From an uncultured Myxococcales bacterium (GTDB lineage: Bacteria; Myxococcota_A; UBA9042; DTJE01), in contig CAIZWN010000079.1 in NCBI GenBank assembly GCA_903936705.1, positions 1 through 64,000 of the forward strand: a DNA stretch of 64,000 bases, in the 5' to 3' direction. Under the pieces are notes generated by a model. The model searched no databases and had not been told where the DNA came from. It saw only the letters and a program-made list of their open reading frames with translations. The translations under genes and the position numbers were made by a program. Shown here in pieces: positions 1 through 64,000 of the stretch (position 1 is the first letter of the stretch; each line of letters starts with the position of its first letter).

Positions 1-1110
<1,110 letters not shown>

Positions 1111-1144
1111 GCATCAGATGTTGTCTTGATGCCGGTTCGCTGGA

Positions 1145-1194
1145 CGGCCGGTGCGGTTCCCTTGCCGGGGAATCGCGCCGGCCGTTTTTTTTTT
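1145..1194 (+). terminator. Rho-independent terminator of groEL
   Basis: A GC-rich inverted repeat (CGGCCGG at 1145-1151 pairing with CCGGCCG at 1178-1184, with further pairing inside) is followed by a run of ten T at 1185-1194. It lies 35 bases after the groEL stop and between two convergent genes. It is the clearest intrinsic terminator in the window. Confidence 0.9.
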
Positions 1195-1224
1195 CGCGGT
1201 GACAACTGGTCCGAATGACGCAGG

Positions 1225-3198
1225 TCAGTCGGCAACATCCGAGTGTTCGGCCTGCGCCAGTTCTTCGGCAGCCCCGGTCCAGGCATCGTACATCGCGTCA
1301 AGCTGGCCGCGCAGATCCTTGGCCTTCAGGCCGATCGTCCTGGCTCGCTCGATATCGGAGTACAGGTCCGGCAAGACAAGTTCTTCCTCGACCTTGCGCA
1401 ACTGGGTCTCGAGAACCTCGATTCTGGCCTCGAAGGCAGCAACGCGGTCCTTTAACGGCTTCAGAATCCGGTACAAACGGTTGCGCCGCTCGGCCTCGTC
1501 GCGCTTGCGATCACGGTCCAGGTCTCGCACCGTTGGCGCCAACTGCGCATCCTGCGCATTCGAGGCATCCTGCTGCAGCGGCAGTGGCACGGCAGCCTTC
1601 GTAACATAGTACGAGTAATTGCCTTCATACCTGGTCAAGCGACCGTCGCGCATCTCGATGATCGCATCGGCCACGTTGTCCATGAAACGCCTGTCATGGG
1701 TCGTGAACAGGATCGTGCCCTGGTGTTCCTTCAGGGCACATTCCAGCACCTCGCGCGATGCGATATCCAGGTGGTTCGTCGGCTCGTCCAGCACCAGCAG
1801 TCCGAAAGGCTGCAGCAGCAGGCGGCACAACATCAGGCGCGCCTTCTCGCCGCCCGACAGGCTGGCCACCTTCTTGTCGATGTCGTCTTCGCCGAACAGG
1901 AAGGCTCCCAGAATCGAACGAACATGCGGCGCAGTGGCGTAGTCGGCAATCTCCAACATGTGCTGGTGCGCGGTGCGGTCGGTCTTGAGCACCTCGTACT
2001 GGTCCTGGGCAAAGTAGCCGACCCCGACGCCGTCGGCGAGGTGGCGCGAGCCCTCGTCCGGCTGGGCAACGCCCGCCACCAGACGCAGAAGTGTCGACTT
2101 GCCTGCACCATTGACGCCAACCATCGCCACTTTCTCGCCCCGGTGCAGTCGCAGATCCATGCCCCGGAACACGATCTTTGCGCCGTATCGCCGCGACACC
2201 CCATCCAGACCGACAACCAAATCGGGGCTGCGGGCCGGCTGCGGAAAATGGAATCGAACCCGTCGAACGGGCTCGGGCGGCACCAGGCGTTCAAGCTTGT
2301 CCAGCATTCGCATCCGGGACTGCGCCACCGCCGCACGGTCCTTGCGGACCTTGTTTGCCGCGATGAACTCCTGCTGGTCCTGGATGTAAGCCTGTTGCTC
2401 GTCGTAGCGCTTCCAGGCCAGTTCAATCGCCTTGGCACGCTCGATAACGTAGCGATCGTATACCGTCAGATTCGGGTTCCCACCGTAATCGGTAGCCCCG
2501 CGCACGGACACCTCGACGACCCGGTCCACCGTGCGGTTCAGGAATTCGCGGTCATGCGCGACCATCACTACGGCACCCTGGAATCCCCTGATGTACTCCT
2601 CGAACCAGACCAGACCCTCGAGGTCAAGATGATTGGTCGGCTCGTCCAGCAGCAACAGGTCAGGCCGGTCCAGCAGCAGGCGGGCCAGTTCGGCACGCAT
2701 CAACAAACCGCCCGACATCGCCCTCAGCGGCTTTTCGAAGTCCTCAATCGAAAATCCGAGACCCGCGAGCACCGCCTCAGCCTGCTTCGGCAACGAGTCG
2801 GCTTCCCGGTGGTGCAGGGCATCCTCGAGCGCTGCCAATCGATGAACACGAGCCTCATCGGCATGGCCGGCATCCAATTCCCGCAACAACGCAGCCCGCT
2901 GGTCCAGCAGGGGACCAACGCCTCGAGACTCTCGAACGCAGTAGTCCAGGATCCCAAGGTCCATGGCAAGACTGGGGTAGACCTCCTGCGGAAGGTAGCC
3001 GATGCGAATGCCCTTTTTGCCTTCGACGCGGCCGGAATCCGGGGATACCTCGCCAGTCAGGATACGGAACAACGTCGTCTTGCCGGTGCCATTCGGCCCG
3101 ACCAATCCAACTCGCTCGCGATCACCGACGCGCAGATTCACGCCCGCGAACAGCCGTCGCGACCCGTAGGATTTGGAGATATCCATCAACTCGATCAT
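1225..3198 (-). CDS. ABC-F family ATP-binding protein (YheS/Uup-like)
   Basis: A soluble duplicated ATPase of the ABC-F family, whose members act on ribosomes (translation factors or antibiotic-resistance proteins) rather than in transport. Two ABC cassettes are visible: Walker A GPNGTGKT near residue 35 with Walker B LLLLDEPTNHLD, and Walker A GVNGAGKS with Walker B LLVLDEPTNHLD. The inter-domain linker is charged and helical. There are no membrane helices, and a C-terminal coiled-coil of about 90 residues (RNRLYRILKPLKDRVAAFEARIE) is typical of the Uup/YheS branch. The first signature is MSGGLLMR, the second LSGGEKAR. The ATG at 3198 matches the family N-terminus (MIELMDISKSYG); a TTG at 3219 would add seven residues. 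It converges on groEL. The exact ribosomal role cannot be read from sequence. Confidence 0.93.
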   Translation of the reverse strand: MIELMDISKSYGSRRLFAGVNLRVGDRERVGLVGPNGTGKTTLFRILTGEVSPDSGRVEGKKGIRIGYLPQEVYPSLAMDLGILDYCVRESRGVGPLLDQRAALLRELDAGHADEARVHRLAALEDALHHREADSLPKQAEAVLAGLGFSIEDFEKPLRAMSGGLLMRAELARLLLDRPDLLLLDEPTNHLDLEGLVWFEEYIRGFQGAVVMVAHDREFLNRTVDRVVEVSVRGATDYGGNPNLTVYDRYVIERAKAIELAWKRYDEQQAYIQDQQEFIAANKVRKDRAAVAQSRMRMLDKLERLVPPEPVRRVRFHFPQPARSPDLVVGLDGVSRRYGAKIVFRGMDLRLHRGEKVAMVGVNGAGKSTLLRLVAGVAQPDEGSRHLADGVGVGYFAQDQYEVLKTDRTAHQHMLEIADYATAPHVRSILGAFLFGEDDIDKKVASLSGGEKARLMLCRLLLQPFGLLVLDEPTNHLDIASREVLECALKEHQGTILFTTHDRRFMDNVADAIIEMRDGRLTRYEGNYSYYVTKAAVPLPLQQDASNAQDAQLAPTVRDLDRDRKRDEAERRNRLYRILKPLKDRVAAFEARIEVLETQLRKVEEELVLPDLYSDIERARTIGLKAKDLRGQLDAMYDAWTGAAEELAQAEHSDVAD

Positions 3199-3410
3199 CG
3201 GAGCGAAGGGTATCGACAAGGCCTCATGCGGTCAACGGCCACCTGGGCAGACATTTCTCATCGCGGACACAGCGGGGGCCTTGCGCTTACCAAACAACGT
3301 CGCGGCGCGCGACACCTGCAGGGCCGCGCGCAGAGCGCTTCTTTCACCAAAGGGGTTGTTCCCGGTGCGCTTCTCTGGCAACCTTCGCTCCGTCCAATCG
3401 GGGAGCCACC

Positions 3411-4070
3411 ATGCCCCTAAAGGTTGCGCCATCCGTAATCGCTGGCGACCAGTCAAACCTGGGCCACGAGGTCAGGGCCATCACCGCAGCCGGGGCGGAC
3501 CTCGTGCATCTTGACGTGATGGACGGGCATTTCGTACCGAACCTGACAATAGGGGCGGACGTGGTCAAGGCGCTACGCCCCCACTCGCCACTACCGTTCG
3601 ACTGCCACCTGATGCTGGCGGACCCTGCCAGCTTTGTGAGGGCCTTTGCCGATGCCGGCGCCGACAGGATTTCGATCCATGTCGAGGTGCCTGATGCTCC
3701 GAATGTCTTGCGCAGCATCAGAGACCTGGGTCGCACGCCAGGAATCGCACTGAACCCGGACACCCCGATCGAGGCGCTGGCAGAGTGTCTTCCCCTCGCT
3801 GATTTCATCGTCGTGATGACTGTGCATCCCGGATTCTACGGGCAAACCCTCATCGCCAAAGCGCTTGACAAGGTATCCCGCTTGAAGCATGATTCCCGGG
3901 CTTTTGGACGGGACGTCGCAATCCAGGTGGACGGCGGCGTGAACGTTGCGAATGCGGCTCGCATCCTTGCGGCAGGCGCCGACGAGGTGGTTGCAGGGGC
4001 GGCTGTGTTCCAGGCATCCGACTATCGGCTGGCCATCGAGGCCCTCCGCGGACGGACGCAGGTTTCCTAG
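3411..4070 (+). CDS. rpe: Ribulose-phosphate 3-epimerase
   Basis: Cytoplasmic TIM-barrel enzyme interconverting ribulose-5-phosphate and xylulose-5-phosphate in the pentose phosphate pathway. The 219-residue length is normal. Metal and catalytic motifs are present: HLDVMDGHFVPN (metal His and catalytic Asp), DCHLML, and QVDGGVN with the second catalytic Asp. The usual phosphate-site stretch MSVNPGFGGQ reads MTVHPGFYGQ here, an unusual substitution pair. ATG at 3411 follows GGGGAG. The gene is directly followed by tRNA-Pro and diverges from the ABC-F gene across about 210 bases. Confidence 0.95.
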   Translation: MPLKVAPSVIAGDQSNLGHEVRAITAAGADLVHLDVMDGHFVPNLTIGADVVKALRPHSPLPFDCHLMLADPASFVRAFADAGADRISIHVEVPDAPNVLRSIRDLGRTPGIALNPDTPIEALAECLPLADFIVVMTVHPGFYGQTLIAKALDKVSRLKHDSRAFGRDVAIQVDGGVNVANAARILAAGADEVVAGAAVFQASDYRLAIEALRGRTQVS

Positions 4071-4074
4071 AAAT

Positions 4075-4148
4075 CGGGGCGTAGCGCAGCCTGGTAGCGC
4101 ACATGGTTCGGGACCATGGAGTCGCTGGTTCAAATCCAGTCGCCCCGA
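4075..4148 (+). tRNA. tRNA-Pro (anticodon CGG)
   Basis: A 74-base cloverleaf. The acceptor stem CGGGGCG (4075-4081) pairs with CGCCCCG (4141-4147), with discriminator A at 4148. The D arm is AGCGCAGCCTGGTAGCGC. The anticodon stem CATGG/CCATG encloses loop TTCGGGA, giving anticodon CGG, which reads CCG. The T arm is GCTGG-TTCAAAT-CCAGT. No 3' CCA is encoded, so CCA must be added by tRNA nucleotidyltransferase. It lies 4 bases after rpe and 17 bases before the next ATG, suggesting it is processed from a longer transcript. Confidence 0.96.
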
Positions 4149-4165
4149 CTGATTGGATACTTTTT

Positions 4166-4582
4166 ATGAAGACCGCCACACGATGTGTTGGTGCGCTCGC
4201 GATTTGCCTGGGTGTGGCTTGCGCCCCCGAGCGCACATCGGGTCCGGACGCCGACCGCCATACCGCCAGCTATCTTGATCTCGGCAGATGGGCATCAGAT
4301 TCCCTGGATGCCTCGGCCGGCGACACCACAGACTGGAAGGTTCTGGTTATCGAAGACACCGGGTTCCTCACGCTGGAAATGGTCCTGGACGTGCCGTCGG
4401 CAGACATCACAGTCGAGGTCTTCGATCGATTTGGTAAACCCATGGCCCGGGGCAACCACCGCAGCGGTGACGGCCCGCAGTTGAAGCTTACGACGGACGT
4501 CGGAATCGGAAAGATCTTCATACGGGTCACTGCAGGCAGCGGATCAAAAACCGGCTACACCATCAAGGCTTCGGTACGCTGA
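4166..4582 (+). CDS. Small lipoprotein with PPC-like beta-sandwich domain
   Basis: A 138-residue exported protein. A short signal peptide ([19 protein letters not shown]) ends in a lipobox-like LGVAC, predicting lipidation at Cys19. The rest ([54 protein letters not shown]) resembles the bacterial pre-peptidase C-terminal (PPC) beta-sandwich, in which a Y-x-I/L-x strand closes the domain. The ATG at 4166 is chosen because it begins the signal peptide; its SD is weak. No function is assigned. It sits between tRNA-Pro and the promoter of the radical SAM operon. Confidence 0.75.
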
Positions 4583-4586
4583 TGCC

Positions 4587-4616
4587 TTGACACTCGCTGA
4601 CCTCGATTGCTAGAGT
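4587..4616 (+). promoter_or_regulatory. Candidate sigma-70 promoter of the HxsD/HxsB-like operon
   Basis: TTGACA at 4587-4592 is a perfect -35 hexamer. An 18-base spacer leads to TAGAGT at 4611-4616, which matches four of six positions of TATAAT. It begins just after the upstream lipoprotein stop and lies 75 bases before the first ATG of the operon (4691). Confidence 0.55.
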
Positions 4617-4690
4617 GTTGCACGCGCCGATTACGGGCGTCGAAGCTTGTTGGGGGGCCCGCCCCGTTCCCGTACCTTGGAGGCCATCAG

Positions 4691-5404
4691 ATGCCAGTGT
4701 CGAAGGCTGCCGCTGCCTCTTCAAAACGTTCGAGCGCCCAGGGTGGGCCTGGAACGGTCAGCGTTCACAAGTCGCTCTACCCGAACGAGGTTCTGTTCGG
4801 CACCGCCTTTGCGTTCCTGGATCGATGCTACGTTCATCTGGACGTCGAGGGTACGGACCGCATCAGCATCGAACTGCTGCCGCGCCCCGGATCCACATGG
4901 ACCCAGGCCGATCTTGCAGGCGAGTTCAAGAACGAACTGGTAAACCAAGCGTTGCGCTTCCGGCTGGCCAAGCAGACCGAGAAGGTACGGACAATGATTG
5001 TTGGCCGGGCCATAGGCGAGGCGATCCCAGCCGAGGTTTCGACGAACCAGTCCTTCGAATCCAGACTACCGGACCTGCCACCCGAAGTTGCACGTCTGCT
5101 GGCCGAGGAGGAGGACGGATTGGACTTCCTGGATGATCCGCTGGGAATTGCGGTCCCGTGGGAGGAAAAATACTCGAAGAAGCCTGCTGAATCGCCGACC
5201 GCAGAGGCCGCTCAGGTTGTCGCACAACCGGTCGAAATTCCTGCAGCCGTGGCTGGAGTGAAGATCCCCGCCAAGAAGACCCCGGCCAAGAAGGCCGCAC
5301 CTGGGAAGGCGACGGCCAAGGCGACTGCCAAGACGACGGCCAAGACGGCGCCGGCGAAACCGGCAGCCGGCACCAAACGCCGGTCAGCAGCTGGAGAGTC
5401 GTGA
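4691..5404 (+). CDS. HxsD-like protein with long Ala/Lys/Pro-rich tail
   Basis: A 237-residue protein opening the radical SAM operon. Residues about 20-120 look like the HxsD family of His-Xaa-Ser systems: a start of the type SVHKSLYPNEVLFGTAFAF, then a beta-rich stretch, then the diagnostic helix FKNELVNQALRFRLAKQT followed by VRTMIVGRAIGEA. Residues 120-170 are acidic and proline-containing. The last 60 or so residues are a low-complexity basic tail with AKK/AKAT/AKTT repeats resembling histone H1 or AlgP-type tails. The ATG has GGAGG seven bases upstream (4679-4683). HxsD is a small accessory protein of radical SAM maturases; a role as substrate-binding chaperone or as substrate is inference. 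The stop shares one base with the next ATG. Confidence 0.7.
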   Translation: MPVSKAAAASSKRSSAQGGPGTVSVHKSLYPNEVLFGTAFAFLDRCYVHLDVEGTDRISIELLPRPGSTWTQADLAGEFKNELVNQALRFRLAKQTEKVRTMIVGRAIGEAIPAEVSTNQSFESRLPDLPPEVARLLAEEEDGLDFLDDPLGIAVPWEEKYSKKPAESPTAEAAQVVAQPVEIPAAVAGVKIPAKKTPAKKAAPGKATAKATAKTTAKTAPAKPAAGTKRRSAAGES

Positions 5405-5619
5405 TGACTTTGCGATTCCACAAGAAAATCTATTCAAGAGCGGCTGTGAAGTCGGCAGTCGAAACCTACGGCGCAGTGGCAACCGTTGCCATGCACGTCG
5501 AGGGTGAATACGCAGTTGTCGATGTCGAAGCCGGTTCGCAGGAAGACACGGCCGAGGTGGCTGGGGAACTAGGCAACTGGGCGCTTGGCCAGTCCATAGT
5601 TTTGCGGGGGGAAGGATGA
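5404..5619 (+). CDS. Small second HxsD-like protein
   Basis: A 71-residue protein with the same layout as the N-terminal and central part of HxsD: a start of the type KKIYSRAAVKSAVETYG, beta strands VATVAMHVEGEYAVVDVEA, and a helix ending GELGNWALGQS that parallels the family's N-x-x-L-x-x helix but stops before the usual Arg/Thr segment. Its ATG overlaps the upstream TGA by one base and its own stop overlaps the downstream ATG by four bases (ATGA), so the three genes are translationally coupled. SD GGAGAG lies inside the previous gene. It could be a truncated HxsD paralogue, a partner subunit, or the modified peptide itself; the sequence does not decide. Confidence 0.6.
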   Translation: MTLRFHKKIYSRAAVKSAVETYGAVATVAMHVEGEYAVVDVEAGSQEDTAEVAGELGNWALGQSIVLRGEG

Positions 5620-7130
5620 GCGCCAAGACCCGTCTTTCGGTCCCTGCTGCAAAGAAGATCCCGACGAACCTGTTCCGATGGCGCCGCGTGGGGTCGCGGA
5701 ATGTAGCGACCACCGACCACGGCACCTATGCCTTTCTTGACGACGCCCAATTGGAGCAACTGGTCGAGGGCCGCCTGGAAGCCGGGACCCCGCTTTTCGA
5801 GGAACTGCACCAGAAGGGATTCCTGGTTGCAGACGCGGACATCGAGCGCCTGTCCCAGGATTACGACCGCAAGGTATCGTTCGTCTATCGTGGGCCCGTC
5901 TTGCACATCCTGGTCGTCACCTTGCGATGCAACGAGGTTTGCACGTATTGCCATGCCAGCCGGTCAAACATGTCGGACACCGAGACGGACATGTCGGTCA
6001 CGACCGCCGAGAAGTGCGTGGACATGGCACTGCGCTCGCCTTCAGACACCATCACCATCGAGTTCCAGGGCGGCGAGCCTCTGGCCAACTACGAGGTGGT
6101 GCAACACATCGTCCATTATGGTTCCGAACGGGCAAAGTCCCTTGGTAAACGCGTGATGTTCAGCCTGGTTTCGAACCTTGCTCTGCTGGACGAGGCGAAA
6201 CTGGCATGGCTGGTAGAGCATCGGATCCAGATTTCAACCTCGCTGGACGGCCCGAAGGATCTTCACGACAAGAACCGCAATCTGGCTGGGTCCAGCGCCT
6301 ATGACCGCACCGTTTTCTGGATGAAGCGCATCAACCAGGCGTACGTTGATGCCGGATTGGATCCGCAGCTGTACCACGTCGAGGCCCTGGCCACGATAAC
6401 GCGCGACCACCTGTCTCGCGCTCGCGACCTCGTTGACGAGTATGTCAGAAACGGTTGCAGGGCCGTGTTCCTGCGTCCGTTGAACCCGTTCGGTTTTGCG
6501 AAGAAGACAGGGGCCAAGGTCGGATACTCGGCGCAGGATTTTCTGGTCTTCTACAACGAAGCACTGGACTACATTCTTGAATTGAACCTGAAGGGCGTCG
6601 AGATCCTCGAGCGCCTGGGCGCCATCTTCATGACCAAGATCATGACGCCCGACGACCCGAACTACCTGGACATCCGCTCGCCTTGCGGGGCAGGTATCGG
6701 CCAGATCGCGTACAACTACGACGGTTCGATCTTCACGTGCGACGAAGGTCGCATGGTGCACCAGATGGGGGACGACGTCTTCCTGATAGGGTCGGTGGAC
6801 TCGATGACCTTGAAGGACGTAGTGACGTCCGAGACCGTGAAATCCCTGGCGATGGCCTCGTGCCTGGACAGCATACCTGGGTGCGCGACGTGCGCGTACA
6901 AGCCGTTCTGTGGGACTTGTCCCGTGTTCAACTACACGGAACAGGGACATATCTTCCCCCAGAACACGACCAACCCGCGCTGTGCCATCTACATGGGTGT
7001 CCAGGATCGCATATTCAAGGAATTGATGGCCGAGGACGACTCGACCCGGAACGTCATCAACCGCTGGCTGGTCGTCAAGGACAGGCCCGAGTACATGCAC
7101 GACGGCCGGAGACTGCGTACCTCGGTGTAG
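5616..7130 (+). CDS. hxsB: HxsB-type radical SAM/SPASM maturase
   Basis: A 504-residue radical SAM enzyme of the HxsB type, predicted to modify a peptide or protein by radical chemistry in the cytoplasm. The N-terminal 90 residues form the family's leader domain (TNLFRWRRVGSRNVATTDHG, then an EQLVEG helix). The SAM [4Fe-4S] motif is C105-x3-C109-x2-C112 within VVTLRCNEVC. EFQGGEPL is the SAM-binding GGEP motif, and STSLDGP and FLRPLNPFGF are typical of HxsB. The C-terminal SPASM-like region has eight Cys (357, 375, 416, 423, 426, 432, 435, 456), enough for two auxiliary clusters. The ATGA overlap with the preceding gene couples translation. The symbol denotes family membership; the substrate is unknown. 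Confidence 0.85.
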   Translation: MSAKTRLSVPAAKKIPTNLFRWRRVGSRNVATTDHGTYAFLDDAQLEQLVEGRLEAGTPLFEELHQKGFLVADADIERLSQDYDRKVSFVYRGPVLHILVVTLRCNEVCTYCHASRSNMSDTETDMSVTTAEKCVDMALRSPSDTITIEFQGGEPLANYEVVQHIVHYGSERAKSLGKRVMFSLVSNLALLDEAKLAWLVEHRIQISTSLDGPKDLHDKNRNLAGSSAYDRTVFWMKRINQAYVDAGLDPQLYHVEALATITRDHLSRARDLVDEYVRNGCRAVFLRPLNPFGFAKKTGAKVGYSAQDFLVFYNEALDYILELNLKGVEILERLGAIFMTKIMTPDDPNYLDIRSPCGAGIGQIAYNYDGSIFTCDEGRMVHQMGDDVFLIGSVDSMTLKDVVTSETVKSLAMASCLDSIPGCATCAYKPFCGTCPVFNYTEQGHIFPQNTTNPRCAIYMGVQDRIFKELMAEDDSTRNVINRWLVVKDRPEYMHDGRRLRTSV

Positions 7131-7163
7131 GCCCCCTACCGATCACCGGAGGTCGGTTACCCG

Positions 7164-8117
7164 ATGCCTCCGTCCCTCGTCAGCCCCCCGGGTTCATCTT
7201 CGGTGCGTGCCGTTCTGAAACTGACCTATGCCTGCAATCAGCGATGCGCATTCTGCAGGGTCGATGATTTGCGCGGAACCGTTATCGATGTCCCCGCCGA
7301 GACCGTCGTGCGCAAGGCTTTGCGAGCCAAGGAGCTTGGCGTTGACACGCTGCTTTTCAGCGGCGGTGAACCTACCCTGCGTGCCGACCTACCCAGGCTG
7401 GCCAGGGCGATGACTGCCATCGGGCTTCGCTGGGGACTTATCACCAACGGCAGACGCCTTGCGCACCCGGCGTACCTGGACCTGCTGATGTCGCTTGGGC
7501 TCGTCTACGTACACACGTCGCTGCATGGCGCAACGTCAGCGACCCACGACAGCCTGGTCGAGTGCGCCGGCTTTGACGAGGTTGTCGAGGCTCTGCGCCT
7601 TCTTGCGGGCCGCGGGGTCGAACTGCACGTCAACAGCGTCGTGACACGCTCCAACATCGCCGAGATGAAAGCAATCGGAGACCTGCTTGCCGAATTTGCC
7701 CCTTTGACGCACAAGATCTGTCTGGCCGAGCCGCGCGGACGATTTCTGGAACTGGCCGATCGGCTGATGGTACCGCCCGAAACCGCTGGGCGTGCTGCCG
7801 AGGCTGCGGTACACGCCGCCAGGGAACACCATGCCATATCGGGCCTGGACGTAGTAATCGAAGGTTTCCCGTTGTGCCAGGTACCATCCATCGGCAGTGC
7901 CGTCTCGGGCCTGCGCCAACACAACATCATGTTCATGAGCGAAGGCTTTGAGGACGACTGGTACCCGACCGACTCCGGCCAGCGCACCTATCCGGCCACC
8001 TGCGACGGATGTGCCAAGCGCGAAGACTGCCCCGGTGTCTATGTCGGTTATGCCGAACGCTTCGGCGTCGTCGGATTACGCGCGTTCAGGAAAGGCAGAC
8101 AGGCTACGGCAGATTGA
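7164..8117 (+). CDS. Second radical SAM enzyme, HxsC-like
   Basis: A 317-residue radical SAM protein 33 bases downstream of the HxsB-type gene. C24-x3-C28-x2-C31 ([11 protein letters not shown]) is the SAM cluster motif; [11 protein letters not shown] is the GGEP motif; [11 protein letters not shown] follows the usual fold. The C-terminus carries four further Cys (C238 and C280-x2-C283-x5-C289, as in [14 protein letters not shown]), as in enzymes with one auxiliary cluster. Pairing of a larger SPASM enzyme with a smaller radical SAM protein ending in C-x2-C-x5-C matches the HxsB/HxsC arrangement, so HxsC-like is the best call, though overall identity to HxsC cannot be judged by eye. GGAGG lies upstream of the ATG. 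The end overlaps the convergent lipoprotein gene by 14 bases. Confidence 0.75.
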
Positions 8118-10404
8118 CGGGAAAGGAGTCCTGCGAGACGACTGCGCACTGCAGGTTGACGTCCGAATAGGCGAAGTCGTTGTTGTAGTCGAACGCCTTA
8201 CCCCCCGCCTCCAGGCGATAGGCCGACAGTTCCAGTTCGATGGTCTTTTCCCCAAAACGATGCGACGACATGTCATCGTCGAGGGTGGGCTGCGGATTCC
8301 CGATAACCGGACGCGCCTTTACGTCATCCGGCAACGTCGGCAACTCGACGCTGGTCCGGTCAGCCGGGACAAAAAATTCCCACAAGCAATGGGACCTGGG
8401 GCCTCCCAGCGTACCGGGCCCAGGACTGATCAGCCCATTGGCCGGCGCGGCAGTCAGGTAGTTCACGCGCAGCACGTAGAGGTGCGGTGTACTGGGGACC
8501 TCTACAGGATTCCACGCAACCTTTCCGGTGAACGGCTCCTGGGACACGGTATCAAGCGGCACCCCAAGAGGTACCGGCTTTGGCACCGTCAGATGCGGCG
8601 CCTCCTGCCATTTGTCAGGCGTCGAGAAATCAACCAGATCCCCGGTCTGAACCCCAGGCAGCACGGGAGTCGAAATCCCTGGCGGATCCCCTCCCTGGTA
8701 CGACCCGCGACCGGCCAGACCGACAGCAAGGCGATTCAATTTCAGCCCCAGTTGCCGAATCACCGGATCATCGTCCTCCGGGAACCTCACCTTGACCGGC
8801 CCATTGAACCCGACCTGGTTGTTGTAACTACCGTCAACCGTCACCCAAAGAAAACCCTCGCCGCCCGTGTCCAGAACGGGCATCACCAGCCTTTGCGGGA
8901 AGGGAGCGCCAGTCTGCCAGTCGTTCGGGATACCGCCCAGCGAGATGCTGACCGTGGAGCCTTCCAGCGGCCGCAAATCGATGTTCAACTTCAGATTCTG
9001 GGTCGTGACCTGCCCTCCCCGCACCTGCACGCGATCGACCGCCATTCCGCGGGGAAGGAATATCAAGCTGTACGGGTCTTTGATGGCGTCTATCACGCGA
9101 GAGGCAGTTCCCCCCAACGCGAACACCAGATACTGACCTTCGGGAACATTCCTCATCACATACGTCGGGGCACAGATGTCATCAACCCGGTCCGATAGAT
9201 TGCAGATGGCCATGTTATTCGGAATCGGCAGCGCCCCCTCGGGGTCGGGCGACTCGAGAACACTGCCCATGCTCATGGAAGAAAGAGGTACATCCCGGAT
9301 CGACAATTGGACCAAGGCCAGCGGGATCTTCTTGGTCGGGTCGAAAACGTCGGTAATCCCGCCAGGCGGAAAGCGGTCCAGGCCCCATTCGCCAGCAAAC
9401 CCCGTGACCGAACCCTCGATCGAACCGACGAGCGCCTCGTCACGTGGGAGAACCGGGTCAAGCCTGGACAGCAGCACTGCAACATTCGCGGCATCGACCC
9501 CCAGATAGGTCGTGAACCGGTAGCCATCGGCACCGACGGTAACGTCAACCGGACCGGCGACCTCGACCACGTCATGACCAGACACGTACTCGACGAACCC
9601 CTCCGGACCGGTCACCTTCGATGGCCACCAGCCCCAAAGCCCCTTGACGGCCACGGTAGCACCCTCGAAAGGCTTCGGCGTTCCGGCAGTCGCGTTCGAC
9701 AAGGCGTAGACGCGCAAGCGCCCCACTATTGGCCCTTCGCCCTTGTGCGGCGTTGTGTTCACTCCTGGAACGATGGGGTCTGCAAACGAAAGCGTGACCG
9801 AGTCGGAGGCCTTCAGAACCGGATTCTTGAGATCCACGTAGGAAGCGCTGACCGTAGCCTGCTGCCTGTCGATGGTACATGGCCGCACCGTGTAGGTACC
9901 GTCATCATGGGCGTCCACAGGTTCCAGCACGCCGTCCTGCCACGAAAAGGTCACCCCCAGCCTGGACAAAGGCTCGCCGTGGCTGCCGCGCAGGTGCGCC
10001 ACGACATCTGCGCACTGCCGACTGACGCCTTCCTGCGTTACAGCGACGAACACTGGGCTCGTCGTCAGTGACAGACGAGGTGGGGTACCAGGTTCGGCAT
10101 CAAGGCCATCGGGAATCCCGTCGCCATCGGTGTCGGCAAGAAGGGGGTCGGTTCCGAAGGCCTTTTCCTGCTGGTCGGTCAGACCGTCGCCGTCGCTGTC
10201 GGCGGTGGTGGCTCGGTTGCAGGAGGACGTCAGCGATACGACAAGAATCAGGAATAGGTAAAAAGGAAGAGGGACGCTGCACGAGGTGGAACGGAAATGG
10301 GACCGGGACGCAACCACGTTCACGTCTGCACTTACAAGTAACTCCAGGCCAACGACTGCCTGGTGGTTAGCGTCTTGAGAGGTCCGGGATACCGAGGCGC
10401 TCAT
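8104..10404 (-). CDS. Large lipoprotein with calcium-binding repeats and Ig/carboxypeptidase-regulatory-like domains
   Basis: A 766-residue exported protein of unknown function. The ATG at 10404 has GGAGAAG upstream, leaving an unusually long N-region of about 45 residues before the hydrophobic helix [16 protein letters not shown]; a GTG at 10323 is an alternative. After the probable lipid-attached Cys come two thrombospondin type 3-like Ca-binding repeats ([24 protein letters not shown]), then an Ig-like region ([18 protein letters not shown]), a carboxypeptidase-regulatory-like beta domain ([28 protein letters not shown]) and a long beta-rich C-terminal half. It shares orientation with the FadL-like gene 23 bases upstream and is likely cotranscribed with it. 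Likely faces the cell surface or periplasm. Confidence 0.75.
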
Positions 10405-10427
10405 CGAGCTTCTCCGTTTGAACAGGA

Positions 10428-11747
10428 TCAGAAGCGGATCTTCGCGGACAGCGAACTTCCAATGAACCAGCCCTCACTGCCTATCCAGGGGTACCCAGGG
10501 TTGTCGGGGTTGAATTTCGCTTTCTGATCACGATTCGCAAGAAGACCGCCGCATATCATGGCGAGATCCAGGTTGATTGCCGGCCCACCTACCGCCTCGG
10601 CGTCGAAGCCGAGGCCCAGGCTTCCCGTGAAGCGATCGCCGTCCAGCATGTTCGTATCGCCGGTCTGCGCCCCCACCGGTGACTGGACCCAAGAGAATCC
10701 GGCCCTGACGGCCAGCGCCTTGATGGGCTTCACCTCGCCACCCACCCGTACGGTCCAGGAATCGTGGAGATTGGCGTTGGGAACGCTCTGTTCCTGGATG
10801 ACCTTGCCTTCCTCGGTCGAAGAGTACAGGAGCACGGATGGGGCCGACATCCGAAACCTCCGGTACACGTTATATGTCACGTCACCGGTAGCGAGGAAGC
10901 GATTGGTCCGATAGGCCACTCCCAGCGAGACCTGGTGGGGTGTCGAGAAGTCCACCGCTACGACCTTCAGTCGGATGGGCGCCAACTGCCCCGACAGGAC
11001 GGCACTGACCGGTATGGACAGGTCCAGACGACTCTCGCCCCGCCACGCAAGACCCAGGGTAAGGCCAGGAATCGGCTCGAACAAAAGACCCGCGTTGGGC
11101 GACAGACGAGTCCCGACGTCCACCTCGGTCACGTTCTGCTTGGAACCGTCTGTGAAATCCACATTAACCCGACCACCTACGGTCGGTACGAACGAGAATC
11201 CCAGCCCGACCATCAGCCACTTCCACCTGCCGGCGATGGCCGCATTAAGCACGATCCGACGGTTCCGGTCCTCCAGGAACGTGAAATTTGGCTGCTCGAC
11301 AGAACGCTCGCGAACAGCGTAAAGCGTGGCGCCCGGAATAACCACCGAGACGCCCGCGAACAACACGCGCTCCAATCCTTTTCCCAGGGGCACGGGCGCG
11401 GCCAGCCCCACATCACCCATCACGTGAACCTTGGCATCACGAACTTCACTGCGGCGAACCAGCAGGCCCGAATCACCATCACGCGCAGAAGTGTTCGCCT
11501 TCAGAAAGTTCCTGTAGGTAAACACGCCGGCACCAAGCTCGAACCCCTTCAGCATCCCCAGTCCAGCAGGGTTGTACCAGGTGGCGTCGTACGAGGAAGC
11601 GGCAGCCGTCATCGCACCGCCCAGAGACATCCCGCGGGCGGTATATCCGAAAGTGTCCAAAGGGTTCGCATTTGCAGGACCAACCCCGACCAGGGCTGCC
11701 ACAGCCAGAAACACCGCCAAAGAAAAACGATGCACGTCCCGTCTCAC
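10428..11747 (-). CDS. FadL-like outer-membrane transport protein
   Basis: A 439-residue outer-membrane beta-barrel of the FadL/OmpP1 (Toluene_X) type, a class that passes hydrophobic compounds across the outer membrane. Evidence: a signal peptide ([20 protein letters not shown]), then the hallmark region of a FadL N-terminus with [12 protein letters not shown] and TWYNPAGL, alternating beta strands throughout, and a terminal aromatic strand ending KIRF. GTG 11747 or GTG 11735 give a sensible signal peptide; ATG 11831 would start only about ten bases from a possible -10 element. The gene is divergent from the Ig-like lipoprotein and upstream of the Ca-repeat lipoprotein. Confidence 0.82.
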
Positions 11748-11835
11748 CAGCGCGAGCGCGCGAATGATACCACAACGTCCCAGCGAATCAGGACTGGGAC
11801 CGGATCCTGCTGGAATCGTTACGGGCATCATGTTC

Positions 11836-11846
11836 GGTTATACTAC
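11836..11846. promoter_or_regulatory. Divergent -10-like elements between the FadL-like and Ig-lipoprotein genes
   Basis: On the plus strand TATACT (11839-11844) lies 27 bases before the ATG at 11872. On the minus strand the same bases read TAGTATAACC, a possible -10 for the FadL-like gene. No good -35 is seen on either side, so this is a weak call. Confidence 0.35.
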
Positions 11847-11871
11847 CCGCCGGACTCTGAGGTGGTGATCC

Positions 11872-14634
11872 ATGAACCGGCTAATGCCTCCGATTGCAGG
11901 CGCGTTGACTCTGCTTACTCTGGCCGTTTCCGGATGCCAGGGGGGATATCTCCCCAGTTCCTCGCTTACGATTGATACCGTGGTTGCCCCGCTTGAAGCC
12001 AGGGCCGGAGACCAGGTCAGCGTCCGCTGTGAGGTTTTCACGCAATCCGGATTGCCGTTTGAATGGGCAACCCGCGTCGATGTGGAGCCCCTTGATGGCA
12101 TCACCATTGACGGCGGAACAGCCACACCCACCGCTGTCGGGACCTACACGTTCACATGCCGATCGGAAGACGGGAACTGGAAGGACGATTCGCCGGCAGT
12201 TCTTACGGTTATCTCGGCTGATCCAGCCTCGACCGTGGCCACCGTCGATCCCGAAACCATCGCTGCCGGGGCTACCGCGACGACGACCTGCACCGTCTAC
12301 GATGCATTCGGGAACGTAATTCCCGAAGCGGTCGCTTCGGTTGATCAGACCCCAGGGCTGGATGTCAACGGCATGCTGGTTGGCTCGACCAAGCCGGGCG
12401 GATACAGCGTGGAATGCTCGGTGCAGGGATTCGAAGTGACCAAGACGGCCGCAAGGCTGACCGTGACCGCAGCCGACCCGGTGCGCCTGGAAATCACGGC
12501 CAACCCGGACAAGGCAAACTACGCAATCGGCGACACTACGCTGGTCGGGTGGAAAGTCTACGACGCGTACGACAACCTGATCGAAGGTCTTCCTGCCACC
12601 GTGACGCCGGCAACGAACCCGGGCATGGACGCACTGGGGGGCAACAAGTTCAGGTTCAACGGAGAGGGCCACTTCAACGTTGGCGTTGCCCTGGACGCGC
12701 CCTGGGAATCCATAAAGAATTCAAGGATTTTTGTCTGTGACACCAGTGCGCCGACCATCGAGGATCTGTTCCCGCCACGCGGGTATACGCAGACTGGCGA
12801 TCCGACGCTGGTGGTCCGTGGAACGTTAAAGGATGCCGCAGGATCAAAGACAACGTACGTTTCGGTTAACGGGGTGCAGGCCACAGTCAACGCCGACGGA
12901 ACCTTCGAGTTGCCGACCACCGGGAAGCACGGCCTGAACGCGCTGGTCATTGTCGCAAGGGACGAGTTCGACCACGAGATGTTCGTCACTCGCGGCTGGT
13001 ACTACTCGTCCAAGTTTCTGAAGGTCGATGACACGACCACGATGGACGACGTGATCCTGCCCGAATCGGTCCTGGCCAACCTGGGCCAGAAATTCCTGGA
13101 TGACGGGGTTCACGACCCGGCCGACCCCAACGACCTTGCGACACTGGTGGAAATGCTGCTTGGAAGCTTGATCCAGCCGCTGCTGGCCAACATCCCGCCC
13201 ATCCCCTTCCAGATTCCCAACGCCATCAACGTATCGCTTGCGGGATTCGGGCTGCAGGGCGACCTTGAGGTCGTTATCACGGTCAAGGACATTGTCCTGG
13301 GCAAACCATCCGTCAGGCTGAACCTTCTGGATGGCGGCATCTCTGCTGGCATCGGCTTCCAGCCGGTCTCGGTTGGCCTGGAACTCAGCTTCATAATCCA
13401 TGCCCGCGCCATCGGCTTTGGCCAGACGATTCCTCTGCTGGATCCCTCGACCACGTCGTCGGGGTCTTTGTCGGTGGGGACTTTGGACCTCACGCTGGCC
13501 CTGGACATCTCGAAGCCCCTGGGCGGCGAATCTTCTGTCGCCGGTCGCGACTTCGGACTGACGCTGACGGACATCAGTCTCAGCCCTATCGAGAGTCTGA
13601 AGATCAAGCTGGGCAAGGTCCCTAACACCATTATCGACCTGGGCGAAGTAGACCTGACATGGCTGGTCGCGGGACTGAACGATCTACTGTCCCAGTACGT
13701 GCTGAACCCGCTGGCCGACATGATCACGCAGCCGTTGATCGACCTGCTGGCACCACTGGTCATCAGCCTGATTGGCGACCCGATCAAGCAGGTTCTTGAC
13801 ATGCTGAACATCCGCCAGTCGATTCCGCTGCCGGACCTTCTGGGCACGGGAAACTCCGTGGATCTGCAACTGGGCCTGGACCTGTCGTCAGTCGCCTTCA
13901 CTACCGAGGCAGGACGGATCGGACTGGACCTGGGCTTCCTGACTACAAAGGCCGTCCCGCGCGAACCACCGCTGGGTACCATTCTTCGCGATGCCTGCGA
14001 CCAGACCGAGGAGAACCCGCCCCAGTTCGTCTTCCCCGCAACACCGTCGGTCCAGCTTGGGCTTTCTCACGACGCAATCAACGAACTGCTGTTCATGGTG
14101 TGGTGGGGCGGCGTGCTTCAGGGCCAGTTCGACGCCTCCTCCCTGATTGGGGGTGGTGGCGGGTCTGCCATTCCGGTCGAGAACGTGCTGATCACTCCGA
14201 CTTTATGGCTGCCGCCAATCTTCAACGACTGCGGTGAAGCCACGCAGCGCATCGAGATCGGCGATATGTTCGTGGAAATCCAGATGGACCTGCTGGGCAA
14301 CACCCAGTGGCTGGAGGCGTGGCTGCAAGTGTCCGTAGAAGTATCGATCATCACTGACGGAAACCAGGTAGGCATCAAGATCGGGAAGATCCAGGAACTG
14401 CAATATGAGCTTTACGACGTAGGCGGCGGCCTCACGGACCTTCTGGATATGTTGACCCCGATGATCCCCGACCTGCTGAATGGGATTTCCGGCCAGCAGT
14501 TCATGTTCCCGATACCGGCCATACCGCTGGACGGCCTTCTGCCTGGCATCCCCGCCGGGACGTCACTGCAACTGGGCAACCTGGATTCAGCCGTCGAGAC
14601 GGGCGTGATCCGAGTGGGCGGCGACCTGCTGTAG
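11872..14634 (+). CDS. Large lipoprotein with Ig-like repeats and a possible TULIP/BPI-like lipid-binding half
   Basis: A 920-residue lipoprotein. MNRLMPPIAGALTLLTLAVSGC has a classic lipobox (VSGC). Residues about 30-330 are three or four Ig-like domains (GDQVSVRCEVF, GATATTTCTVYDAFGN, GDTTLVGWKVYDAYDN). The C-terminal 550 residues are beta strands and amphipathic helices rich in Leu/Ile/Pro, with LNDLLSQYVLNPLADMI and a closing PIPAIPLDGLLPGIP followed by a strand ending VIRVGGDL. This resembles the tail of BPI-like (TULIP) lipid-binding proteins; the match is by pattern only and needs a structure search. The FadL-like porin is divergent from it, so an outer-membrane lipid-handling role is a reasonable guess. 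Confidence 0.72.
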   Translation: MNRLMPPIAGALTLLTLAVSGCQGGYLPSSSLTIDTVVAPLEARAGDQVSVRCEVFTQSGLPFEWATRVDVEPLDGITIDGGTATPTAVGTYTFTCRSEDGNWKDDSPAVLTVISADPASTVATVDPETIAAGATATTTCTVYDAFGNVIPEAVASVDQTPGLDVNGMLVGSTKPGGYSVECSVQGFEVTKTAARLTVTAADPVRLEITANPDKANYAIGDTTLVGWKVYDAYDNLIEGLPATVTPATNPGMDALGGNKFRFNGEGHFNVGVALDAPWESIKNSRIFVCDTSAPTIEDLFPPRGYTQTGDPTLVVRGTLKDAAGSKTTYVSVNGVQATVNADGTFELPTTGKHGLNALVIVARDEFDHEMFVTRGWYYSSKFLKVDDTTTMDDVILPESVLANLGQKFLDDGVHDPADPNDLATLVEMLLGSLIQPLLANIPPIPFQIPNAINVSLAGFGLQGDLEVVITVKDIVLGKPSVRLNLLDGGISAGIGFQPVSVGLELSFIIHARAIGFGQTIPLLDPSTTSSGSLSVGTLDLTLALDISKPLGGESSVAGRDFGLTLTDISLSPIESLKIKLGKVPNTIIDLGEVDLTWLVAGLNDLLSQYVLNPLADMITQPLIDLLAPLVISLIGDPIKQVLDMLNIRQSIPLPDLLGTGNSVDLQLGLDLSSVAFTTEAGRIGLDLGFLTTKAVPREPPLGTILRDACDQTEENPPQFVFPATPSVQLGLSHDAINELLFMVWWGGVLQGQFDASSLIGGGGGSAIPVENVLITPTLWLPPIFNDCGEATQRIEIGDMFVEIQMDLLGNTQWLEAWLQVSVEVSIITDGNQVGIKIGKIQELQYELYDVGGGLTDLLDMLTPMIPDLLNGISGQQFMFPIPAIPLDGLLPGIPAGTSLQLGNLDSAVETGVIRVGGDLL

Positions 14635-14644
14635 GCTGCCAGTT

Positions 14645-15172
14645 CTACCTCGATTCTGCAGCCAGAAACCCTGCACGCAGGACATTCAGTGCGCGCTTCT
14701 CGATGCGCAGGACGGTTGCGGGGCTGACACCTTGATCCCTGGCGACCTCCCTTACCGAGAGTCCTTCCTGATACCTTTGGCGCAGGACGCTCCTTTCAGG
14801 CTCGGGCAGGGAAAGCCGCCCGTCTGCCAGGAACCTGCGAAACCTGGCCAGCATTACGCGGGACTCGGGGGATTTCGATTCGTTGGATGATTTGGCCCGA
14901 GCCGAGCTGCCAAGCAAAACGTCGGAATCCTGAACCTCGCAGCCCCGCCGAGCCAACAACCTGACCTGGTCCAGACAGGCGCCCTTGGCACGGGCCGATC
15001 CATAGCACCCCAAGCCTACCCCACGACCTGTCTCGTACCTTGACGCAGCCTCCAACAACCCAATTGCAGCTTCCTGGAACATGTCTTCGCGATCCGCCGG
15101 ATTCCATACACGCGCACGGTAGTGGGACACTATGCGATGGACCATCGGAAGAAGGTTCAATACGGGGGTCAT
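14645..15172 (-). CDS. Small sigma-70 family RNA polymerase sigma factor
   Basis: A 175-residue sigma factor with regions 2 and 4 only. Region 2 begins VHRIVSHYRARV, and ADREDMFQEAAIGLLEAASRYE is the canonical region 2.1-2.2 core-binding helix pair. Region 4 is LPEPERSVLRQRYQEGLSVREVARDQGVSP, with a helix-turn-helix. The stretch between (QDSDVLLGSSARAKSSNESKSPES) is a flexible linker in place of region 3. GGAGG precedes the ATG. No anti-sigma factor gene is adjacent. It is divergent from the Cys-rich lipoprotein gene over a 345-base spacer, which suggests autoregulation or control of that neighbour (inference). It converges with the Ig-like lipoprotein, 10 bases from its end. Confidence 0.85.
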   Translation of the reverse strand: MTPVLNLLPMVHRIVSHYRARVWNPADREDMFQEAAIGLLEAASRYETGRGVGLGCYGSARAKGACLDQVRLLARRGCEVQDSDVLLGSSARAKSSNESKSPESRVMLARFRRFLADGRLSLPEPERSVLRQRYQEGLSVREVARDQGVSPATVLRIEKRALNVLRAGFLAAESR

Positions 15173-15517
15173 CTGAGGCCTCCAACATGGGACACGATGA
15201 TGCCCTTTTCAAGGACCGTGCCACGCATTGCAAGAGACGCAGGAATGGTCCATCACGGCCGGCAGCCTGCTCCAGACGCTGTCGAGGTATGCAGCTATGA
15301 CGCAATCGGGGTGGGGTCTGGGGCATGTCCAGGTGGGGTTTCGCGTTCCCGGTGATTGCACTGCAGGGAACTGCTGCCGCAGCAGCACTCTCAGGTGTGG
15401 CGCAAATTCGTATTCGTACTGATTACATGACGACATAACAAGAAATTGGAATCAGTCCATCGAAACCCTTAGAATCACCGCACCCTGGCGATCAGGCCTA
15501 TAAAAACGAGGTTTCTC
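15173..15517. promoter_or_regulatory. Divergent intergenic region, sigma factor / Cys-rich lipoprotein
   Basis: 345 bases without a convincing gene. On the plus strand there is a promoter-like pair, TTGGAA (15446-15451), 18 bases, TAGAAT (15470-15475), 42 bases before the GTG at 15518. A compound inverted repeat lies at 15345-15385: GTTCCC with GGGAAC (15-base loop), directly abutting CTGCTG-CCG-CAGCAG. It has no T-run, so it looks more like an operator or RNA structure than a terminator. The short ORFs here show no coding character. Confidence 0.45.
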
Positions 15518-17113
15518 GTGCGCATTCACTCGAAGTTGGTCATGTCACTTGTCGTCCTGCCACTGCTGCTGGTTGTTACGGGCACCATGTCGGCCTGCGG
15601 TGGCGGCGATGCCATTGGAATCGAGCCCTCCGATATCATCACGGGTGACGGGATCCTCGATCTCGTGAATACCGATTCCCTGGTCGAGGACCTCGCTCCC
15701 ATCCCGGATGGAGCGGTGTGCCGGCCCGGTTCCACGAAGTGCATGGGCTCCAATTTCACGAAGTGCAAGCCCGACGGGTCTGACTGGGTGTTGACAGCCT
15801 GCAAGGACGCGAAAAGTTGCACGATCGACGGCTGTCAGAACGACGCAGCATGCACTCCCTACGAGGCGTCCTGCGACGCACAGGGCCGCGTCGTGGTTTG
15901 CCTGGCCGATGGTTCCGCCCTGGGCCAGCCGATTGCCTGCGCCGATGGCTATGCCTGCCACGCCGGCAAGTGCGTCGCACAGATCTGCACCCCCGGCCAG
16001 ACCGACTGCACCCAGACGGCTCTGCTGGTCTGCCAGGGCGAGCCTCCTGCCTGGGCCGAGACAGCGTGCGGCGAAGGCAAGGTCTGCTTCAAGGGCGCCT
16101 GCGTTGAATGTTTTACCGACGACCAGTGCGATGCCCCGAAGTCTTGCGTCGATGGTACTTGCGTCGTTGCACCACTAGAAGTGATTACTCGCGAACTGCC
16201 TGAGGGCGCCAAGGACGTTGCATATTCCGGCACTGTCGAGGCCGAGGGCGGCACTCCCCCCTACGCCTGGTCGATTTCGGCAGGAACCCTTCCCGATGGC
16301 ACTACCATCAACGCCGCGTCAGGCGCCATTTCAGGCAAGCCGACGAAGGGCGGCACATCGACCTTCACCGTGACGGTGACAGACAAGGATGGAACGAAGG
16401 CGTCGAAGGAGTTGGAAATCTTCATTCGTGCAACCTCCGACCTTGCGATTACGTCGAAGTCCCCGCTGCCCGGCGGCGAAGAGGGCACGCCCTACCAGTT
16501 CCAGTTCGCGGCGGTCGGAGGCACCACGCCTTACGGCTGGATGATTACTTCTGGCACGCTGCCGACCGGCCTGACGCTTGCCTCGAGCGGCCTGCTGTCC
16601 GGGACGCCGGAAACCCATGGTGATTTCGAGTTCTCGGTGCGGGTCGTGGATGTAGGCGATCCGATCGGCGCAGACACCAAGGTGTTCACCATCACATTGA
16701 AGATCGCGCCTCTTGAAATCATCGGAGACACGTCCATCAACCTGTTCCTGACGAAGGCCATAATTCTGCCGTTGATTACCGTGGTACAAGGGTTCCCGAT
16801 TCCCTACAACACCAAGCTCCAGGCCAAGGGCGGCGTAAAGCCTTACCACTGGGCCGAGCAGGAGATGCCTGGGTTCCTTGCCACTTTCATCCCGAAAGCC
16901 GGCATCCCGGCCGGTCTGACACTGGCTGATGACGGGACCCTTTCGGGTTCGGTGACGGACACCTCGCTGGTGTTCGAATTGAAGGTACCGTTCGTCAACT
17001 ACACGTTGACCGGCTTCTTCTTCATGGGACAAGTGACCGACACCCAGGAACCGCCGGCCAGTGCCAGCGCAATCTTCCTGATTCCGACCATCCCGGTGAA
17101 CCTGGGCGGTTAA
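15518..17113 (+). CDS. Cys-rich, putative-Ig (He_PIG) repeat lipoprotein
   Basis: A 531-residue exported lipoprotein. The GTG start begins a signal peptide ending TGTMSAC. Residues about 65-215 are a Cys-rich region of repeated short modules (CRPGSTKCMGSNFTKC, CTPGQTDCTQTALLVC, CFTDDQCDAPKSC), a type frequent in myxobacterial surface lipoproteins. Then come putative-Ig domains with the hallmark G-G-T-x-P-Y-x-W and LPxGLTL...GxLSGTP (GGTPPYAWSISAGTLPDG, GGTTPYGWMITSGTLPTG, GGVKPYHW...AGLTLADDGTLSGS). Cysteines are probably disulfide-bonded outside the cytoplasm. Function unknown; an adhesive or structural surface role is typical of the architecture. Confidence 0.8.
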   Translation: MRIHSKLVMSLVVLPLLLVVTGTMSACGGGDAIGIEPSDIITGDGILDLVNTDSLVEDLAPIPDGAVCRPGSTKCMGSNFTKCKPDGSDWVLTACKDAKSCTIDGCQNDAACTPYEASCDAQGRVVVCLADGSALGQPIACADGYACHAGKCVAQICTPGQTDCTQTALLVCQGEPPAWAETACGEGKVCFKGACVECFTDDQCDAPKSCVDGTCVVAPLEVITRELPEGAKDVAYSGTVEAEGGTPPYAWSISAGTLPDGTTINAASGAISGKPTKGGTSTFTVTVTDKDGTKASKELEIFIRATSDLAITSKSPLPGGEEGTPYQFQFAAVGGTTPYGWMITSGTLPTGLTLASSGLLSGTPETHGDFEFSVRVVDVGDPIGADTKVFTITLKIAPLEIIGDTSINLFLTKAIILPLITVVQGFPIPYNTKLQAKGGVKPYHWAEQEMPGFLATFIPKAGIPAGLTLADDGTLSGSVTDTSLVFELKVPFVNYTLTGFFFMGQVTDTQEPPASASAIFLIPTIPVNLGG

Positions 17114-17142
17114 GGACTGGGCCTGTGATCATCTGCTCGCAG

Positions 17143-18168
17143 TCATTGCCTGCCTAACGCTCGCCGAACCAGAACACCGACCAGTTCAGGAAAGCTTATT
17201 CCTGCCACCCTTGCAGCCTTCGGGAACAACGACACTTCGGTAAGCCCTGGAATGGTGTTGGTTTCCAGAACCCACGCCCCCGATTCGTCCACGATGACGT
17301 CCGTGCGGGAGAATCCGGACAGCGCCAGAGCCCGGTGGGCCGCCACCGCAAGCTTTTGGACATCACGCGCCAGGGCCTCGGGAATCTGCGCGGGACAAAC
17401 TTCGTCCGATAGGTTCGGATCGTACTTCGCCTGGGTATCGAAAAAGGAGTGACCCTTTACGACAATCTCTATCACCGGCAACGCCCGAGGCTGCCCAGTC
17501 ACGGGATCCTCCAGCACCGGCACCGAGAATTCGCGTCCACGCCGAAAGGCCTCGATTATCACGCGACCATCGCTTCCGGCACATGCCTCAACCGCGCCCA
17601 CCAACTCGGAGGCCTGGCTGACGATCTTCACCCCGTAGGACGACCCCTCGCGAGTGGCCTTGACCACGCATGGCAGCCCGATCCGGCTGAGAACATCGCT
17701 GTCCCAGCCCGAGGAGGCCCGATCGCTCTGATGCAGCAGCACCGCATCCGGGGTCGGTATCCCCTCTGCCGTGTAGACCGCCTTGGCAAACCACTTGTCC
17801 AACGCGACAGCCGATCCAATCACGTCTGCGCCGACGTGAGGCAAGTGCAGCCAGTCGCATAGGGCCTGCACGCGACCGTCCTCTCCAGACAGACCGTGCA
17901 TCGCGATGAAGGCGCAGGCGGGCTTTTCGAACTCAAGGCGCGCGATAGCTTCTGAAAGACCAAGCGACTCGTCCACGGCGATGGGGTCATCCACCTGTGG
18001 AAATGCAAAGCGCCCTTCGCGAGTCACCACTACCGGTACAGGCCTGAAACCGGCCAGCACCAGCGCCTTGACTACGCTGGTCCCCGACCGAAGCGAGATG
18101 TCGTGCTCGCGCGAGGTCCCGCCAAGAAAAACCGCTACGGTTACAGCCTCTTCACACATGGACATCAT
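17143..18168 (-). CDS. ddl: D-alanine--D-alanine ligase
   Basis: ATP-grasp ligase joining two D-Ala for peptidoglycan precursor synthesis, cytoplasmic. 341 residues is in the usual range. Motifs: LGGTSREHDISLRSG at the N-terminus, AMHGLSGEDGRVQAL, KATREGSSYGVK (ATP loop), AKYDPNLSD (omega loop), and ETNTIPGLTEVSLFPKAA with metal-binding Glu and Asn. GGGGGG lies just upstream of the ATG. It begins 14 bases after hutI, suggesting cotranscription. It is not next to murein-cluster genes here, so it may be a stand-alone Ddl. Confidence 0.93.
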   Translation of the reverse strand: MMSMCEEAVTVAVFLGGTSREHDISLRSGTSVVKALVLAGFRPVPVVVTREGRFAFPQVDDPIAVDESLGLSEAIARLEFEKPACAFIAMHGLSGEDGRVQALCDWLHLPHVGADVIGSAVALDKWFAKAVYTAEGIPTPDAVLLHQSDRASSGWDSDVLSRIGLPCVVKATREGSSYGVKIVSQASELVGAVEACAGSDGRVIIEAFRRGREFSVPVLEDPVTGQPRALPVIEIVVKGHSFFDTQAKYDPNLSDEVCPAQIPEALARDVQKLAVAAHRALALSGFSRTDVIVDESGAWVLETNTIPGLTEVSLFPKAARVAGISFPELVGVLVRRALGRQ

Positions 18169-18182
18169 GACCCCCCTGGGAT

Positions 18183-19433
18183 TCAGGTCCCGCCACCACA
18201 GCCAATCACACAGCCCCGCTTGACCACGTCCCGCGGAACGCTTCCTCCAAAGGTATAGAAGGGAGCGCGCGGGTCGTCCCCGTTCCAGATTGCCAGGTCA
18301 CCAACAAATCCCGGCTGGATTCGCCCGATACTGTCGTCCAGGCCAAGTGCTGCCGCCGCGCAGGTCGTTACGCCGGCCCACGTGTCCTCAAGCGACAGTC
18401 CCAGCCAAGCCATTGCAAGGGTACCCATAAGTGGAAGATCTCGTGTTGGTGACGAGCCCGGATTGTAGTCTGTCGATAGAGCGATCCTCATCCCAGCAGC
18501 CTTCATTGCCCGTATATCTGGAATCCTGCCCTTCCCAAGACCAATCAGGCATCCAGGCAGCAAGACGCCTACAGTGCCCGATGCAGCCATTCGCAAACAG
18601 GCCTCGGGCAAGGCCCAGTCAAGGTGATCTGCCGAGACCGCCCCTACATCGGCCGCAACCTCACTACCCCCGGATGTGGACAATTGATCGGCATGAATCT
18701 TCGGTCGCAGGCCATAAACAATTCCGGCCCTAAGAATGGCTGCCGCCTCGTCGGGCGTAAAAGCCATCTCGTCGCAAAATACGTCGCAGAACCGCGCAAG
18801 TCCGGCTGATGCCACGGCAGGAATCCATTCCACAACCATGGCATCGACCCATTTAGATCGATCAAGGCTGCCTTCCGGCGGAATTGCATGAGCGCCAAGG
18901 AAGGTCGGAACAAGATCGACTGGCGTCGCATTATCGAGATCACGAATCACCCGAAGAATTTTGAGTTCAGTCGAAAGCTCCAGTCCATATCCGGACTTGA
19001 TCTCGATCGTTGTCACCCCACGCCGAAGAAAATCGGCAATTCTTGGCAACGCAAGAGCGGCAAGTTCCTCGCTGGATGCGGCGCGTGTCGCCTGGACCGT
19101 CCGCATGATGCCGCCGCCACCATGGGCAATATTCTGGTAAGAAGCACCGGACCCGCGCGCCTCGAACTCGTCCGAACGTGAACCGGCGAAAACAAGATGG
19201 GTATGGCACTCGACCATTCCAGGCGTAACCAATCCACCGGCAGCGTCAAGGCTGACAAGACCAGCGCAATCATGCCGATCAAGATGCGCCTCGGGACCAA
19301 CCCACTCGACGATCCCATCACGAATCATCACCGAAGCATTCCGAATGCCCCAAGGATCGCTGCCTGGAACCATTGAAAGCAGTCTGCCGATATTGTGAAC
19401 CACCAGCGATCCGACCGGCTTGACGACTGCCAT
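18183..19433 (-). CDS. hutI: Imidazolonepropionase
   Basis: Amidohydrolase of histidine degradation, converting imidazolone-5-propanoate to N-formimino-L-glutamate. Motifs: PGMVECHTHLVFAGSR (metal His pair), YQNIAHGGGGIMRTV, IEIKSGYGL, the substrate-side KIHADQLS, SADHLDW and STDYNPGS with the metal Asp. ATG 19433 is preferred because GGAGG precedes it by six bases; the open frame upstream has no such signal. No other hut gene (hutH, hutU, hutG) is in the window. The next gene is ddl, so the locus is not a hut operon. Confidence 0.93.
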   Translation of the reverse strand: MAVVKPVGSLVVHNIGRLLSMVPGSDPWGIRNASVMIRDGIVEWVGPEAHLDRHDCAGLVSLDAAGGLVTPGMVECHTHLVFAGSRSDEFEARGSGASYQNIAHGGGGIMRTVQATRAASSEELAALALPRIADFLRRGVTTIEIKSGYGLELSTELKILRVIRDLDNATPVDLVPTFLGAHAIPPEGSLDRSKWVDAMVVEWIPAVASAGLARFCDVFCDEMAFTPDEAAAILRAGIVYGLRPKIHADQLSTSGGSEVAADVGAVSADHLDWALPEACLRMAASGTVGVLLPGCLIGLGKGRIPDIRAMKAAGMRIALSTDYNPGSSPTRDLPLMGTLAMAWLGLSLEDTWAGVTTCAAAALGLDDSIGRIQPGFVGDLAIWNGDDPRAPFYTFGGSVPRDVVKRGCVIGCGGGT

Positions 19434-19550
19434 TCGAACCTCCACCAGACCGCCGAACGCGGCGGCCTGCGCTGCTACGCACCCCCGCCCGTTGATCAAG
19501 AAGACTGGTCCAAGGTCCGTCGCGAGAAAAAAATGAGGTCCCGAGTGGGT

Positions 19551-20069
19551 TCAGCGCCGCGACGGCACAACGGGACGAACCACGGCCTTGAGCCTGGCTC
19601 GGGCCTGCTCGATCCACGAACGTGTCGTGTCGGGGTCGGGGAGCTTGCCTAGAATCTCGATTGTCTTGTTCGTATCGCGAATAAGCTCGGCAAGTGGCAC
19701 GGACTCCTGCCTGGCAAGAGCGGCAAGATTCTTCACACCGGCAGCGGTCAGGACACGCGCAACCTTCGGCCCAATGCCGTCCACCCACAACAGGTCGCAA
19801 AGGTCGTGCAACCCACGCAGATGATCTGCCGACAGATTGACCTTGCGGGCCAGCGCCTTGATCCGGCCATTATCGCGAGTCGCCTCCCACAGGTCCTGCG
19901 TCGTAGCAATCTTCAGGACAGTCATGGTCGCGACGGTAGCTTCCTCGACAATGTCAATCGAAGACAGGTCATAGTGGCCAGCCTTTACCGGCGACGGCAT
20001 GGCCACGAGGGCCATAACCACAAGTGGCACGAGGCACGTCAAACCACTCGGCGGGCTGAAGATCGTCAT
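19551..20069 (-). CDS. Exported DUF4332 helix-hairpin-helix protein
   Basis: A 172-residue protein. An N-terminal hydrophobic segment (LTCLVPLVVMALVAMPSPVKA) is a likely signal peptide. The remainder is a DUF4332-like helix-hairpin-helix fold (TTQDLWEATRDNGRIKALARKVNLSADHLRGLHDL, LLWVDGIGPKVARVLTAAGVKNLAALA). HhH domains usually bind DNA non-specifically, but the probable export makes that unlikely. It is the third gene of a minus-strand run after two outer-membrane barrels (24-base gap). Confidence 0.78.
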   Translation of the reverse strand: MTIFSPPSGLTCLVPLVVMALVAMPSPVKAGHYDLSSIDIVEEATVATMTVLKIATTQDLWEATRDNGRIKALARKVNLSADHLRGLHDLCDLLWVDGIGPKVARVLTAAGVKNLAALARQESVPLAELIRDTNKTIEILGKLPDPDTTRSWIEQARARLKAVVRPVVPSRR

Positions 20070-20092
20070 GCATTGGCTCCGGATTCGGCTGT

Positions 20093-20791
20093 CTAGAGGC
20101 CGCGGCCAGTTCGGCCGACGAAGAACGAAAGCCCCACCAGCACAGTCGGATTCTGCGTGAACTTACTGGGCTTCTTGTCGGTTTCCCTGCGCGGAACCAT
20201 GTAGTCATTGATATCGACGTTAATCGAAAGCAGATTGATCGGGAAGTACCGGAACCCGCCGCCCACAAGAACCGCAACGGCGATCTTGCCGGCGCCAGTG
20301 GGAGCGTTCTGCCAGTCCATGTACTTCATCATCGCCATGCCAACACCCAGATTGACATGGAAATCGACGTAACCCAGATATTTTCCGCCGAGAACCAACT
20401 TGCCAGCAAGCGGCGTGATCGAAACCTTGGCCAGCGCCAGAAGGCCCAGGCCGGAACGCGCCACCTTTGAACTGGCAGGGTCCTCGGTCCTAACGCCTTC
20501 ACGCTCGATACCCTTGGTCAACCCGGTCTTGAACGACACGCCGCCATAGCCGATTTCGAATCCGGCCGAGAACCAGTTGGTGGCATGGTACTGGTAACCC
20601 GCCTGGAAGATCATCTCGTTACTGAACTTCTTGCCGACGGTCATCCCGATCGGGGTAATCGTCAATTCGTGGCGGGCCTTCCGAATCAGCGTCTGGCGAC
20701 GTATCGACGGGGAGTCACCCAGACCGCCCATCTTGGCCTGGGCCTCAGCCGAGAAGGCCAGCAGCATCAGGACGAGAGCTATGCGCTTCAT
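20093..20791 (-). CDS. Outer-membrane beta-barrel protein (myxobacterial type)
   Basis: A 232-residue predicted outer-membrane barrel. The signal peptide is MKRIALVLMLLAFSAEAQA, chosen over the upstream ATG at 20809 because it gives a clean n-region. The mature part has alternating strands (FQAGYQYHATNWFSAGFEIGYG, LVLGGKYLGYVDFHVNLGVGM, VGGGFRYFPINLLSINVDINDYM), a pattern shared with the gene upstream and with the TIGR04565-type barrel family common in myxobacteria. The D-Y-M near the end of the VDINDYM strand matches the EIRDYMF strand of its neighbour. Tandem paralogues, function unknown. Confidence 0.78.
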   Translation of the reverse strand: MKRIALVLMLLAFSAEAQAKMGGLGDSPSIRRQTLIRKARHELTITPIGMTVGKKFSNEMIFQAGYQYHATNWFSAGFEIGYGGVSFKTGLTKGIEREGVRTEDPASSKVARSGLGLLALAKVSITPLAGKLVLGGKYLGYVDFHVNLGVGMAMMKYMDWQNAPTGAGKIAVAVLVGGGFRYFPINLLSINVDINDYMVPRRETDKKPSKFTQNPTVLVGLSFFVGRTGRGL

Positions 20792-20805
20792 GGCGGCTGC
20801 CCCTC

Positions 20806-21495
20806 TCACTTCGGGTTCTTGTAGTTGTGCTTGAACGGCACAAACACGGCAAACCCGGCGGTGAAGACCACGTTATTCACGAACTTATCGTCGTGAGCGT
20901 AGTTCTCCATGAACATGTAGTCGCGAATCTCGACGTTGGTGGCCAGCCACTGCAGCCACTCGAACCTCACCCCGATGCCGAAATTTCCGGAGCCGTGCCA
21001 GTTGCCCCACAAGGTTTTCTGCGCGCCGCCACCGGCCAGGAAGTACATGTCCCAGAACACCGGTTTGCCGACGCCACCGAACCAGAGGAACTTGCCCTGC
21101 AATGGCGAGTAGGTAACGTGGCCACCCACGTAGAAGTCCATGAGGCGCTTCTCGGGGTATACCTGGTAGGCCTCGCCGACCTCCTTGCCGAGCCCGCTGT
21201 CCGATCCGAAGTATTTGATGTAATCGACTCCGATGGCCCACTGATCGTCGATGTGCATCCTTGCCTGAACGCCGGCACCGATGTGACGCGTCATCGTCTC
21301 GTTCAGGGACACATTGAAGGTCGGCTCCAGCTCGAAGCGCACCCCCTTGAAGAAGGGCTTCTGCTGGAGAACCCGGATGTACTTCTCGCTGTCCGCGGCG
21401 GACGAATCCTCGCCCTTTGCAGCCTGGGCATTCGCCCGACCGGCAACCGCGGCCACCAGGACCATCGCAAGCAACCCGACAACCCTGCTCTTCAT
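20806..21495 (-). CDS. Outer-membrane beta-barrel protein, paralogue of the next gene
   Basis: A 229-residue barrel. ATG 21495 starts a signal peptide (MKSRVVGLLAMVLVAAVAGRANA). Strands include FELEPTFNVSLNETMTRHIGAG, WAIGVDYIKYFGSD, VTYSPLQGKFLW and IGVRFEWLQWLATNVEIRDYMF, and it ends with VFTAGFAVFVPF. It has the same architecture as 20093-20791, 14 bases downstream, so the pair is a tandem duplication of one family. Likely outer-membrane; substrate unknown. Confidence 0.78.
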   Translation of the reverse strand: MKSRVVGLLAMVLVAAVAGRANAQAAKGEDSSAADSEKYIRVLQQKPFFKGVRFELEPTFNVSLNETMTRHIGAGVQARMHIDDQWAIGVDYIKYFGSDSGLGKEVGEAYQVYPEKRLMDFYVGGHVTYSPLQGKFLWFGGVGKPVFWDMYFLAGGGAQKTLWGNWHGSGNFGIGVRFEWLQWLATNVEIRDYMFMENYAHDDKFVNNVVFTAGFAVFVPFKHNYKNPK

Positions 21496-21700
21496 GCGGC
21501 CCTCTTCAGATGGGGGACCTGCCGTCCGGCAGACACCCGCAACCCCTCGAATCCGCGCGCGCTCCGGCACGTGCCCGGGAATGTCGCAAGGTCCGATTGG
21601 CCGACTTTACCTGCGAACCTGGACGACGTCAACACAAAGGGGGGATCAATTGAATCGAAATCGCGGAGGTAAGGATGAAGGCGAAGCTCGACGCTAAAAT

Positions 21701-23272
21701 CTACTGAACGGCGATCGGAACCTGAACCGTCATGTCATCGCCCTTGAACCTGCGGAATGAGGTCGAACGGAGCGTAGCTTCGATGCACCCCTGGGCGCCA
21801 GCCGTACCGGCAGCGCTGACCGACGTAACAGAACCCGAGCCACTAACGGTGATGCGCGGGTTTGCCCTGAATGGCAAGGGAATGCCAGCGCCGCGAACAC
21901 ATTCCTGAAGGGCGGCCTGCTTCTTGCGCAGTGTGGACTGAATCTCGGGGATTGAGAGCTGTGCCGGCAGAGAATCGTCGGCACCAGACGCTGCGGCCGT
22001 AGCGTTTGCAACCGGAGCCTTGCCGGCAGACGCGTCCCTGCCCTTGCTGAGAGCTGCCAAAAGTGCATTTGCATCATCGGATGCGGGAGCGGCCTTCGCG
22101 GGAGCGACGGCAGGGGTTGCAGCCTGGACCGGCACCGAGGCGGCAGCGCCATCCGCCTTGCCCTTGTCAGCCTTCTTGGTTTCGCGGGACGCTTCCTTGC
22201 CCTTGTCCACGGCCTTCGCCACGGGTGTTGCGGCAACCGGGGCCTGAACGGCTTCCGGAGACTTCGCGACACCGGCAACAGGATCAGCGACAGCGGGGGG
22301 AACTTGTGAAGCCGCCACCGGCGCAACGGACGACGAAGGCGCCGTCACAGCCGGAGACGCGACAGGAATCGGTGCAGGTTCCCTGGAAACCACAAGTCCG
22401 ACAGCAACCCCGACGACAACCAGGCCAGCCGCCACTGCCACGCCGATCAGTACATTCCGCCGCTGGTTCTTTCGGCGGGTAAGGGCCTCGGCAACGTGGC
22501 GAATTTCTCCCTCGTCAAGCGATATTACCCCTACACGAGGGGCCGACGGTCGCGCTTGGCCTGACGATACAGGCGTCAACCGTACCAGCGGCTCAACGGG
22601 CGCGACCGATAAGGAAGCCTCGACAGGCAGCATGGACGGCTGGCTGCGGGTGCTCTTGCGCGATTTGTAGTCGTCCAGCGAGAACAAGACCGACGTCTCT
22701 TTACGCTGGAAAACCATTGATTCCGGGTCTGGCGCAGCCCCGCCGGACCCATCGTCCGACCCCGCAGCATTGCCGGACACACTTGCGGCCGAGCCCACTG
22801 GACTCTCATTGGCGCCCATCAGCCGGGTAGGCTCGGAAACTTCAGCAGGATGACCAGACGATCTGAAATCCTCGATATCGCCAAGTCGGGTCCAGCCCGC
22901 AAACCCCTTGCGCCAGGCAAGACTATCCAGATTGACTTCCATCGTGTCGAGCCTGGCCCTGACGTCATCAGCGCTGAACGGCCCCACCCGCTCGTTGCCT
23001 GACGCCAGATACCACTTCACCTCGCGCGCCGAGGCGACAGGGGCCTCGGGTGCGACCGAAGCCGCGACGATCGGCTCGGCAACAGGAACCAGCGACGCCG
23101 CCGAAGCCTCGGTTGAAGGCTCGTCGGCACCGGTCGCGGCAGAAGCTGCTGCCGCCGTGACTTCGATCACGTTGCCGCAGCTCTTGCATTTGACCTTGAC
23201 CGAGCCGCTCGATGGCACACGGTCCTTGGGCAATTTATAGGAACTCCGGCACTTGGGACACTGAACCTTCAT
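21701..23272 (-). CDS. AgmX/PglI-type membrane protein with zinc ribbon and GYF-like domain
   Basis: A 523-residue protein in the style of the myxobacterial gliding-motility protein AgmX. ATG 23272 with GGAGG fits: residue 1 begins the MJ0042-type zinc ribbon (CPKCRSSYKLPKD...CKSCG). Next is a GYF_2-like domain (VKWYLASGNERVGPFSADD, WRKGFAGWTRLGDI). A proline/alanine-rich stretch and LTRRKNQRR precede one transmembrane helix (NVLIGVAVAAGLVVVGVAVGLVV). A long Ala/Pro/Lys-rich periplasmic linker then leads to the AgmX C-terminal domain (LRKKQAALQECVRGAGIPL, RITVSGSGSVTSV, CIEATLRSTSFRRFKGDD). The cytoplasmic sensor-like front and periplasmic end suggest envelope signalling or motility; this is inference. 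Confidence 0.83.
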   Translation of the reverse strand: MKVQCPKCRSSYKLPKDRVPSSGSVKVKCKSCGNVIEVTAAAASAATGADEPSTEASAASLVPVAEPIVAASVAPEAPVASAREVKWYLASGNERVGPFSADDVRARLDTMEVNLDSLAWRKGFAGWTRLGDIEDFRSSGHPAEVSEPTRLMGANESPVGSAASVSGNAAGSDDGSGGAAPDPESMVFQRKETSVLFSLDDYKSRKSTRSQPSMLPVEASLSVAPVEPLVRLTPVSSGQARPSAPRVGVISLDEGEIRHVAEALTRRKNQRRNVLIGVAVAAGLVVVGVAVGLVVSREPAPIPVASPAVTAPSSSVAPVAASQVPPAVADPVAGVAKSPEAVQAPVAATPVAKAVDKGKEASRETKKADKGKADGAAASVPVQAATPAVAPAKAAPASDDANALLAALSKGRDASAGKAPVANATAAASGADDSLPAQLSIPEIQSTLRKKQAALQECVRGAGIPLPFRANPRITVSGSGSVTSVSAAGTAGAQGCIEATLRSTSFRRFKGDDMTVQVPIAVQ

Positions 23273-23413
23273 CTTCCGTCCTCCGAGACCCGGCGGCCCT
23301 CGGCCCAAACCCGGGGTTCAATCCCGCGCAGCATTATAGACCAATCCAACTGCAAAAAAAGCAGCTAGTCCCTGGAAATATCCGTTCTTGCAGTGACAAC
23401 CGAAATTCGGTGA

Positions 23414-23419
23414 TAGAAT
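23414..23419 (+). promoter_or_regulatory. Candidate -10 element (TAGAAT) of the PilZ-domain gene
   Basis: TAGAAT, five of six to TATAAT, lies 20 bases before the preferred GTG start at 23440. No convincing -35 is seen at the usual distance (the nearest TTGCAG is 20 bases away). Confidence 0.35.
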
Positions 23420-23439
23420 CCGCGGCGGGAGGCGTGTGG

Positions 23440-24363
23440 GTGGAGAAGCGAGAAGCATCCCGGTTCCCTCTAGTAATGCAGGCGTTCCCGTTTGGCAGCG
23501 GTCGCGAAGTCCTGCTTCAGTCTGACAACATCTCCGGGAATGGAGCGTTTTTTTCCGGCGACCCGCGTGTGGCGGCCGGCGCCACCCTGTTGTTGCGACT
23601 TGAACTGGGAACCGAGCTGCGCGGCCGAGAGAACATCTATCCCCTGAACGTTGAAGTTCGCGTTTCCCGTTTGTCGCGTTCTGATGACGGTTCGGTGGGC
23701 GGCTTCGGAGCAGAATGGGTTGCGGTCTGGTCCAACGACGATGCCTCCCCTTTGATGCAGTTTCTTAGGCGTACGTTGCAGCTGTCCTCGGGATACATTC
23801 AGACTTTGGTTTCAGGGACAGCTGGCGGCAGGCGACTGTTCCTATATATGTTCCCGGCAGGGACAGCACCGCTTCAAGCGGTTGTCACCCCTTACGAAGA
23901 ACAGCACGCGCTGGAATCGGCCCCGCTACCGCTGAAAGTTCCCGATGCCGTCGAGTCGTTCGAGGGCGGCGTGGACCTGGACCAGAAATCCTCGTCCCCA
24001 GAGAAGAATCCAAATGCAGGCATGCCGGTCTACGTGGCGGTCCCGCTGACATGGTCTGTGGACGGCACCGACTATGAAGGACGTGCCACCAAATTGACAA
24101 CCACCGGCCTGCGAATCGTGACCCAGGCTGCACTCCCCGGAGCGTATCGCCGGGTAACAGTTCGCATCCAGATTCGTCAGCGCGACAGGCCCGGAACACT
24201 GTCTTTATCCGGAACCGTGGTAACACAACGCGCGTCTCGCGAGGAAGGCCTGGACTCGCAGATGGAGGTCCAGCTGACACTGGGAAACGACCCGGACAAC
24301 CTTCAGTTGTATCGAAAATTGCTGGACCGGTTGGCGTCGATGGCCGCCCCGGTTGGAGCCTGA
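23440..24363 (+). CDS. Tandem PilZ-like domain protein
   Basis: A 307-residue cytoplasmic protein with two PilZ-type halves, a fold that binds cyclic-di-GMP in many bacteria. The first half has the Arg-containing KREASRFPL followed by the DxSxxG-like SDNISGNGAFF, the usual ligand-binding pair. The second half (VAVPLTWSVDGTDYEGRATKLTTTGLRIVT) keeps the T-x-L-x-x-x-G pattern but lacks the Arg motif, so it is probably a non-binding copy. GTG 23440 is chosen because GGGAGG ends seven bases upstream; the open frame extends to 23212 without support. It is divergent from the AgmX-like gene. Confidence 0.77.
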   Translation: MEKREASRFPLVMQAFPFGSGREVLLQSDNISGNGAFFSGDPRVAAGATLLLRLELGTELRGRENIYPLNVEVRVSRLSRSDDGSVGGFGAEWVAVWSNDDASPLMQFLRRTLQLSSGYIQTLVSGTAGGRRLFLYMFPAGTAPLQAVVTPYEEQHALESAPLPLKVPDAVESFEGGVDLDQKSSSPEKNPNAGMPVYVAVPLTWSVDGTDYEGRATKLTTTGLRIVTQAALPGAYRRVTVRIQIRQRDRPGTLSLSGTVVTQRASREEGLDSQMEVQLTLGNDPDNLQLYRKLLDRLASMAAPVGA

Positions 24364-24406
24364 ACCTCGGGGAACATCTCGTCCTGCATATGAACACTGA
24401 ACAACG

Positions 24407-24434
24407 TTGACTGTCTGCGGTGCTGTGGTATGTT
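24407..24434 (+). promoter_or_regulatory. Candidate sigma-70 promoter of the 24463 lipoprotein operon
   Basis: TTGACT (24407-24412), a 16-base spacer and TATGTT (24429-24434) lie 28 bases before the ATG at 24463. Confidence 0.5.
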
Positions 24435-24462
24435 TCCTGCGCGTTTTCAGAGGGTAGAACGG

Positions 24463-25449
24463 ATGCGTTGGATCGGTTTGGCGTGCCTGGTGGTAATTTC
24501 GTCGATAGGTTGCAAGGGAGATCCGATCCTTAAGGGTCGGCGGCTTCTTGATTCGGACCCGGCAAGGGCGGCAGCCCTGTTCCGCGAGGCAGCCTCCCTA
24601 AAAAGCCCGTGCTTCGAATGCGAAGCTTGGCTTGGGGCTGCCCTGGAACGCACCAAGGACTTGCCCGGCGCCGCACAGGCGTACGAACGCGCCTGGATTC
24701 TGCCCGAATCCAGCAGCCGTCCGGAACCGGTTGGTGCTCGCCTGTTGAACGTCTACGAAACAATGTTCCGCGATACGACCGATGCAGCCACCCGAACCGA
24801 TATCGCGCGCAAGGCAGCCCCGATCGAGGCATCCCTGGGGCTTGCCAAGCCATGGGCCAACCCTTTCCTTGGCGAAATTGCACGCAAGGAGATCGCCGCG
24901 ATAGCCGAGACCGGAAAATCCAGGGAAACAAGGGCAGCCATAGACGCTGCGATGAGCCTTTATCTTTCCGCCGATTCGAAGAAGCAACTGGCAGGCGAGG
25001 CGACAGAAGCTCTGCGCAAGGCTTTTGTGATCAGCAACAGCAGCAAGTTCATGAAGGAACTGGCCGCACCACTCGAACGCGACGGCCTGTTCGACCCGAA
25101 CACCAGCGACGTTGTGATCAGCAACCACTTCACCATTCCCACGAAGAAGGCCGACCCAAGGTTCGACCCCGCGTCGGCCGATTTTTCGACTGCAGTCAAA
25201 ACGCAGTCCTGCCTGCCCTTGCGCACGACGCTGGAAAAACTGGTAGGCCGCTGCGCTCCGGCCCTGGGAATTCGCAAGGCCACCCCTGCTGACCTGGACT
25301 GGATTTTCGCCCAGATCTTCAGGGATGCGCGGGCCGGATTCGCCACCTATGGTTCTGCGGAACGCTCGCCAACTGGAGAATCCTGGTTGTGCGAGGTACG
25401 CATGCCGCTTCCGAGGTTCCTCGGGGAACTGTACCGGTTCGCGGAGTAA
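24463..25449 (+). CDS. Lipoprotein of unknown function
   Basis: A 328-residue lipoprotein. ATG 24463 begins MRWIGLACLVVISSIGC, a signal peptide with lipobox SIGC. The mature protein is Ala-rich and helical (RRLLDSDPARAAALFREAASLKSPC, CEAWLGAALERTKDLPGAAQAYERAW), a TPR-like start; the second half (DWIFAQIFRDARAGFATYG) is not recognised. It is followed three bases later by the GT39-type gene, so the two are likely coexpressed. Confidence 0.72.
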   Translation: MRWIGLACLVVISSIGCKGDPILKGRRLLDSDPARAAALFREAASLKSPCFECEAWLGAALERTKDLPGAAQAYERAWILPESSSRPEPVGARLLNVYETMFRDTTDAATRTDIARKAAPIEASLGLAKPWANPFLGEIARKEIAAIAETGKSRETRAAIDAAMSLYLSADSKKQLAGEATEALRKAFVISNSSKFMKELAAPLERDGLFDPNTSDVVISNHFTIPTKKADPRFDPASADFSTAVKTQSCLPLRTTLEKLVGRCAPALGIRKATPADLDWIFAQIFRDARAGFATYGSAERSPTGESWLCEVRMPLPRFLGELYRFAE

Positions 25450-25452
25450 GGC

Positions 25453-27261
25453 ATGCGTTCTCCCCTCACCCGCCGGGACGCAGCCGTTGGTGCTGTGCTG
25501 GCAGCAATTCACCTGACCCTGCTGGCCTCGACCCTGGATATCGGGTTTTCCCGCGATGAATCATTCTATTTCGACGCGGCGGAACAGTACTCGGCATGGT
25601 ACGACGTCCTGCTTGCAAACCCAGGCAGCGCCTTCTCCAAGGATTCGGTTGATCGCTATTTCGCGTACAACGCTGAACACCCTGCCCTGCCCAAAATGCT
25701 TTTCGGCGCTTCGTGGCGACTGTTCGGAAAAATGCACGACCCAACCGAGGAACCGTTCAGCCGAGGGTGGTACTTTCAGGGCAAACCTCCTGCAACGATA
25801 CTTGGCTGGTTCAGCGAATCGACGGCAATGCGGTTGCCTGCGCTGCTGCTGGCTTCATTCCTGGTGTTTGCAGTCTACCTCTTCGGCGTGGAGTTCCTGG
25901 GAAGACGGGCAGCTTTGTTCGCGGCCCTGGCGTGGATGTTTCAACCTCATGCATTCTGGCACTCACACTTCGCCTGTTTTGACGTGCCTGTCACTGCCCT
26001 CTGGTTCCTGATGGCATGGACGTTCCTGAAATCCATGCCGCCGCCCGGCGAACCGCGTCTGCGCAGCCACGCGATGTGGGCGCTGTTGACGGGTGTGCTG
26101 ATGGGCCTGGCCCTGAACACCAAGCACAATGCGTTCTTCTTTCCCCCGATGGCAGTCCTGTGGTGGGTGCTGGCAAAGCGACGCGAGTTCGGAATCTCGC
26201 TTCAGGGCGCCGGACTGAAGGTTCGCATTCCGCCCATACCGCTGGCATTCTTCGCGATGCTTCTGGTGACACCGGTAGTCTACTGGGCGCTGTGGCCCCG
26301 TTTGTGGCACGACCCGATCAGCCACCTGAAATGGTACTTCTCGTTTCACGCCAAGCACGAATACTACTGGGTCTACTACTTCGCCACGCTTTACACGAAG
26401 CCGCCGTTCCCACTTGGGTTCCCGTTTGTAATGTCGGCCATGACCATCCCCGGAACCACGGTACTGCTGTTCTTGGCCGGGGCCCTGCGGCTGTCCAAGG
26501 AATACCTGGTGCGTCTGGGGGCACGGTTCTCCGACAGTCTGTCCACCGTGTCATCGCATCTGCCCTCGCGCGAGCCGGGCGTCGTACTGTTCATCTTCTT
26601 GAATTTCCTGGTGCCGTTCCTGGTTATTGCCCACCCTCAGGTGCCCCACTTCGGCGGCACGAAACACTGGCTGCACGGGGTTACCTTTGCCTGCCTCATG
26701 GCTGGTGTGGGTTTCGAGCTGCTTCTTGACGGATGCCGGGACCTCGCGGATCGAATCGGCGGAATCTTTCGAACTCGTCGAGTAAGGATCGCCGGGGCCT
26801 CGCTGATCCTGGCGCTGTTCGTCGGGCCTGCCGCATGGGATACGATGACCGATACCGCTGATGGTTCGTCCTACTACAACGCCTTCGCCGGAGGACGGGC
26901 CGCCATGGGCGAAATGGGCATGCAACGCGAATTCTGGGGCAACTCGGCATTCTCGGCATTGCCCTGGATCAACCAGAACCTCCCGCCAGGCAGCCGTGTC
27001 GATTTCCACGACACCACTTGGGGGGCCGTGCAGATGTACCGCAGGGACGGTTTCCTGCGCCGTGACATAACCCCAGTCTGGGACTACAAGAGCGCCGACG
27101 CATTCCTGTTCCACTGGCACAAGGAATTCACGGACATCGAAGCCGACGCACGAAGCTTCTACAAATCCGCCGTTCCCGGGTTCGTCTGGGCGCCGGGCGG
27201 CGTCCCGCTTCTGGATGCCTGGGTAAAGACTTCTGCCAGGAATTTGGGGAAGACGCCATGA
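25453..27261 (+). CDS. GT39/ArnT-like membrane glycosyltransferase
   Basis: A 602-residue integral membrane protein of the PMT/ArnT (GT-C fold) type, which transfers sugars from polyprenyl-phosphate donors on the periplasmic side. Evidence: an N-terminal hydrophobic helix followed by the short acidic loop SRDESFYFDAAE (the GT-C catalytic Asp/Glu motif) and at least ten further hydrophobic helices (MRLPALLLASFLVFAVYLF, LAFFAMLLVTPVVYWALWP, GVVLFIFLNFLVPFLVI). His/Trp-rich loops (HAFWHSHFACFD) resemble the family. A C-terminal soluble domain of about 150 residues follows. The acceptor is unknown. The next gene overlaps by four bases. Confidence 0.78.
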   Translation: MRSPLTRRDAAVGAVLAAIHLTLLASTLDIGFSRDESFYFDAAEQYSAWYDVLLANPGSAFSKDSVDRYFAYNAEHPALPKMLFGASWRLFGKMHDPTEEPFSRGWYFQGKPPATILGWFSESTAMRLPALLLASFLVFAVYLFGVEFLGRRAALFAALAWMFQPHAFWHSHFACFDVPVTALWFLMAWTFLKSMPPPGEPRLRSHAMWALLTGVLMGLALNTKHNAFFFPPMAVLWWVLAKRREFGISLQGAGLKVRIPPIPLAFFAMLLVTPVVYWALWPRLWHDPISHLKWYFSFHAKHEYYWVYYFATLYTKPPFPLGFPFVMSAMTIPGTTVLLFLAGALRLSKEYLVRLGARFSDSLSTVSSHLPSREPGVVLFIFLNFLVPFLVIAHPQVPHFGGTKHWLHGVTFACLMAGVGFELLLDGCRDLADRIGGIFRTRRVRIAGASLILALFVGPAAWDTMTDTADGSSYYNAFAGGRAAMGEMGMQREFWGNSAFSALPWINQNLPPGSRVDFHDTTWGAVQMYRRDGFLRRDITPVWDYKSADAFLFHWHKEFTDIEADARSFYKSAVPGFVWAPGGVPLLDAWVKTSARNLGKTP

Positions 27262-28136
27262 CGGGACCAGTGACCCGCATTGCTCTGTCGTCAATCCTTG
27301 TAGCGGCGGCATTGGCCTACATCGGGATGGCCGCAGTGCAGCGTGCGAACGTACCGGACGAGGCATCGTGGGAGCAGGCTGCAAGCACTGTCCGCGCCGG
27401 ATGGAAGGAAGGCGATCTCGTTGTCTTCTGGCCGGCATGGGCTCATGCTGGGGCTGCCGGTTTTCAGGGTCTTGCCGTCGACATTGCGGAACTGCCCGAC
27501 TGGTACGAAGCTGCCAAGCATCCCCGCGTGTGGGTAGTGGCCTCCCCGTCAGGAAAAGAGCCCGAATTGCCAGGCGGTTGGCATGCCGTTTCGAGAACCG
27601 AGGCCGGCCGTATCACGGTTCACATGTGGACACCGGGCGAACTGGTTCTGGCATGGGACGGGCTGCAGTCACTGAAGGATGCGAAGGTTTCCCGCGGTGA
27701 CGGAGAGAAGCGACAGGGGTGCTCGACCTGGCAGGATGGAAAGTGGCATTGCGGGGCCCAGCACCCATGGCAGAACGTCGGCCGCATCAGCCGCGACATC
27801 GCCGGCCGCGTACGAGACGTCATATGGGCTCATGCACGCGACAACAGCGAGCCGTTGGAAATCCGCTGGGCCGGGGTTTCGGCGGGCAGGACCCTCACCG
27901 TCAACGTAGGTCTCACTCAGCGGGCCATAGAACAAGTCACAGGCTCGCCGGTAGAGTTCGAGGTTCGTGTGGGTGATCGCGTCGAGATCAGCCGGTCAAT
28001 CGACATAAACGAGGCCGGTTGGTTCCGATATGACATTGATGTTTCCAACCTTGGCCCGGTGGACGTGACCGTCAGAATAGTTGCTAAAAAGAACCAGGAT
28101 CGCCAACTCTGCTTCACCGCGGATATGTGGCGTTGA
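27258..28136 (+). CDS. Membrane-anchored protein of unknown function
   Basis: A 292-residue protein translationally coupled (ATGA overlap) to the GT39-type enzyme. It has one N-terminal hydrophobic helix (IALSSILVAAALAYIGMAAV) and a soluble remainder that begins DEASWEQAASTVRAGWKEGDLVVFWPAWAHAG. This N-terminal stretch resembles the substrate-side domain often fused to GT-C enzymes (for example in dolichol-P-mannose mannosyltransferase-like proteins). No catalytic motif is seen. It probably works with the glycosyltransferase. Confidence 0.6.
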   Translation: MTGPVTRIALSSILVAAALAYIGMAAVQRANVPDEASWEQAASTVRAGWKEGDLVVFWPAWAHAGAAGFQGLAVDIAELPDWYEAAKHPRVWVVASPSGKEPELPGGWHAVSRTEAGRITVHMWTPGELVLAWDGLQSLKDAKVSRGDGEKRQGCSTWQDGKWHCGAQHPWQNVGRISRDIAGRVRDVIWAHARDNSEPLEIRWAGVSAGRTLTVNVGLTQRAIEQVTGSPVEFEVRVGDRVEISRSIDINEAGWFRYDIDVSNLGPVDVTVRIVAKKNQDRQLCFTADMWR

Positions 28137-28228
28137 ACGGAATTGGCCCTTCGGAAGCCTTCTCGCGGACATCAACTCCTTCCGTAAACTGCATTTCGGT
28201 TACAATCGATCAGTCGGAGGTCCGTCCA

Positions 28229-29092
28229 ATGCATGACCGGGCGCTTATCCGTACCCTGCTGGCCTTCATGTTGGCCACCGCCGCATTGGCGACAGGGGGC
28301 GACGCAGCCGCAAAATCCTTCCAGCCTGACCTGCGGGCATTTGCGACCAGATGCCCTCCGGGCAACGGTGGCTGCGAAACCGACTTGAGCGGGTTCGACG
28401 ACTTTGCGGGCCAATTGGCAGCGTCCCTGATGTCGCGTTTTCCCGGTCCGATTGCCACGATCGGATCCCACGGTTTCGAGGTGTCGTACACCATCGGAAT
28501 GACCGAACTCGACCGCGGCTCCGGCGGCTTTCATTCGGACGCATCCACCGGCAGGCCTGCGGTATTCTCGAACACTGGCGGTGTGCTGACAGTCGGCCAG
28601 TTGCAGGTTCGCAAGGGTCTTCCCTACAGTTTCCAGGTCGGCGGAACAGTGACACAGGTGTTCGGCAGCAGCATGTGGGACACCGGACTTCAACTTGCCT
28701 GGACGCCTCTGGAAGGCATCCGCAATGCCCCGGATCTGGGACTGCACCTGCAGGGCGGAATTCTGCTGGGCGCCGGCGATTTGATTCTCGTGCATGCCGG
28801 GGCAGCGCTGATCCTGTCAAAGGCACTTTCCGTGGCCGGGCTGTTCACGCTGGCCCCTTTCGGCGGCTACCAGTTCATGTACGTCTCGGCCAGCACCCAC
28901 CTGACCGACGCCTATGGGCCTGACCAGACCAAACCCAACCTGTTTGCGATCGACCCCAGAAACATGTTCCTGCACAGGCTGGTTTTCGGCCTTGAAGCCG
29001 TGGCATCGTGGGTCGTAATCGGAGCCGAGATGACGGTCCAGGTGCCAAATGCCAATCGCACCTACGCCCTTCGCCTGGGTGCAAAATTCTGA
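28229..29092 (+). CDS. Exported protein, probable outer-membrane barrel
   Basis: A 287-residue protein. GGAGG at 28216-28220 precedes ATG 28229 by eight bases, and the ATG begins a signal peptide (LIRTLLAFMLATAALATGGDAAAKS). The mature part has alternating hydrophobic strands with Gly/aromatic character (SYTIGMTELDRGSGG, LPYSFQVGGTVTQVFGSS, LGLHLQGGILLG) and ends YALRLGAKF, an aromatic C-terminal strand typical of barrels. A possible -10 (TACAAT, 28201-28206) lies 22 bases upstream. It converges with the FHA/VWA-like gene. Confidence 0.62.
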   Translation: MHDRALIRTLLAFMLATAALATGGDAAAKSFQPDLRAFATRCPPGNGGCETDLSGFDDFAGQLAASLMSRFPGPIATIGSHGFEVSYTIGMTELDRGSGGFHSDASTGRPAVFSNTGGVLTVGQLQVRKGLPYSFQVGGTVTQVFGSSMWDTGLQLAWTPLEGIRNAPDLGLHLQGGILLGAGDLILVHAGAALILSKALSVAGLFTLAPFGGYQFMYVSASTHLTDAYGPDQTKPNLFAIDPRNMFLHRLVFGLEAVASWVVIGAEMTVQVPNANRTYALRLGAKF

Positions 29093-29123
29093 TGTGATTG
29101 AGACAATCGGGCCAGGCAGGCCC

Positions 29124-30557
29124 CTACAGCCGGAACTGCATCTCGGATGATCCCAGACGAATCGAGTCGCCGTCCTTCAGGAATGCCTTCAAGACACGCT
29201 GACCATTGAGGAACACTCCGTTGACCGACTGGAGATCCTCGACCTGGAACGAACGATCCTTGATCGTGATCGAGCAATGGCGTTTGCCGACGGATCCATC
29301 GGACAGCGAGACATGGTTGTCCGGCGACCTGCCCATGTAGGTGACCTCTCCTACCAGATGGAATGTCTGCCCGGCGCAAGGCCCTTCGCGAACCAGCAAA
29401 TGGCCACGCGACGGGCCCTCGTTTGCCTGCGCCGCCCTTCGCGCCGCCTCTTCGTCGCGGCTTCTGCGCCTGGACGCCATCAGCAGCATCACCAGGCGAA
29501 TGACAACGACGACCAGGACAATACCGACAAGGGAACCCACCACCAGGATCACGACGCCTACCCACGAGCGCTTCGGTTCAAGGCGACCGACGGACGCCGG
29601 GTCGGACCGCTGAACCGACTTGCCAGCCCCTGCAACCAGCACCAGTTCAGCGTTCTTGCTGCGAACCGGGTCGTCCAGAACGTATGTCACTGCGTACACG
29701 CCACTGCCGGAAACCCATGGTCCCAGCTTCGCCAGTTCGGACGGAAGGTTCTGCCGCACCGGCACCGTTGACGAAACGCCGCCCTGGCCAAGGGCAGTCA
29801 GGTTTCCAAGGTCCCCGCCGTCCTCAAGACCAACGACGTACAATTCAAGCCAACGGTTCTCGGAATCACCCAGCAACCCCTTCCACCACGTTGGACTTAC
29901 CGCCTCGGAACTGTTCCCGTCGGCAACCAGAACCACCACGAAACGCTGGGCATCGGCCTTTTTCGCAATCCACTGCTTGACTGCCTGAGCCAGAAGAGTC
30001 TGCAAACGCGGCGTCCCACCGCCAGTCGAGCATCGTCCGGTAACCGCCTGGACGTCTGTAGGCACCGTAACCGTCCCGGCCTTCTTTACCCCGTCGGACA
30101 GTCGCACCGGATCTGCCTTGGCGCCGTCATAGCAACCAATCGCCAGAAAATCCTTGTCGTCCACTTGGGTCTTCAGTGTCTGGAGCCCCTCCAGGACATA
30201 TCTCAAGGGCGTACTGGCACGGTCCTTCGCCACGTCAGGTTCATCGGAACCGGAAAATGTCGGCGTGGCCGGTACAAGGAACAGGATCGACGTCACAATT
30301 TCCTTTGCCCTGTAGCCCTCTGCTGCTGCCGAGACCTTCAGGGCAGCCTCGCCGTACTGCAAACCCCAATCGCCGCGTGCCAGCCCTTCCAGCGGCCCGC
30401 CCTCGTCCCGCGCATCCACAACAAACGACAAGATTCCCTTCTCGGGATAGGACGAAGTGTCGTAGGACCGCACCACAAGCCTGGCCAACGCCGGAGAACC
30501 AACGCAGGCAACGGCCAGTACTATCAACGACGCCTGCGCAGCGCGAAAAACTTTCAT
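29124..30557 (-). CDS. Exported VWA-like protein with transmembrane helix and C-terminal FHA domain
   Basis: A 477-residue protein. A signal peptide (AAQASLIVLAVACVGSPALA) and a periplasmic region containing a von Willebrand A-like fold (IVTSILFLVPATPTFSG, GGGTPRLQTLLAQAVKQWI, RFVVVLVADGNSSE) precede a transmembrane helix (SWVGVVILVVGSLVGIVLVVVVIRLVMLLMA) and a basic stop-transfer sequence. The C-terminal cytoplasmic FHA domain has GRSPDNHVSLSD, SVGKRHCSITI and DLQSVNGVFLNGQRV, the phosphothreonine-binding core. A bitopic arrangement of this sort suggests transmembrane signal relay with a Ser/Thr kinase; none is in the window. Confidence 0.75.
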   Translation of the reverse strand: MKVFRAAQASLIVLAVACVGSPALARLVVRSYDTSSYPEKGILSFVVDARDEGGPLEGLARGDWGLQYGEAALKVSAAAEGYRAKEIVTSILFLVPATPTFSGSDEPDVAKDRASTPLRYVLEGLQTLKTQVDDKDFLAIGCYDGAKADPVRLSDGVKKAGTVTVPTDVQAVTGRCSTGGGTPRLQTLLAQAVKQWIAKKADAQRFVVVLVADGNSSEAVSPTWWKGLLGDSENRWLELYVVGLEDGGDLGNLTALGQGGVSSTVPVRQNLPSELAKLGPWVSGSGVYAVTYVLDDPVRSKNAELVLVAGAGKSVQRSDPASVGRLEPKRSWVGVVILVVGSLVGIVLVVVVIRLVMLLMASRRRSRDEEAARRAAQANEGPSRGHLLVREGPCAGQTFHLVGEVTYMGRSPDNHVSLSDGSVGKRHCSITIKDRSFQVEDLQSVNGVFLNGQRVLKAFLKDGDSIRLGSSEMQFRL

Positions 30558-30623
30558 GAATCCTCCCCGATGCTAAAGGCCTTCAGGCCCTAACGTAGGC
30601 CAGAGGTGGTGATTCAATCGAAA

Positions 30624-30638
30624 ACCGCATCAAGCGGG
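30624..30638 (-). terminator. Weak hairpin terminator downstream of the FHA gene
   Basis: On the minus strand a CCGC/GCGG stem with a five-base loop is followed by TTTTC, about 45 bases after the stop of the FHA gene (30683). The stem is short, so this is a low-confidence call. Confidence 0.3.
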
Positions 30639-30682
30639 TCGATACGCCCGTGTGTAAAGGTTGGCGAATTAATCACAACCTC

Positions 30683-31330
30683 TCAGTCAAGGGCCTTGAA
30701 TCGCAGATCGGTATGACCGATGACAAGACTGTCGTTGTCGACGATCTGCGCCTGATCGACACGCTTGCCGTTGACACGGGAACCATTGGTGCTGCCCGCG
30801 TCACTTAGACGATAGCAGCCCTCGTTGTCGAACACGATTGTGGCGTGATGAGACGACACATAGGGGTCGGTCAGTACGACCTCCATGTCCGCATCAGTGC
30901 CGATGCGGTTGCGACCACCGACCAGGCGAAAATCCCGCCCTTTCTGGACGCCGTTCATCACGACTACCCACCCGACGCAGGGTTTGAAGTTCGTGTCCTC
31001 GAACTGTCCAATGTTGATGGCCTGGGTCTTGGCCTCGGCCGAATCCTCGTCGGCCTCGCTGGCGGCAGGCTCAGTCTGCCCCCCTTTCTTGCCGAACCAC
31101 GGGAATCCCATCTTCTGGCCCTCCGGCTTGCCTTTGGTCTTGCCACCCTTCGAGCTTTTCTTGACGGCGCCCTTGGCCTGGTTCACACCGCCATCAATCG
31201 CCGAGTTGAACTTGGACGCCACGCGACCCTGGAACTTGGCTTTGGCGCCAATAGCCTTCCCCTTGGCACCGATCCCGACGCCTTCAACGCGCGAGCGAAA
31301 CAGACCCTTGAAGAATTCGTCGATGAACAT
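30683..31330 (-). CDS. Cytoplasmic FHA domain protein with basic linker
   Basis: A 215-residue protein. The N-terminal 110 residues are Lys/Gly-rich and disordered (KGKAIGAKAKFQGRV, KKSSKGGKTKGKPEGQK). The C-terminal FHA domain shows RIGTDADMEVVLTDPYVSSHHATI and DAGSTNGSRVNGKRV, the conserved Ser-x-x-His and Asn-Gly motifs that bind phosphothreonine. No signal peptide is present. It ends the metH-headed run, 33 bases after the PFL-family gene. Confidence 0.82.
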   Translation of the reverse strand: MFIDEFFKGLFRSRVEGVGIGAKGKAIGAKAKFQGRVASKFNSAIDGGVNQAKGAVKKSSKGGKTKGKPEGQKMGFPWFGKKGGQTEPAASEADEDSAEAKTQAINIGQFEDTNFKPCVGWVVVMNGVQKGRDFRLVGGRNRIGTDADMEVVLTDPYVSSHHATIVFDNEGCYRLSDAGSTNGSRVNGKRVDQAQIVDNDSLVIGHTDLRFKALD

Positions 31331-31363
31331 CTTGCAAAGATTATCGCGGCTAACATGGGGCTG

Positions 31364-32737
31364 TCAATTCCGAAGGGCAGTAAGCGGCGCCGGGATCCGA
31401 CCGCCGAGACGAATGAACCCGGACGAATCGAAGGGTTTGACCTCCATGACAATCAACTCGCCCAGCAACCCCCCCAGGTCAACAGACTCGCCAGCCTTTG
31501 CGCCGGGCACCGGGATGATGCGGCAGGCCGTGGTCTTGTTGTTCATGACACCGATAGCCATCTCGTCGGCGATGATGGCAGCGATTGTCTCGGAAGGCGT
31601 CTCGCCGGGAATTGCCACCATGTCCAGGCCTACGCTGCAAATGGCCGTCATCGCCTCCAGCTTGTCCAGCGTCAAGGCGCCCACGCGGGTCGCATCGACC
31701 ATGCCGCCGTCCTCGCTGACCGGAATGAACGCGCCAGAAAGACCGCCAACCGACGACGACGCCATCACGCCGCCCTTCTTCACGGCCTCGGTCAGCAGAT
31801 ACAATGCAGCAGTCGTACCGTGCGTTCCAGCCTTCTCCAGACCCATCGCCACAAGAATATCGGCCACGCTGTCACCCTTGGCCGGCGTCGGCGCCAGGGA
31901 CAGGTCGATCACGCCGAATTGCACCGGGGGACCCAGCCTTGCAACAACCTCTCGGCCAATCAGCTCGCCCGCCCTCGTTATCTTGAACGCCATGCGCTTG
32001 ATGGTCTCGGAAAGCGTCGTGTAGTCCATGTGCTGTTCCATGCGCTTCTGACGCTCGATAGCCGCCAGGACTACGCCCGGGCCCGAAACGCCAACGTTCA
32101 GGACGATGCCCGGCTCTCCGACGCCGTGCATGGCTCCGGCGATGAACGGATTGTCCTCGGGGGCATTCGCGAAAACCACCAGACGCGCGCACCCGGCGCC
32201 GTGTTTCGTCTTGCGGCTGGCCTCGGTCATCACGCGGCCCATCAGTGCGACCGCCTCCATGTTGATGCCTGCCCTGGTCGTCGCCAGGTTGACCGAGCAG
32301 CACACCCGTGTGGTTGCGGCCAGAACGTCAGGGATAGATCGCATCAACTGTGCGTCACCCGGAGTCGCTCCCTTGTGCACCAACGCCGAATACCCGGCGA
32401 TATAATCGATTCCGATCTCCAGCGCGGCACGCTCGAGGGCGAGGGCCGCGGCAAGGTAGGATTCCGGCGGGGCGCCTTCGAGGACCAGGGACATGGGCGT
32501 CACAGACACGCGCTTGTTGACGATCGGGATGCCGTACATCTCCTCGACCTCGTCGGCGGCGGCGCGCAAACGACCAGCACATTCCACGACATGCTTGTAG
32601 ATGTAGTCGGCCACGACCTCCGGGGTCTTCCCCGGACACCCCAGCATGTTGATGCCCATGGTGGTCGTTCGGATGTCGAGGTGTTCGGCCTCAACCATCC
32701 TCAGCGTCTCTCTGATCTCCTCGGGACCGTAAAGCAC
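31364..32737 (-). CDS. PFL family protein (DUF711/UPF0210)
   Basis: A 457-residue cytoplasmic protein of the PFL/DUF711 family, of unproven biochemical function and related to glycyl-radical folds. The GTG at 32737 has GAGGAGG five bases upstream and gives the family N-terminus (LYGPEEIRETLRMVEAEHLDIRTTTMGI). Conserved stretches include GIDYIAGYSALVHKG, CCSVNLATTRAGINMEAV, and GLDMVAIPGETPSETI near the end. It is typically found next to an ACT domain UPF0237 protein, and that is true here (94-base gap). Confidence 0.87.
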   Translation of the reverse strand: MLYGPEEIRETLRMVEAEHLDIRTTTMGINMLGCPGKTPEVVADYIYKHVVECAGRLRAAADEVEEMYGIPIVNKRVSVTPMSLVLEGAPPESYLAAALALERAALEIGIDYIAGYSALVHKGATPGDAQLMRSIPDVLAATTRVCCSVNLATTRAGINMEAVALMGRVMTEASRKTKHGAGCARLVVFANAPEDNPFIAGAMHGVGEPGIVLNVGVSGPGVVLAAIERQKRMEQHMDYTTLSETIKRMAFKITRAGELIGREVVARLGPPVQFGVIDLSLAPTPAKGDSVADILVAMGLEKAGTHGTTAALYLLTEAVKKGGVMASSSVGGLSGAFIPVSEDGGMVDATRVGALTLDKLEAMTAICSVGLDMVAIPGETPSETIAAIIADEMAIGVMNNKTTACRIIPVPGAKAGESVDLGGLLGELIVMEVKPFDSSGFIRLGGRIPAPLTALRN

Positions 32738-32831
32738 GAATGCCTCCTCGGGACACCGGATGCGTTTGTTCTGCCGCCGGATTCCAGGATTTTTGGTGGC
32801 CTCCTCCGTCAGGGGGCGACCAACACTTCGA

Positions 32832-33464
32832 TCATGGCCGGTGCATGGCCCGAAGAATCGCCTCGTGGATGCACACGACCTCGGCTCCAACCGCCTTGCC
32901 AGCGGCCTCCAGCCTCTCCTTGAAGCCTTTGAAGCTGAGTTCCCCCTTCATCGTGTCCAGATTCACCACGAAGATCATGCTGAAGAAATCGCTGACAATC
33001 GTCTGGCTGAGATCCTGGATATCCGCCCCGCATTCGCCGATCGCAATGGTCAATGCCGACGCGATGCCTGGTCGATTGCGACCGGTTGCGACGACAACCG
33101 CGCGCTGGGGTTCACCCGCCTGCGCCATGGCCAAGCGTGAAGCGACATCGGGGACTGCCAGCGGCGAGTGCTCGGAAATGCCCTTCGTAGTCTTGCCGGA
33201 CATGCCGGACATCATCCGGACCACCTCGTCAGTCACTACGCGACGCAAGGCATCGTCAGATTCGGCACCCTTGCTGCCAGTCAACGGATCGCGCGGAAGA
33301 TCTTCGGATGATGGCACTGAGCCACCGGCGTAGACCAGGCGGATTCCCTTGCGCGAGGCATGTTCGCGGGCAAGGGGAGTCACGATCATGCCGCGCACGA
33401 CCTGAACCACACCGTTCTTGGCCAGGGACTCGATGTCGGCCTCGGTGATGATCTTGCTGCTCAC
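32832..33464 (-). CDS. ACT domain (UPF0237-like) protein with EutQ-like N-terminus
   Basis: A 210-residue protein. The C-terminal ~90 residues are an ACT domain (RAVVVATGRNRPGIASALTIAIGECGADIQDLSQTI, FFSMIFVVNLD), a small-molecule-sensing fold that accompanies PFL proteins. The N-terminal ~45 residues (TEADIESLAKNGVVQVVRG, MIVTPLAREHASRKGIRL) resemble the helical segment of EutQ and other microcompartment-associated proteins; this is a by-eye match. A linker of about 70 residues lies between. GTG 33464 with GAGG seven bases upstream. It lies between the BMC-P vertex protein and the PFL protein. Confidence 0.75.
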   Translation of the reverse strand: MSSKIITEADIESLAKNGVVQVVRGMIVTPLAREHASRKGIRLVYAGGSVPSSEDLPRDPLTGSKGAESDDALRRVVTDEVVRMMSGMSGKTTKGISEHSPLAVPDVASRLAMAQAGEPQRAVVVATGRNRPGIASALTIAIGECGADIQDLSQTIVSDFFSMIFVVNLDTMKGELSFKGFKERLEAAGKAVGAEVVCIHEAILRAMHRP

Positions 33465-33478
33465 GTGGAACCTCGCGT

Positions 33479-33829
33479 TCAGGGCGTGGTAACCGGCGAT
33501 ACCACCTGGAACCTGTCCACAATGGCAACGACGGCCGCATCAATCGGGAAGTGGGGGGCCTCTCCAGGCAGAAGCCCAGGTTCGATCCCAACGCGAGCCG
33601 CATGGCCGTATGCAACAACCACATCCTCGCCAGGTCCGGCACCCAGGATGTCGGCCACCACAACCCCGTCGTTCAAACCCTTAGGCGGGACGCCATCATC
33701 GGCAGTACGCCCATCCGAACGAACAAGGTCGTCAAGATGATAGGGCCGCACAAGCAGCAGCCTCAACCCCTTCAGGCCGTCCCACTTGACGGATGACCAC
33801 ACTGTACCGACGACGCGGGCAAGAAACAT
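33479..33829 (-). CDS. BMC-P vertex protein (EutN/CcmL family), isolated
   Basis: A 116-residue protein of the pentameric bacterial microcompartment vertex family. Features are MFLARVVGTVWSSVKWDGLKG at the N-terminus, LLLVRPYHLDD, the conserved VVADILGAGPGEDVVVAYG and the terminal IDAAVVAIVDRF, matching the EutN/CcmL strand order. ATG 33829 follows GGAGG by eight bases. No shell hexamer (BMC-H or BMC-T) or encapsulated enzyme of a classical BMC is in the window. Pentamers alone cannot build a shell, so the rest of the compartment must be elsewhere, or the protein has been repurposed. Confidence 0.82.
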   Translation of the reverse strand: MFLARVVGTVWSSVKWDGLKGLRLLLVRPYHLDDLVRSDGRTADDGVPPKGLNDGVVVADILGAGPGEDVVVAYGHAARVGIEPGLLPGEAPHFPIDAAVVAIVDRFQVVSPVTTP

Positions 33830-33892
33830 CGCGAAGCCTCCAGGGGTGCTTCCGGCAACCCGGCGCGAGGTTCCCATGACGAACTCGCAGTG

Positions 33893-35497
33893 TCAATTCT
33901 TGAAAATGCGGAGAATCCTGTCGATCAGGGAAGTTCTGGTCTTCTGGAAGGTGACCGTGGGCAACGGCGCCCTGGTACGCAGCAAGTCTTTCACTGCACG
34001 TGCCTCGACATGTTCCGGGTCCATCAAGAGGACACGGCGGACGAATTCGCGCGACTCGTCAATGCGCCCCTCAAGTCGGCAAATGCTTGCCATGCAGACC
34101 AGCCCTTCCAGCAGATCGGGTTCGACCCTCAACGCAGCTTCGACAAGGTCGCGCGCCCTTGGCACGTTGTCCCCCGTGGGCGGCATCGCAAGAATGGCGG
34201 TGGCCTGGAAGACCTTGTAGTCCGGCTCCAGCGGGTCCTGCCGCACAGCCGCCTCGAACTGGGCCAGTGCGTCACCCGGCTTGCGCGATTGCAACAGATC
34301 GAGGCCGACTCTCGACAACGCGCGAGCCTCGCAAATCTCGACAATCCGGCTGTCCAGCGAGGGCGTCGAGATGCCTATTTGCCGATTGTATTGGGTTCGC
34401 CGCTCCCGGTCGGTCAAGACGTCCCGAATTGACTCGAGATGACACTGTATCTTGTCCACCAGATCCAGCGCCTCAACCGGAACGACCCCTTCGTATCTCC
34501 CTCGGGCGAAATGGATTCGGGCCTTCATCCACGCTGCGACAATGGCCGACTCGCGCGCGTCCACCGGAACACCCAGAACCTCGAAATGGTTGCGGGACTG
34601 CATCTCAAGCCAGGTCGTCCGCAGTTCCTTCTCGAAAGGACTGGAAACGCCAGCCAACTGGATCGAGTTCTGCAACCCTGTCGGCCTGGGCCGCCGCGGC
34701 AATTCGGGCGCCGCATTCGGAACGACAGGGGGCGCCGGTGGAGGGTCGTGCAATCTGCCAACCATCGGCTCGTCGGCGTGGATTGGGGCCTGACGCACCG
34801 GTGGACTCGACACGGATTCAGCGGGCCCGACGTGCAGAAGACCAGCCACTATCAGGGCGAAAAGAACCCTCAGCGTGTCGTCCTCGGCAAGCATCTCGCT
34901 GGTTATGTCGTTTGGACGGTTCTGCCGAAGCAGTGGCAGGATCTTCAGCTCGCCAAAGTGGCTCCTGGCATGGGAAAGCGAGAATTCGAATCCCGGAGTA
35001 ACCTGCATGCGCCCTGATGCGCAAACCCTTTCGATCACCGGGAACATGGCCGAACGGTCCCATTCCCGGGTCACGGCGCGCAGCAACTCCGGAAATGGGT
35101 CAACCGGATTATCGGACACGACGCCGACCAGGACGTCGGCCGGAACGAATGCCCAGGTGGAGGCCGGCAACGCAAGCACCCTGGACAAGACGCTTCTGAC
35201 ATATGAGCCGTGCAGCTTGGAGGCATCCTCTGGCCGGATGATTCCAGCTTCAATCAGGCGCCGGGTCGATGAAAGACGTTCGGCAGCAACCGGATCAGGC
35301 ACCATGCGGGCACGCACCAGGTACGCGCCAAAACCAAGAACAGCGACATCTGATTCGGCCTGGTACAGGCGCCCCTTCCGCAGCCCGAACGTCACGGGAC
35401 CGTCGGAGGTTACAACGTCCAGACATCCCGAAATGGCCTTGGCCTCAAGGCCCTTCATCAGCCGGTACAATCCCCAGGCCGGGATGGGAGTACCCAC
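33893..35497 (-). CDS. DUF4388 / J-like / TPR protein
   Basis: A 534-residue cytoplasmic protein. The N-terminal ~120 residues resemble DUF4388 (KAISGCLDVVTSDGPVTFGLRKGRLYQAES). The centre carries a Pro-rich linker, then a J-domain-like segment (NHFEVLGVPVDARESAIVAAWMKARIHF) that lacks the HPD tripeptide needed to stimulate DnaK. The C-terminal third is TPR-like (GDALAQFEAAVRQDPLEPDYKVFQA, ARDLVEAALRVEPDLLEGLVCM). GTG 35497 has GGAGG five bases upstream. It follows metH closely (62 bases) and precedes the BMC-P gene. DUF4388 proteins are frequent in myxobacteria and often sit in signalling loci; function unknown. Confidence 0.72.
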   Translation of the reverse strand: MGTPIPAWGLYRLMKGLEAKAISGCLDVVTSDGPVTFGLRKGRLYQAESDVAVLGFGAYLVRARMVPDPVAAERLSSTRRLIEAGIIRPEDASKLHGSYVRSVLSRVLALPASTWAFVPADVLVGVVSDNPVDPFPELLRAVTREWDRSAMFPVIERVCASGRMQVTPGFEFSLSHARSHFGELKILPLLRQNRPNDITSEMLAEDDTLRVLFALIVAGLLHVGPAESVSSPPVRQAPIHADEPMVGRLHDPPPAPPVVPNAAPELPRRPRPTGLQNSIQLAGVSSPFEKELRTTWLEMQSRNHFEVLGVPVDARESAIVAAWMKARIHFARGRYEGVVPVEALDLVDKIQCHLESIRDVLTDRERRTQYNRQIGISTPSLDSRIVEICEARALSRVGLDLLQSRKPGDALAQFEAAVRQDPLEPDYKVFQATAILAMPPTGDNVPRARDLVEAALRVEPDLLEGLVCMASICRLEGRIDESREFVRRVLLMDPEHVEARAVKDLLRTRAPLPTVTFQKTRTSLIDRILRIFKN

Positions 35498-35559
35498 GAC
35501 ATCCTCCGATCAACCGCGTCCAAGCAGTCTATCAAAGGGGGGGCTGCGACAGCAACGTC

Positions 35560-38500
35560 TCATGCAGAGAAATAGCGAGCGCGCGGATGATGGAAGACGA
35601 TGGCCGAAGTGGATTGCTCGGGAACCATCTGCAGGGTCTCGGTCAAAGCAACCCCCACGCGATCGGCCTTGAGGAGCGCCAAAAGGGGAATCTGGCCAGC
35701 CATGTCCGGGCATGCGGGATAGCCGAATGAGTACCGGCAGCCTCGATAACCCTTCCTGATGATCTCCTCGGGCGACTGCGCATCCTCGGCAGCAATGCCC
35801 CAGTCCTCGCGAAGCCTACGGTGCAGGAACTCGGCAGACGCCTCGGCCAGTTCCACCGACAACCCGTGCAGGTAGAGGTACTCGGTGTATTCTCCAGCCT
35901 CGAACAGCGCCTTCTCGCGCATGGAAGCCTGGCTGCCAACCGTGGACGCCTGGAAGCCCAGAACGTCACGTATTCCGGAAGAACCGGGCAGGACGAAGTC
36001 CGCCAGACACAGATATGGCGGCTCGGCCTGGCGCGGGAACGCGAACCTGGCTACCTCGCGGTCGCCGTCAGGGTCGTAAACAATCACAGAGTCCCCGTCG
36101 GCGTTGGCTGGCAAAAATCCCCGAACGCCGGCAGGCCGCAGGACCCCCTCGGCTGCGTAACGGTTGTAGCGTTCCTGGAACATCGGTTCCAGTTGCCCTT
36201 CCGCCAGTCTCCGCCACTCGTCGTCCGTCATCCCCCCCTTCTTGAACTGCCACTGCATCCTGAACAGGGAAGTGCGATTGATATAGCGGGCCACCTCGGT
36301 CGCAGGAAGCGACTCATGCACCAGCATCCCAAGGAACGGTACCGGCGGCGGGGCCTCAACCGGAGCAACAAGCTCGCGCACACCGTTTGGCCTGGACACG
36401 ACAGCGCGCTCGACCGGAGCCTTGGGCACGGCCGGAACCAGGCGACCGGCCACCAGCGCGTCCATGACCCGCAAGCCGTCGAAAGCGTCTGCACAGTAGA
36501 CAACGGAACCCGAATACCGAGCCGCCAGGTCCTCGGCGACAAAGCGCTTCGTCAGCGCGGCTCCGCCCAGCAGCACTGGCGTCCTGAGCCCCCTGCGCTG
36601 CATCTCGATCAGGTTGTCTCGCATGACGACGGTTGACTTCACCAGCAGGCCTGAAAGGCCGATTGCCTGGGCCTGTTCACTGGCGGCTGCCTCCAGGATG
36701 GCCTCGATCGGCTGTTTGATACCCAGGTTTACAACCCGGTACCCGTTGTTTGACAGCAGGATGTCCACGAGGTTCTTCCCGATATCGTGAACGTCGCCGG
36801 CCACAGTCGCCAGAACCAGGGTGCCGCGGGGCGCACTGTCGGACTTTTCCATTCGCGGCTCGAGGTGGCGCACTGCGGCCTTCATGGCCTCGGCCGAACG
36901 CAGCACGAAGGGCAGTTGCATCTCGCCCCGGCCGAACCGCTCGCCCACGACCTTCATAGCCGGCAGTAGGACCTCGGTCACGATCGCCATCGGCGTACGG
37001 ACAGACAGTTCTTCCTCCAGCGCAGCTTCCAGCCCGGTCCGATCGCCCCGCAGGACACATCGGTGCAACCGCTCCGCTGCCGACAACGCCAGCACCTGCG
37101 CAGGATCGAAGTTCCCGTCCGCTGACGCTCCCTCGAACGCTTCCAGGAAAAGTTCGAGCGGGTCCCGTCCGACATGGCGCCCGAACACCAGGTCATCTGC
37201 CAGACGACGCTTGTCGGCGGGGATCTCGGCAAGAGGCAGCACCCGACCCGCATTCATGATCGCGGCGTCGAGACCGGCATCCAGCGCGTGGCCAAGAAAG
37301 ACGCTGTTCAGCACGCGGCGGGCGGCTGGGGACAACCCGAACGAAATGTTGCTGACGCCAAGGCTGGTGAATACACCGGGAAGATCCTTCTTTACCAGAC
37401 GAATGGCATCGAGAGTCCTTGCACCAGCGTCCCGCAGCGACGGATCACCCGAGCCCAACGTGAACGTCAGCACGTCCAGGAACAGATCCTGCGGCGCAAA
37501 CCCGTGAACAGAAACAAGGCGGTCCACAAGGCGCTTTGCAACTTCAAGCTTGCGATCGACGGTCATCGCCATACCAGTCTCGTCGATTGTCAGGCCGACC
37601 AGGGCTGCGCCGTGCCGACGGGCCATCGCCGCAACACGGTCCAGGCGGGCACCTCCATCCTCGAAGTTGACCGAGTTCAACACCGCGCGCCCGGGATACT
37701 CGCGCAACGCGACTTCCATCGCGTCGATCTCGGTCGAGTCGTAGACCATGGGGGCCTCGACCACCTCCCGAAGACGCGGTACCAGGGCCCGCGCGTCAGC
37801 AGCCTCGTCGCGACCAACCATTGCCAGGCAGACATCCAACAGGTGCGCGCCTTCGGCCTGCTGGTCTCGCGCTATCGAAACCATCCCGTCCATGTCCTCG
37901 GCGGCCAGGCGGTCTCGGAACGCCTTGCTGCCATTGGCATTCGTACGTTCACCGAGAATCAACGGGCGAGGCTCCTGGGCAAACGGCACCGCACAGAACA
38001 GCGAAGACGCTGCCGGTGGCAGGACCGGATTACGACTGCCGGGCGCGACACCTTCCAGTGCCTTCGACAACGCGGCAATGTGAGCCGGTGTGGTGCCGCA
38101 GCAGCCACCGACGAAGCACACCCCCAGTTCGGTTACGAACGCCGCAACCTGGGACGCGAAGTCATCCGGGGTCAAACGGTACGACAAACGGCCATCGATG
38201 TTTTCGGGGAGGCCGGCATTCGGCAGGACCGACAAAGGCAATGGACATATACGCGACAGTTCGGACAACACCCGATGCATGTCCTCGGGGCCGGTGGCGC
38301 AGTTGATCCCGAAAGCCGAAACCCCCGGTAAGTTGGTCAACGTCACCACAGCGGCCATCGGATCCGTACCCAGCAGCATCAGCCCGTTGCGGTCGAAGGT
38401 AACCTGCACGAACACCGGAATCTCACGACCCGCCTGATCCATGGCATCGCGCGCCGCCAGCACCGCGATCTTGGCCTGCAAAGGGTCCTGGCACGTCTCC

Positions 38501-38970
38501 ACCTGGAAGAGGTCCACTCCGCCTTCCAGAAGTCCGGCAAACTGGTCACGGTAGCTGGCATACATATCTTCAAAGCCAATCTGGCCAAGTGAAGGCAGGC
38601 GCGTACCCGGACCCACCGAACCGGAAACGAACCTTGGCCGGCCTGGCCGGGACGCATCGTCAGCCGCCCGCCGGGCCAACTGTGCCGACACCCTTGACAG
38701 CTCCCTGGCGCGCGTCTCCTGCCCATACTCCCGCAGCACAATCGCATTTGCACCGAACGAGTCTGTCTCGATAACGTCGGCCCCGGCCGCGAGATAGGAT
38801 CGGTGGATGTCGATAATGACGTCCGGACGTGTGACGACCAGGATTTCATTCAGGCCTTCAAGACCCGCAAAATCCGCCGCAACAAGATCGCGACGCTGAA
38901 GCTCGGTGCCCATCGCGCCATCGAACACCACGGGTCGAAAACGCGCCAGTTCAATGATTGGATGTTCCAT
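35560..38970 (-). CDS. metH: Cobalamin-dependent methionine synthase
   Basis: A 1136-residue enzyme that transfers methyl from 5-methyltetrahydrofolate to homocysteine via B12. Domains in order: homocysteine-binding barrel (FDGAMGTELQRR, zinc ligands in NCATG and VGGCCGTTPAH), pterin-binding domain (LGERTNANGSKAFRD), cap domain, B12 domain with the DxHxxG motif (GDVHDIGKNLV, about residue 725), and the SAM-dependent reactivation domain (GYRGCRYSFGYPACPDM). All four modules are present, so the enzyme should self-reactivate with flavodoxin. ATG 38970 is preferred (AGGAG seven bases upstream) over ATG 38985. A TTGACA hexamer lies at 39096-39091 upstream; no riboswitch was recognised. It heads the minus-strand run to 30683. 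Confidence 0.95.
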   Translation of the reverse strand: MEHPIIELARFRPVVFDGAMGTELQRRDLVAADFAGLEGLNEILVVTRPDVIIDIHRSYLAAGADVIETDSFGANAIVLREYGQETRARELSRVSAQLARRAADDASRPGRPRFVSGSVGPGTRLPSLGQIGFEDMYASYRDQFAGLLEGGVDLFQVETCQDPLQAKIAVLAARDAMDQAGREIPVFVQVTFDRNGLMLLGTDPMAAVVTLTNLPGVSAFGINCATGPEDMHRVLSELSRICPLPLSVLPNAGLPENIDGRLSYRLTPDDFASQVAAFVTELGVCFVGGCCGTTPAHIAALSKALEGVAPGSRNPVLPPAASSLFCAVPFAQEPRPLILGERTNANGSKAFRDRLAAEDMDGMVSIARDQQAEGAHLLDVCLAMVGRDEAADARALVPRLREVVEAPMVYDSTEIDAMEVALREYPGRAVLNSVNFEDGGARLDRVAAMARRHGAALVGLTIDETGMAMTVDRKLEVAKRLVDRLVSVHGFAPQDLFLDVLTFTLGSGDPSLRDAGARTLDAIRLVKKDLPGVFTSLGVSNISFGLSPAARRVLNSVFLGHALDAGLDAAIMNAGRVLPLAEIPADKRRLADDLVFGRHVGRDPLELFLEAFEGASADGNFDPAQVLALSAAERLHRCVLRGDRTGLEAALEEELSVRTPMAIVTEVLLPAMKVVGERFGRGEMQLPFVLRSAEAMKAAVRHLEPRMEKSDSAPRGTLVLATVAGDVHDIGKNLVDILLSNNGYRVVNLGIKQPIEAILEAAASEQAQAIGLSGLLVKSTVVMRDNLIEMQRRGLRTPVLLGGAALTKRFVAEDLAARYSGSVVYCADAFDGLRVMDALVAGRLVPAVPKAPVERAVVSRPNGVRELVAPVEAPPPVPFLGMLVHESLPATEVARYINRTSLFRMQWQFKKGGMTDDEWRRLAEGQLEPMFQERYNRYAAEGVLRPAGVRGFLPANADGDSVIVYDPDGDREVARFAFPRQAEPPYLCLADFVLPGSSGIRDVLGFQASTVGSQASMREKALFEAGEYTEYLYLHGLSVELAEASAEFLHRRLREDWGIAAEDAQSPEEIIRKGYRGCRYSFGYPACPDMAGQIPLLALLKADRVGVALTETLQMVPEQSTSAIVFHHPRARYFSA

Positions 38971-39067
38971 GGCCAACTCCTGCATCCCGCGTGGCTAACG
39001 ATCTCGCGAACCATGGCCGTTCGATAACGGAACAACGAATGGATTGCAAGGCTGGCATTTCAAACGT

Positions 39068-39096
39068 CGGATTAAGTATTTGGGATCCCCTGTCAA
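39068..39096 (-). promoter_or_regulatory. Weak candidate promoter of metH
   Basis: On the minus strand TTGACA (39096-39091) is a perfect -35. The best -10-like sequences follow 15 to 17 bases later (TTAATC, TAATCC), all poor. It lies about 100 bases before ATG 38970. Confidence 0.3.
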
Positions 39097-39197
39097 TCGG
39101 CCGACCGTCCAACGGCCGGCTGTCGCGCGGCCCGCTTGCACCAATCCTCAACCTTTCGTATGTTCGAATCCTGGAACCCCGACCATGCGAGGCCGAT

Positions 39198-39755
39198 ATG
39201 TTCAAGAGCCTGGCTCCAGGTTTCCTGCTGGCCACGCCGCCTCTGACTGATCCGAGCTTCAAGCAGACGGTCGTACTACTGTTTGCGCATACGCTGGACG
39301 GAGCGATGGGCCTGGTCATAAACAGACCATCAAGGCGCTTTCTTGGCGAGGTCGTGGATTCGGCGGGTCTGGAATGCCCCGAGGCAACTCTGCGCGGACG
39401 ACGCGTCTTCAACGGCGGCCCCGTCCAGTCCGAATCGGGCTGGGTGGTTTTCGAGGGTCCTGACACACGTGGGGAGTCTTTCTCCATAGCTGGCGACTTG
39501 CGCGTCACGGGATCGCTGGACGTCTTCAAGGAACTTCTGCGGGACCGGAATCGCGGACGGATGATGTTCCTGCTGGGGTATTCCGGATGGGGGCCTGGCC
39601 AACTGGATGCCGAGGTCGAGGGCGGCTCGTGGATGCCCGTACCGCCCCGCGCCGGGACGATCTTCGAGATTCCAGTTGAGGAAAGATGGCGTTACGCCTA
39701 CCTGGAATGCGGCATCGACCCGAATCTATGGTCGCCGACGATCGGCGACGGCTGA
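39198..39755 (+). CDS. YqgE/AlgH family protein (UPF0301)
   Basis: A 185-residue cytoplasmic protein of the YqgE/AlgH family, implicated elsewhere in transcriptional control but with unproven chemistry. Motifs: PGFLLATPPLTDPSFKQTVVLLFAH, GAMGLVINRPSRR, FNGGPVQSESGWVVF, FLLGYSGWGPGQLDAEV. ATG 39198 has GAGG seven bases upstream; the open frame before it is out of family. It is divergent from metH over 227 bases and lies 57 bases before the histidine kinase. Confidence 0.9.
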   Translation: MFKSLAPGFLLATPPLTDPSFKQTVVLLFAHTLDGAMGLVINRPSRRFLGEVVDSAGLECPEATLRGRRVFNGGPVQSESGWVVFEGPDTRGESFSIAGDLRVTGSLDVFKELLRDRNRGRMMFLLGYSGWGPGQLDAEVEGGSWMPVPPRAGTIFEIPVEERWRYAYLECGIDPNLWSPTIGDG

Positions 39756-39812
39756 TACGGTCCATTATTGTTCTGGATGCGTTCGCCGGCCATACAGGCT
39801 AGGATCGGCCGC

Positions 39813-41372
39813 ATGAAACCCTCCCTTTCGACACGCGTCGGTGCCGGTCTCGTCATCCAGGCCATCGTCTTCTGCGCTGCCATGCTGTACCTGGCCCTGA
39901 CAGCCGATTCGCTGCTGGTCGGCGTTTCGGTCCTGAAGGAGGATCTGGGCCCCGCCGTCGAGAACCTGAACAAACTGGTAATGGAAACCAAGGCAGTCGA
40001 GGATCTCCTGTTGTCCGGACGCCCTGGCGATCTCGACCGGGCTCGCTTGCAGGCGGCCAGGTTACGGACATTCGACCGCCTGCGCGAGGCCGCCGAGGTT
40101 CTTGAAAAGACCGCAGACTCAGGCGGGGTTGGAAAGGCCCGACAGGACGATCTGAGGGAGGCAGTCGAGGCCGCCGAGTCGGTCAAGGCCATGGAACGGA
40201 GGCCGATTCCCGGGGCCGACTCGTCGCTGCCGCCGAACCTGGATGAGGCTACTACAATCCTGCTTGGCCGACTTGATACGACGCCTAGGTCAGGTGCGAC
40301 CGGCGGCGAGGCTGAGGCCGGGGCACGGGAGCTGGTGCGAGCACTGCGGCAGTTGAGGGGTGGCGAACTGCGTGTGCATCGACTGGCCCTGTCGGCGCTT
40401 CGCGAGGCCGAGCACGACCTGGTCACGCGGCGGTCGGAACTGTCCCTTGTCGTGATCATCGTCTCGGCAATAGCTTTGGTGACGGCCCTCGTGGTGCTGC
40501 TGACATCCCTGCGTGCACTGCGGCCCGTAGGCGATCTGGTGGCGGCGATCCGGCGGCTGGCCGGCGGGGACACTTCCCCTGTTTCGATCAGATCGACCCG
40601 GGAACTGGCCGACCTGTCGGACGCACTGAATTCCCTGGCCCAGGAATTGTCGCGGCGGGCCTCGGAACAGCAGCGCGCCCAGGAGGAAAGGATGCGCACC
40701 GAACGCCTGGCTGTCGTAGGCCGCATGGCGTCGGTAGTAGCGCACGAAGTCCGCAATCCGCTGAATTCGATTGCACTGAACGTGGACCTGCTGCACGAGA
40801 TGCTTGGCAGCCCGGACCGGGGGGGCACCAGGGCAGGCGAAGTGCTGGCGGCGGTCCAGGGCGAGGTCGATCGCCTGTCTGAAATTACCGAAGAATACCT
40901 GCGCTTTGGAAGGATGCCTCGTGGCGTGCTCACGCCTATCGATGCGTCGCTGGCCGTGCGCGATACCCGGGATTTCATGGCCGGGGAATTCGCCGCGGCT
41001 GGCGTGGAGGTCGTGACCAATTTGCCCGGGGAACCCGCGCGCATACTGACTGACGAAGGCCAGTTGCGCCAGGCGCTGGTGAACATCCTGCGAAACGCCG
41101 TCGAGGCAATGCCTGGTGGCGGGATCCTCACCATTACCGTTCTCGCCGAGGAGGACCGCGTTGCCATAGAGGTGTCCGACACTGGAACGGGAATTCCCGA
41201 GTCGTTCCGAGCTCGCCTGTTCGAACCTTTCGCGACGACCAAGCCACGGGGAACCGGACTTGGCCTGGCGTTCGTGCAGCAGGTCGCCCAGGAATCCGGC
41301 GGCGAGGTTGGGATCCAGTCGACTGAAGGTCGAGGAACAACGGTTCGGTTGAGGTTGCGCAGGACAGCATGA
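39813..41372 (+). CDS. Membrane sensor histidine kinase
   Basis: A 519-residue kinase. Two membrane helices (TRVGAGLVIQAIVFCAAMLYLALTADS; LSLVVIIVSAIALVTALVVLLTSL) flank a periplasmic helical sensor of about 180 residues. A HAMP-like region (LRPVGDLVAAIRRLAGGDT) and a coiled coil follow. The H box reads VVAHEVRNPLNSI with the phospho-accepting His; N box RQALVNILRNAVEAMPGGG; G1 VSDTGTGIPE; G2 GTGLGLAFVQQV. ATG 39813 is preceded by AGGA. No response regulator is adjacent, so its partner lies elsewhere. A lipoprotein metallopeptidase follows 28 bases on. Confidence 0.9.
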   Translation: MKPSLSTRVGAGLVIQAIVFCAAMLYLALTADSLLVGVSVLKEDLGPAVENLNKLVMETKAVEDLLLSGRPGDLDRARLQAARLRTFDRLREAAEVLEKTADSGGVGKARQDDLREAVEAAESVKAMERRPIPGADSSLPPNLDEATTILLGRLDTTPRSGATGGEAEAGARELVRALRQLRGGELRVHRLALSALREAEHDLVTRRSELSLVVIIVSAIALVTALVVLLTSLRALRPVGDLVAAIRRLAGGDTSPVSIRSTRELADLSDALNSLAQELSRRASEQQRAQEERMRTERLAVVGRMASVVAHEVRNPLNSIALNVDLLHEMLGSPDRGGTRAGEVLAAVQGEVDRLSEITEEYLRFGRMPRGVLTPIDASLAVRDTRDFMAGEFAAAGVEVVTNLPGEPARILTDEGQLRQALVNILRNAVEAMPGGGILTITVLAEEDRVAIEVSDTGTGIPESFRARLFEPFATTKPRGTGLGLAFVQQVAQESGGEVGIQSTEGRGTTVRLRLRRTA

Positions 41373-41400
41373 CCTGCGCCCCGAACCTTGAGGAGACTGC

Positions 41401-43137
41401 ATGATCGCGAAGCCCTTCTTGTTGACGACCGGACTGGGAATGCTCCTGTCCGTATCGGTTGGCTGCGCTACGATCGGGGCTACCCATGGAGGAACCATGC
41501 GACCGCCTGACCGCAAGGAACTGGAGGCCAAGCGTGCGCGCTATGCCGACGTCGAAATCACCATCGATCCGACGACCCTATCGACAGCTGACCGAAGCGT
41601 TCTGGAACCGTTGGTGCGCGCCGGACGAATCATTGATCGGATCTTCTGGAAGCAGGCTTCGAAGGAAGGGACAGATCTAGAAGCCAGTTTGCGGAAACGA
41701 TCCGACGAAATGGGACGTTTGCTGGCTGACTACGTCAGGATAAACGCCGGACCATGGGACCGTCTTGACGACTACGCGCCGTTTGAAGGCTCTCGGCCCA
41801 AGCCCATGGGCGCGACGTTCTATCCCGAGAACCTGACGCGATCAGCTTTTGATGCCTGGCTTGAATCACATCCCGGTGATCGCGACGCCTTCGAATCGCC
41901 ATTCACAGTAATCAGGCAGGAAAAAGACTTGCTGGTGTCGATACCCTACTCGGTCGAGTACCGGGATGACCTGGAGACAGCAGCCAGGCTGTTGAAGGAA
42001 GCTGCCGCCAGGACGCCGGATGCGTCCCTGGCAAAGTTTCTGCGATCGCGCGCCGCGGCGTTTCTGTCGAACGACTACTACCCTAGCGACCTGGACTGGA
42101 TGGACCTGGGGACCACCGATGGTCCAGGCGCGTCATCCATCGAGGTAGTCATCGGCCCATACGAGGTTTACGAGGACCGCCTGTTGAACCTGAAGGCGTC
42201 CTTCGAGTCGTTCGTCACCGTGCGCGACGCCGCCGAGAGCAGCAAACTTTCGGTGGTGGCCGGACTGCTTGACGAACTGGAAACTGCGCTGCCAATCGAT
42301 GACAGGCACAAGAATTTCAGTCGCGGAAAATCCTCGCCTATCGCCGTTGTGAACGTGGTCTATACCTCGGGCGACACGGCCGCGGGCGTGCAGACCACTG
42401 CATTCAACCTGCCGAATGACGAGCGCGTCAGATCTGCCAAGGGTTCCAAGAAAGTCATGTTGAAGAACGTCGCACGGGCTAAATTCGACAATAGCCTGGT
42501 TCCCATTGCACGGACGCTTCTGGACCCGGTACTGTTGAACATGGTCTCGTTCGAGGCCTATTTCAATTTCGTGCTGCTGCACGAGGTCAGCCACGGCCTG
42601 GGGCCGGGAATCCTTGCCAGGGCCGACGGATCCTCGACAACTGTGAACCTGGCTCTGCGCGACACGTACTCTGGAATCGAGGAGTGCAAGGCCGACGTCC
42701 TGGGCGTTCTGAACAGCCTGCTACTGGTGCGAAAAGGCGTGCTGGCAGCCGAGGTGGGCCGGACGATGCAGGCCACATTTCTTGCCGGATTGTTCCGGTC
42801 GATCCGCTTCGGGATTACCGAGGCGCACGGCATTGCGAACATGGCACAGTACAACTGGCTGCGAAAGGCTGGGGCGATCACTCGCGACGCGGCGAAAGGC
42901 ACCTTCGGTATCGACTCGGCAAAGTTCGAGCCGGCGATGCGCGACCTTGCCAGATTGCTGTTGATAGTCCAGGCCGAGGGCGACTACGACGGGGCCAGGG
43001 CATTACTGAAGACGTATGGAGCGATGCCAGACGAAGTCGCAGATGCATTGAAGCGTCTGTCAAAAGTACCAGTGGACATCAGGCCGATCTACACGCTTGG
43101 CAAGATGCTGCTGGGGGAAGAAGCCGGCTCGCGCTGA
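41401..43137 (+). CDS. M49-like (DPP III type) metallopeptidase lipoprotein
   Basis: A 578-residue lipoprotein (LLTTGLGMLLSVSVGC; lipobox SVGC). The zinc motif HEVSHG starts at about residue 394 and the second motif EECKAD at about 427, as in family M49 (HExxxH/HExxGH plus EECRAE/D), in which the active-site Glu and third zinc ligand are so arranged. M49 enzymes (dipeptidyl peptidase III) are normally cytosolic, so a lipid-anchored version is unusual. SD GAGGAG precedes ATG by six bases. Some M49-like proteins are annotated as Nudix-linked hydrolases; there is no Nudix domain here. Function as exopeptidase is family inference. Confidence 0.78.
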   Translation: MIAKPFLLTTGLGMLLSVSVGCATIGATHGGTMRPPDRKELEAKRARYADVEITIDPTTLSTADRSVLEPLVRAGRIIDRIFWKQASKEGTDLEASLRKRSDEMGRLLADYVRINAGPWDRLDDYAPFEGSRPKPMGATFYPENLTRSAFDAWLESHPGDRDAFESPFTVIRQEKDLLVSIPYSVEYRDDLETAARLLKEAAARTPDASLAKFLRSRAAAFLSNDYYPSDLDWMDLGTTDGPGASSIEVVIGPYEVYEDRLLNLKASFESFVTVRDAAESSKLSVVAGLLDELETALPIDDRHKNFSRGKSSPIAVVNVVYTSGDTAAGVQTTAFNLPNDERVRSAKGSKKVMLKNVARAKFDNSLVPIARTLLDPVLLNMVSFEAYFNFVLLHEVSHGLGPGILARADGSSTTVNLALRDTYSGIEECKADVLGVLNSLLLVRKGVLAAEVGRTMQATFLAGLFRSIRFGITEAHGIANMAQYNWLRKAGAITRDAAKGTFGIDSAKFEPAMRDLARLLLIVQAEGDYDGARALLKTYGAMPDEVADALKRLSKVPVDIRPIYTLGKMLLGEEAGSR

Positions 43138-43147
43138 GAAGGTCGGG

Positions 43148-43378
43148 CTAGTGTCCGCCGCAACCACAGGACCCGCATTGACCTGACGCGCAGCCCGAGC
43201 ACCCGTCGGACTTTGATGACGTGGTCATCTTTCCTCCGACCGAGAACGCAGCCGCCGATGCAAGACGTCGTACATTGCGCTGCTGGCACTTCGGGCAGGG
43301 CCAAGTCTCGGTCCCGGACGGGACAAGGTCCTCGAACTCGACATCGCAGTTGTCGCAAAGAAACTCGTACATCGGCAT
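43148..43378 (-). CDS. FmdB-type zinc ribbon protein
   Basis: A 76-residue protein beginning MPMYEFLCDNCDVEFEDLVP and containing C-x2-C ... C-x2-C (CDNC, CPKC), a FmdB_ring zinc ribbon. It continues with a Gly/Cys-rich tail (CSGCASGQCGSCGCGGH), common in this small family. Start ATG 43378 with GGGGGA upstream; the longer open frame to 44359 is not credible. The family is of unknown role, possibly regulatory. Convergent with the M49-like gene. Confidence 0.83.
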   Translation of the reverse strand: MPMYEFLCDNCDVEFEDLVPSGTETWPCPKCQQRNVRRLASAAAFSVGGKMTTSSKSDGCSGCASGQCGSCGCGGH

Positions 43379-43454
43379 TGGATCCCCCGAACACATGGAT
43401 GCCGGCCAGCTCCGGCTGGCGGAATGATAACCATAGGGCCCGGGTGCCGCCAGA

Positions 43455-43483
43455 TTGATGGTTGATACGAGGCTGGAAATAAT
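43455..43483 (+). promoter_or_regulatory. Candidate promoter of the MYXO-CTERM phospholipase-like gene
   Basis: TTGATG (43455-43460), a 17-base spacer and AATAAT (43478-43483) lie 87 bases before ATG 43571. The -10 matches five of six consensus positions. Confidence 0.5.
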
Positions 43484-43570
43484 TTTCCTCTTTGCTCGAC
43501 AAGAAGTGACATCGAAGGGCAGAATCTGTCTGGAACGCATGCCGGACATCGACCGCACAAGGAGAAGGCC

Positions 43571-45103
43571 ATGCCAGAAAACTCGATCTCGCAAGTTCGA
43601 CGTGGAGCATGGTGCCTGGCAATCGGACTGCTGCTGACTGGCCCGGCTGCCCTGGCCAACGGCAACTATACGCACGGTTGGGTGGCAATCGACGCCGTCA
43701 GGCAACTGCCTTCCGGCGACCTGCACACACTGCTGAACCGGGTCGACCTGATGCCTATCCTGCGGAACGGCGCCATGTTTCCCGACGGCGGATACGCCGT
43801 GAACGACGAATACGGTGAGACCAGTCACTGGGAGCCCTTCCACCTGGCCTACGCGGACTGGATTCGGGCAACTTTTCAGCCGCCATGGACCGACGATGCC
43901 GCCAGGCACATCGCGTTTCTGATGGGCATGTCGGCCCACGGCATGTCGGACCAGTTGTACGACGGCATGTTCCTGCCGCGCCACCGCTTCTACGACGTGA
44001 ATGGCGACGACGCTGCGCCCTACGGCGTGGACGGGGCCACTGACACTTGTTTCGCCGCTATCAAGGGGACAATCGAGCCGCCCGAGCCATGGGTCCCTGC
44101 CGAGGAACTGGCCCCACTTTACGAACCGCTGCTGGGCCACCCTGTCGACGCGGAAACGATTCGGCTGGGACAGGGCCTGGTCACGTTTGCAATCGTTCAC
44201 GCGAACACGGAGGCCTCGGACCCGACCATTGTGGCCGGCTACCTGCAAACTTTCCCATGGGCCTGCGGACACCAGGACGACCCGGACGCGCCTGGCAGCC
44301 CACCAACCCATGGACGTGCGGTCGCAGCCTACTGGAAGGTTCTGTGGGCAAGACTGCACGGGGACACCGCTTTCGACAAGCCGCTGCTGGGGACGTTCTT
44401 CACTGGTGGAGCGCCATGGAGCTACCCGCTGGACTCGTCCAATCCTGATTCATGGGTCTCGTTCGCAATGCCGCGGGGGCTGGCACCGTCTACCCTGCTG
44501 CCTACGAACATCGTCGTCACCCGGGACGGGGAAGATACCGTCCCAATTCCTGTCAACATCAGCGTTCACTACGGGCTGCATTCCCATCTGGTCAACGTCC
44601 AGCCCAAGCAGGACTGGGTTCAGGACGCCTCCTACACGATCACGATATCTCCGCCACTGGATTCCTGGGACGGGATGCCAATGCAAAGGACTTACGTCTT
44701 CGGCTTCTCGACCCTGCCTCAACCTGCTGGTTGGGGGGACGAGATCTCGACTGCGGACGGCCCGCCGGATGAGGCTGCCGAAGCGTCAGAGGAGATCGCA
44801 AATCCTGCAGACGCCAGTGGTGATGAAGGTTTTCCTGCCGACGCCTTCGAGGCTGTCAGTGATACCGGCGGTCTTGCCGATCTGTCGGGCGAGTCCGCTG
44901 CCGAATCAACGGATGACTCTGTCCGGGCGGACACGGGGGAATCCGCGGCAGATTCTGCCGAGACATCCGGCGGCAAAGGCGGCGGTGGATGTTCCATGCT
45001 GCCTGACGCCGGCAGTGCAGTTCCAGGCGCACTGCTGCCTTGCTTGCTGCTGCTTTTGGCCGCTGCTAGACGCGTTCGTCGTCGATGCCAGCTTGACTCA
45101 TAA
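43571..45103 (+). CDS. Exported zinc-dependent phospholipase C-like protein with MYXO-CTERM anchor
   Basis: A 510-residue surface-type protein. A signal peptide (LAIGLLLTGPAALA) is followed by residues resembling the zinc-dependent phospholipase C/S1-P1 nuclease fold (THGWVAIDAVRQLP, FPDGGYAVNDEYG, SHWEPFHLAY, FLMGMSAHGMSDQLYDGMF), with His/Asp ligands at the usual spacing. A beta-sandwich domain follows, then an Asp/Ser-rich linker, and a MYXO-CTERM-like tail: GGGGCSMLP, a hydrophobic helix (LLPCLLLLLAAA) and RRVRRRC. The tail directs outer-membrane or surface sorting in myxobacteria, a strong lineage marker. ATG 43571 has AAGGAG. Confidence 0.78.
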   Translation: MPENSISQVRRGAWCLAIGLLLTGPAALANGNYTHGWVAIDAVRQLPSGDLHTLLNRVDLMPILRNGAMFPDGGYAVNDEYGETSHWEPFHLAYADWIRATFQPPWTDDAARHIAFLMGMSAHGMSDQLYDGMFLPRHRFYDVNGDDAAPYGVDGATDTCFAAIKGTIEPPEPWVPAEELAPLYEPLLGHPVDAETIRLGQGLVTFAIVHANTEASDPTIVAGYLQTFPWACGHQDDPDAPGSPPTHGRAVAAYWKVLWARLHGDTAFDKPLLGTFFTGGAPWSYPLDSSNPDSWVSFAMPRGLAPSTLLPTNIVVTRDGEDTVPIPVNISVHYGLHSHLVNVQPKQDWVQDASYTITISPPLDSWDGMPMQRTYVFGFSTLPQPAGWGDEISTADGPPDEAAEASEEIANPADASGDEGFPADAFEAVSDTGGLADLSGESAAESTDDSVRADTGESAADSAETSGGKGGGGCSMLPDAGSAVPGALLPCLLLLLAAARRVRRRCQLDS

Positions 45104-45235
45104 TCAGCATCGCGATGGCCACCGCCGGGAACTTAGCTGCGGTCAGTACCGCGCGGCTATCGACTTTTTTCGTTGAATCCGACGGGCTGCGCTACCATCC
45201 CGTGGCCGGGAATCCCGGAAAACGGAGCCGTGCCT

Positions 45236-46510
45236 GTGCGCATCCGCATCGAAAAGCTGGTCCATCAGGGCATGGGTATCGGGAGAATCGATGGCCATGT
45301 CTGGCTGGTTCCACTGTCCGCCCCTGGAGACCTCGTGGAGGCCAGTCCAGTGCGCCAGCGCCCGGGACTGGTAGAAGCTAGACTTGACGCCATCCTCGAA
45401 CCTGGACCAGACCGGGTGGAGCCAGTCTGCCCGGTCTATGGGCGTTGCGGAGGCTGCCACCTGCAACACATCGCCTGCGATCGACAGCCGGCCCTCAAGG
45501 TCGATGTCCTGCGTGACGTGATGCGCAGAATCGCCAAGATCGACCTGCCACAGCCAATAATCGTAACCGGGAGACCGTGGTCCTACCGATGTCGTGTCGA
45601 ACTGCACGGAATCCCGAAAAATGGCGGCACAAGGATCGGGTTTTTCGCACGCCACTCTCGCGACATGGTCGAGATTGACCGTTGTCCCATTGCCGACGAT
45701 GCCTTGAATGCGGTTGTTCCGGCATTGCGAGAGGCTGCCTCGCGCATGCGGGCCACAAGCCCGTTTACCATTGAACCTGTGGCCGGCGAGGACGGCCAAC
45801 TGGGGATCGTCGCCCGAGGCGGAATTGGAGATCCGGTGTTCGCGGCCAGGATCCTTGCAGATATGCCTGGAATCCGCGGCGCAGCGGCAACAAATCCATC
45901 ACGAGGGCACCGTTGGGCTGTCGAGGGTAACCCCGAAGTTTCGTTCCCGACCGATGGCGGCAACGGAGGCCTTACGACGCTGGTCCTGGACCCCCGAGGC
46001 TTTACTCAGGCAAACCGGCGACTGAATCCGGCGCTGGCTGCAACAATCCGCGAATTTGCGCTGGCCGGCCCGGGGATCAAGGTACTGGAACTGTTCGCCG
46101 GGGCAGGCAACCTGACCATCCCGATGGCGCTGGCAGGCGCTGACGTCACGGCCGTGGAACTGAATCGTGAAGCACTGCTACGGGCCGGTGAGGAACTCAA
46201 GGCCCGCGGGCTGAATGCGATACTGAAGACGGCCCGAGTCGAGGAACTCTCGGCAGATCCTGATTTGGCAAGCCTTGTGCCAGACGTGGTTGTTGCCGAC
46301 CCTCCTCGCACCGGCCTGGGTCCTGTCGCGGCCCATGCGCTGGCCCGAATGCCGCTATCCCATGTCGTCATCTGTTCCTGCGAACCTTCTACTCTGGCTC
46401 GCGACTTGACTGTCTTGATGGATTCAGGCTTCAGGCTGGACCGAATTGCGCTGGTAGACATGTTCCCGCAGACGTTCCACATCGAAACGGTGGTCAGTCT
46501 GGTGCGATGA
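45236..46510 (+). CDS. RlmD/TrmA-family tRNA/rRNA (uracil-5-)-methyltransferase
   Basis: A 424-residue SAM-dependent methyltransferase that makes m5U in 23S rRNA or tRNA. It begins with a TRAM-like RNA-binding domain (IRIEKLVHQGMGIGRIDGHVWLV), then an iron-sulfur motif C-x5-C-x2-C (CPVYGRCGGCHLQH), the SAM fold (VLELFAGAGNLTIPMA, DVVVADPPRTG) and the catalytic Cys (ICSCEPSTLARDL). The [4Fe-4S] motif matches RlmD-type enzymes, which methylate U1939 of 23S rRNA; which site this one targets is not decided. GTG 45236 has GGAG eight bases upstream and is chosen over GTG 45230. Confidence 0.88.
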   Translation: MRIRIEKLVHQGMGIGRIDGHVWLVPLSAPGDLVEASPVRQRPGLVEARLDAILEPGPDRVEPVCPVYGRCGGCHLQHIACDRQPALKVDVLRDVMRRIAKIDLPQPIIVTGRPWSYRCRVELHGIPKNGGTRIGFFARHSRDMVEIDRCPIADDALNAVVPALREAASRMRATSPFTIEPVAGEDGQLGIVARGGIGDPVFAARILADMPGIRGAAATNPSRGHRWAVEGNPEVSFPTDGGNGGLTTLVLDPRGFTQANRRLNPALAATIREFALAGPGIKVLELFAGAGNLTIPMALAGADVTAVELNREALLRAGEELKARGLNAILKTARVEELSADPDLASLVPDVVVADPPRTGLGPVAAHALARMPLSHVVICSCEPSTLARDLTVLMDSGFRLDRIALVDMFPQTFHIETVVSLVR

Positions 46511-46535
46511 TTGGCCATTAGACAGGAAAGAAGGA

Positions 46536-46979
46536 TCACGCTTCCGGAACATCGTCCCTGAAAACCACCGTACTGACGACCAAGCCATCCTCTGAATAGA
46601 CGGTGCACTCCCCTTCGCGCTCGCCGCTGACCCAGGTGGTAACCGATTCAACCTGCCCGCCAGGAAAATACTCCTGACAAACTCCGTCAAGAAACCCACC
46701 CTTGTAGTTCAACTCGGCCTGGATAGCGCCATTTTCGTAATAGAGCCGGGTAGGCCCGTCAAGTTCTCCATTCCTCCACGTCTCGACCGCATAGCACTTG
46801 CCACCGCCGTGGAACATCCGGCCGATCCCTTCCTTGACTCCCTGAACGTACGTCGCCTCGCAACAAGGAGCCCCGTCGGAACGACGGTCGCCGAAAACCC
46901 CGGAAAGCTTTTCGGCCACAGCTTGTTCGTGGGAACCAACTGGATTGAACAGGGTGTCCTTGTCGAAACCTGGTTCCAT
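46536..46979 (-). CDS. MORN repeat protein (YwqK-like)
   Basis: A 147-residue protein with MORN-2-type repeats (GKCYAVETWRNGELDGPTRLYYENGAIQAELNYKGG, GVCQEYFPGGQVESVTTWVSGE). In some bacteria such proteins are annotated as antitoxins of the YwqK type; there is no toxin neighbour here, so only the repeat is certain. ATG 46979 has GAGG seven bases upstream. Convergent with the RlmD-like gene; the QueD-like gene is divergent. Confidence 0.8.
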   Translation of the reverse strand: MEPGFDKDTLFNPVGSHEQAVAEKLSGVFGDRRSDGAPCCEATYVQGVKEGIGRMFHGGGKCYAVETWRNGELDGPTRLYYENGAIQAELNYKGGFLDGVCQEYFPGGQVESVTTWVSGEREGECTVYSEDGLVVSTVVFRDDVPEA

Positions 46980-47103
46980 TCCTGCCTCAAAAAACTGACC
47001 CCCTATTCAATCATCAACAATGCCCGGAAGCAAATGTGGCGTGCCACTACGTTGACTTTTCGTGCCCCGTGTGGATGATTCCCCGTCCGACTCGGGGTGC
47101 CCG

Positions 47104-47955
47104 GTGAAGGCCGAGATCGTCAAGGAGTTCACTTTCGAGGCAGCACATCATCTGCCCGAGGTAGAACCATCCCACAAGTGTGCGCGCGTCCACGGCCACC
47201 TGTTTCGTGTCGAGGTGGCTGTCGAGGGCGAGGTGGACCCGGTCATGGGATGGGTCATGGATTTCGGCGAACTTGCCATCGCGGCGCAGCAGGTGATCGC
47301 GGAACTGGACCACCGCGTCCTGAACGCACTGCCTGGGCTTGCCAACCCCACGTCCGAGAACCTGGCTCACCACCTGTTCGATCGCCTTTCCGCGCGTGTA
47401 ACTGGCGTCAGTTCGGTGACCGTACACGAAAGTCCGACATCGCGTTGCACGTGGCGCCCCGCCCGGACGGATGCGCCTGCCATCACCGAAATCGTAGTGA
47501 ACATAGGCGGTCTACTTTTCTCTGCCGCGCACCTGCTGGTTCTGCCGCCGGCCACCCGCGAACCAATCCATGGCCACGACTACCGCATGACAGCCCTGGC
47601 GACGATGGCTCCGGGTTGCGAAGGCGACATGGAAGGGACCCTGCGAACATGTGCCGAGTCCATAGCTGCCGAACTGGACCACAAGGTGATTCTTGCAGGA
47701 CGACCTGCCGTAGGGCGACTTGAACTTTTTGAAAACTCCTGTGTTCTGACGGTTGGCGCCGAGACAGTAACTTTACCACTGGCAGACTGCGCCATTCTAG
47801 ACATGGGCAACACGACCACTGAGGCCCTCGCTGCCTGGCTGGCGGTCCGGATTGCGGCCTGCCCCGAGATCAGGGCGCTGCACGCAACCAGGGTCGAGGT
47901 ATCACTGCTGGAATCGCTTGACGCGTCTGCCCGAGCCGTGGCTCCAGTGGTTTGA
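47104..47955 (+). CDS. Two-domain 6-carboxytetrahydropterin synthase (QueD/PTPS) protein
   Basis: A 283-residue fusion of two PTPS folds. The first (residues 1-125) is a complete QueD-like domain: FTFEAAHHL with zinc His, a catalytic Cys in SHKCARVHGHLF, and the ELDHRVLN helix. The second (~130-280) keeps zinc-site His residues (LFSAAHLLVL, HGHDYRMTA) but lacks the Cys and looks degenerate. QueD normally makes a queuosine precursor from dihydroneopterin triphosphate as a homohexamer; the tandem copy would place two domains per chain. GTG 47104 gives the family start; a longer frame starts at 47062. It is followed by rlmN 18 bases on, so the pair is probably cotranscribed. Confidence 0.8.
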   Translation: MKAEIVKEFTFEAAHHLPEVEPSHKCARVHGHLFRVEVAVEGEVDPVMGWVMDFGELAIAAQQVIAELDHRVLNALPGLANPTSENLAHHLFDRLSARVTGVSSVTVHESPTSRCTWRPARTDAPAITEIVVNIGGLLFSAAHLLVLPPATREPIHGHDYRMTALATMAPGCEGDMEGTLRTCAESIAAELDHKVILAGRPAVGRLELFENSCVLTVGAETVTLPLADCAILDMGNTTTEALAAWLAVRIAACPEIRALHATRVEVSLLESLDASARAVAPVV

Positions 47956-47973
47956 CGCACCCCCGGAGACATC

Positions 47974-49071
47974 ATGGCTTCCGAGATTTCCACCCCAGGT
48001 GATACTCGGCTTCCCGACTTGGCCGACCGGCTTCCGGACGAGATAGAGGCACTGCTGAAACCACTCGGGCTGCAGCCGTACCGCAGCCTCCAGGTCTTCC
48101 AGTGGATTCACCAGAAGTCTGCGGACTCTTTCGACCAGATGACCAACCTGCCGCAGAACCTGCGAGCATGGCTTGCCTCGAACGCAAGCCTTTCGCGGCT
48201 GGAGACGACCGACGTCCTGGTTTCAGTCGATGGCTCGCGCAAGTTGCTGTTCGACGCGGGGGAAGGACGACGGTACTCCGCCGTTCTGATGCCAACTGAC
48301 GAACGCGTGACCCTGTGTATCAGCAGCCAGGCAGGCTGCCGAATGGCCTGCCGGTTTTGCATGACTGGCTCCATGGGATTCTTCAGAAACCTGACGGCCG
48401 CCGAGATTGTCGGACAGGTCCATGCGGCATCCCGCCTGCTGCCGGCAGGGTCGCGAGTGTCGAATGTCGTATTCATGGGCATGGGCGAACCCCTGGACAA
48501 TCTTGATGCGGTCATGCGTGCTGCCAGGATCATCACGCACCGAGAGGGTCTGCGCGTAGCGCCGCGCAGGACCACAATATCCACGGTAGGCCTGCTGGAA
48601 CGGCTATCCGAGGTAGTTTCTTCTGGTATGGGGTTAAGCATCGCGCTTTCTGTGTGCGCGACCAAGGATGACATCCGGGCCGAGTTGGTCCCCGCCTCAA
48701 GGCGACACGGCAACATCGCAGCCCTTGTCGATCGCCTTGCCGAGCTTACCCTGCCACATGGCCACGTCTACACCATCGAATACACGCTGATAAAAGGGGT
48801 TGGAGACTCGATCGAGGACGCGATGCGGCTGTCACGGATGCTGGCGCGCTTCCCCCACAAGGTGAACCTGATACCGTTCAATCCGTGGCCGGGAACGCCC
48901 TATTGCAGGCCATCGGACGCGGTCATCCAGGCATTCCGGCAAGTCCTCGAGGACAAACACCACCGAGTCACGGTAAGGATCAGCCGGGGGCAGGACATCG
49001 GAGCAGCTTGCGGCCAACTGGATTTTGCGCGTGACCAACCGAACAGTGGCACACACGATATTTCGATCTGA
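47974..49071 (+). CDS. rlmN: 23S rRNA (adenine2503-C2)/tRNA methyltransferase RlmN
   Basis: A 365-residue radical SAM methyltransferase that makes m2A2503 in 23S rRNA and m2A37 in tRNA. The SAM cluster motif is CRMACRFC, followed by TGSMGFFRNL. VVFMGMGEPLDN is the SAM-binding GEPL-type motif; VRISRGQDIGAACGQL holds the catalytic Cys that is transiently methylated. The stretch usually reading S-x-H-A-x-N-D-E is SVCATKDD here, so the conserved His is replaced by Cys. ATG 47974 follows GGAG. Adjacent to the QueD-like gene. Confidence 0.93.
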   Translation: MASEISTPGDTRLPDLADRLPDEIEALLKPLGLQPYRSLQVFQWIHQKSADSFDQMTNLPQNLRAWLASNASLSRLETTDVLVSVDGSRKLLFDAGEGRRYSAVLMPTDERVTLCISSQAGCRMACRFCMTGSMGFFRNLTAAEIVGQVHAASRLLPAGSRVSNVVFMGMGEPLDNLDAVMRAARIITHREGLRVAPRRTTISTVGLLERLSEVVSSGMGLSIALSVCATKDDIRAELVPASRRHGNIAALVDRLAELTLPHGHVYTIEYTLIKGVGDSIEDAMRLSRMLARFPHKVNLIPFNPWPGTPYCRPSDAVIQAFRQVLEDKHHRVTVRISRGQDIGAACGQLDFARDQPNSGTHDISI

Positions 49072-49142
49072 CCATCTTTGGTGGAGCAAATAGGAAAGCT
49101 TGCATCTCGCGCCCCAAGGCTAATGCGACAGCATTCCTCAGG

Positions 49143-50150
49143 CTACGAACGAAGCACCCTCTTGACGAAGAACGGGCCCCGGTAGATGAAACCGGTGTAT
49201 GCCTCGACAAGGTCCGCACCGGCCTCGCGAAAGGCATCGATGTCCTCGGCTGTCGATATGCCACCGCAACCGATTATGGGAACCAACGGACCGAGGGCGG
49301 CACGCAGGTTCCTCACTACGGCCAGAGATCGATCGCGCAATGGCACGCCGCTCAAGCCTCCCGGCGGAAGGCTGCCAGCATCGCCCGACGCAAGGCCCTC
49401 GCGAGACTTCGTGGTATTGGTGGCCACGAATCCCTTGATGCCCCCTCGAAGGGCCTCTGCTGCCAGTTCCAGCAGTTCGGCAGCGGGCCGGTCGGGAGAG
49501 ACCTTTACCAGCATTGGCCGCGAGGGGCCGTGCATTCCGCGCAGGCCTTCCAGCAATGCCCGCAGTGACGCAGGTTCCTCGAACGTACGACCATCCTCGG
49601 TATTCGGGCAGGAAAGGTTCAGCACCAGGGCATCGCAGACAGGAAGCATCGCCTGGGCAGCGCGACGGATGTCCTCAATGGCGGCGTCACCGATCAGTGT
49701 CGGGTCCGCGGTCTTGGCAATGTTCCCCAGGATCGGAAAGGGCGGTCGACCCCTGGCAAGCCGCGCCACGACTGCCGCCACCCCTTGTGAAGGCAATCCC
49801 ATGCGGTTTATCAGTGCCTGGTCGGCCACAAGCCGCCGCATGCGTGGCGGTTGATTCCCCCCCCAGGCGCTCGCCGTTACCGACCCGACTTCAGCGAACC
49901 CGAAGCCCAGGCCCCACAAGGCGCGTAGAACCTGCGCGTCCTTGTCGAAACCGGCCGCCATGCCCACGCACGATGGAAAATGCATACCCAGCAGGTCAAC
50001 CGGAGCGGCATTTCGCGGTTCGAAAACACGGCGCATCGCAGATGCAACGCCGGGAACGAAGGATGCCAGCCGCAGCATCCGCATCACACGATGATGCGCG
50101 GTCTCGGCATCCTGACGAAAAAGTATCGGGCGGAGGATTTTTTCGTACAT
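49143..50150 (-). CDS. pyrD: Dihydroorotate dehydrogenase (quinone, class 2)
   Basis: A 335-residue FMN enzyme of pyrimidine synthesis, oxidising dihydroorotate to orotate with quinone, at the membrane. Class 2 features: an N-terminal membrane-associating helix (ILRPILFRQDAETAHHRVMRMLRLAS), AAGFDKDAQVLRALWGLGFGFAEVGSVT, the catalytic Ser region (LNLSCPNTEDGR), VKVSPDRP, VATNTT and GGISTAEDIDAFREAGADLVEAYTGF. Complete length. It begins 10 bases after the TPR lipoprotein gene, so they are cotranscribed. Confidence 0.94.
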   Translation of the reverse strand: MYEKILRPILFRQDAETAHHRVMRMLRLASFVPGVASAMRRVFEPRNAAPVDLLGMHFPSCVGMAAGFDKDAQVLRALWGLGFGFAEVGSVTASAWGGNQPPRMRRLVADQALINRMGLPSQGVAAVVARLARGRPPFPILGNIAKTADPTLIGDAAIEDIRRAAQAMLPVCDALVLNLSCPNTEDGRTFEEPASLRALLEGLRGMHGPSRPMLVKVSPDRPAAELLELAAEALRGGIKGFVATNTTKSREGLASGDAGSLPPGGLSGVPLRDRSLAVVRNLRAALGPLVPIIGCGGISTAEDIDAFREAGADLVEAYTGFIYRGPFFVKRVLRS

Positions 50151-50160
50151 GCGATATCCA

Positions 50161-50910
50161 TCACTGGACGTTGTAGACCTTCTTCAGCCCCTGCTCGTCC
50201 GTCATCCCAAGCTCCAGCGCCCGCTTCAGATGGCCACGCCCCTTGTCCAGGTCCGACCCCGAAAACAGGAACGCCAAGGCGTAGTGAACCTCGGCGTAGT
50301 CCGGCTTGATCTCAAGTGCCTTTCGATAGGCCGCAACCGCACCGTCAATATCGAAGCCCCGCGACAACGCCACATAGGCAAGCCCCCGGTGAGCGGCGGC
50401 AAGCTTAGGCTGGGCCTTCAGAAGGTCCTCATAGGTCTCGCGAGCCTTGTCGATATCGCGCTGGCCCTTGTCTATCGCAAACGTCAGTCGGAACGCCTGC
50501 TGGAAACGCTTCCGGGCCTCGTCGCCCTCCACTTCCTTTGACACCTTGTCCAACTCGGCGCGACTGCCAAGTCCCGCCAGACGCAAAGGGGGAGAACCGT
50601 CATCCGCCTGGGAGGGATCGCCAACGACCATCCCGTGCCCAGGCAATGCGCCAACGTCGCCCATGCCGGCCATACCTGGCCTGGCCGCCTTGTGTACGTC
50701 ATCGTCCGGTACGCCTGCGGATGCCCCCATTGCACCAGCATGAACACCATCCTGCGGCGCACCAGTACCCTTGGCAACCGCGGCCATCGGCAGTCCGGCG
50801 GCGGGAGCCTCGACCTTCTTAAGGGGCGCCACCTGGGTTTCCTGCGTCTTGCCGCAGCCCGCCAGCATCATCGCCGTTCCAAGCACCACTCCAAATACCA
50901 TGCGTCGCAT
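50161..50910 (-). CDS. TPR-containing lipoprotein
   Basis: A 249-residue lipoprotein (MVFGVVLGTAMMLAGC; lipobox LAGC). The central 90 residues are Gly/Ala/Met-rich and low-complexity. The C-terminal ~110 residues are TPR units (AKARETYEDLLKAQPKLAAAHRGLAYVA-like, DGAVAAYRKALEIKPDYAEVHYALAFL). ATG 50910 is chosen to start the signal peptide. It is upstream of pyrD in the same orientation and divergent from the cytidine deaminase. Confidence 0.8.
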   Translation of the reverse strand: MRRMVFGVVLGTAMMLAGCGKTQETQVAPLKKVEAPAAGLPMAAVAKGTGAPQDGVHAGAMGASAGVPDDDVHKAARPGMAGMGDVGALPGHGMVVGDPSQADDGSPPLRLAGLGSRAELDKVSKEVEGDEARKRFQQAFRLTFAIDKGQRDIDKARETYEDLLKAQPKLAAAHRGLAYVALSRGFDIDGAVAAYRKALEIKPDYAEVHYALAFLFSGSDLDKGRGHLKRALELGMTDEQGLKKVYNVQ

Positions 50911-50983
50911 CCAGCGCTCCAGTTCAGACGGCGGAATAATGGTCCGAACCTCACGCAATTTCAAGCGACTGTTGGATTCAGGT

Positions 50984-50989
50984 TACAAT
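50984..50989 (+). promoter_or_regulatory. Candidate -10 element (TACAAT) of the cytidine deaminase gene
   Basis: TACAAT lies 27 bases before ATG 51017, inside GGTTACAATCC. The only -35 at a suitable distance is TTCAAG (50960-50965, spacer 18), which is weak. Confidence 0.4.
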
Positions 50990-51016
50990 CCCGGCGGGAA
51001 AGCCGGAGAACACGGC

Positions 51017-51436
51017 ATGACAGAGGAAGCTCTCGATCTGCTGGTGGAGGCCGCTCGGAGGGCGATGGCAAATGCCTACGCTCCCTATTCCGGATTCAGC
51101 GTGGGCGCGGCTGTCATGGCTGACTCGGGAGCCGTGTACGAAGGATGCAACGTCGAGAACGCATCTTATCCAGTCTCCATGTGCGCGGAACGAGGCGCTA
51201 TCGCTGCAGCGGTTTCGGCGGGCGAACGGGCATTCACGGCCATTGCCATCGTAGCTTCCGGCGGCGCGCCATGTCCCCCCTGCGGCATGTGTCGGCAGGC
51301 GCTGTACGAATTCGGTCCTGACCTCGACGTAATCCTGGATTCGCCAGAAGGCTCACGCATGGTCTATCGGCTTGCCGACCTGTTGCCCCATGCCTTTGGC
51401 CCAGCCTCCCTCACATCCCGGAACGGAGCTGCCTGA
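51017..51436 (+). CDS. cdd: Cytidine deaminase
   Basis: A 139-residue zinc enzyme that converts cytidine/deoxycytidine to uridine in pyrimidine salvage. Motifs: AYAPYSGFSVGAAV, GCNVENASYPVSMCAERGAI (the C-A-E zinc/catalytic motif) and PCPPCGMCRQALYEF with the second zinc Cys pair. Ends one base before overlapping the amidohydrolase start (TGATG). ATG 51017 with GGAG upstream; the frame before it is not coding. Confidence 0.95.
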   Translation: MTEEALDLLVEAARRAMANAYAPYSGFSVGAAVMADSGAVYEGCNVENASYPVSMCAERGAIAAAVSAGERAFTAIAIVASGGAPCPPCGMCRQALYEFGPDLDVILDSPEGSRMVYRLADLLPHAFGPASLTSRNGAA

Positions 51437-52827
51437 TGATCGATGACCCTGGTGCCAGAAATAAAATATCAAGCTTCCTGCCATCATCAACGTCCCCCAG
51501 GCGACCAGTTTTTGTCAAAGGGGGGACGGTTCTTACCATGGATCCCCACAACACCATTCTGCCGGCTGACGTCCTTCTGGTTGACGGACGAATTCTTGCA
51601 CTGGCCCCCTATATGACCGCCCCGGCCGATGCCGACATCATCGACGCCGAAGGTTGCTGGGTGCTGCCCGGCTTTGTTCAAACACACGTCCATCTATGCC
51701 AGACACTGTGGCGCAACCTTGCGGACGGCCTCCCACTCATGGATTGGCTGCGCCGCTGGACATGGCCGATGGAGGCCGCTCATGACGAGGCCACAATCCG
51801 CGCGTCAACCCGCTTGGGTGCCGCCGAGTTGCTGCTGTCAGGCACGACAACTGTCAACGACATGGGAACTGTGCGGCACACCGAAGTGGTCATCCGCAAC
51901 GCGCTCGAAATAGGGCTTCGCGGAGTATTCAGCAAGGTACTGATGGATCTGCATGACGGACCGGCCGCGCTGCGGGAGAACCCGGACGAAGCGCTGACGC
52001 AGGCACTGACCCTGGCGGAACGTTGTCGCACATCAGACGCCAGGCTGAGGTTTGCGCTGGCCCCACGCTTTGCCCTGTCGTCGTCGATGCACATGCTGGA
52101 ACGAATCGCCCTGGCGGCACGTTCTACGGGGCTGTTGGTACATACCCACTGCGCCGAGACCGCCGAAGAAGTCCGCCTTACGACCGATCGTTTCGGCTGC
52201 GGTCCAATCGACCTGTTCGAGCAGATGGGACTTCTTGGGCCCAACCTGCTGCTGGCGCATTGCGTTCACATCACGCCCCGAGAAATCGAACGCCTTGCCG
52301 AAGCCTCTGTCTCGGTACTCCACTGCCCTACCTCAAACCTGAAGCTGGGCTCGGGGATTGCTCCGGTGCCTGCGATGCTGGCGGCAGGCGTCCGCGTGTC
52401 ACTGGGTGCCGATGGTGCACCTTGCAACAACAACCTCGACGCATTCCAGGAAATGCGCACTGCAGCCCTTGTGCAGAAAGCTTTGCTCGGTCCCACAGCG
52501 ATGCCGGCACGGACGGTCCTGCGCATGGCCACAATCGCTGGTGCCACTGCACTTGGTCTGGACGGGGAGATCGGTTCTGTCGAGAAGGGAAAACGTGGCG
52601 ATCTGCTGGTTCTTGATCGACGCCGCGTTCACTGCGTACCTGCCGACGACCCCGCAAACGCCATCGTGCACTCCATGGGCCGTGACAACGTACGGCACGT
52701 CCTGGCAGATGGCCGGGTCGTCGTCCGCGATGGGCATCTGATGACGGCTGACGTCAGTGAAATCGTCCGCGAAGCCGAGGATGCCGCTGAACGGCTGAAG
52801 CGCAACGCGAAACTTCCAAAAGACTAA
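51436..52827 (+). CDS. Amidohydrolase, SsnA/MtaD/TrzA-like nucleoside or purine deaminase
   Basis: A 463-residue metal-dependent hydrolase. Landmarks: PGFVQTHVHLCQTLWRNLADGLPLMDWL (metal His pair and the family signature), HTHCAET, LLAHCVHIT, HCPTSNLKLGSG and SLGADGAPCNNNLD with the metal Asp. These match the deaminase group that includes S-adenosylhomocysteine/5'-methylthioadenosine deaminase and guanine or 5'-deoxyadenosine deaminase; the substrate cannot be fixed. Its ATG overlaps the cytidine deaminase stop by one base, which favours a nucleoside-salvage role. Confidence 0.85.
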   Translation: MIDDPGARNKISSFLPSSTSPRRPVFVKGGTVLTMDPHNTILPADVLLVDGRILALAPYMTAPADADIIDAEGCWVLPGFVQTHVHLCQTLWRNLADGLPLMDWLRRWTWPMEAAHDEATIRASTRLGAAELLLSGTTTVNDMGTVRHTEVVIRNALEIGLRGVFSKVLMDLHDGPAALRENPDEALTQALTLAERCRTSDARLRFALAPRFALSSSMHMLERIALAARSTGLLVHTHCAETAEEVRLTTDRFGCGPIDLFEQMGLLGPNLLLAHCVHITPREIERLAEASVSVLHCPTSNLKLGSGIAPVPAMLAAGVRVSLGADGAPCNNNLDAFQEMRTAALVQKALLGPTAMPARTVLRMATIAGATALGLDGEIGSVEKGKRGDLLVLDRRRVHCVPADDPANAIVHSMGRDNVRHVLADGRVVVRDGHLMTADVSEIVREAEDAAERLKRNAKLPKD

Positions 52828-52849
52828 TCTGTGGACTTGAACGGCGGAC

Positions 52850-53401
52850 CTACAAACGCCCGTACTGCTGCAGCGCAGCCACCGTCTGCTTGCCGATACC
52901 CTGCAGCGAAGCCATTTCGCTGAAGGAATCGAAGCGACCTCGGTCAAGACGACCCTTCATCAACTTTCTGGCGGTCGCCTCGCCGATGCCCGGGATCGCG
53001 ATCAGGTCCTGCATCCCGCAATCGTTCAACGGAATGGGAATTCCCAGGGTCACCATGCGTTCGCCTGCCATCCACGTTATCGAAACGCCGCCGTCCTCTT
53101 CCAGGCTTACAGACTGTCCCGACAGGATGCTCGCACCCGCGTCAATCCCAACCGGAGCCTTGCGCCGCGCAGCCCTGAACAAATCGCCCATGCGGGATCC
53201 TTCCTGCATCCTGTAGACCGCGGCACCCGCATCAGGAAGCTGCAACTGGACATACACAGCCTGTGCGGATCCCACACCTGATCCTACCGACGCCGAACTG
53301 GAACCGGAGATCAAAAACAGGCCACCCGATACAACAACCGCCGCCAGGACCATGCTCCACAACAATCGTGACAATTCACTGGAGTCAGGCTTGCCTTCCA
53401 T
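52850..53401 (-). CDS. ComEA-like helix-hairpin-helix protein
   Basis: A 183-residue protein with an N-terminal membrane anchor (LLWSMVLAAVVVSGGLFLISGSS), a soluble SLBB/SLBB-like region (VYVQLQLPDAGAAVYRM, SVSLEEDGGVSITW) and two HhH motifs (LIAIPGIGEATARKLMKG, MASLQGIGKQTVAALQQYG). This matches ComEA, the membrane DNA receptor of natural transformation, though the usual LNxNxA stretch is PLNDC. ATG 53401 with GGAGGG upstream. Operon partner: the short gene ending at 53404. Confidence 0.83.
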   Translation of the reverse strand: MEGKPDSSELSRLLWSMVLAAVVVSGGLFLISGSSSASVGSGVGSAQAVYVQLQLPDAGAAVYRMQEGSRMGDLFRAARRKAPVGIDAGASILSGQSVSLEEDGGVSITWMAGERMVTLGIPIPLNDCGMQDLIAIPGIGEATARKLMKGRLDRGRFDSFSEMASLQGIGKQTVAALQQYGRL

Positions 53402-53403
53402 GA

Positions 53404-53586
53404 TCACCGTCCCTCCTTGCGCGCTCCGACGACAGCCGCCACTCGACGTCTCACGACGTACTGCGACTGACTGCCACCCATCCGATCCGATGCCAGAACC
53501 AGGTGCACGCGCAGCACCGATTCCGCCACATCAACCAGACTTGGCTGCCTTGGATTCTCGAAATCTGCCGAACCTATCGAGACCAT
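53404..53586 (-). CDS. Small protein of unknown function upstream of the ComEA-like gene
   Basis: A 60-residue ORF. Evidence that it is real is a GGGAGG SD six bases before ATG 53586, a stop (TGA) two bases before ATG 53401 of the ComEA-like gene, and a plausible amphipathic sequence with a Ser/Gln-rich Arg patch (ASDRMGGSQSQYVVRRRVAAVVG). No family is recognised. Possible translational coupling with the ComEA-like protein. It could also be a leader with no function. Confidence 0.5.
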   Translation of the reverse strand: MVSIGSADFENPRQPSLVDVAESVLRVHLVLASDRMGGSQSQYVVRRRVAAVVGARKEGR

Positions 53587-53784
53587 GGAGAACCTCCCAT
53601 CACCGGCCAAAGCAAATCGGCCTGCGCCGACTTGTCAGACACACAGCCTGCGCCAAGAGAACTATCGGATGATAAGGTGACTCTGTTTAGGCTCGGGATT
53701 GAATTCAGCTTTTTGACGTGTTGGAATCCTTACCGGGAGGAAGGCTGGCGCAAGTGGCAAGGTGACCGGAATTGATGAACAAGC

Positions 53785-57930
<4,146 letters not shown>

Positions 57931-58017
57931 GGTCCACCTCCTGCGAACAAACGGCCACCCGCGAAGCCGGCACGGGTCACTTCCCGTCCCGTCCCCGGCG
58001 GGCGCCGGAGAACGTCA

Positions 58018-61000
58018 TCAACCCTCGGCCAACTGGTCCTGTTCGATCAACTGCACGTCCAGCGCCAGGGACTTCAATTCCTTGACAAGGACGTTGAACG
58101 ACTCGGGAAGGCCCGCATGCACGTTGTAGTCGCCCTTGACGATACTGTCGTAAGTCGCCGTACGACCAGCGACGTCGTCGGACTTGACCGTCAGGATCTC
58201 CTGCAGCGCATACGCGGCGCCATAGGCCTCGAACGCCCACACTTCCATTTCACCGATTCGCTGGCCACCGAACTGCGCCTTGCCGCCCAGCGGTTGCTGC
58301 GTGACAAGCGAGTACGGACCGGTCGAACGGGCGTGCATCTTTTCGTCGACCAGGTGGTGCAGTTTCATCATGTACATGATGCCCACCGTGACCTCGGAAT
58401 CGAACGCCTCGCCGGTGCGACCGTCGAACAGCGTGGTCTTGCCCGAAAGCGGCAAGCCCGCGTCGTCCAACCATGTCTTGATCTGATCCTCCTGGGCGCC
58501 GTCGAAGACCGGGGAGCCCACGGGGATGCCCATCGGGAACTGCTTCGCGAACGTCACGAGACCTTCGTCGTCCAGTTCCTTGATCAGCTTCTTCGCCGTA
58601 TCGGTTGAGAAGAGCTTCAACAAGCGCTTGCGGATCCCCTTGAGACCGGTGCCGTTCTCAAGCGACGCCTCGATTTGCTGGCCGATGTTGCGCGCGGCCC
58701 AGCCCAGATGGACTTCAAGAATCTGGCCGACGTTCATTCGCGACGGGACGCCCAGCGGGTTCAACACTATGTCAACGGGCGTGCCATCTTCCAGGTAGGG
58801 CATATCCTCGGCCGGCAGGATGCGCGACAGAACGCCCTTGTTTCCGTGACGGCCTGCCATCTTGTCGCCGACCTGAATCTTGCGCTTGATAGCCACGTAG
58901 ACCTTGATGGTCTTGATGACTCCGGGCGGCAGTTCATCGCCGCGACGCAGGCGGGTGATCTTTTCGCCAAACAAGGCGGTGATGGCACCGACCTGCTCGT
59001 TCAGGACATCAGCCATCGCGACGATGCGCCCCTCGGTCGCCTCGTCGTCCTTCAGCTTGATGTGCACGAACTGGTCCAGTGGCAGCTTGTGCAAAATATC
59101 AGACGTGAGGGTCGCAGCCTTTCGGATCAGCGTCCTTCCGCCCGCATCCGTCAGCGCCGCTGCAGCCACCTTGCCGGTCAGCGCACGGACCAGCCGCTCC
59201 TGCATCGACCGCGAAGTTACCTTGATCTCGTCATCGCGGTCCTTGCGCAGGCGGTTCTCCTCGATTTCCTCGAGGTCCTTGGTGCGGTCGTCCTTGTCGG
59301 CGCCCTTGCGGGAAAACACCTTGGCGCCGACAACGATACCGGTCACGCCCGGCGGAACCCGCAGGGACGAGTCCTTAACGTCGGCGGCCTTCTCGCCGAA
59401 TATGGCGCGCAGCAGTTTTTCCTCGGGGGACAGCTGCGTCTCGCCCTTCGGAGTGATCTTGCCGACGAGGATGTTGCCGGTGCGGACCTCGGCGCCGATA
59501 CGCACGATGCCCGACAGGTCAAGGTCCTTCAGGGCCTCCTCGCTGACGTTCGGGATGTCCCGGGTGATTTCCTCGCGACCAAGCTTGGTGTCGCGAGCAA
59601 CGCACTCGAACTCCTCGATGTGGATGCTGGTGAAGAAGTCCTTCTGGACCAGCTTCTCGCTCATCAGGATGGAGTCTTCGAAGTTGTACCCGCCCCAAGG
59701 CATGAAGGCGACAGTGATGTTCTGGCCCAGCGCAAGTTCGCCCTGCTCGGTTGCCGAACCGTCCGCAAGGACCTCGCCCTTCTGAACCACCTGGCCCTTC
59801 AGGACAAGCGGCTTCTGGTTGATACAGGTGTTCTGGTTCGAACGACGGTACTTGATCAAGGTGTAGATGTCCGGCTTCAGCGCGTCGCCGTCGATGTCGT
59901 CGCCCTCGCGGCGAATCACGATGCGGTTGGCGTCGACCGACTCGACAACGCCAGCATGCTTTGCATACAGCAGGACGCCCGAATCACGCGCCACCACCCA
60001 CTCGAGACCGGTGCCTACAAGGGGGGCCTCGGCGCGAACAAGCGGCACGCCCTGGCGCATCATGTTCGAACCCATGAGGGCGCGGTTTGCATCGTCGTGC
60101 TCGAGGAAGGGAACCAGGGCCGCTGCCACGGACACGAGCTGCGCCGGGGACACGTCAACCAGCGTCACTTCGTCGGCAGGAGCCAGCACGAAGTCCTCGT
60201 TCTTCCTGGCCTGAACCAGGTCGTCCATGAGGTAGTTGTTGGCATCGACGGTAATCCCTGCCTGGGCGATTACCTCGTTCTCCTCCTCCATCGCGGTCAG
60301 GTAACGCACTTCGGCCGTGATGTGGCGTTCGTGCACCTTGCGGTAGGGAGTCTCGATGAAACCGAAATCGTTCACGCGGGCAAACGTCGCCAGCGAGCTG
60401 ATGAGGCCGATGTTCGGGCCTTCCGGCGTCTCGATCGGGCAGACACGGCCGTAGTGCGTGGCATGAACGTCGCGCACTTCGAACCCGGCGCGGTCACGCG
60501 TCAGACCACCGGGCCCAAGTGCCGACAGACGGCGCTTGTTGGTGATTTCCGACAACGGGTTGGTCTGATCCATGAACTGCGACAACTGGGACGCGCCGAA
60601 GTACTCCTTCAGCACGGCCGACACGGGCTTGGCGTTCACCAGGTCGTGCGGCATCAGGGTCGCCAGGTCCGGCGACATCGTCATCTTTTCCCGGATCGCA
60701 CGTTCCATGCGGACCATGCCGATACGGAACTGGTTTTCCATCAACTCGCCAACGGCGCGAACGCGGCGGTTGGAAAGCTGATCGATGTCGTCCACACGAG
60801 CGCCGAGCTTGCCCATCCGCAGATCCAGCAAGTACTGGACCACATGGAAGAAGTCGTCCTTCAGCAGTGTCGTCTGGTCCAGAAGGATGTTCTGGTTGAA
60901 CTTGTAGTTCATCTTCAGGCGACCGACCTGTGAAAGGTCATAGCGGGCGCTGCTGAAGAACAGGCTGTTGAAATAGGCGCGAGCTTGTTCGGGGCTGGTC

Positions 61001-62154
61001 GGATCACCGGGGCGCTGGCGCCGATAGACTTCGACGGCTGCTTCAAGCGGCGTTTCGACCTTGTCGACAAGCAGCGTGTTGCGTAGATACGGTCCGGTGG
61101 TGACGTTGTCGATGTGCAGAACCGCGATTTCAGAAACCCCTCGTTCCTGCAGCGCAGTCAGCACCTTCTCGGTCAGTTCCTGGTTGCACTCGAACAGAAT
61201 CTCGCCGGTCTCATCGTCAACCACGTCGTCGGCCAAATACTTGCCCACGACCTCGGTACGATCCAAAGGCAGAGTAACGATGCCGGCATCGACCATCTTC
61301 TTAAGACGGAACTTGCCGAGCTTCTCGCCCTTCTTCACCAGCACGCTGCCCGACTTCGGGTCCAGCACGTCGTGACTGAGGCGCTGGTCGGCCAGCAGTT
61401 TTACGTCCAGAGCATGGCTGAAAAGATCGTCCTTGTGCAGCACGATCTTCTCGACCGGGTAGAACCGCGTCAGAATCTCGTGCACCGAGAAACCAAGCGC
61501 CTTCAGCAGCACGGTCGCGTGGATCTTCCGTCGCCGGTCGATGCGCACGAACAGGATGTCCTTGTGGTCGAACTCGAAATCGACCCATGAACCCCGGTTC
61601 GGGATGATTCTCGCACTGTACAGCAGCTTGCCGGACGCGTGGGTGCGCCCCTTGTCGTTCTCGAAGAAGACGCCCGGAGACCGGTGCAACTGACTCACCA
61701 CAACGCGTTCGGCGCCGTTGATGATGAACGTGCCCTGCTCGGTCATCAGGGGGATTTCCCCGAAATAGACCTCCTGCTCCTTCACGTCGCGAATCTCGCG
61801 AACGGCGGTCTCGGGGTCCGTGTCCCACATTACGAGGCGCACGGTAACGCGCATCGGCGCGGCGTACGTTATGCCCCGCTGACGGCATTCCTCGACGTCG
61901 TACTTCGGTTCGTCCAGGACGTATCCGACGTACTCCAGGGTCGCGGTCTTGTTGTAGTCCGCGATGGGGAAAATCCCCTTGAAAATGCCGTGGAGACCGT
62001 AGTCGCTTCTTTTCTCCAGCAGGGTATCCCGCTGAAGGAAACGTTCGTACGACTCCTTCTGGACCCGGATCAGGTCGGGCACCCCGATCACCTCGGGAAT
62101 GCGCGCGAAACTGCACCGGCTCCTCAGTCCTACAGGCTTGCTGGTCATAGCCAT
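58018..62154 (-). CDS. rpoB: DNA-directed RNA polymerase subunit beta
   Basis: A 1378-residue subunit. The rifampicin region ([20 protein letters not shown], about residue 515) has the wild-type-looking sequence, and [25 protein letters not shown] follows. The C-terminal region ([25 protein letters not shown]) is complete. ATG 62154 (MAM) is chosen: GGAGAAGG lies upstream; the frame upstream to 62466 is not coding. Gap of 353 bases to rplL. Confidence 0.98.
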
Positions 62155-62507
62155 CCTGGCCCTTCTCCGCTGAGAGGGATGGAGCGAACGTTGCACGCGA
62201 TGCTTATCACAACACCGCCCTGCATCACCGGGTCGGCACGCCACAAAGCGCGTCGTCCCGCTGCCCTCGCCTGTACGCCGGCAGTGCACCGGTCGTATCG
62301 ACGTCCTGCCCGGAATCACTGGCGTGACCCGACGGGCACCCCCCGAAGGGGAGGCAGGTACGGGGGCTGTTGCCGGATTGCGCCGGAAACCGCCCCCGCG
62401 CTCTCGCAACGTAGCGCGGGTCGGGAGCCTGCGCCGCAACCAGGGGCCGGGCGTGCGCTCCCGCAAGTCCGCGGGATCAAAGCGGGCCTTTAAAGGCCCG
62501 TTGAAAC
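62155..62507 (-). promoter_or_regulatory. rplL-rpoB intergenic region
   Basis: 353 bases with no gene. It holds a palindrome next to rplL (separate entry) and several GC-rich inverted segments nearer rpoB. No T-run or consensus promoter was recognised. The region is of the kind where L7/L12-to-beta attenuation and RNase processing occur in other bacteria (family knowledge). Confidence 0.5.
62483..62500 (-). terminator. Perfect palindrome, possible rplL-rpoB attenuator
   Basis: CGGGCCTTTAAAGGCCCG is a perfect 18-base palindrome, eight bases past the rplL stop. The following bases (CTTTGATCC) have only a short T run, so it would be a partial terminator at most. Position matches the known rplL-rpoB attenuator of Enterobacteria. 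Confidence 0.5.
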
Positions 62508-62900
62508 CTACCTGATCTCGATAATCGCGCCAGCAGCCTCAAGGCGCTTCTTGATCTCTTCGGCCTCGGCCTTGGAGACGGCTTCCTTGACTGTCTTCGG
62601 AGCGCTCTCAACCAGTTCCTTGGCCTCGCGCAGCCCCAGGCTGGACACGATGCCACGGATCTCCTTGATGACCGCGACGCGCTTGTCCGCCTGAACGTCC
62701 TTCAGGACTACGTCGAACTCGGTCTTCTCTTCAACCGGAGCCGCCGCCTCGACCGGAGCCGCTGCCGCCGCCATCATGGCCATCGGCGCCGCTGCCGTAA
62801 CGCCCCACAGCGTCTCGAGCTCCTTGGTCAGCTCGGACAGTTCCAGGACCGTCAGCCCGCTGAGATACGCCTTAACCTGATCCCGAGTGATGTCTGCCAT
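62508..62900 (-). CDS. rplL: 50S ribosomal protein L7/L12
   Basis: A 130-residue stalk protein. It begins [29 protein letters not shown] (dimerisation domain), then an Ala-rich flexible hinge ([20 protein letters not shown]) and the C-terminal domain ([29 protein letters not shown]), which recruits translational GTPases. ATG 62900 follows GGAG. It lies 63 bases after rplJ. Confidence 0.97.
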
Positions 62901-62963
62901 TTCGAACGCTCCTTCTGTGTTGTCCACGCGCAAGGCCCAATCGAACCCTTGACGGGCCGAACC

Positions 62964-63491
62964 TCACGCCGCCTGATCCCCCAGTTGCCTTTCGCGCGCC
63001 GCGAGAACGCCCACGAAATCCCGCGCCGGTGCTTGCAGCACGCCGAGGAATTTCTTGGGTACGCCCACGAGGGCACCGAGCAGCATCCCCTTGAGGACGT
63101 CCGCCGACGGGAGACTGGCCAGCACCTTAAGCTGAGCCTCACCCATCGAACTGGTCCCCAGGCTACCACCAACCACCTTTGCCTTCGCCACGCCCTTCAG
63201 CAGCGTGGTCAGGGCCTTCGCGAACGCGGCGGGATCCTGGTCGGTGTAAGCCACCGCCAAGGGTCCCTTCATCATGTCCGCGTAGTAGGCCCACGGCGTC
63301 CCTTCCACGGCACGGGCGAACATGGTGTTCTTGATCACGCGAAACTGCCCGCCTTCCTTGCGAAGGGCGCGCCGCATCGACGTGTTCATCTCCATGTCAA
63401 TCCCGTTCTGGGATAGGAGCACCATGGCCTTGGCGGACTTCAGAACTTCCGCCAAATCCGCGACCGCCGTTTTCTTCTGTTCCAGGTTCAT
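62964..63491 (-). CDS. rplJ: 50S ribosomal protein L10
   Basis: A 175-residue ribosomal stalk-base protein that binds 23S rRNA and the L7/L12 dimers. Motifs: LEQKKTAVADLAEVLKSAKAMVLL, RRALRKEGGQFRVIKNTMFARA, GPLAVAYTDQDPAAFAKAL, and a C-terminal helix for L12 binding (FVGVLAARERQL). Preceded by a leader of about 200 bases that may bind L10-L12 for autoregulation. ATG 63491 with GGAG. Confidence 0.97.
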   Translation of the reverse strand: MNLEQKKTAVADLAEVLKSAKAMVLLSQNGIDMEMNTSMRRALRKEGGQFRVIKNTMFARAVEGTPWAYYADMMKGPLAVAYTDQDPAAFAKALTTLLKGVAKAKVVGGSLGTSSMGEAQLKVLASLPSADVLKGMLLGALVGVPKKFLGVLQAPARDFVGVLAARERQLGDQAA

Positions 63492-63697
63492 CGTCTCATC
63501 TCCAGTCGCGAGACTCCCGGGACAACGGCTGCCCTCGGCCAGGGGTAGGGGGACAACACACGATCGATCGTCATGCCGTACCCACCGCCTCCGCCGGACT
63601 TACCCACCCCAAACCGGGGCGGCGCCAACTTCTCGGGCAGCTATCAATCCGTCCCGCAAGCATGTCCTAACGGACTACCCGCGGGAAAAGAACACCA
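63492..63697 (-). promoter_or_regulatory. Probable L10 (rplJ) leader RNA
   Basis: 206 bases between rplA and rplJ with long GC-rich inverted segments on the minus strand (for example GCCCCGGTTTGGGGTGGG, then CCGGCGGAGGCGGTGGG). L10 leaders in many bacteria bind the L10-(L12)4 complex and repress rplJL. The call is based on position and GC-rich structure; the bulge motif was not verified. Confidence 0.4.
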
Positions 63698-64000
63698 TTA
63701 CTTCGACGCCTTCAGCGCCACTTCAACGTCCGACGGCTCGACCCGAATGCCGGGCCCCATCGTCGTGGACATCGTCACGCTCTTGATGTAGGTGCCCTTC
63801 ACCGTAGAGGGCTTCAGCTTGATCAACGTCTCGCAAACCGCGAGGAAGTTGTCCTTCAACTGCTGCGGAGTGAAGGACCTCCTGCCGATCGTCGTATGGA
63901 TGATGCCGTTCTTATCGACGCGAAACTCGACCTTACCGGCCTTCGACTCGCGAACAGCGCGACCCACGTCCATCGTCACGGTACCGACTTTGGGATTCGG
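63698..64000 (-). CDS. rplA: 50S ribosomal protein L1, C-terminal part (5' end outside window)
   Basis: The last 100 codons of ribosomal protein L1: [47 protein letters not shown], and [15 protein letters not shown], matching the L1 C-terminal lobe. The stop TAA is at 63700-63698. The upstream two-thirds lies past the right edge of the window. Co-oriented with rplJ, rplL, rpoB and rpoC. Confidence 0.95.

Follow-up and report, generated by a model that had tools for sequence, protein, structure and literature searches.

A lipoprotein gene from an uncultured Myxococcales bacterium, located in the 64,000-nucleotide stretch of contig analysed here (the window), appears to encode a bacterial homologue of the BPI/LBP/CETP family. 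In our preferred reading, to which we assign a probability of roughly three in four, the product is an exported lipoprotein, probably of the outer membrane, in which a stalk of four Ig-like domains holds a double TULIP homologous to BPI/LBP/CETP; it most likely binds or carries apolar molecules, and its partner in the bacterial family of the window (f1) is likely a FadL channel. Computation shows the lipoprotein signal, the Ig-like stalk, the BPI-type double barrel (as a predicted model), the LBP/BPI homology through paralogues and the wide distribution in Myxococcota. The gene is organized as follows.

11872-14634 (+): ORF of the 920-aa lipoprotein, with ATG start, signal peptide, four Ig-like domains and BPI-type double TULIP
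11872-11937 (+): signal peptide and lipobox VSGC, with predicted acylated Cys22 and Gln (not Asp) at +2, read directly
11968-13008 (+): four tandem Ig-like domains, at about residues 12-93, 97-178, 182-268 and 274-358 of the mature chain
13003-13806 (+): TULIP N-terminal barrel with a long helix (aa 596-644), from the predicted model, Foldseek and VIA; the PF01273 match of a paralogue aligns to the helix region
13807-14631 (+): TULIP C-terminal barrel with conserved Cys709/Cys787 and a terminal PIP...GGDL motif, from the model, VIA and the cysteine count

A sequence-only reading of this DNA had placed a lipoprotein at 11872-14634, and the ORF proved exact, including its lipobox cysteine at position 22. 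The lipobox reads VSGC followed by QGG, with cleavage before Cys22. We surveyed this site in 28 members, namely the window protein, 20 of the 22 loci from an alignment-based contig scan (L044 and L060 were excluded because contig ends cut both) and seven paralogues or family copies. A cysteine follows the hydrophobic signal in all 28 (20 by pattern, the other eight by eye). According to the E. coli sorting rule, the +2 residue decides whether a lipoprotein goes to the outer or the inner membrane, with Asp as the exception to outer-membrane sorting. Since +2 Asp occurs in just two of the 28 members (L040, and L111 from genome G010), most are predicted for the outer membrane under this rule. The window protein itself has the signal peptide, the lipobox Cys and a non-Asp +2 residue of an outer-membrane lipoprotein, and is probably anchored there as judged by the lipobox +2 rule.

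The N-terminal half, which the earlier reading had called Ig-like, was confirmed as such. The Pfam Ig-like domain Glucodextran_B was matched in 18/18 aligned members, reaching 27.6 bits on the window piece against a cut-off of 27, and an AlphaFold2 model of this half (18 sequences) gave four all-beta domains with a pLDDT of 91.9, that is, tandem Ig-like beta-sandwiches. A Foldseek search with this model returned 387 PDB matches at E <= 0.001, with Ig-like repeat proteins among them (S-layer proteins, invasin and FdeC, for instance). The modelled stalk fold is thus clear yet uninformative on specific function.

For the C-terminal half (aa 378-920, 543 aa), the same reading had proposed a BPI-like, lipid-binding TULIP tube, and structure prediction with Foldseek bore this out: the predicted model is an elongated double-barrel tube that can be matched along its full length to BPI, CETP and LBP. 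The AlphaFold2 model (22 sequences) has a pLDDT of 76.5 and a pTM of 0.67, with low-confidence stretches at model residues 333-340 and 384-387. The top five PDB chains found by Foldseek were all BPI (1bp1, E 5.5e-18; a second BPI entry, 2.8e-17), CETP (2obd, 1.1e-15) or LBP (4m4d, 3.1e-15; a second chain, 1.3e-14), and clostridial P47/OrfX3 came next in rank at about 1e-6; viral structures gave no match with E below 0.001. VIA comparison gave Z scores of 17.6 for CETP, 17.1 and 16.8 for BPI and 15.9 for LBP, and lower values for other TULIPs (9.6 for P47, 8.8 for Der f 7 and 6.0 for YceB over 125 residues), where unrelated-looking rows start at about Z 4.8-5. The VIA match covers both barrels (model 19-543), with 419 residues aligned to CETP at an rmsd of 6.0 and 413 to BPI at 5.7; overall, superposition rmsd values were 5.6-8 A for a model of moderate confidence. 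The predicted model thus has the tubular curled-sheet barrels and long helix of solved TULIPs, and places two barrels in one chain as BPI, LBP and CETP do. We therefore describe the C-terminal half as a predicted two-barrel, BPI-type TULIP. The C-terminal strings picked out earlier, PIPAIPLDGLLPGIP and VIRVGGDL, are present, and the region around them is conserved in an alignment of 28 sequences whose identity falls as low as 27%.

Could an unrelated beta-tube resemble BPI by chance? The window protein alone had no significant TULIP match in Pfam, NCBIfam or PDB sequences, reaching neither PF01273 nor PF02886, which is what such convergence would predict. The paralogues tell otherwise. PF01273 (LBP_BPI_CETP, N-terminal domain) gave matches at E <= 1 in 47 of the 52 related genomes and exceeded its curated cut-off in 17 of them, and one of 14 control genomes had a match, under the cut-off. 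In the window's own genome, the paralogue on contig C51 scored 30.2 bits against a cut-off of 28.8, and 26.2 bits, under the cut-off, when rescored as a whole translated ORF. PF02886 (C-terminal domain) exceeded its cut-off in none of the 52 genomes, with a best E of 0.0147 (G016). Two profiles were built, A1 from the window's group together with nearer relatives (28 sequences) and A3 from 19 paralogue-type proteins. A1 found only the TULIP Der f 7, a weak match topping at E 0.093, and A3 searched against all PDB sequences found LBP (1.9e-17) and BPI (1.2e-11), with nothing else below 0.5; in LBP, the C-terminal barrel also shows weak but collinear stretches. A3 in turn matched the window gene at 4.6e-56, and the A1-A3 profile-profile comparison gave a probability of 100 (E 1.2e-74). 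Moreover, the window protein could be aligned at E <= 1.3e-14 with each of 21 tested loci (L061-L081; 20 from PF01273 and one from PF02886, with best-match loci kept rather than every Pfam hit). From the PF01273, A3 and A1-A3 matches, LBP/BPI homology is well supported for the family, strongest in the N-terminal barrel and reaching the window protein via paralogues, and we regard chance resemblance as barely credible. Because the window protein does not pass the PF01273 cut-off, we term it a homologue of the BPI/LBP/CETP family rather than a member.

The relation to known TULIPs is graded. With LBP/BPI/CETP (PF01273 + PF02886), the window protein shares the two-barrel pseudo-dimer, matched over the whole length in the model, and an N-barrel sequence similarity that is significant through paralogues; unlike them, it is a strongly acidic bacterial lipoprotein on an Ig-like stalk, its family's conserved Cys pair sits in the C-terminal barrel, it stays under the Pfam cut-off, and none of the 52 genomes exceeds that of PF02886. 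The clostridial P47/OrfX proteins are bacterial two-barrel relatives that match far less well (Foldseek about 1e-6, Z 8-10); to our knowledge they have neither lipoprotein signal nor Ig stalk. YceB/DUF1439 (PDB 3L6I) is likewise a bacterial lipoprotein TULIP, but a single-barrel one. Two papers (PMC6791001; PMC5507252) give P47, OrfX2, YceB, DUF4403, DUF2140 and DUF2993 as known bacterial TULIPs. DUF4403 (PF14356), a bacterial pseudo-dimeric TULIP according to Levine 2019 (PMC6791001), resembles the window protein in being bacterial, two-barrelled and often a lipoprotein, and differs in its open frames of about 470 aa and its separate gene. Identity with DUF4403 was rejected, as PF14356 was not matched and the profile-profile probability was 0.2% (profile A4, eight sequences); A4 did not find BPI, which is weak evidence given its few sequences. 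The window's genome lacks a DUF4403 gene, which 15 of the 46 related genomes do carry. Among the 46 genomes searched, DUF4403 (L094-L105) coexists with the window family only in bacterial family f6. Among the papers listed by our literature search, which had subscription papers and preprints outside its range, none dealt with TULIPs or BPI-like proteins from Myxococcota. A few members have probably been annotated automatically in databases, given that the PF01273 cut-off is passed by some. As far as the accessible literature goes, bacterial TULIPs as such are already known, and what is new is the pairing of a BPI-type double TULIP with an Ig-like stalk.

The composition of the TULIP half bears on what it may bind. 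It is apolar on average (GRAVY +0.40) and strongly acidic, with a net charge of -42 and a pI of 4.05. Mean net charge is -48 in A1 (28 rows) and -15 in A3 (19 rows), and because the A3 values range up to +17, the marked acidity of the window's group is not shared throughout the family. Some Myxococcota prey on other bacteria, and by sequence LBP and BPI are the closest proteins of solved structure, so the protein might be imagined as a weapon that attaches to LPS on prey or competing bacteria and breaks up their outer membrane. The LPS binding of BPI depends on a cationic tip; BPI-style binding is therefore unlikely for so acidic a protein, which is moreover a lipoprotein and not freely secreted. 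We consider this reading very improbable, and less so for some paralogues of the less acidic A3 group. The pair Cys709/Cys787 is complete in 26/28 A1 rows and 19/19 A3 rows, and the remaining two A1 rows (G004 and G010, same genus) have lost both residues, a pattern consistent with a disulfide within the C-terminal barrel.

The genes surrounding the lipoprotein gene are as follows.

8104-10404 (-): large predicted surface protein with thrombospondin-type-3 repeat, flanking the FadL-TULIP pair
10428-11831 (-): FadL/TodX-type outer-membrane channel, divergent (PF03349, E 1.1e-15)
14645-15172 (-): small sigma-70-like gene (regions 2 and 4), directly downstream of and convergent with the TULIP gene
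15518-17113 (+): large predicted surface protein with three He_PIG Ig domains, on the other flank of the pair

The divergent neighbour, previously described as FadL-like, indeed belongs to the Toluene_X/FadL family; its real start is probably near 11735, because of its signal peptide and where homology begins. It matched the NCBIfam model AupA weakly (E 8.1e-10, far below the cut-off). Besides the window, a divergent FadL gene lies beside the TULIP gene in seven of nine readable f1 genomes (G001, G002, G005, G007, G010, G011 and G012) and is absent from this place in G006 and G009; the count leaves out G004 and G008, cut by contig ends, and G003, which has no close orthologue (best E 1.8e-24). 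Outside f1, no FadL was seen beside the relatives by tblastn over L047-L059 and Pfam on ten chosen neighbours, searches that a diverged FadL could escape. A FadL partnership as a general rule was therefore rejected: the link is real in the bacterial family of the window and does not hold for the protein family as such. The sigma-70-like gene is kept in most f1 loci, even in the FadL-less G009 (locus L014). The flanking surface-protein genes are in conserved order, with a D-Ala-D-Ala ligase gene beyond.

This distribution leaves room for a periplasm-facing role, in which the protein, anchored in the outer membrane, would reach inward on its stalk and exchange lipid with the inner membrane or with carriers, the FadL neighbour being incidental. 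Such a role departs from the preferred reading only in direction and partner, and we rate it a serious contender at somewhat below even odds. Ig-like repeats such as those of the stalk are common at the cell surface, as in the S-layer, invasin and FdeC matches, which speaks against an inward orientation, and the +2 rule is silent on which face of the outer membrane is occupied. In its favour, all 52 related genomes have the protein family but not all have the FadL neighbour, and in G006 the position just upstream of the TULIP gene, FadL's usual place, is taken by a glycerol-3-phosphate acyltransferase gene (PlsY-type; L110, 704-1285, +). In addition, Levine 2019 (PMC6791001) holds the linkers of DUF4403 and YceB too short to cross the periplasm, those of DUF4403 having 20-25 residues; four Ig-like domains make a far longer arm, so that a reach across the periplasm is conceivable here.

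The family is widespread and multi-copy in Myxococcota. Relatives of the C-terminal half were found at E <= 1e-3 in 52/52 related genomes, the window's own included, and in a phylum sample of 188 genomes (E <= 1e-5) A1 matched 97 and A3 103, with 36 in the window's class and 61 (A1) or 67 (A3) elsewhere in the phylum. The genome-contig scan gave no match with the single protein and 22 loci with the alignment, coming from Myxococcales, Myxococcota, Bradymonadales and Deltaproteobacteria MAGs. Plasmids gave no match to the family, and NCBIfam gave no named family for six tested members, barring one weak unrelated match. In a tree built from the last 290 residues of 47 sequences, the window protein falls in a 23-row clade with support 97/92; five of the 28 A1 rows group with A3, so the A1/A3 labels are not clean clades. 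Genomes hold several divergent copies, and that of the window has five. Besides the window gene, these are single copies on contigs C51 and C35 and two copies on C5. The C5 copies stand in tandem, and the same stretch (L108, 6719-15957) goes on to encode a third protein, which has Cys-rich Dicty_CTDC repeats; one paralogue of the pair, if not both, also has these repeats over the Pfam cut-off, and a gene adjoining L051 has many of them.

These copies raise the question of whether the protein is a structural scaffold, a surface adhesin or envelope spacer whose tube holds no lipid. The multiplicity of divergent copies, the surface-protein-like repeats of the C5 copies and the resemblance of the stalk to S-layer proteins, invasin and FdeC would suit such a role, as would the mean column identity of the barrel half, which at 41% (A1) hardly differs from the 39% of the stalk (A5). 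The order of the barrel elements is nevertheless preserved in alignments of distant paralogues, and lipid carriers have this same double-barrel form; we thus consider a scaffold unlikely.

In the mechanism that we prefer, the acylated Cys would fix the protein to the membrane and the four-domain stalk would keep the double barrel away from it. The two barrels would bind lipids or other long apolar molecules and carry them between the membrane and another site; the lipid cargo is inferred from the fold and the apolar composition, and lipid transfer by the TULIP half from the fold. In f1, cargo may pass to or from the divergent FadL channel, which would make the two proteins partners. A partial parallel is AupA/AupB of Marinobacter (PMC5989066), in which a FadL-type outer-membrane protein and a second envelope protein take up alkane, likewise an apolar substrate; unlike the lipoprotein described here, AupB is an inner-membrane protein.

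Overall, these results suggest that putative envelope lipid carriers of this family are widespread in Myxococcota, with multiple copies per genome, which bears on whether animals and bacteria share the BPI/LBP/CETP-type lipid carrier by descent. Levine 2019 (PMC6791001) and Wong & Levine 2017 leave common descent of bacterial and eukaryotic TULIPs open because sequence similarity is low, with a best link at an HHsearch probability of 63%. Relative to what could be compared of that literature, the present family is the clearest bacterial-animal TULIP sequence link, and as HMM searches tie it to LBP (1e-17) and BPI (1e-11), common descent becomes testable by trees. We tentatively suggest, as a possibility we hold to be doubtful, that eukaryotic BPI/LBP/CETP and the Myxococcota lipoproteins share a two-barrel ancestor and that the eukaryotic family was acquired from such bacteria. 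If true, the LPS binders of innate immunity would descend from a bacterial envelope lipid carrier on an Ig-like stalk.
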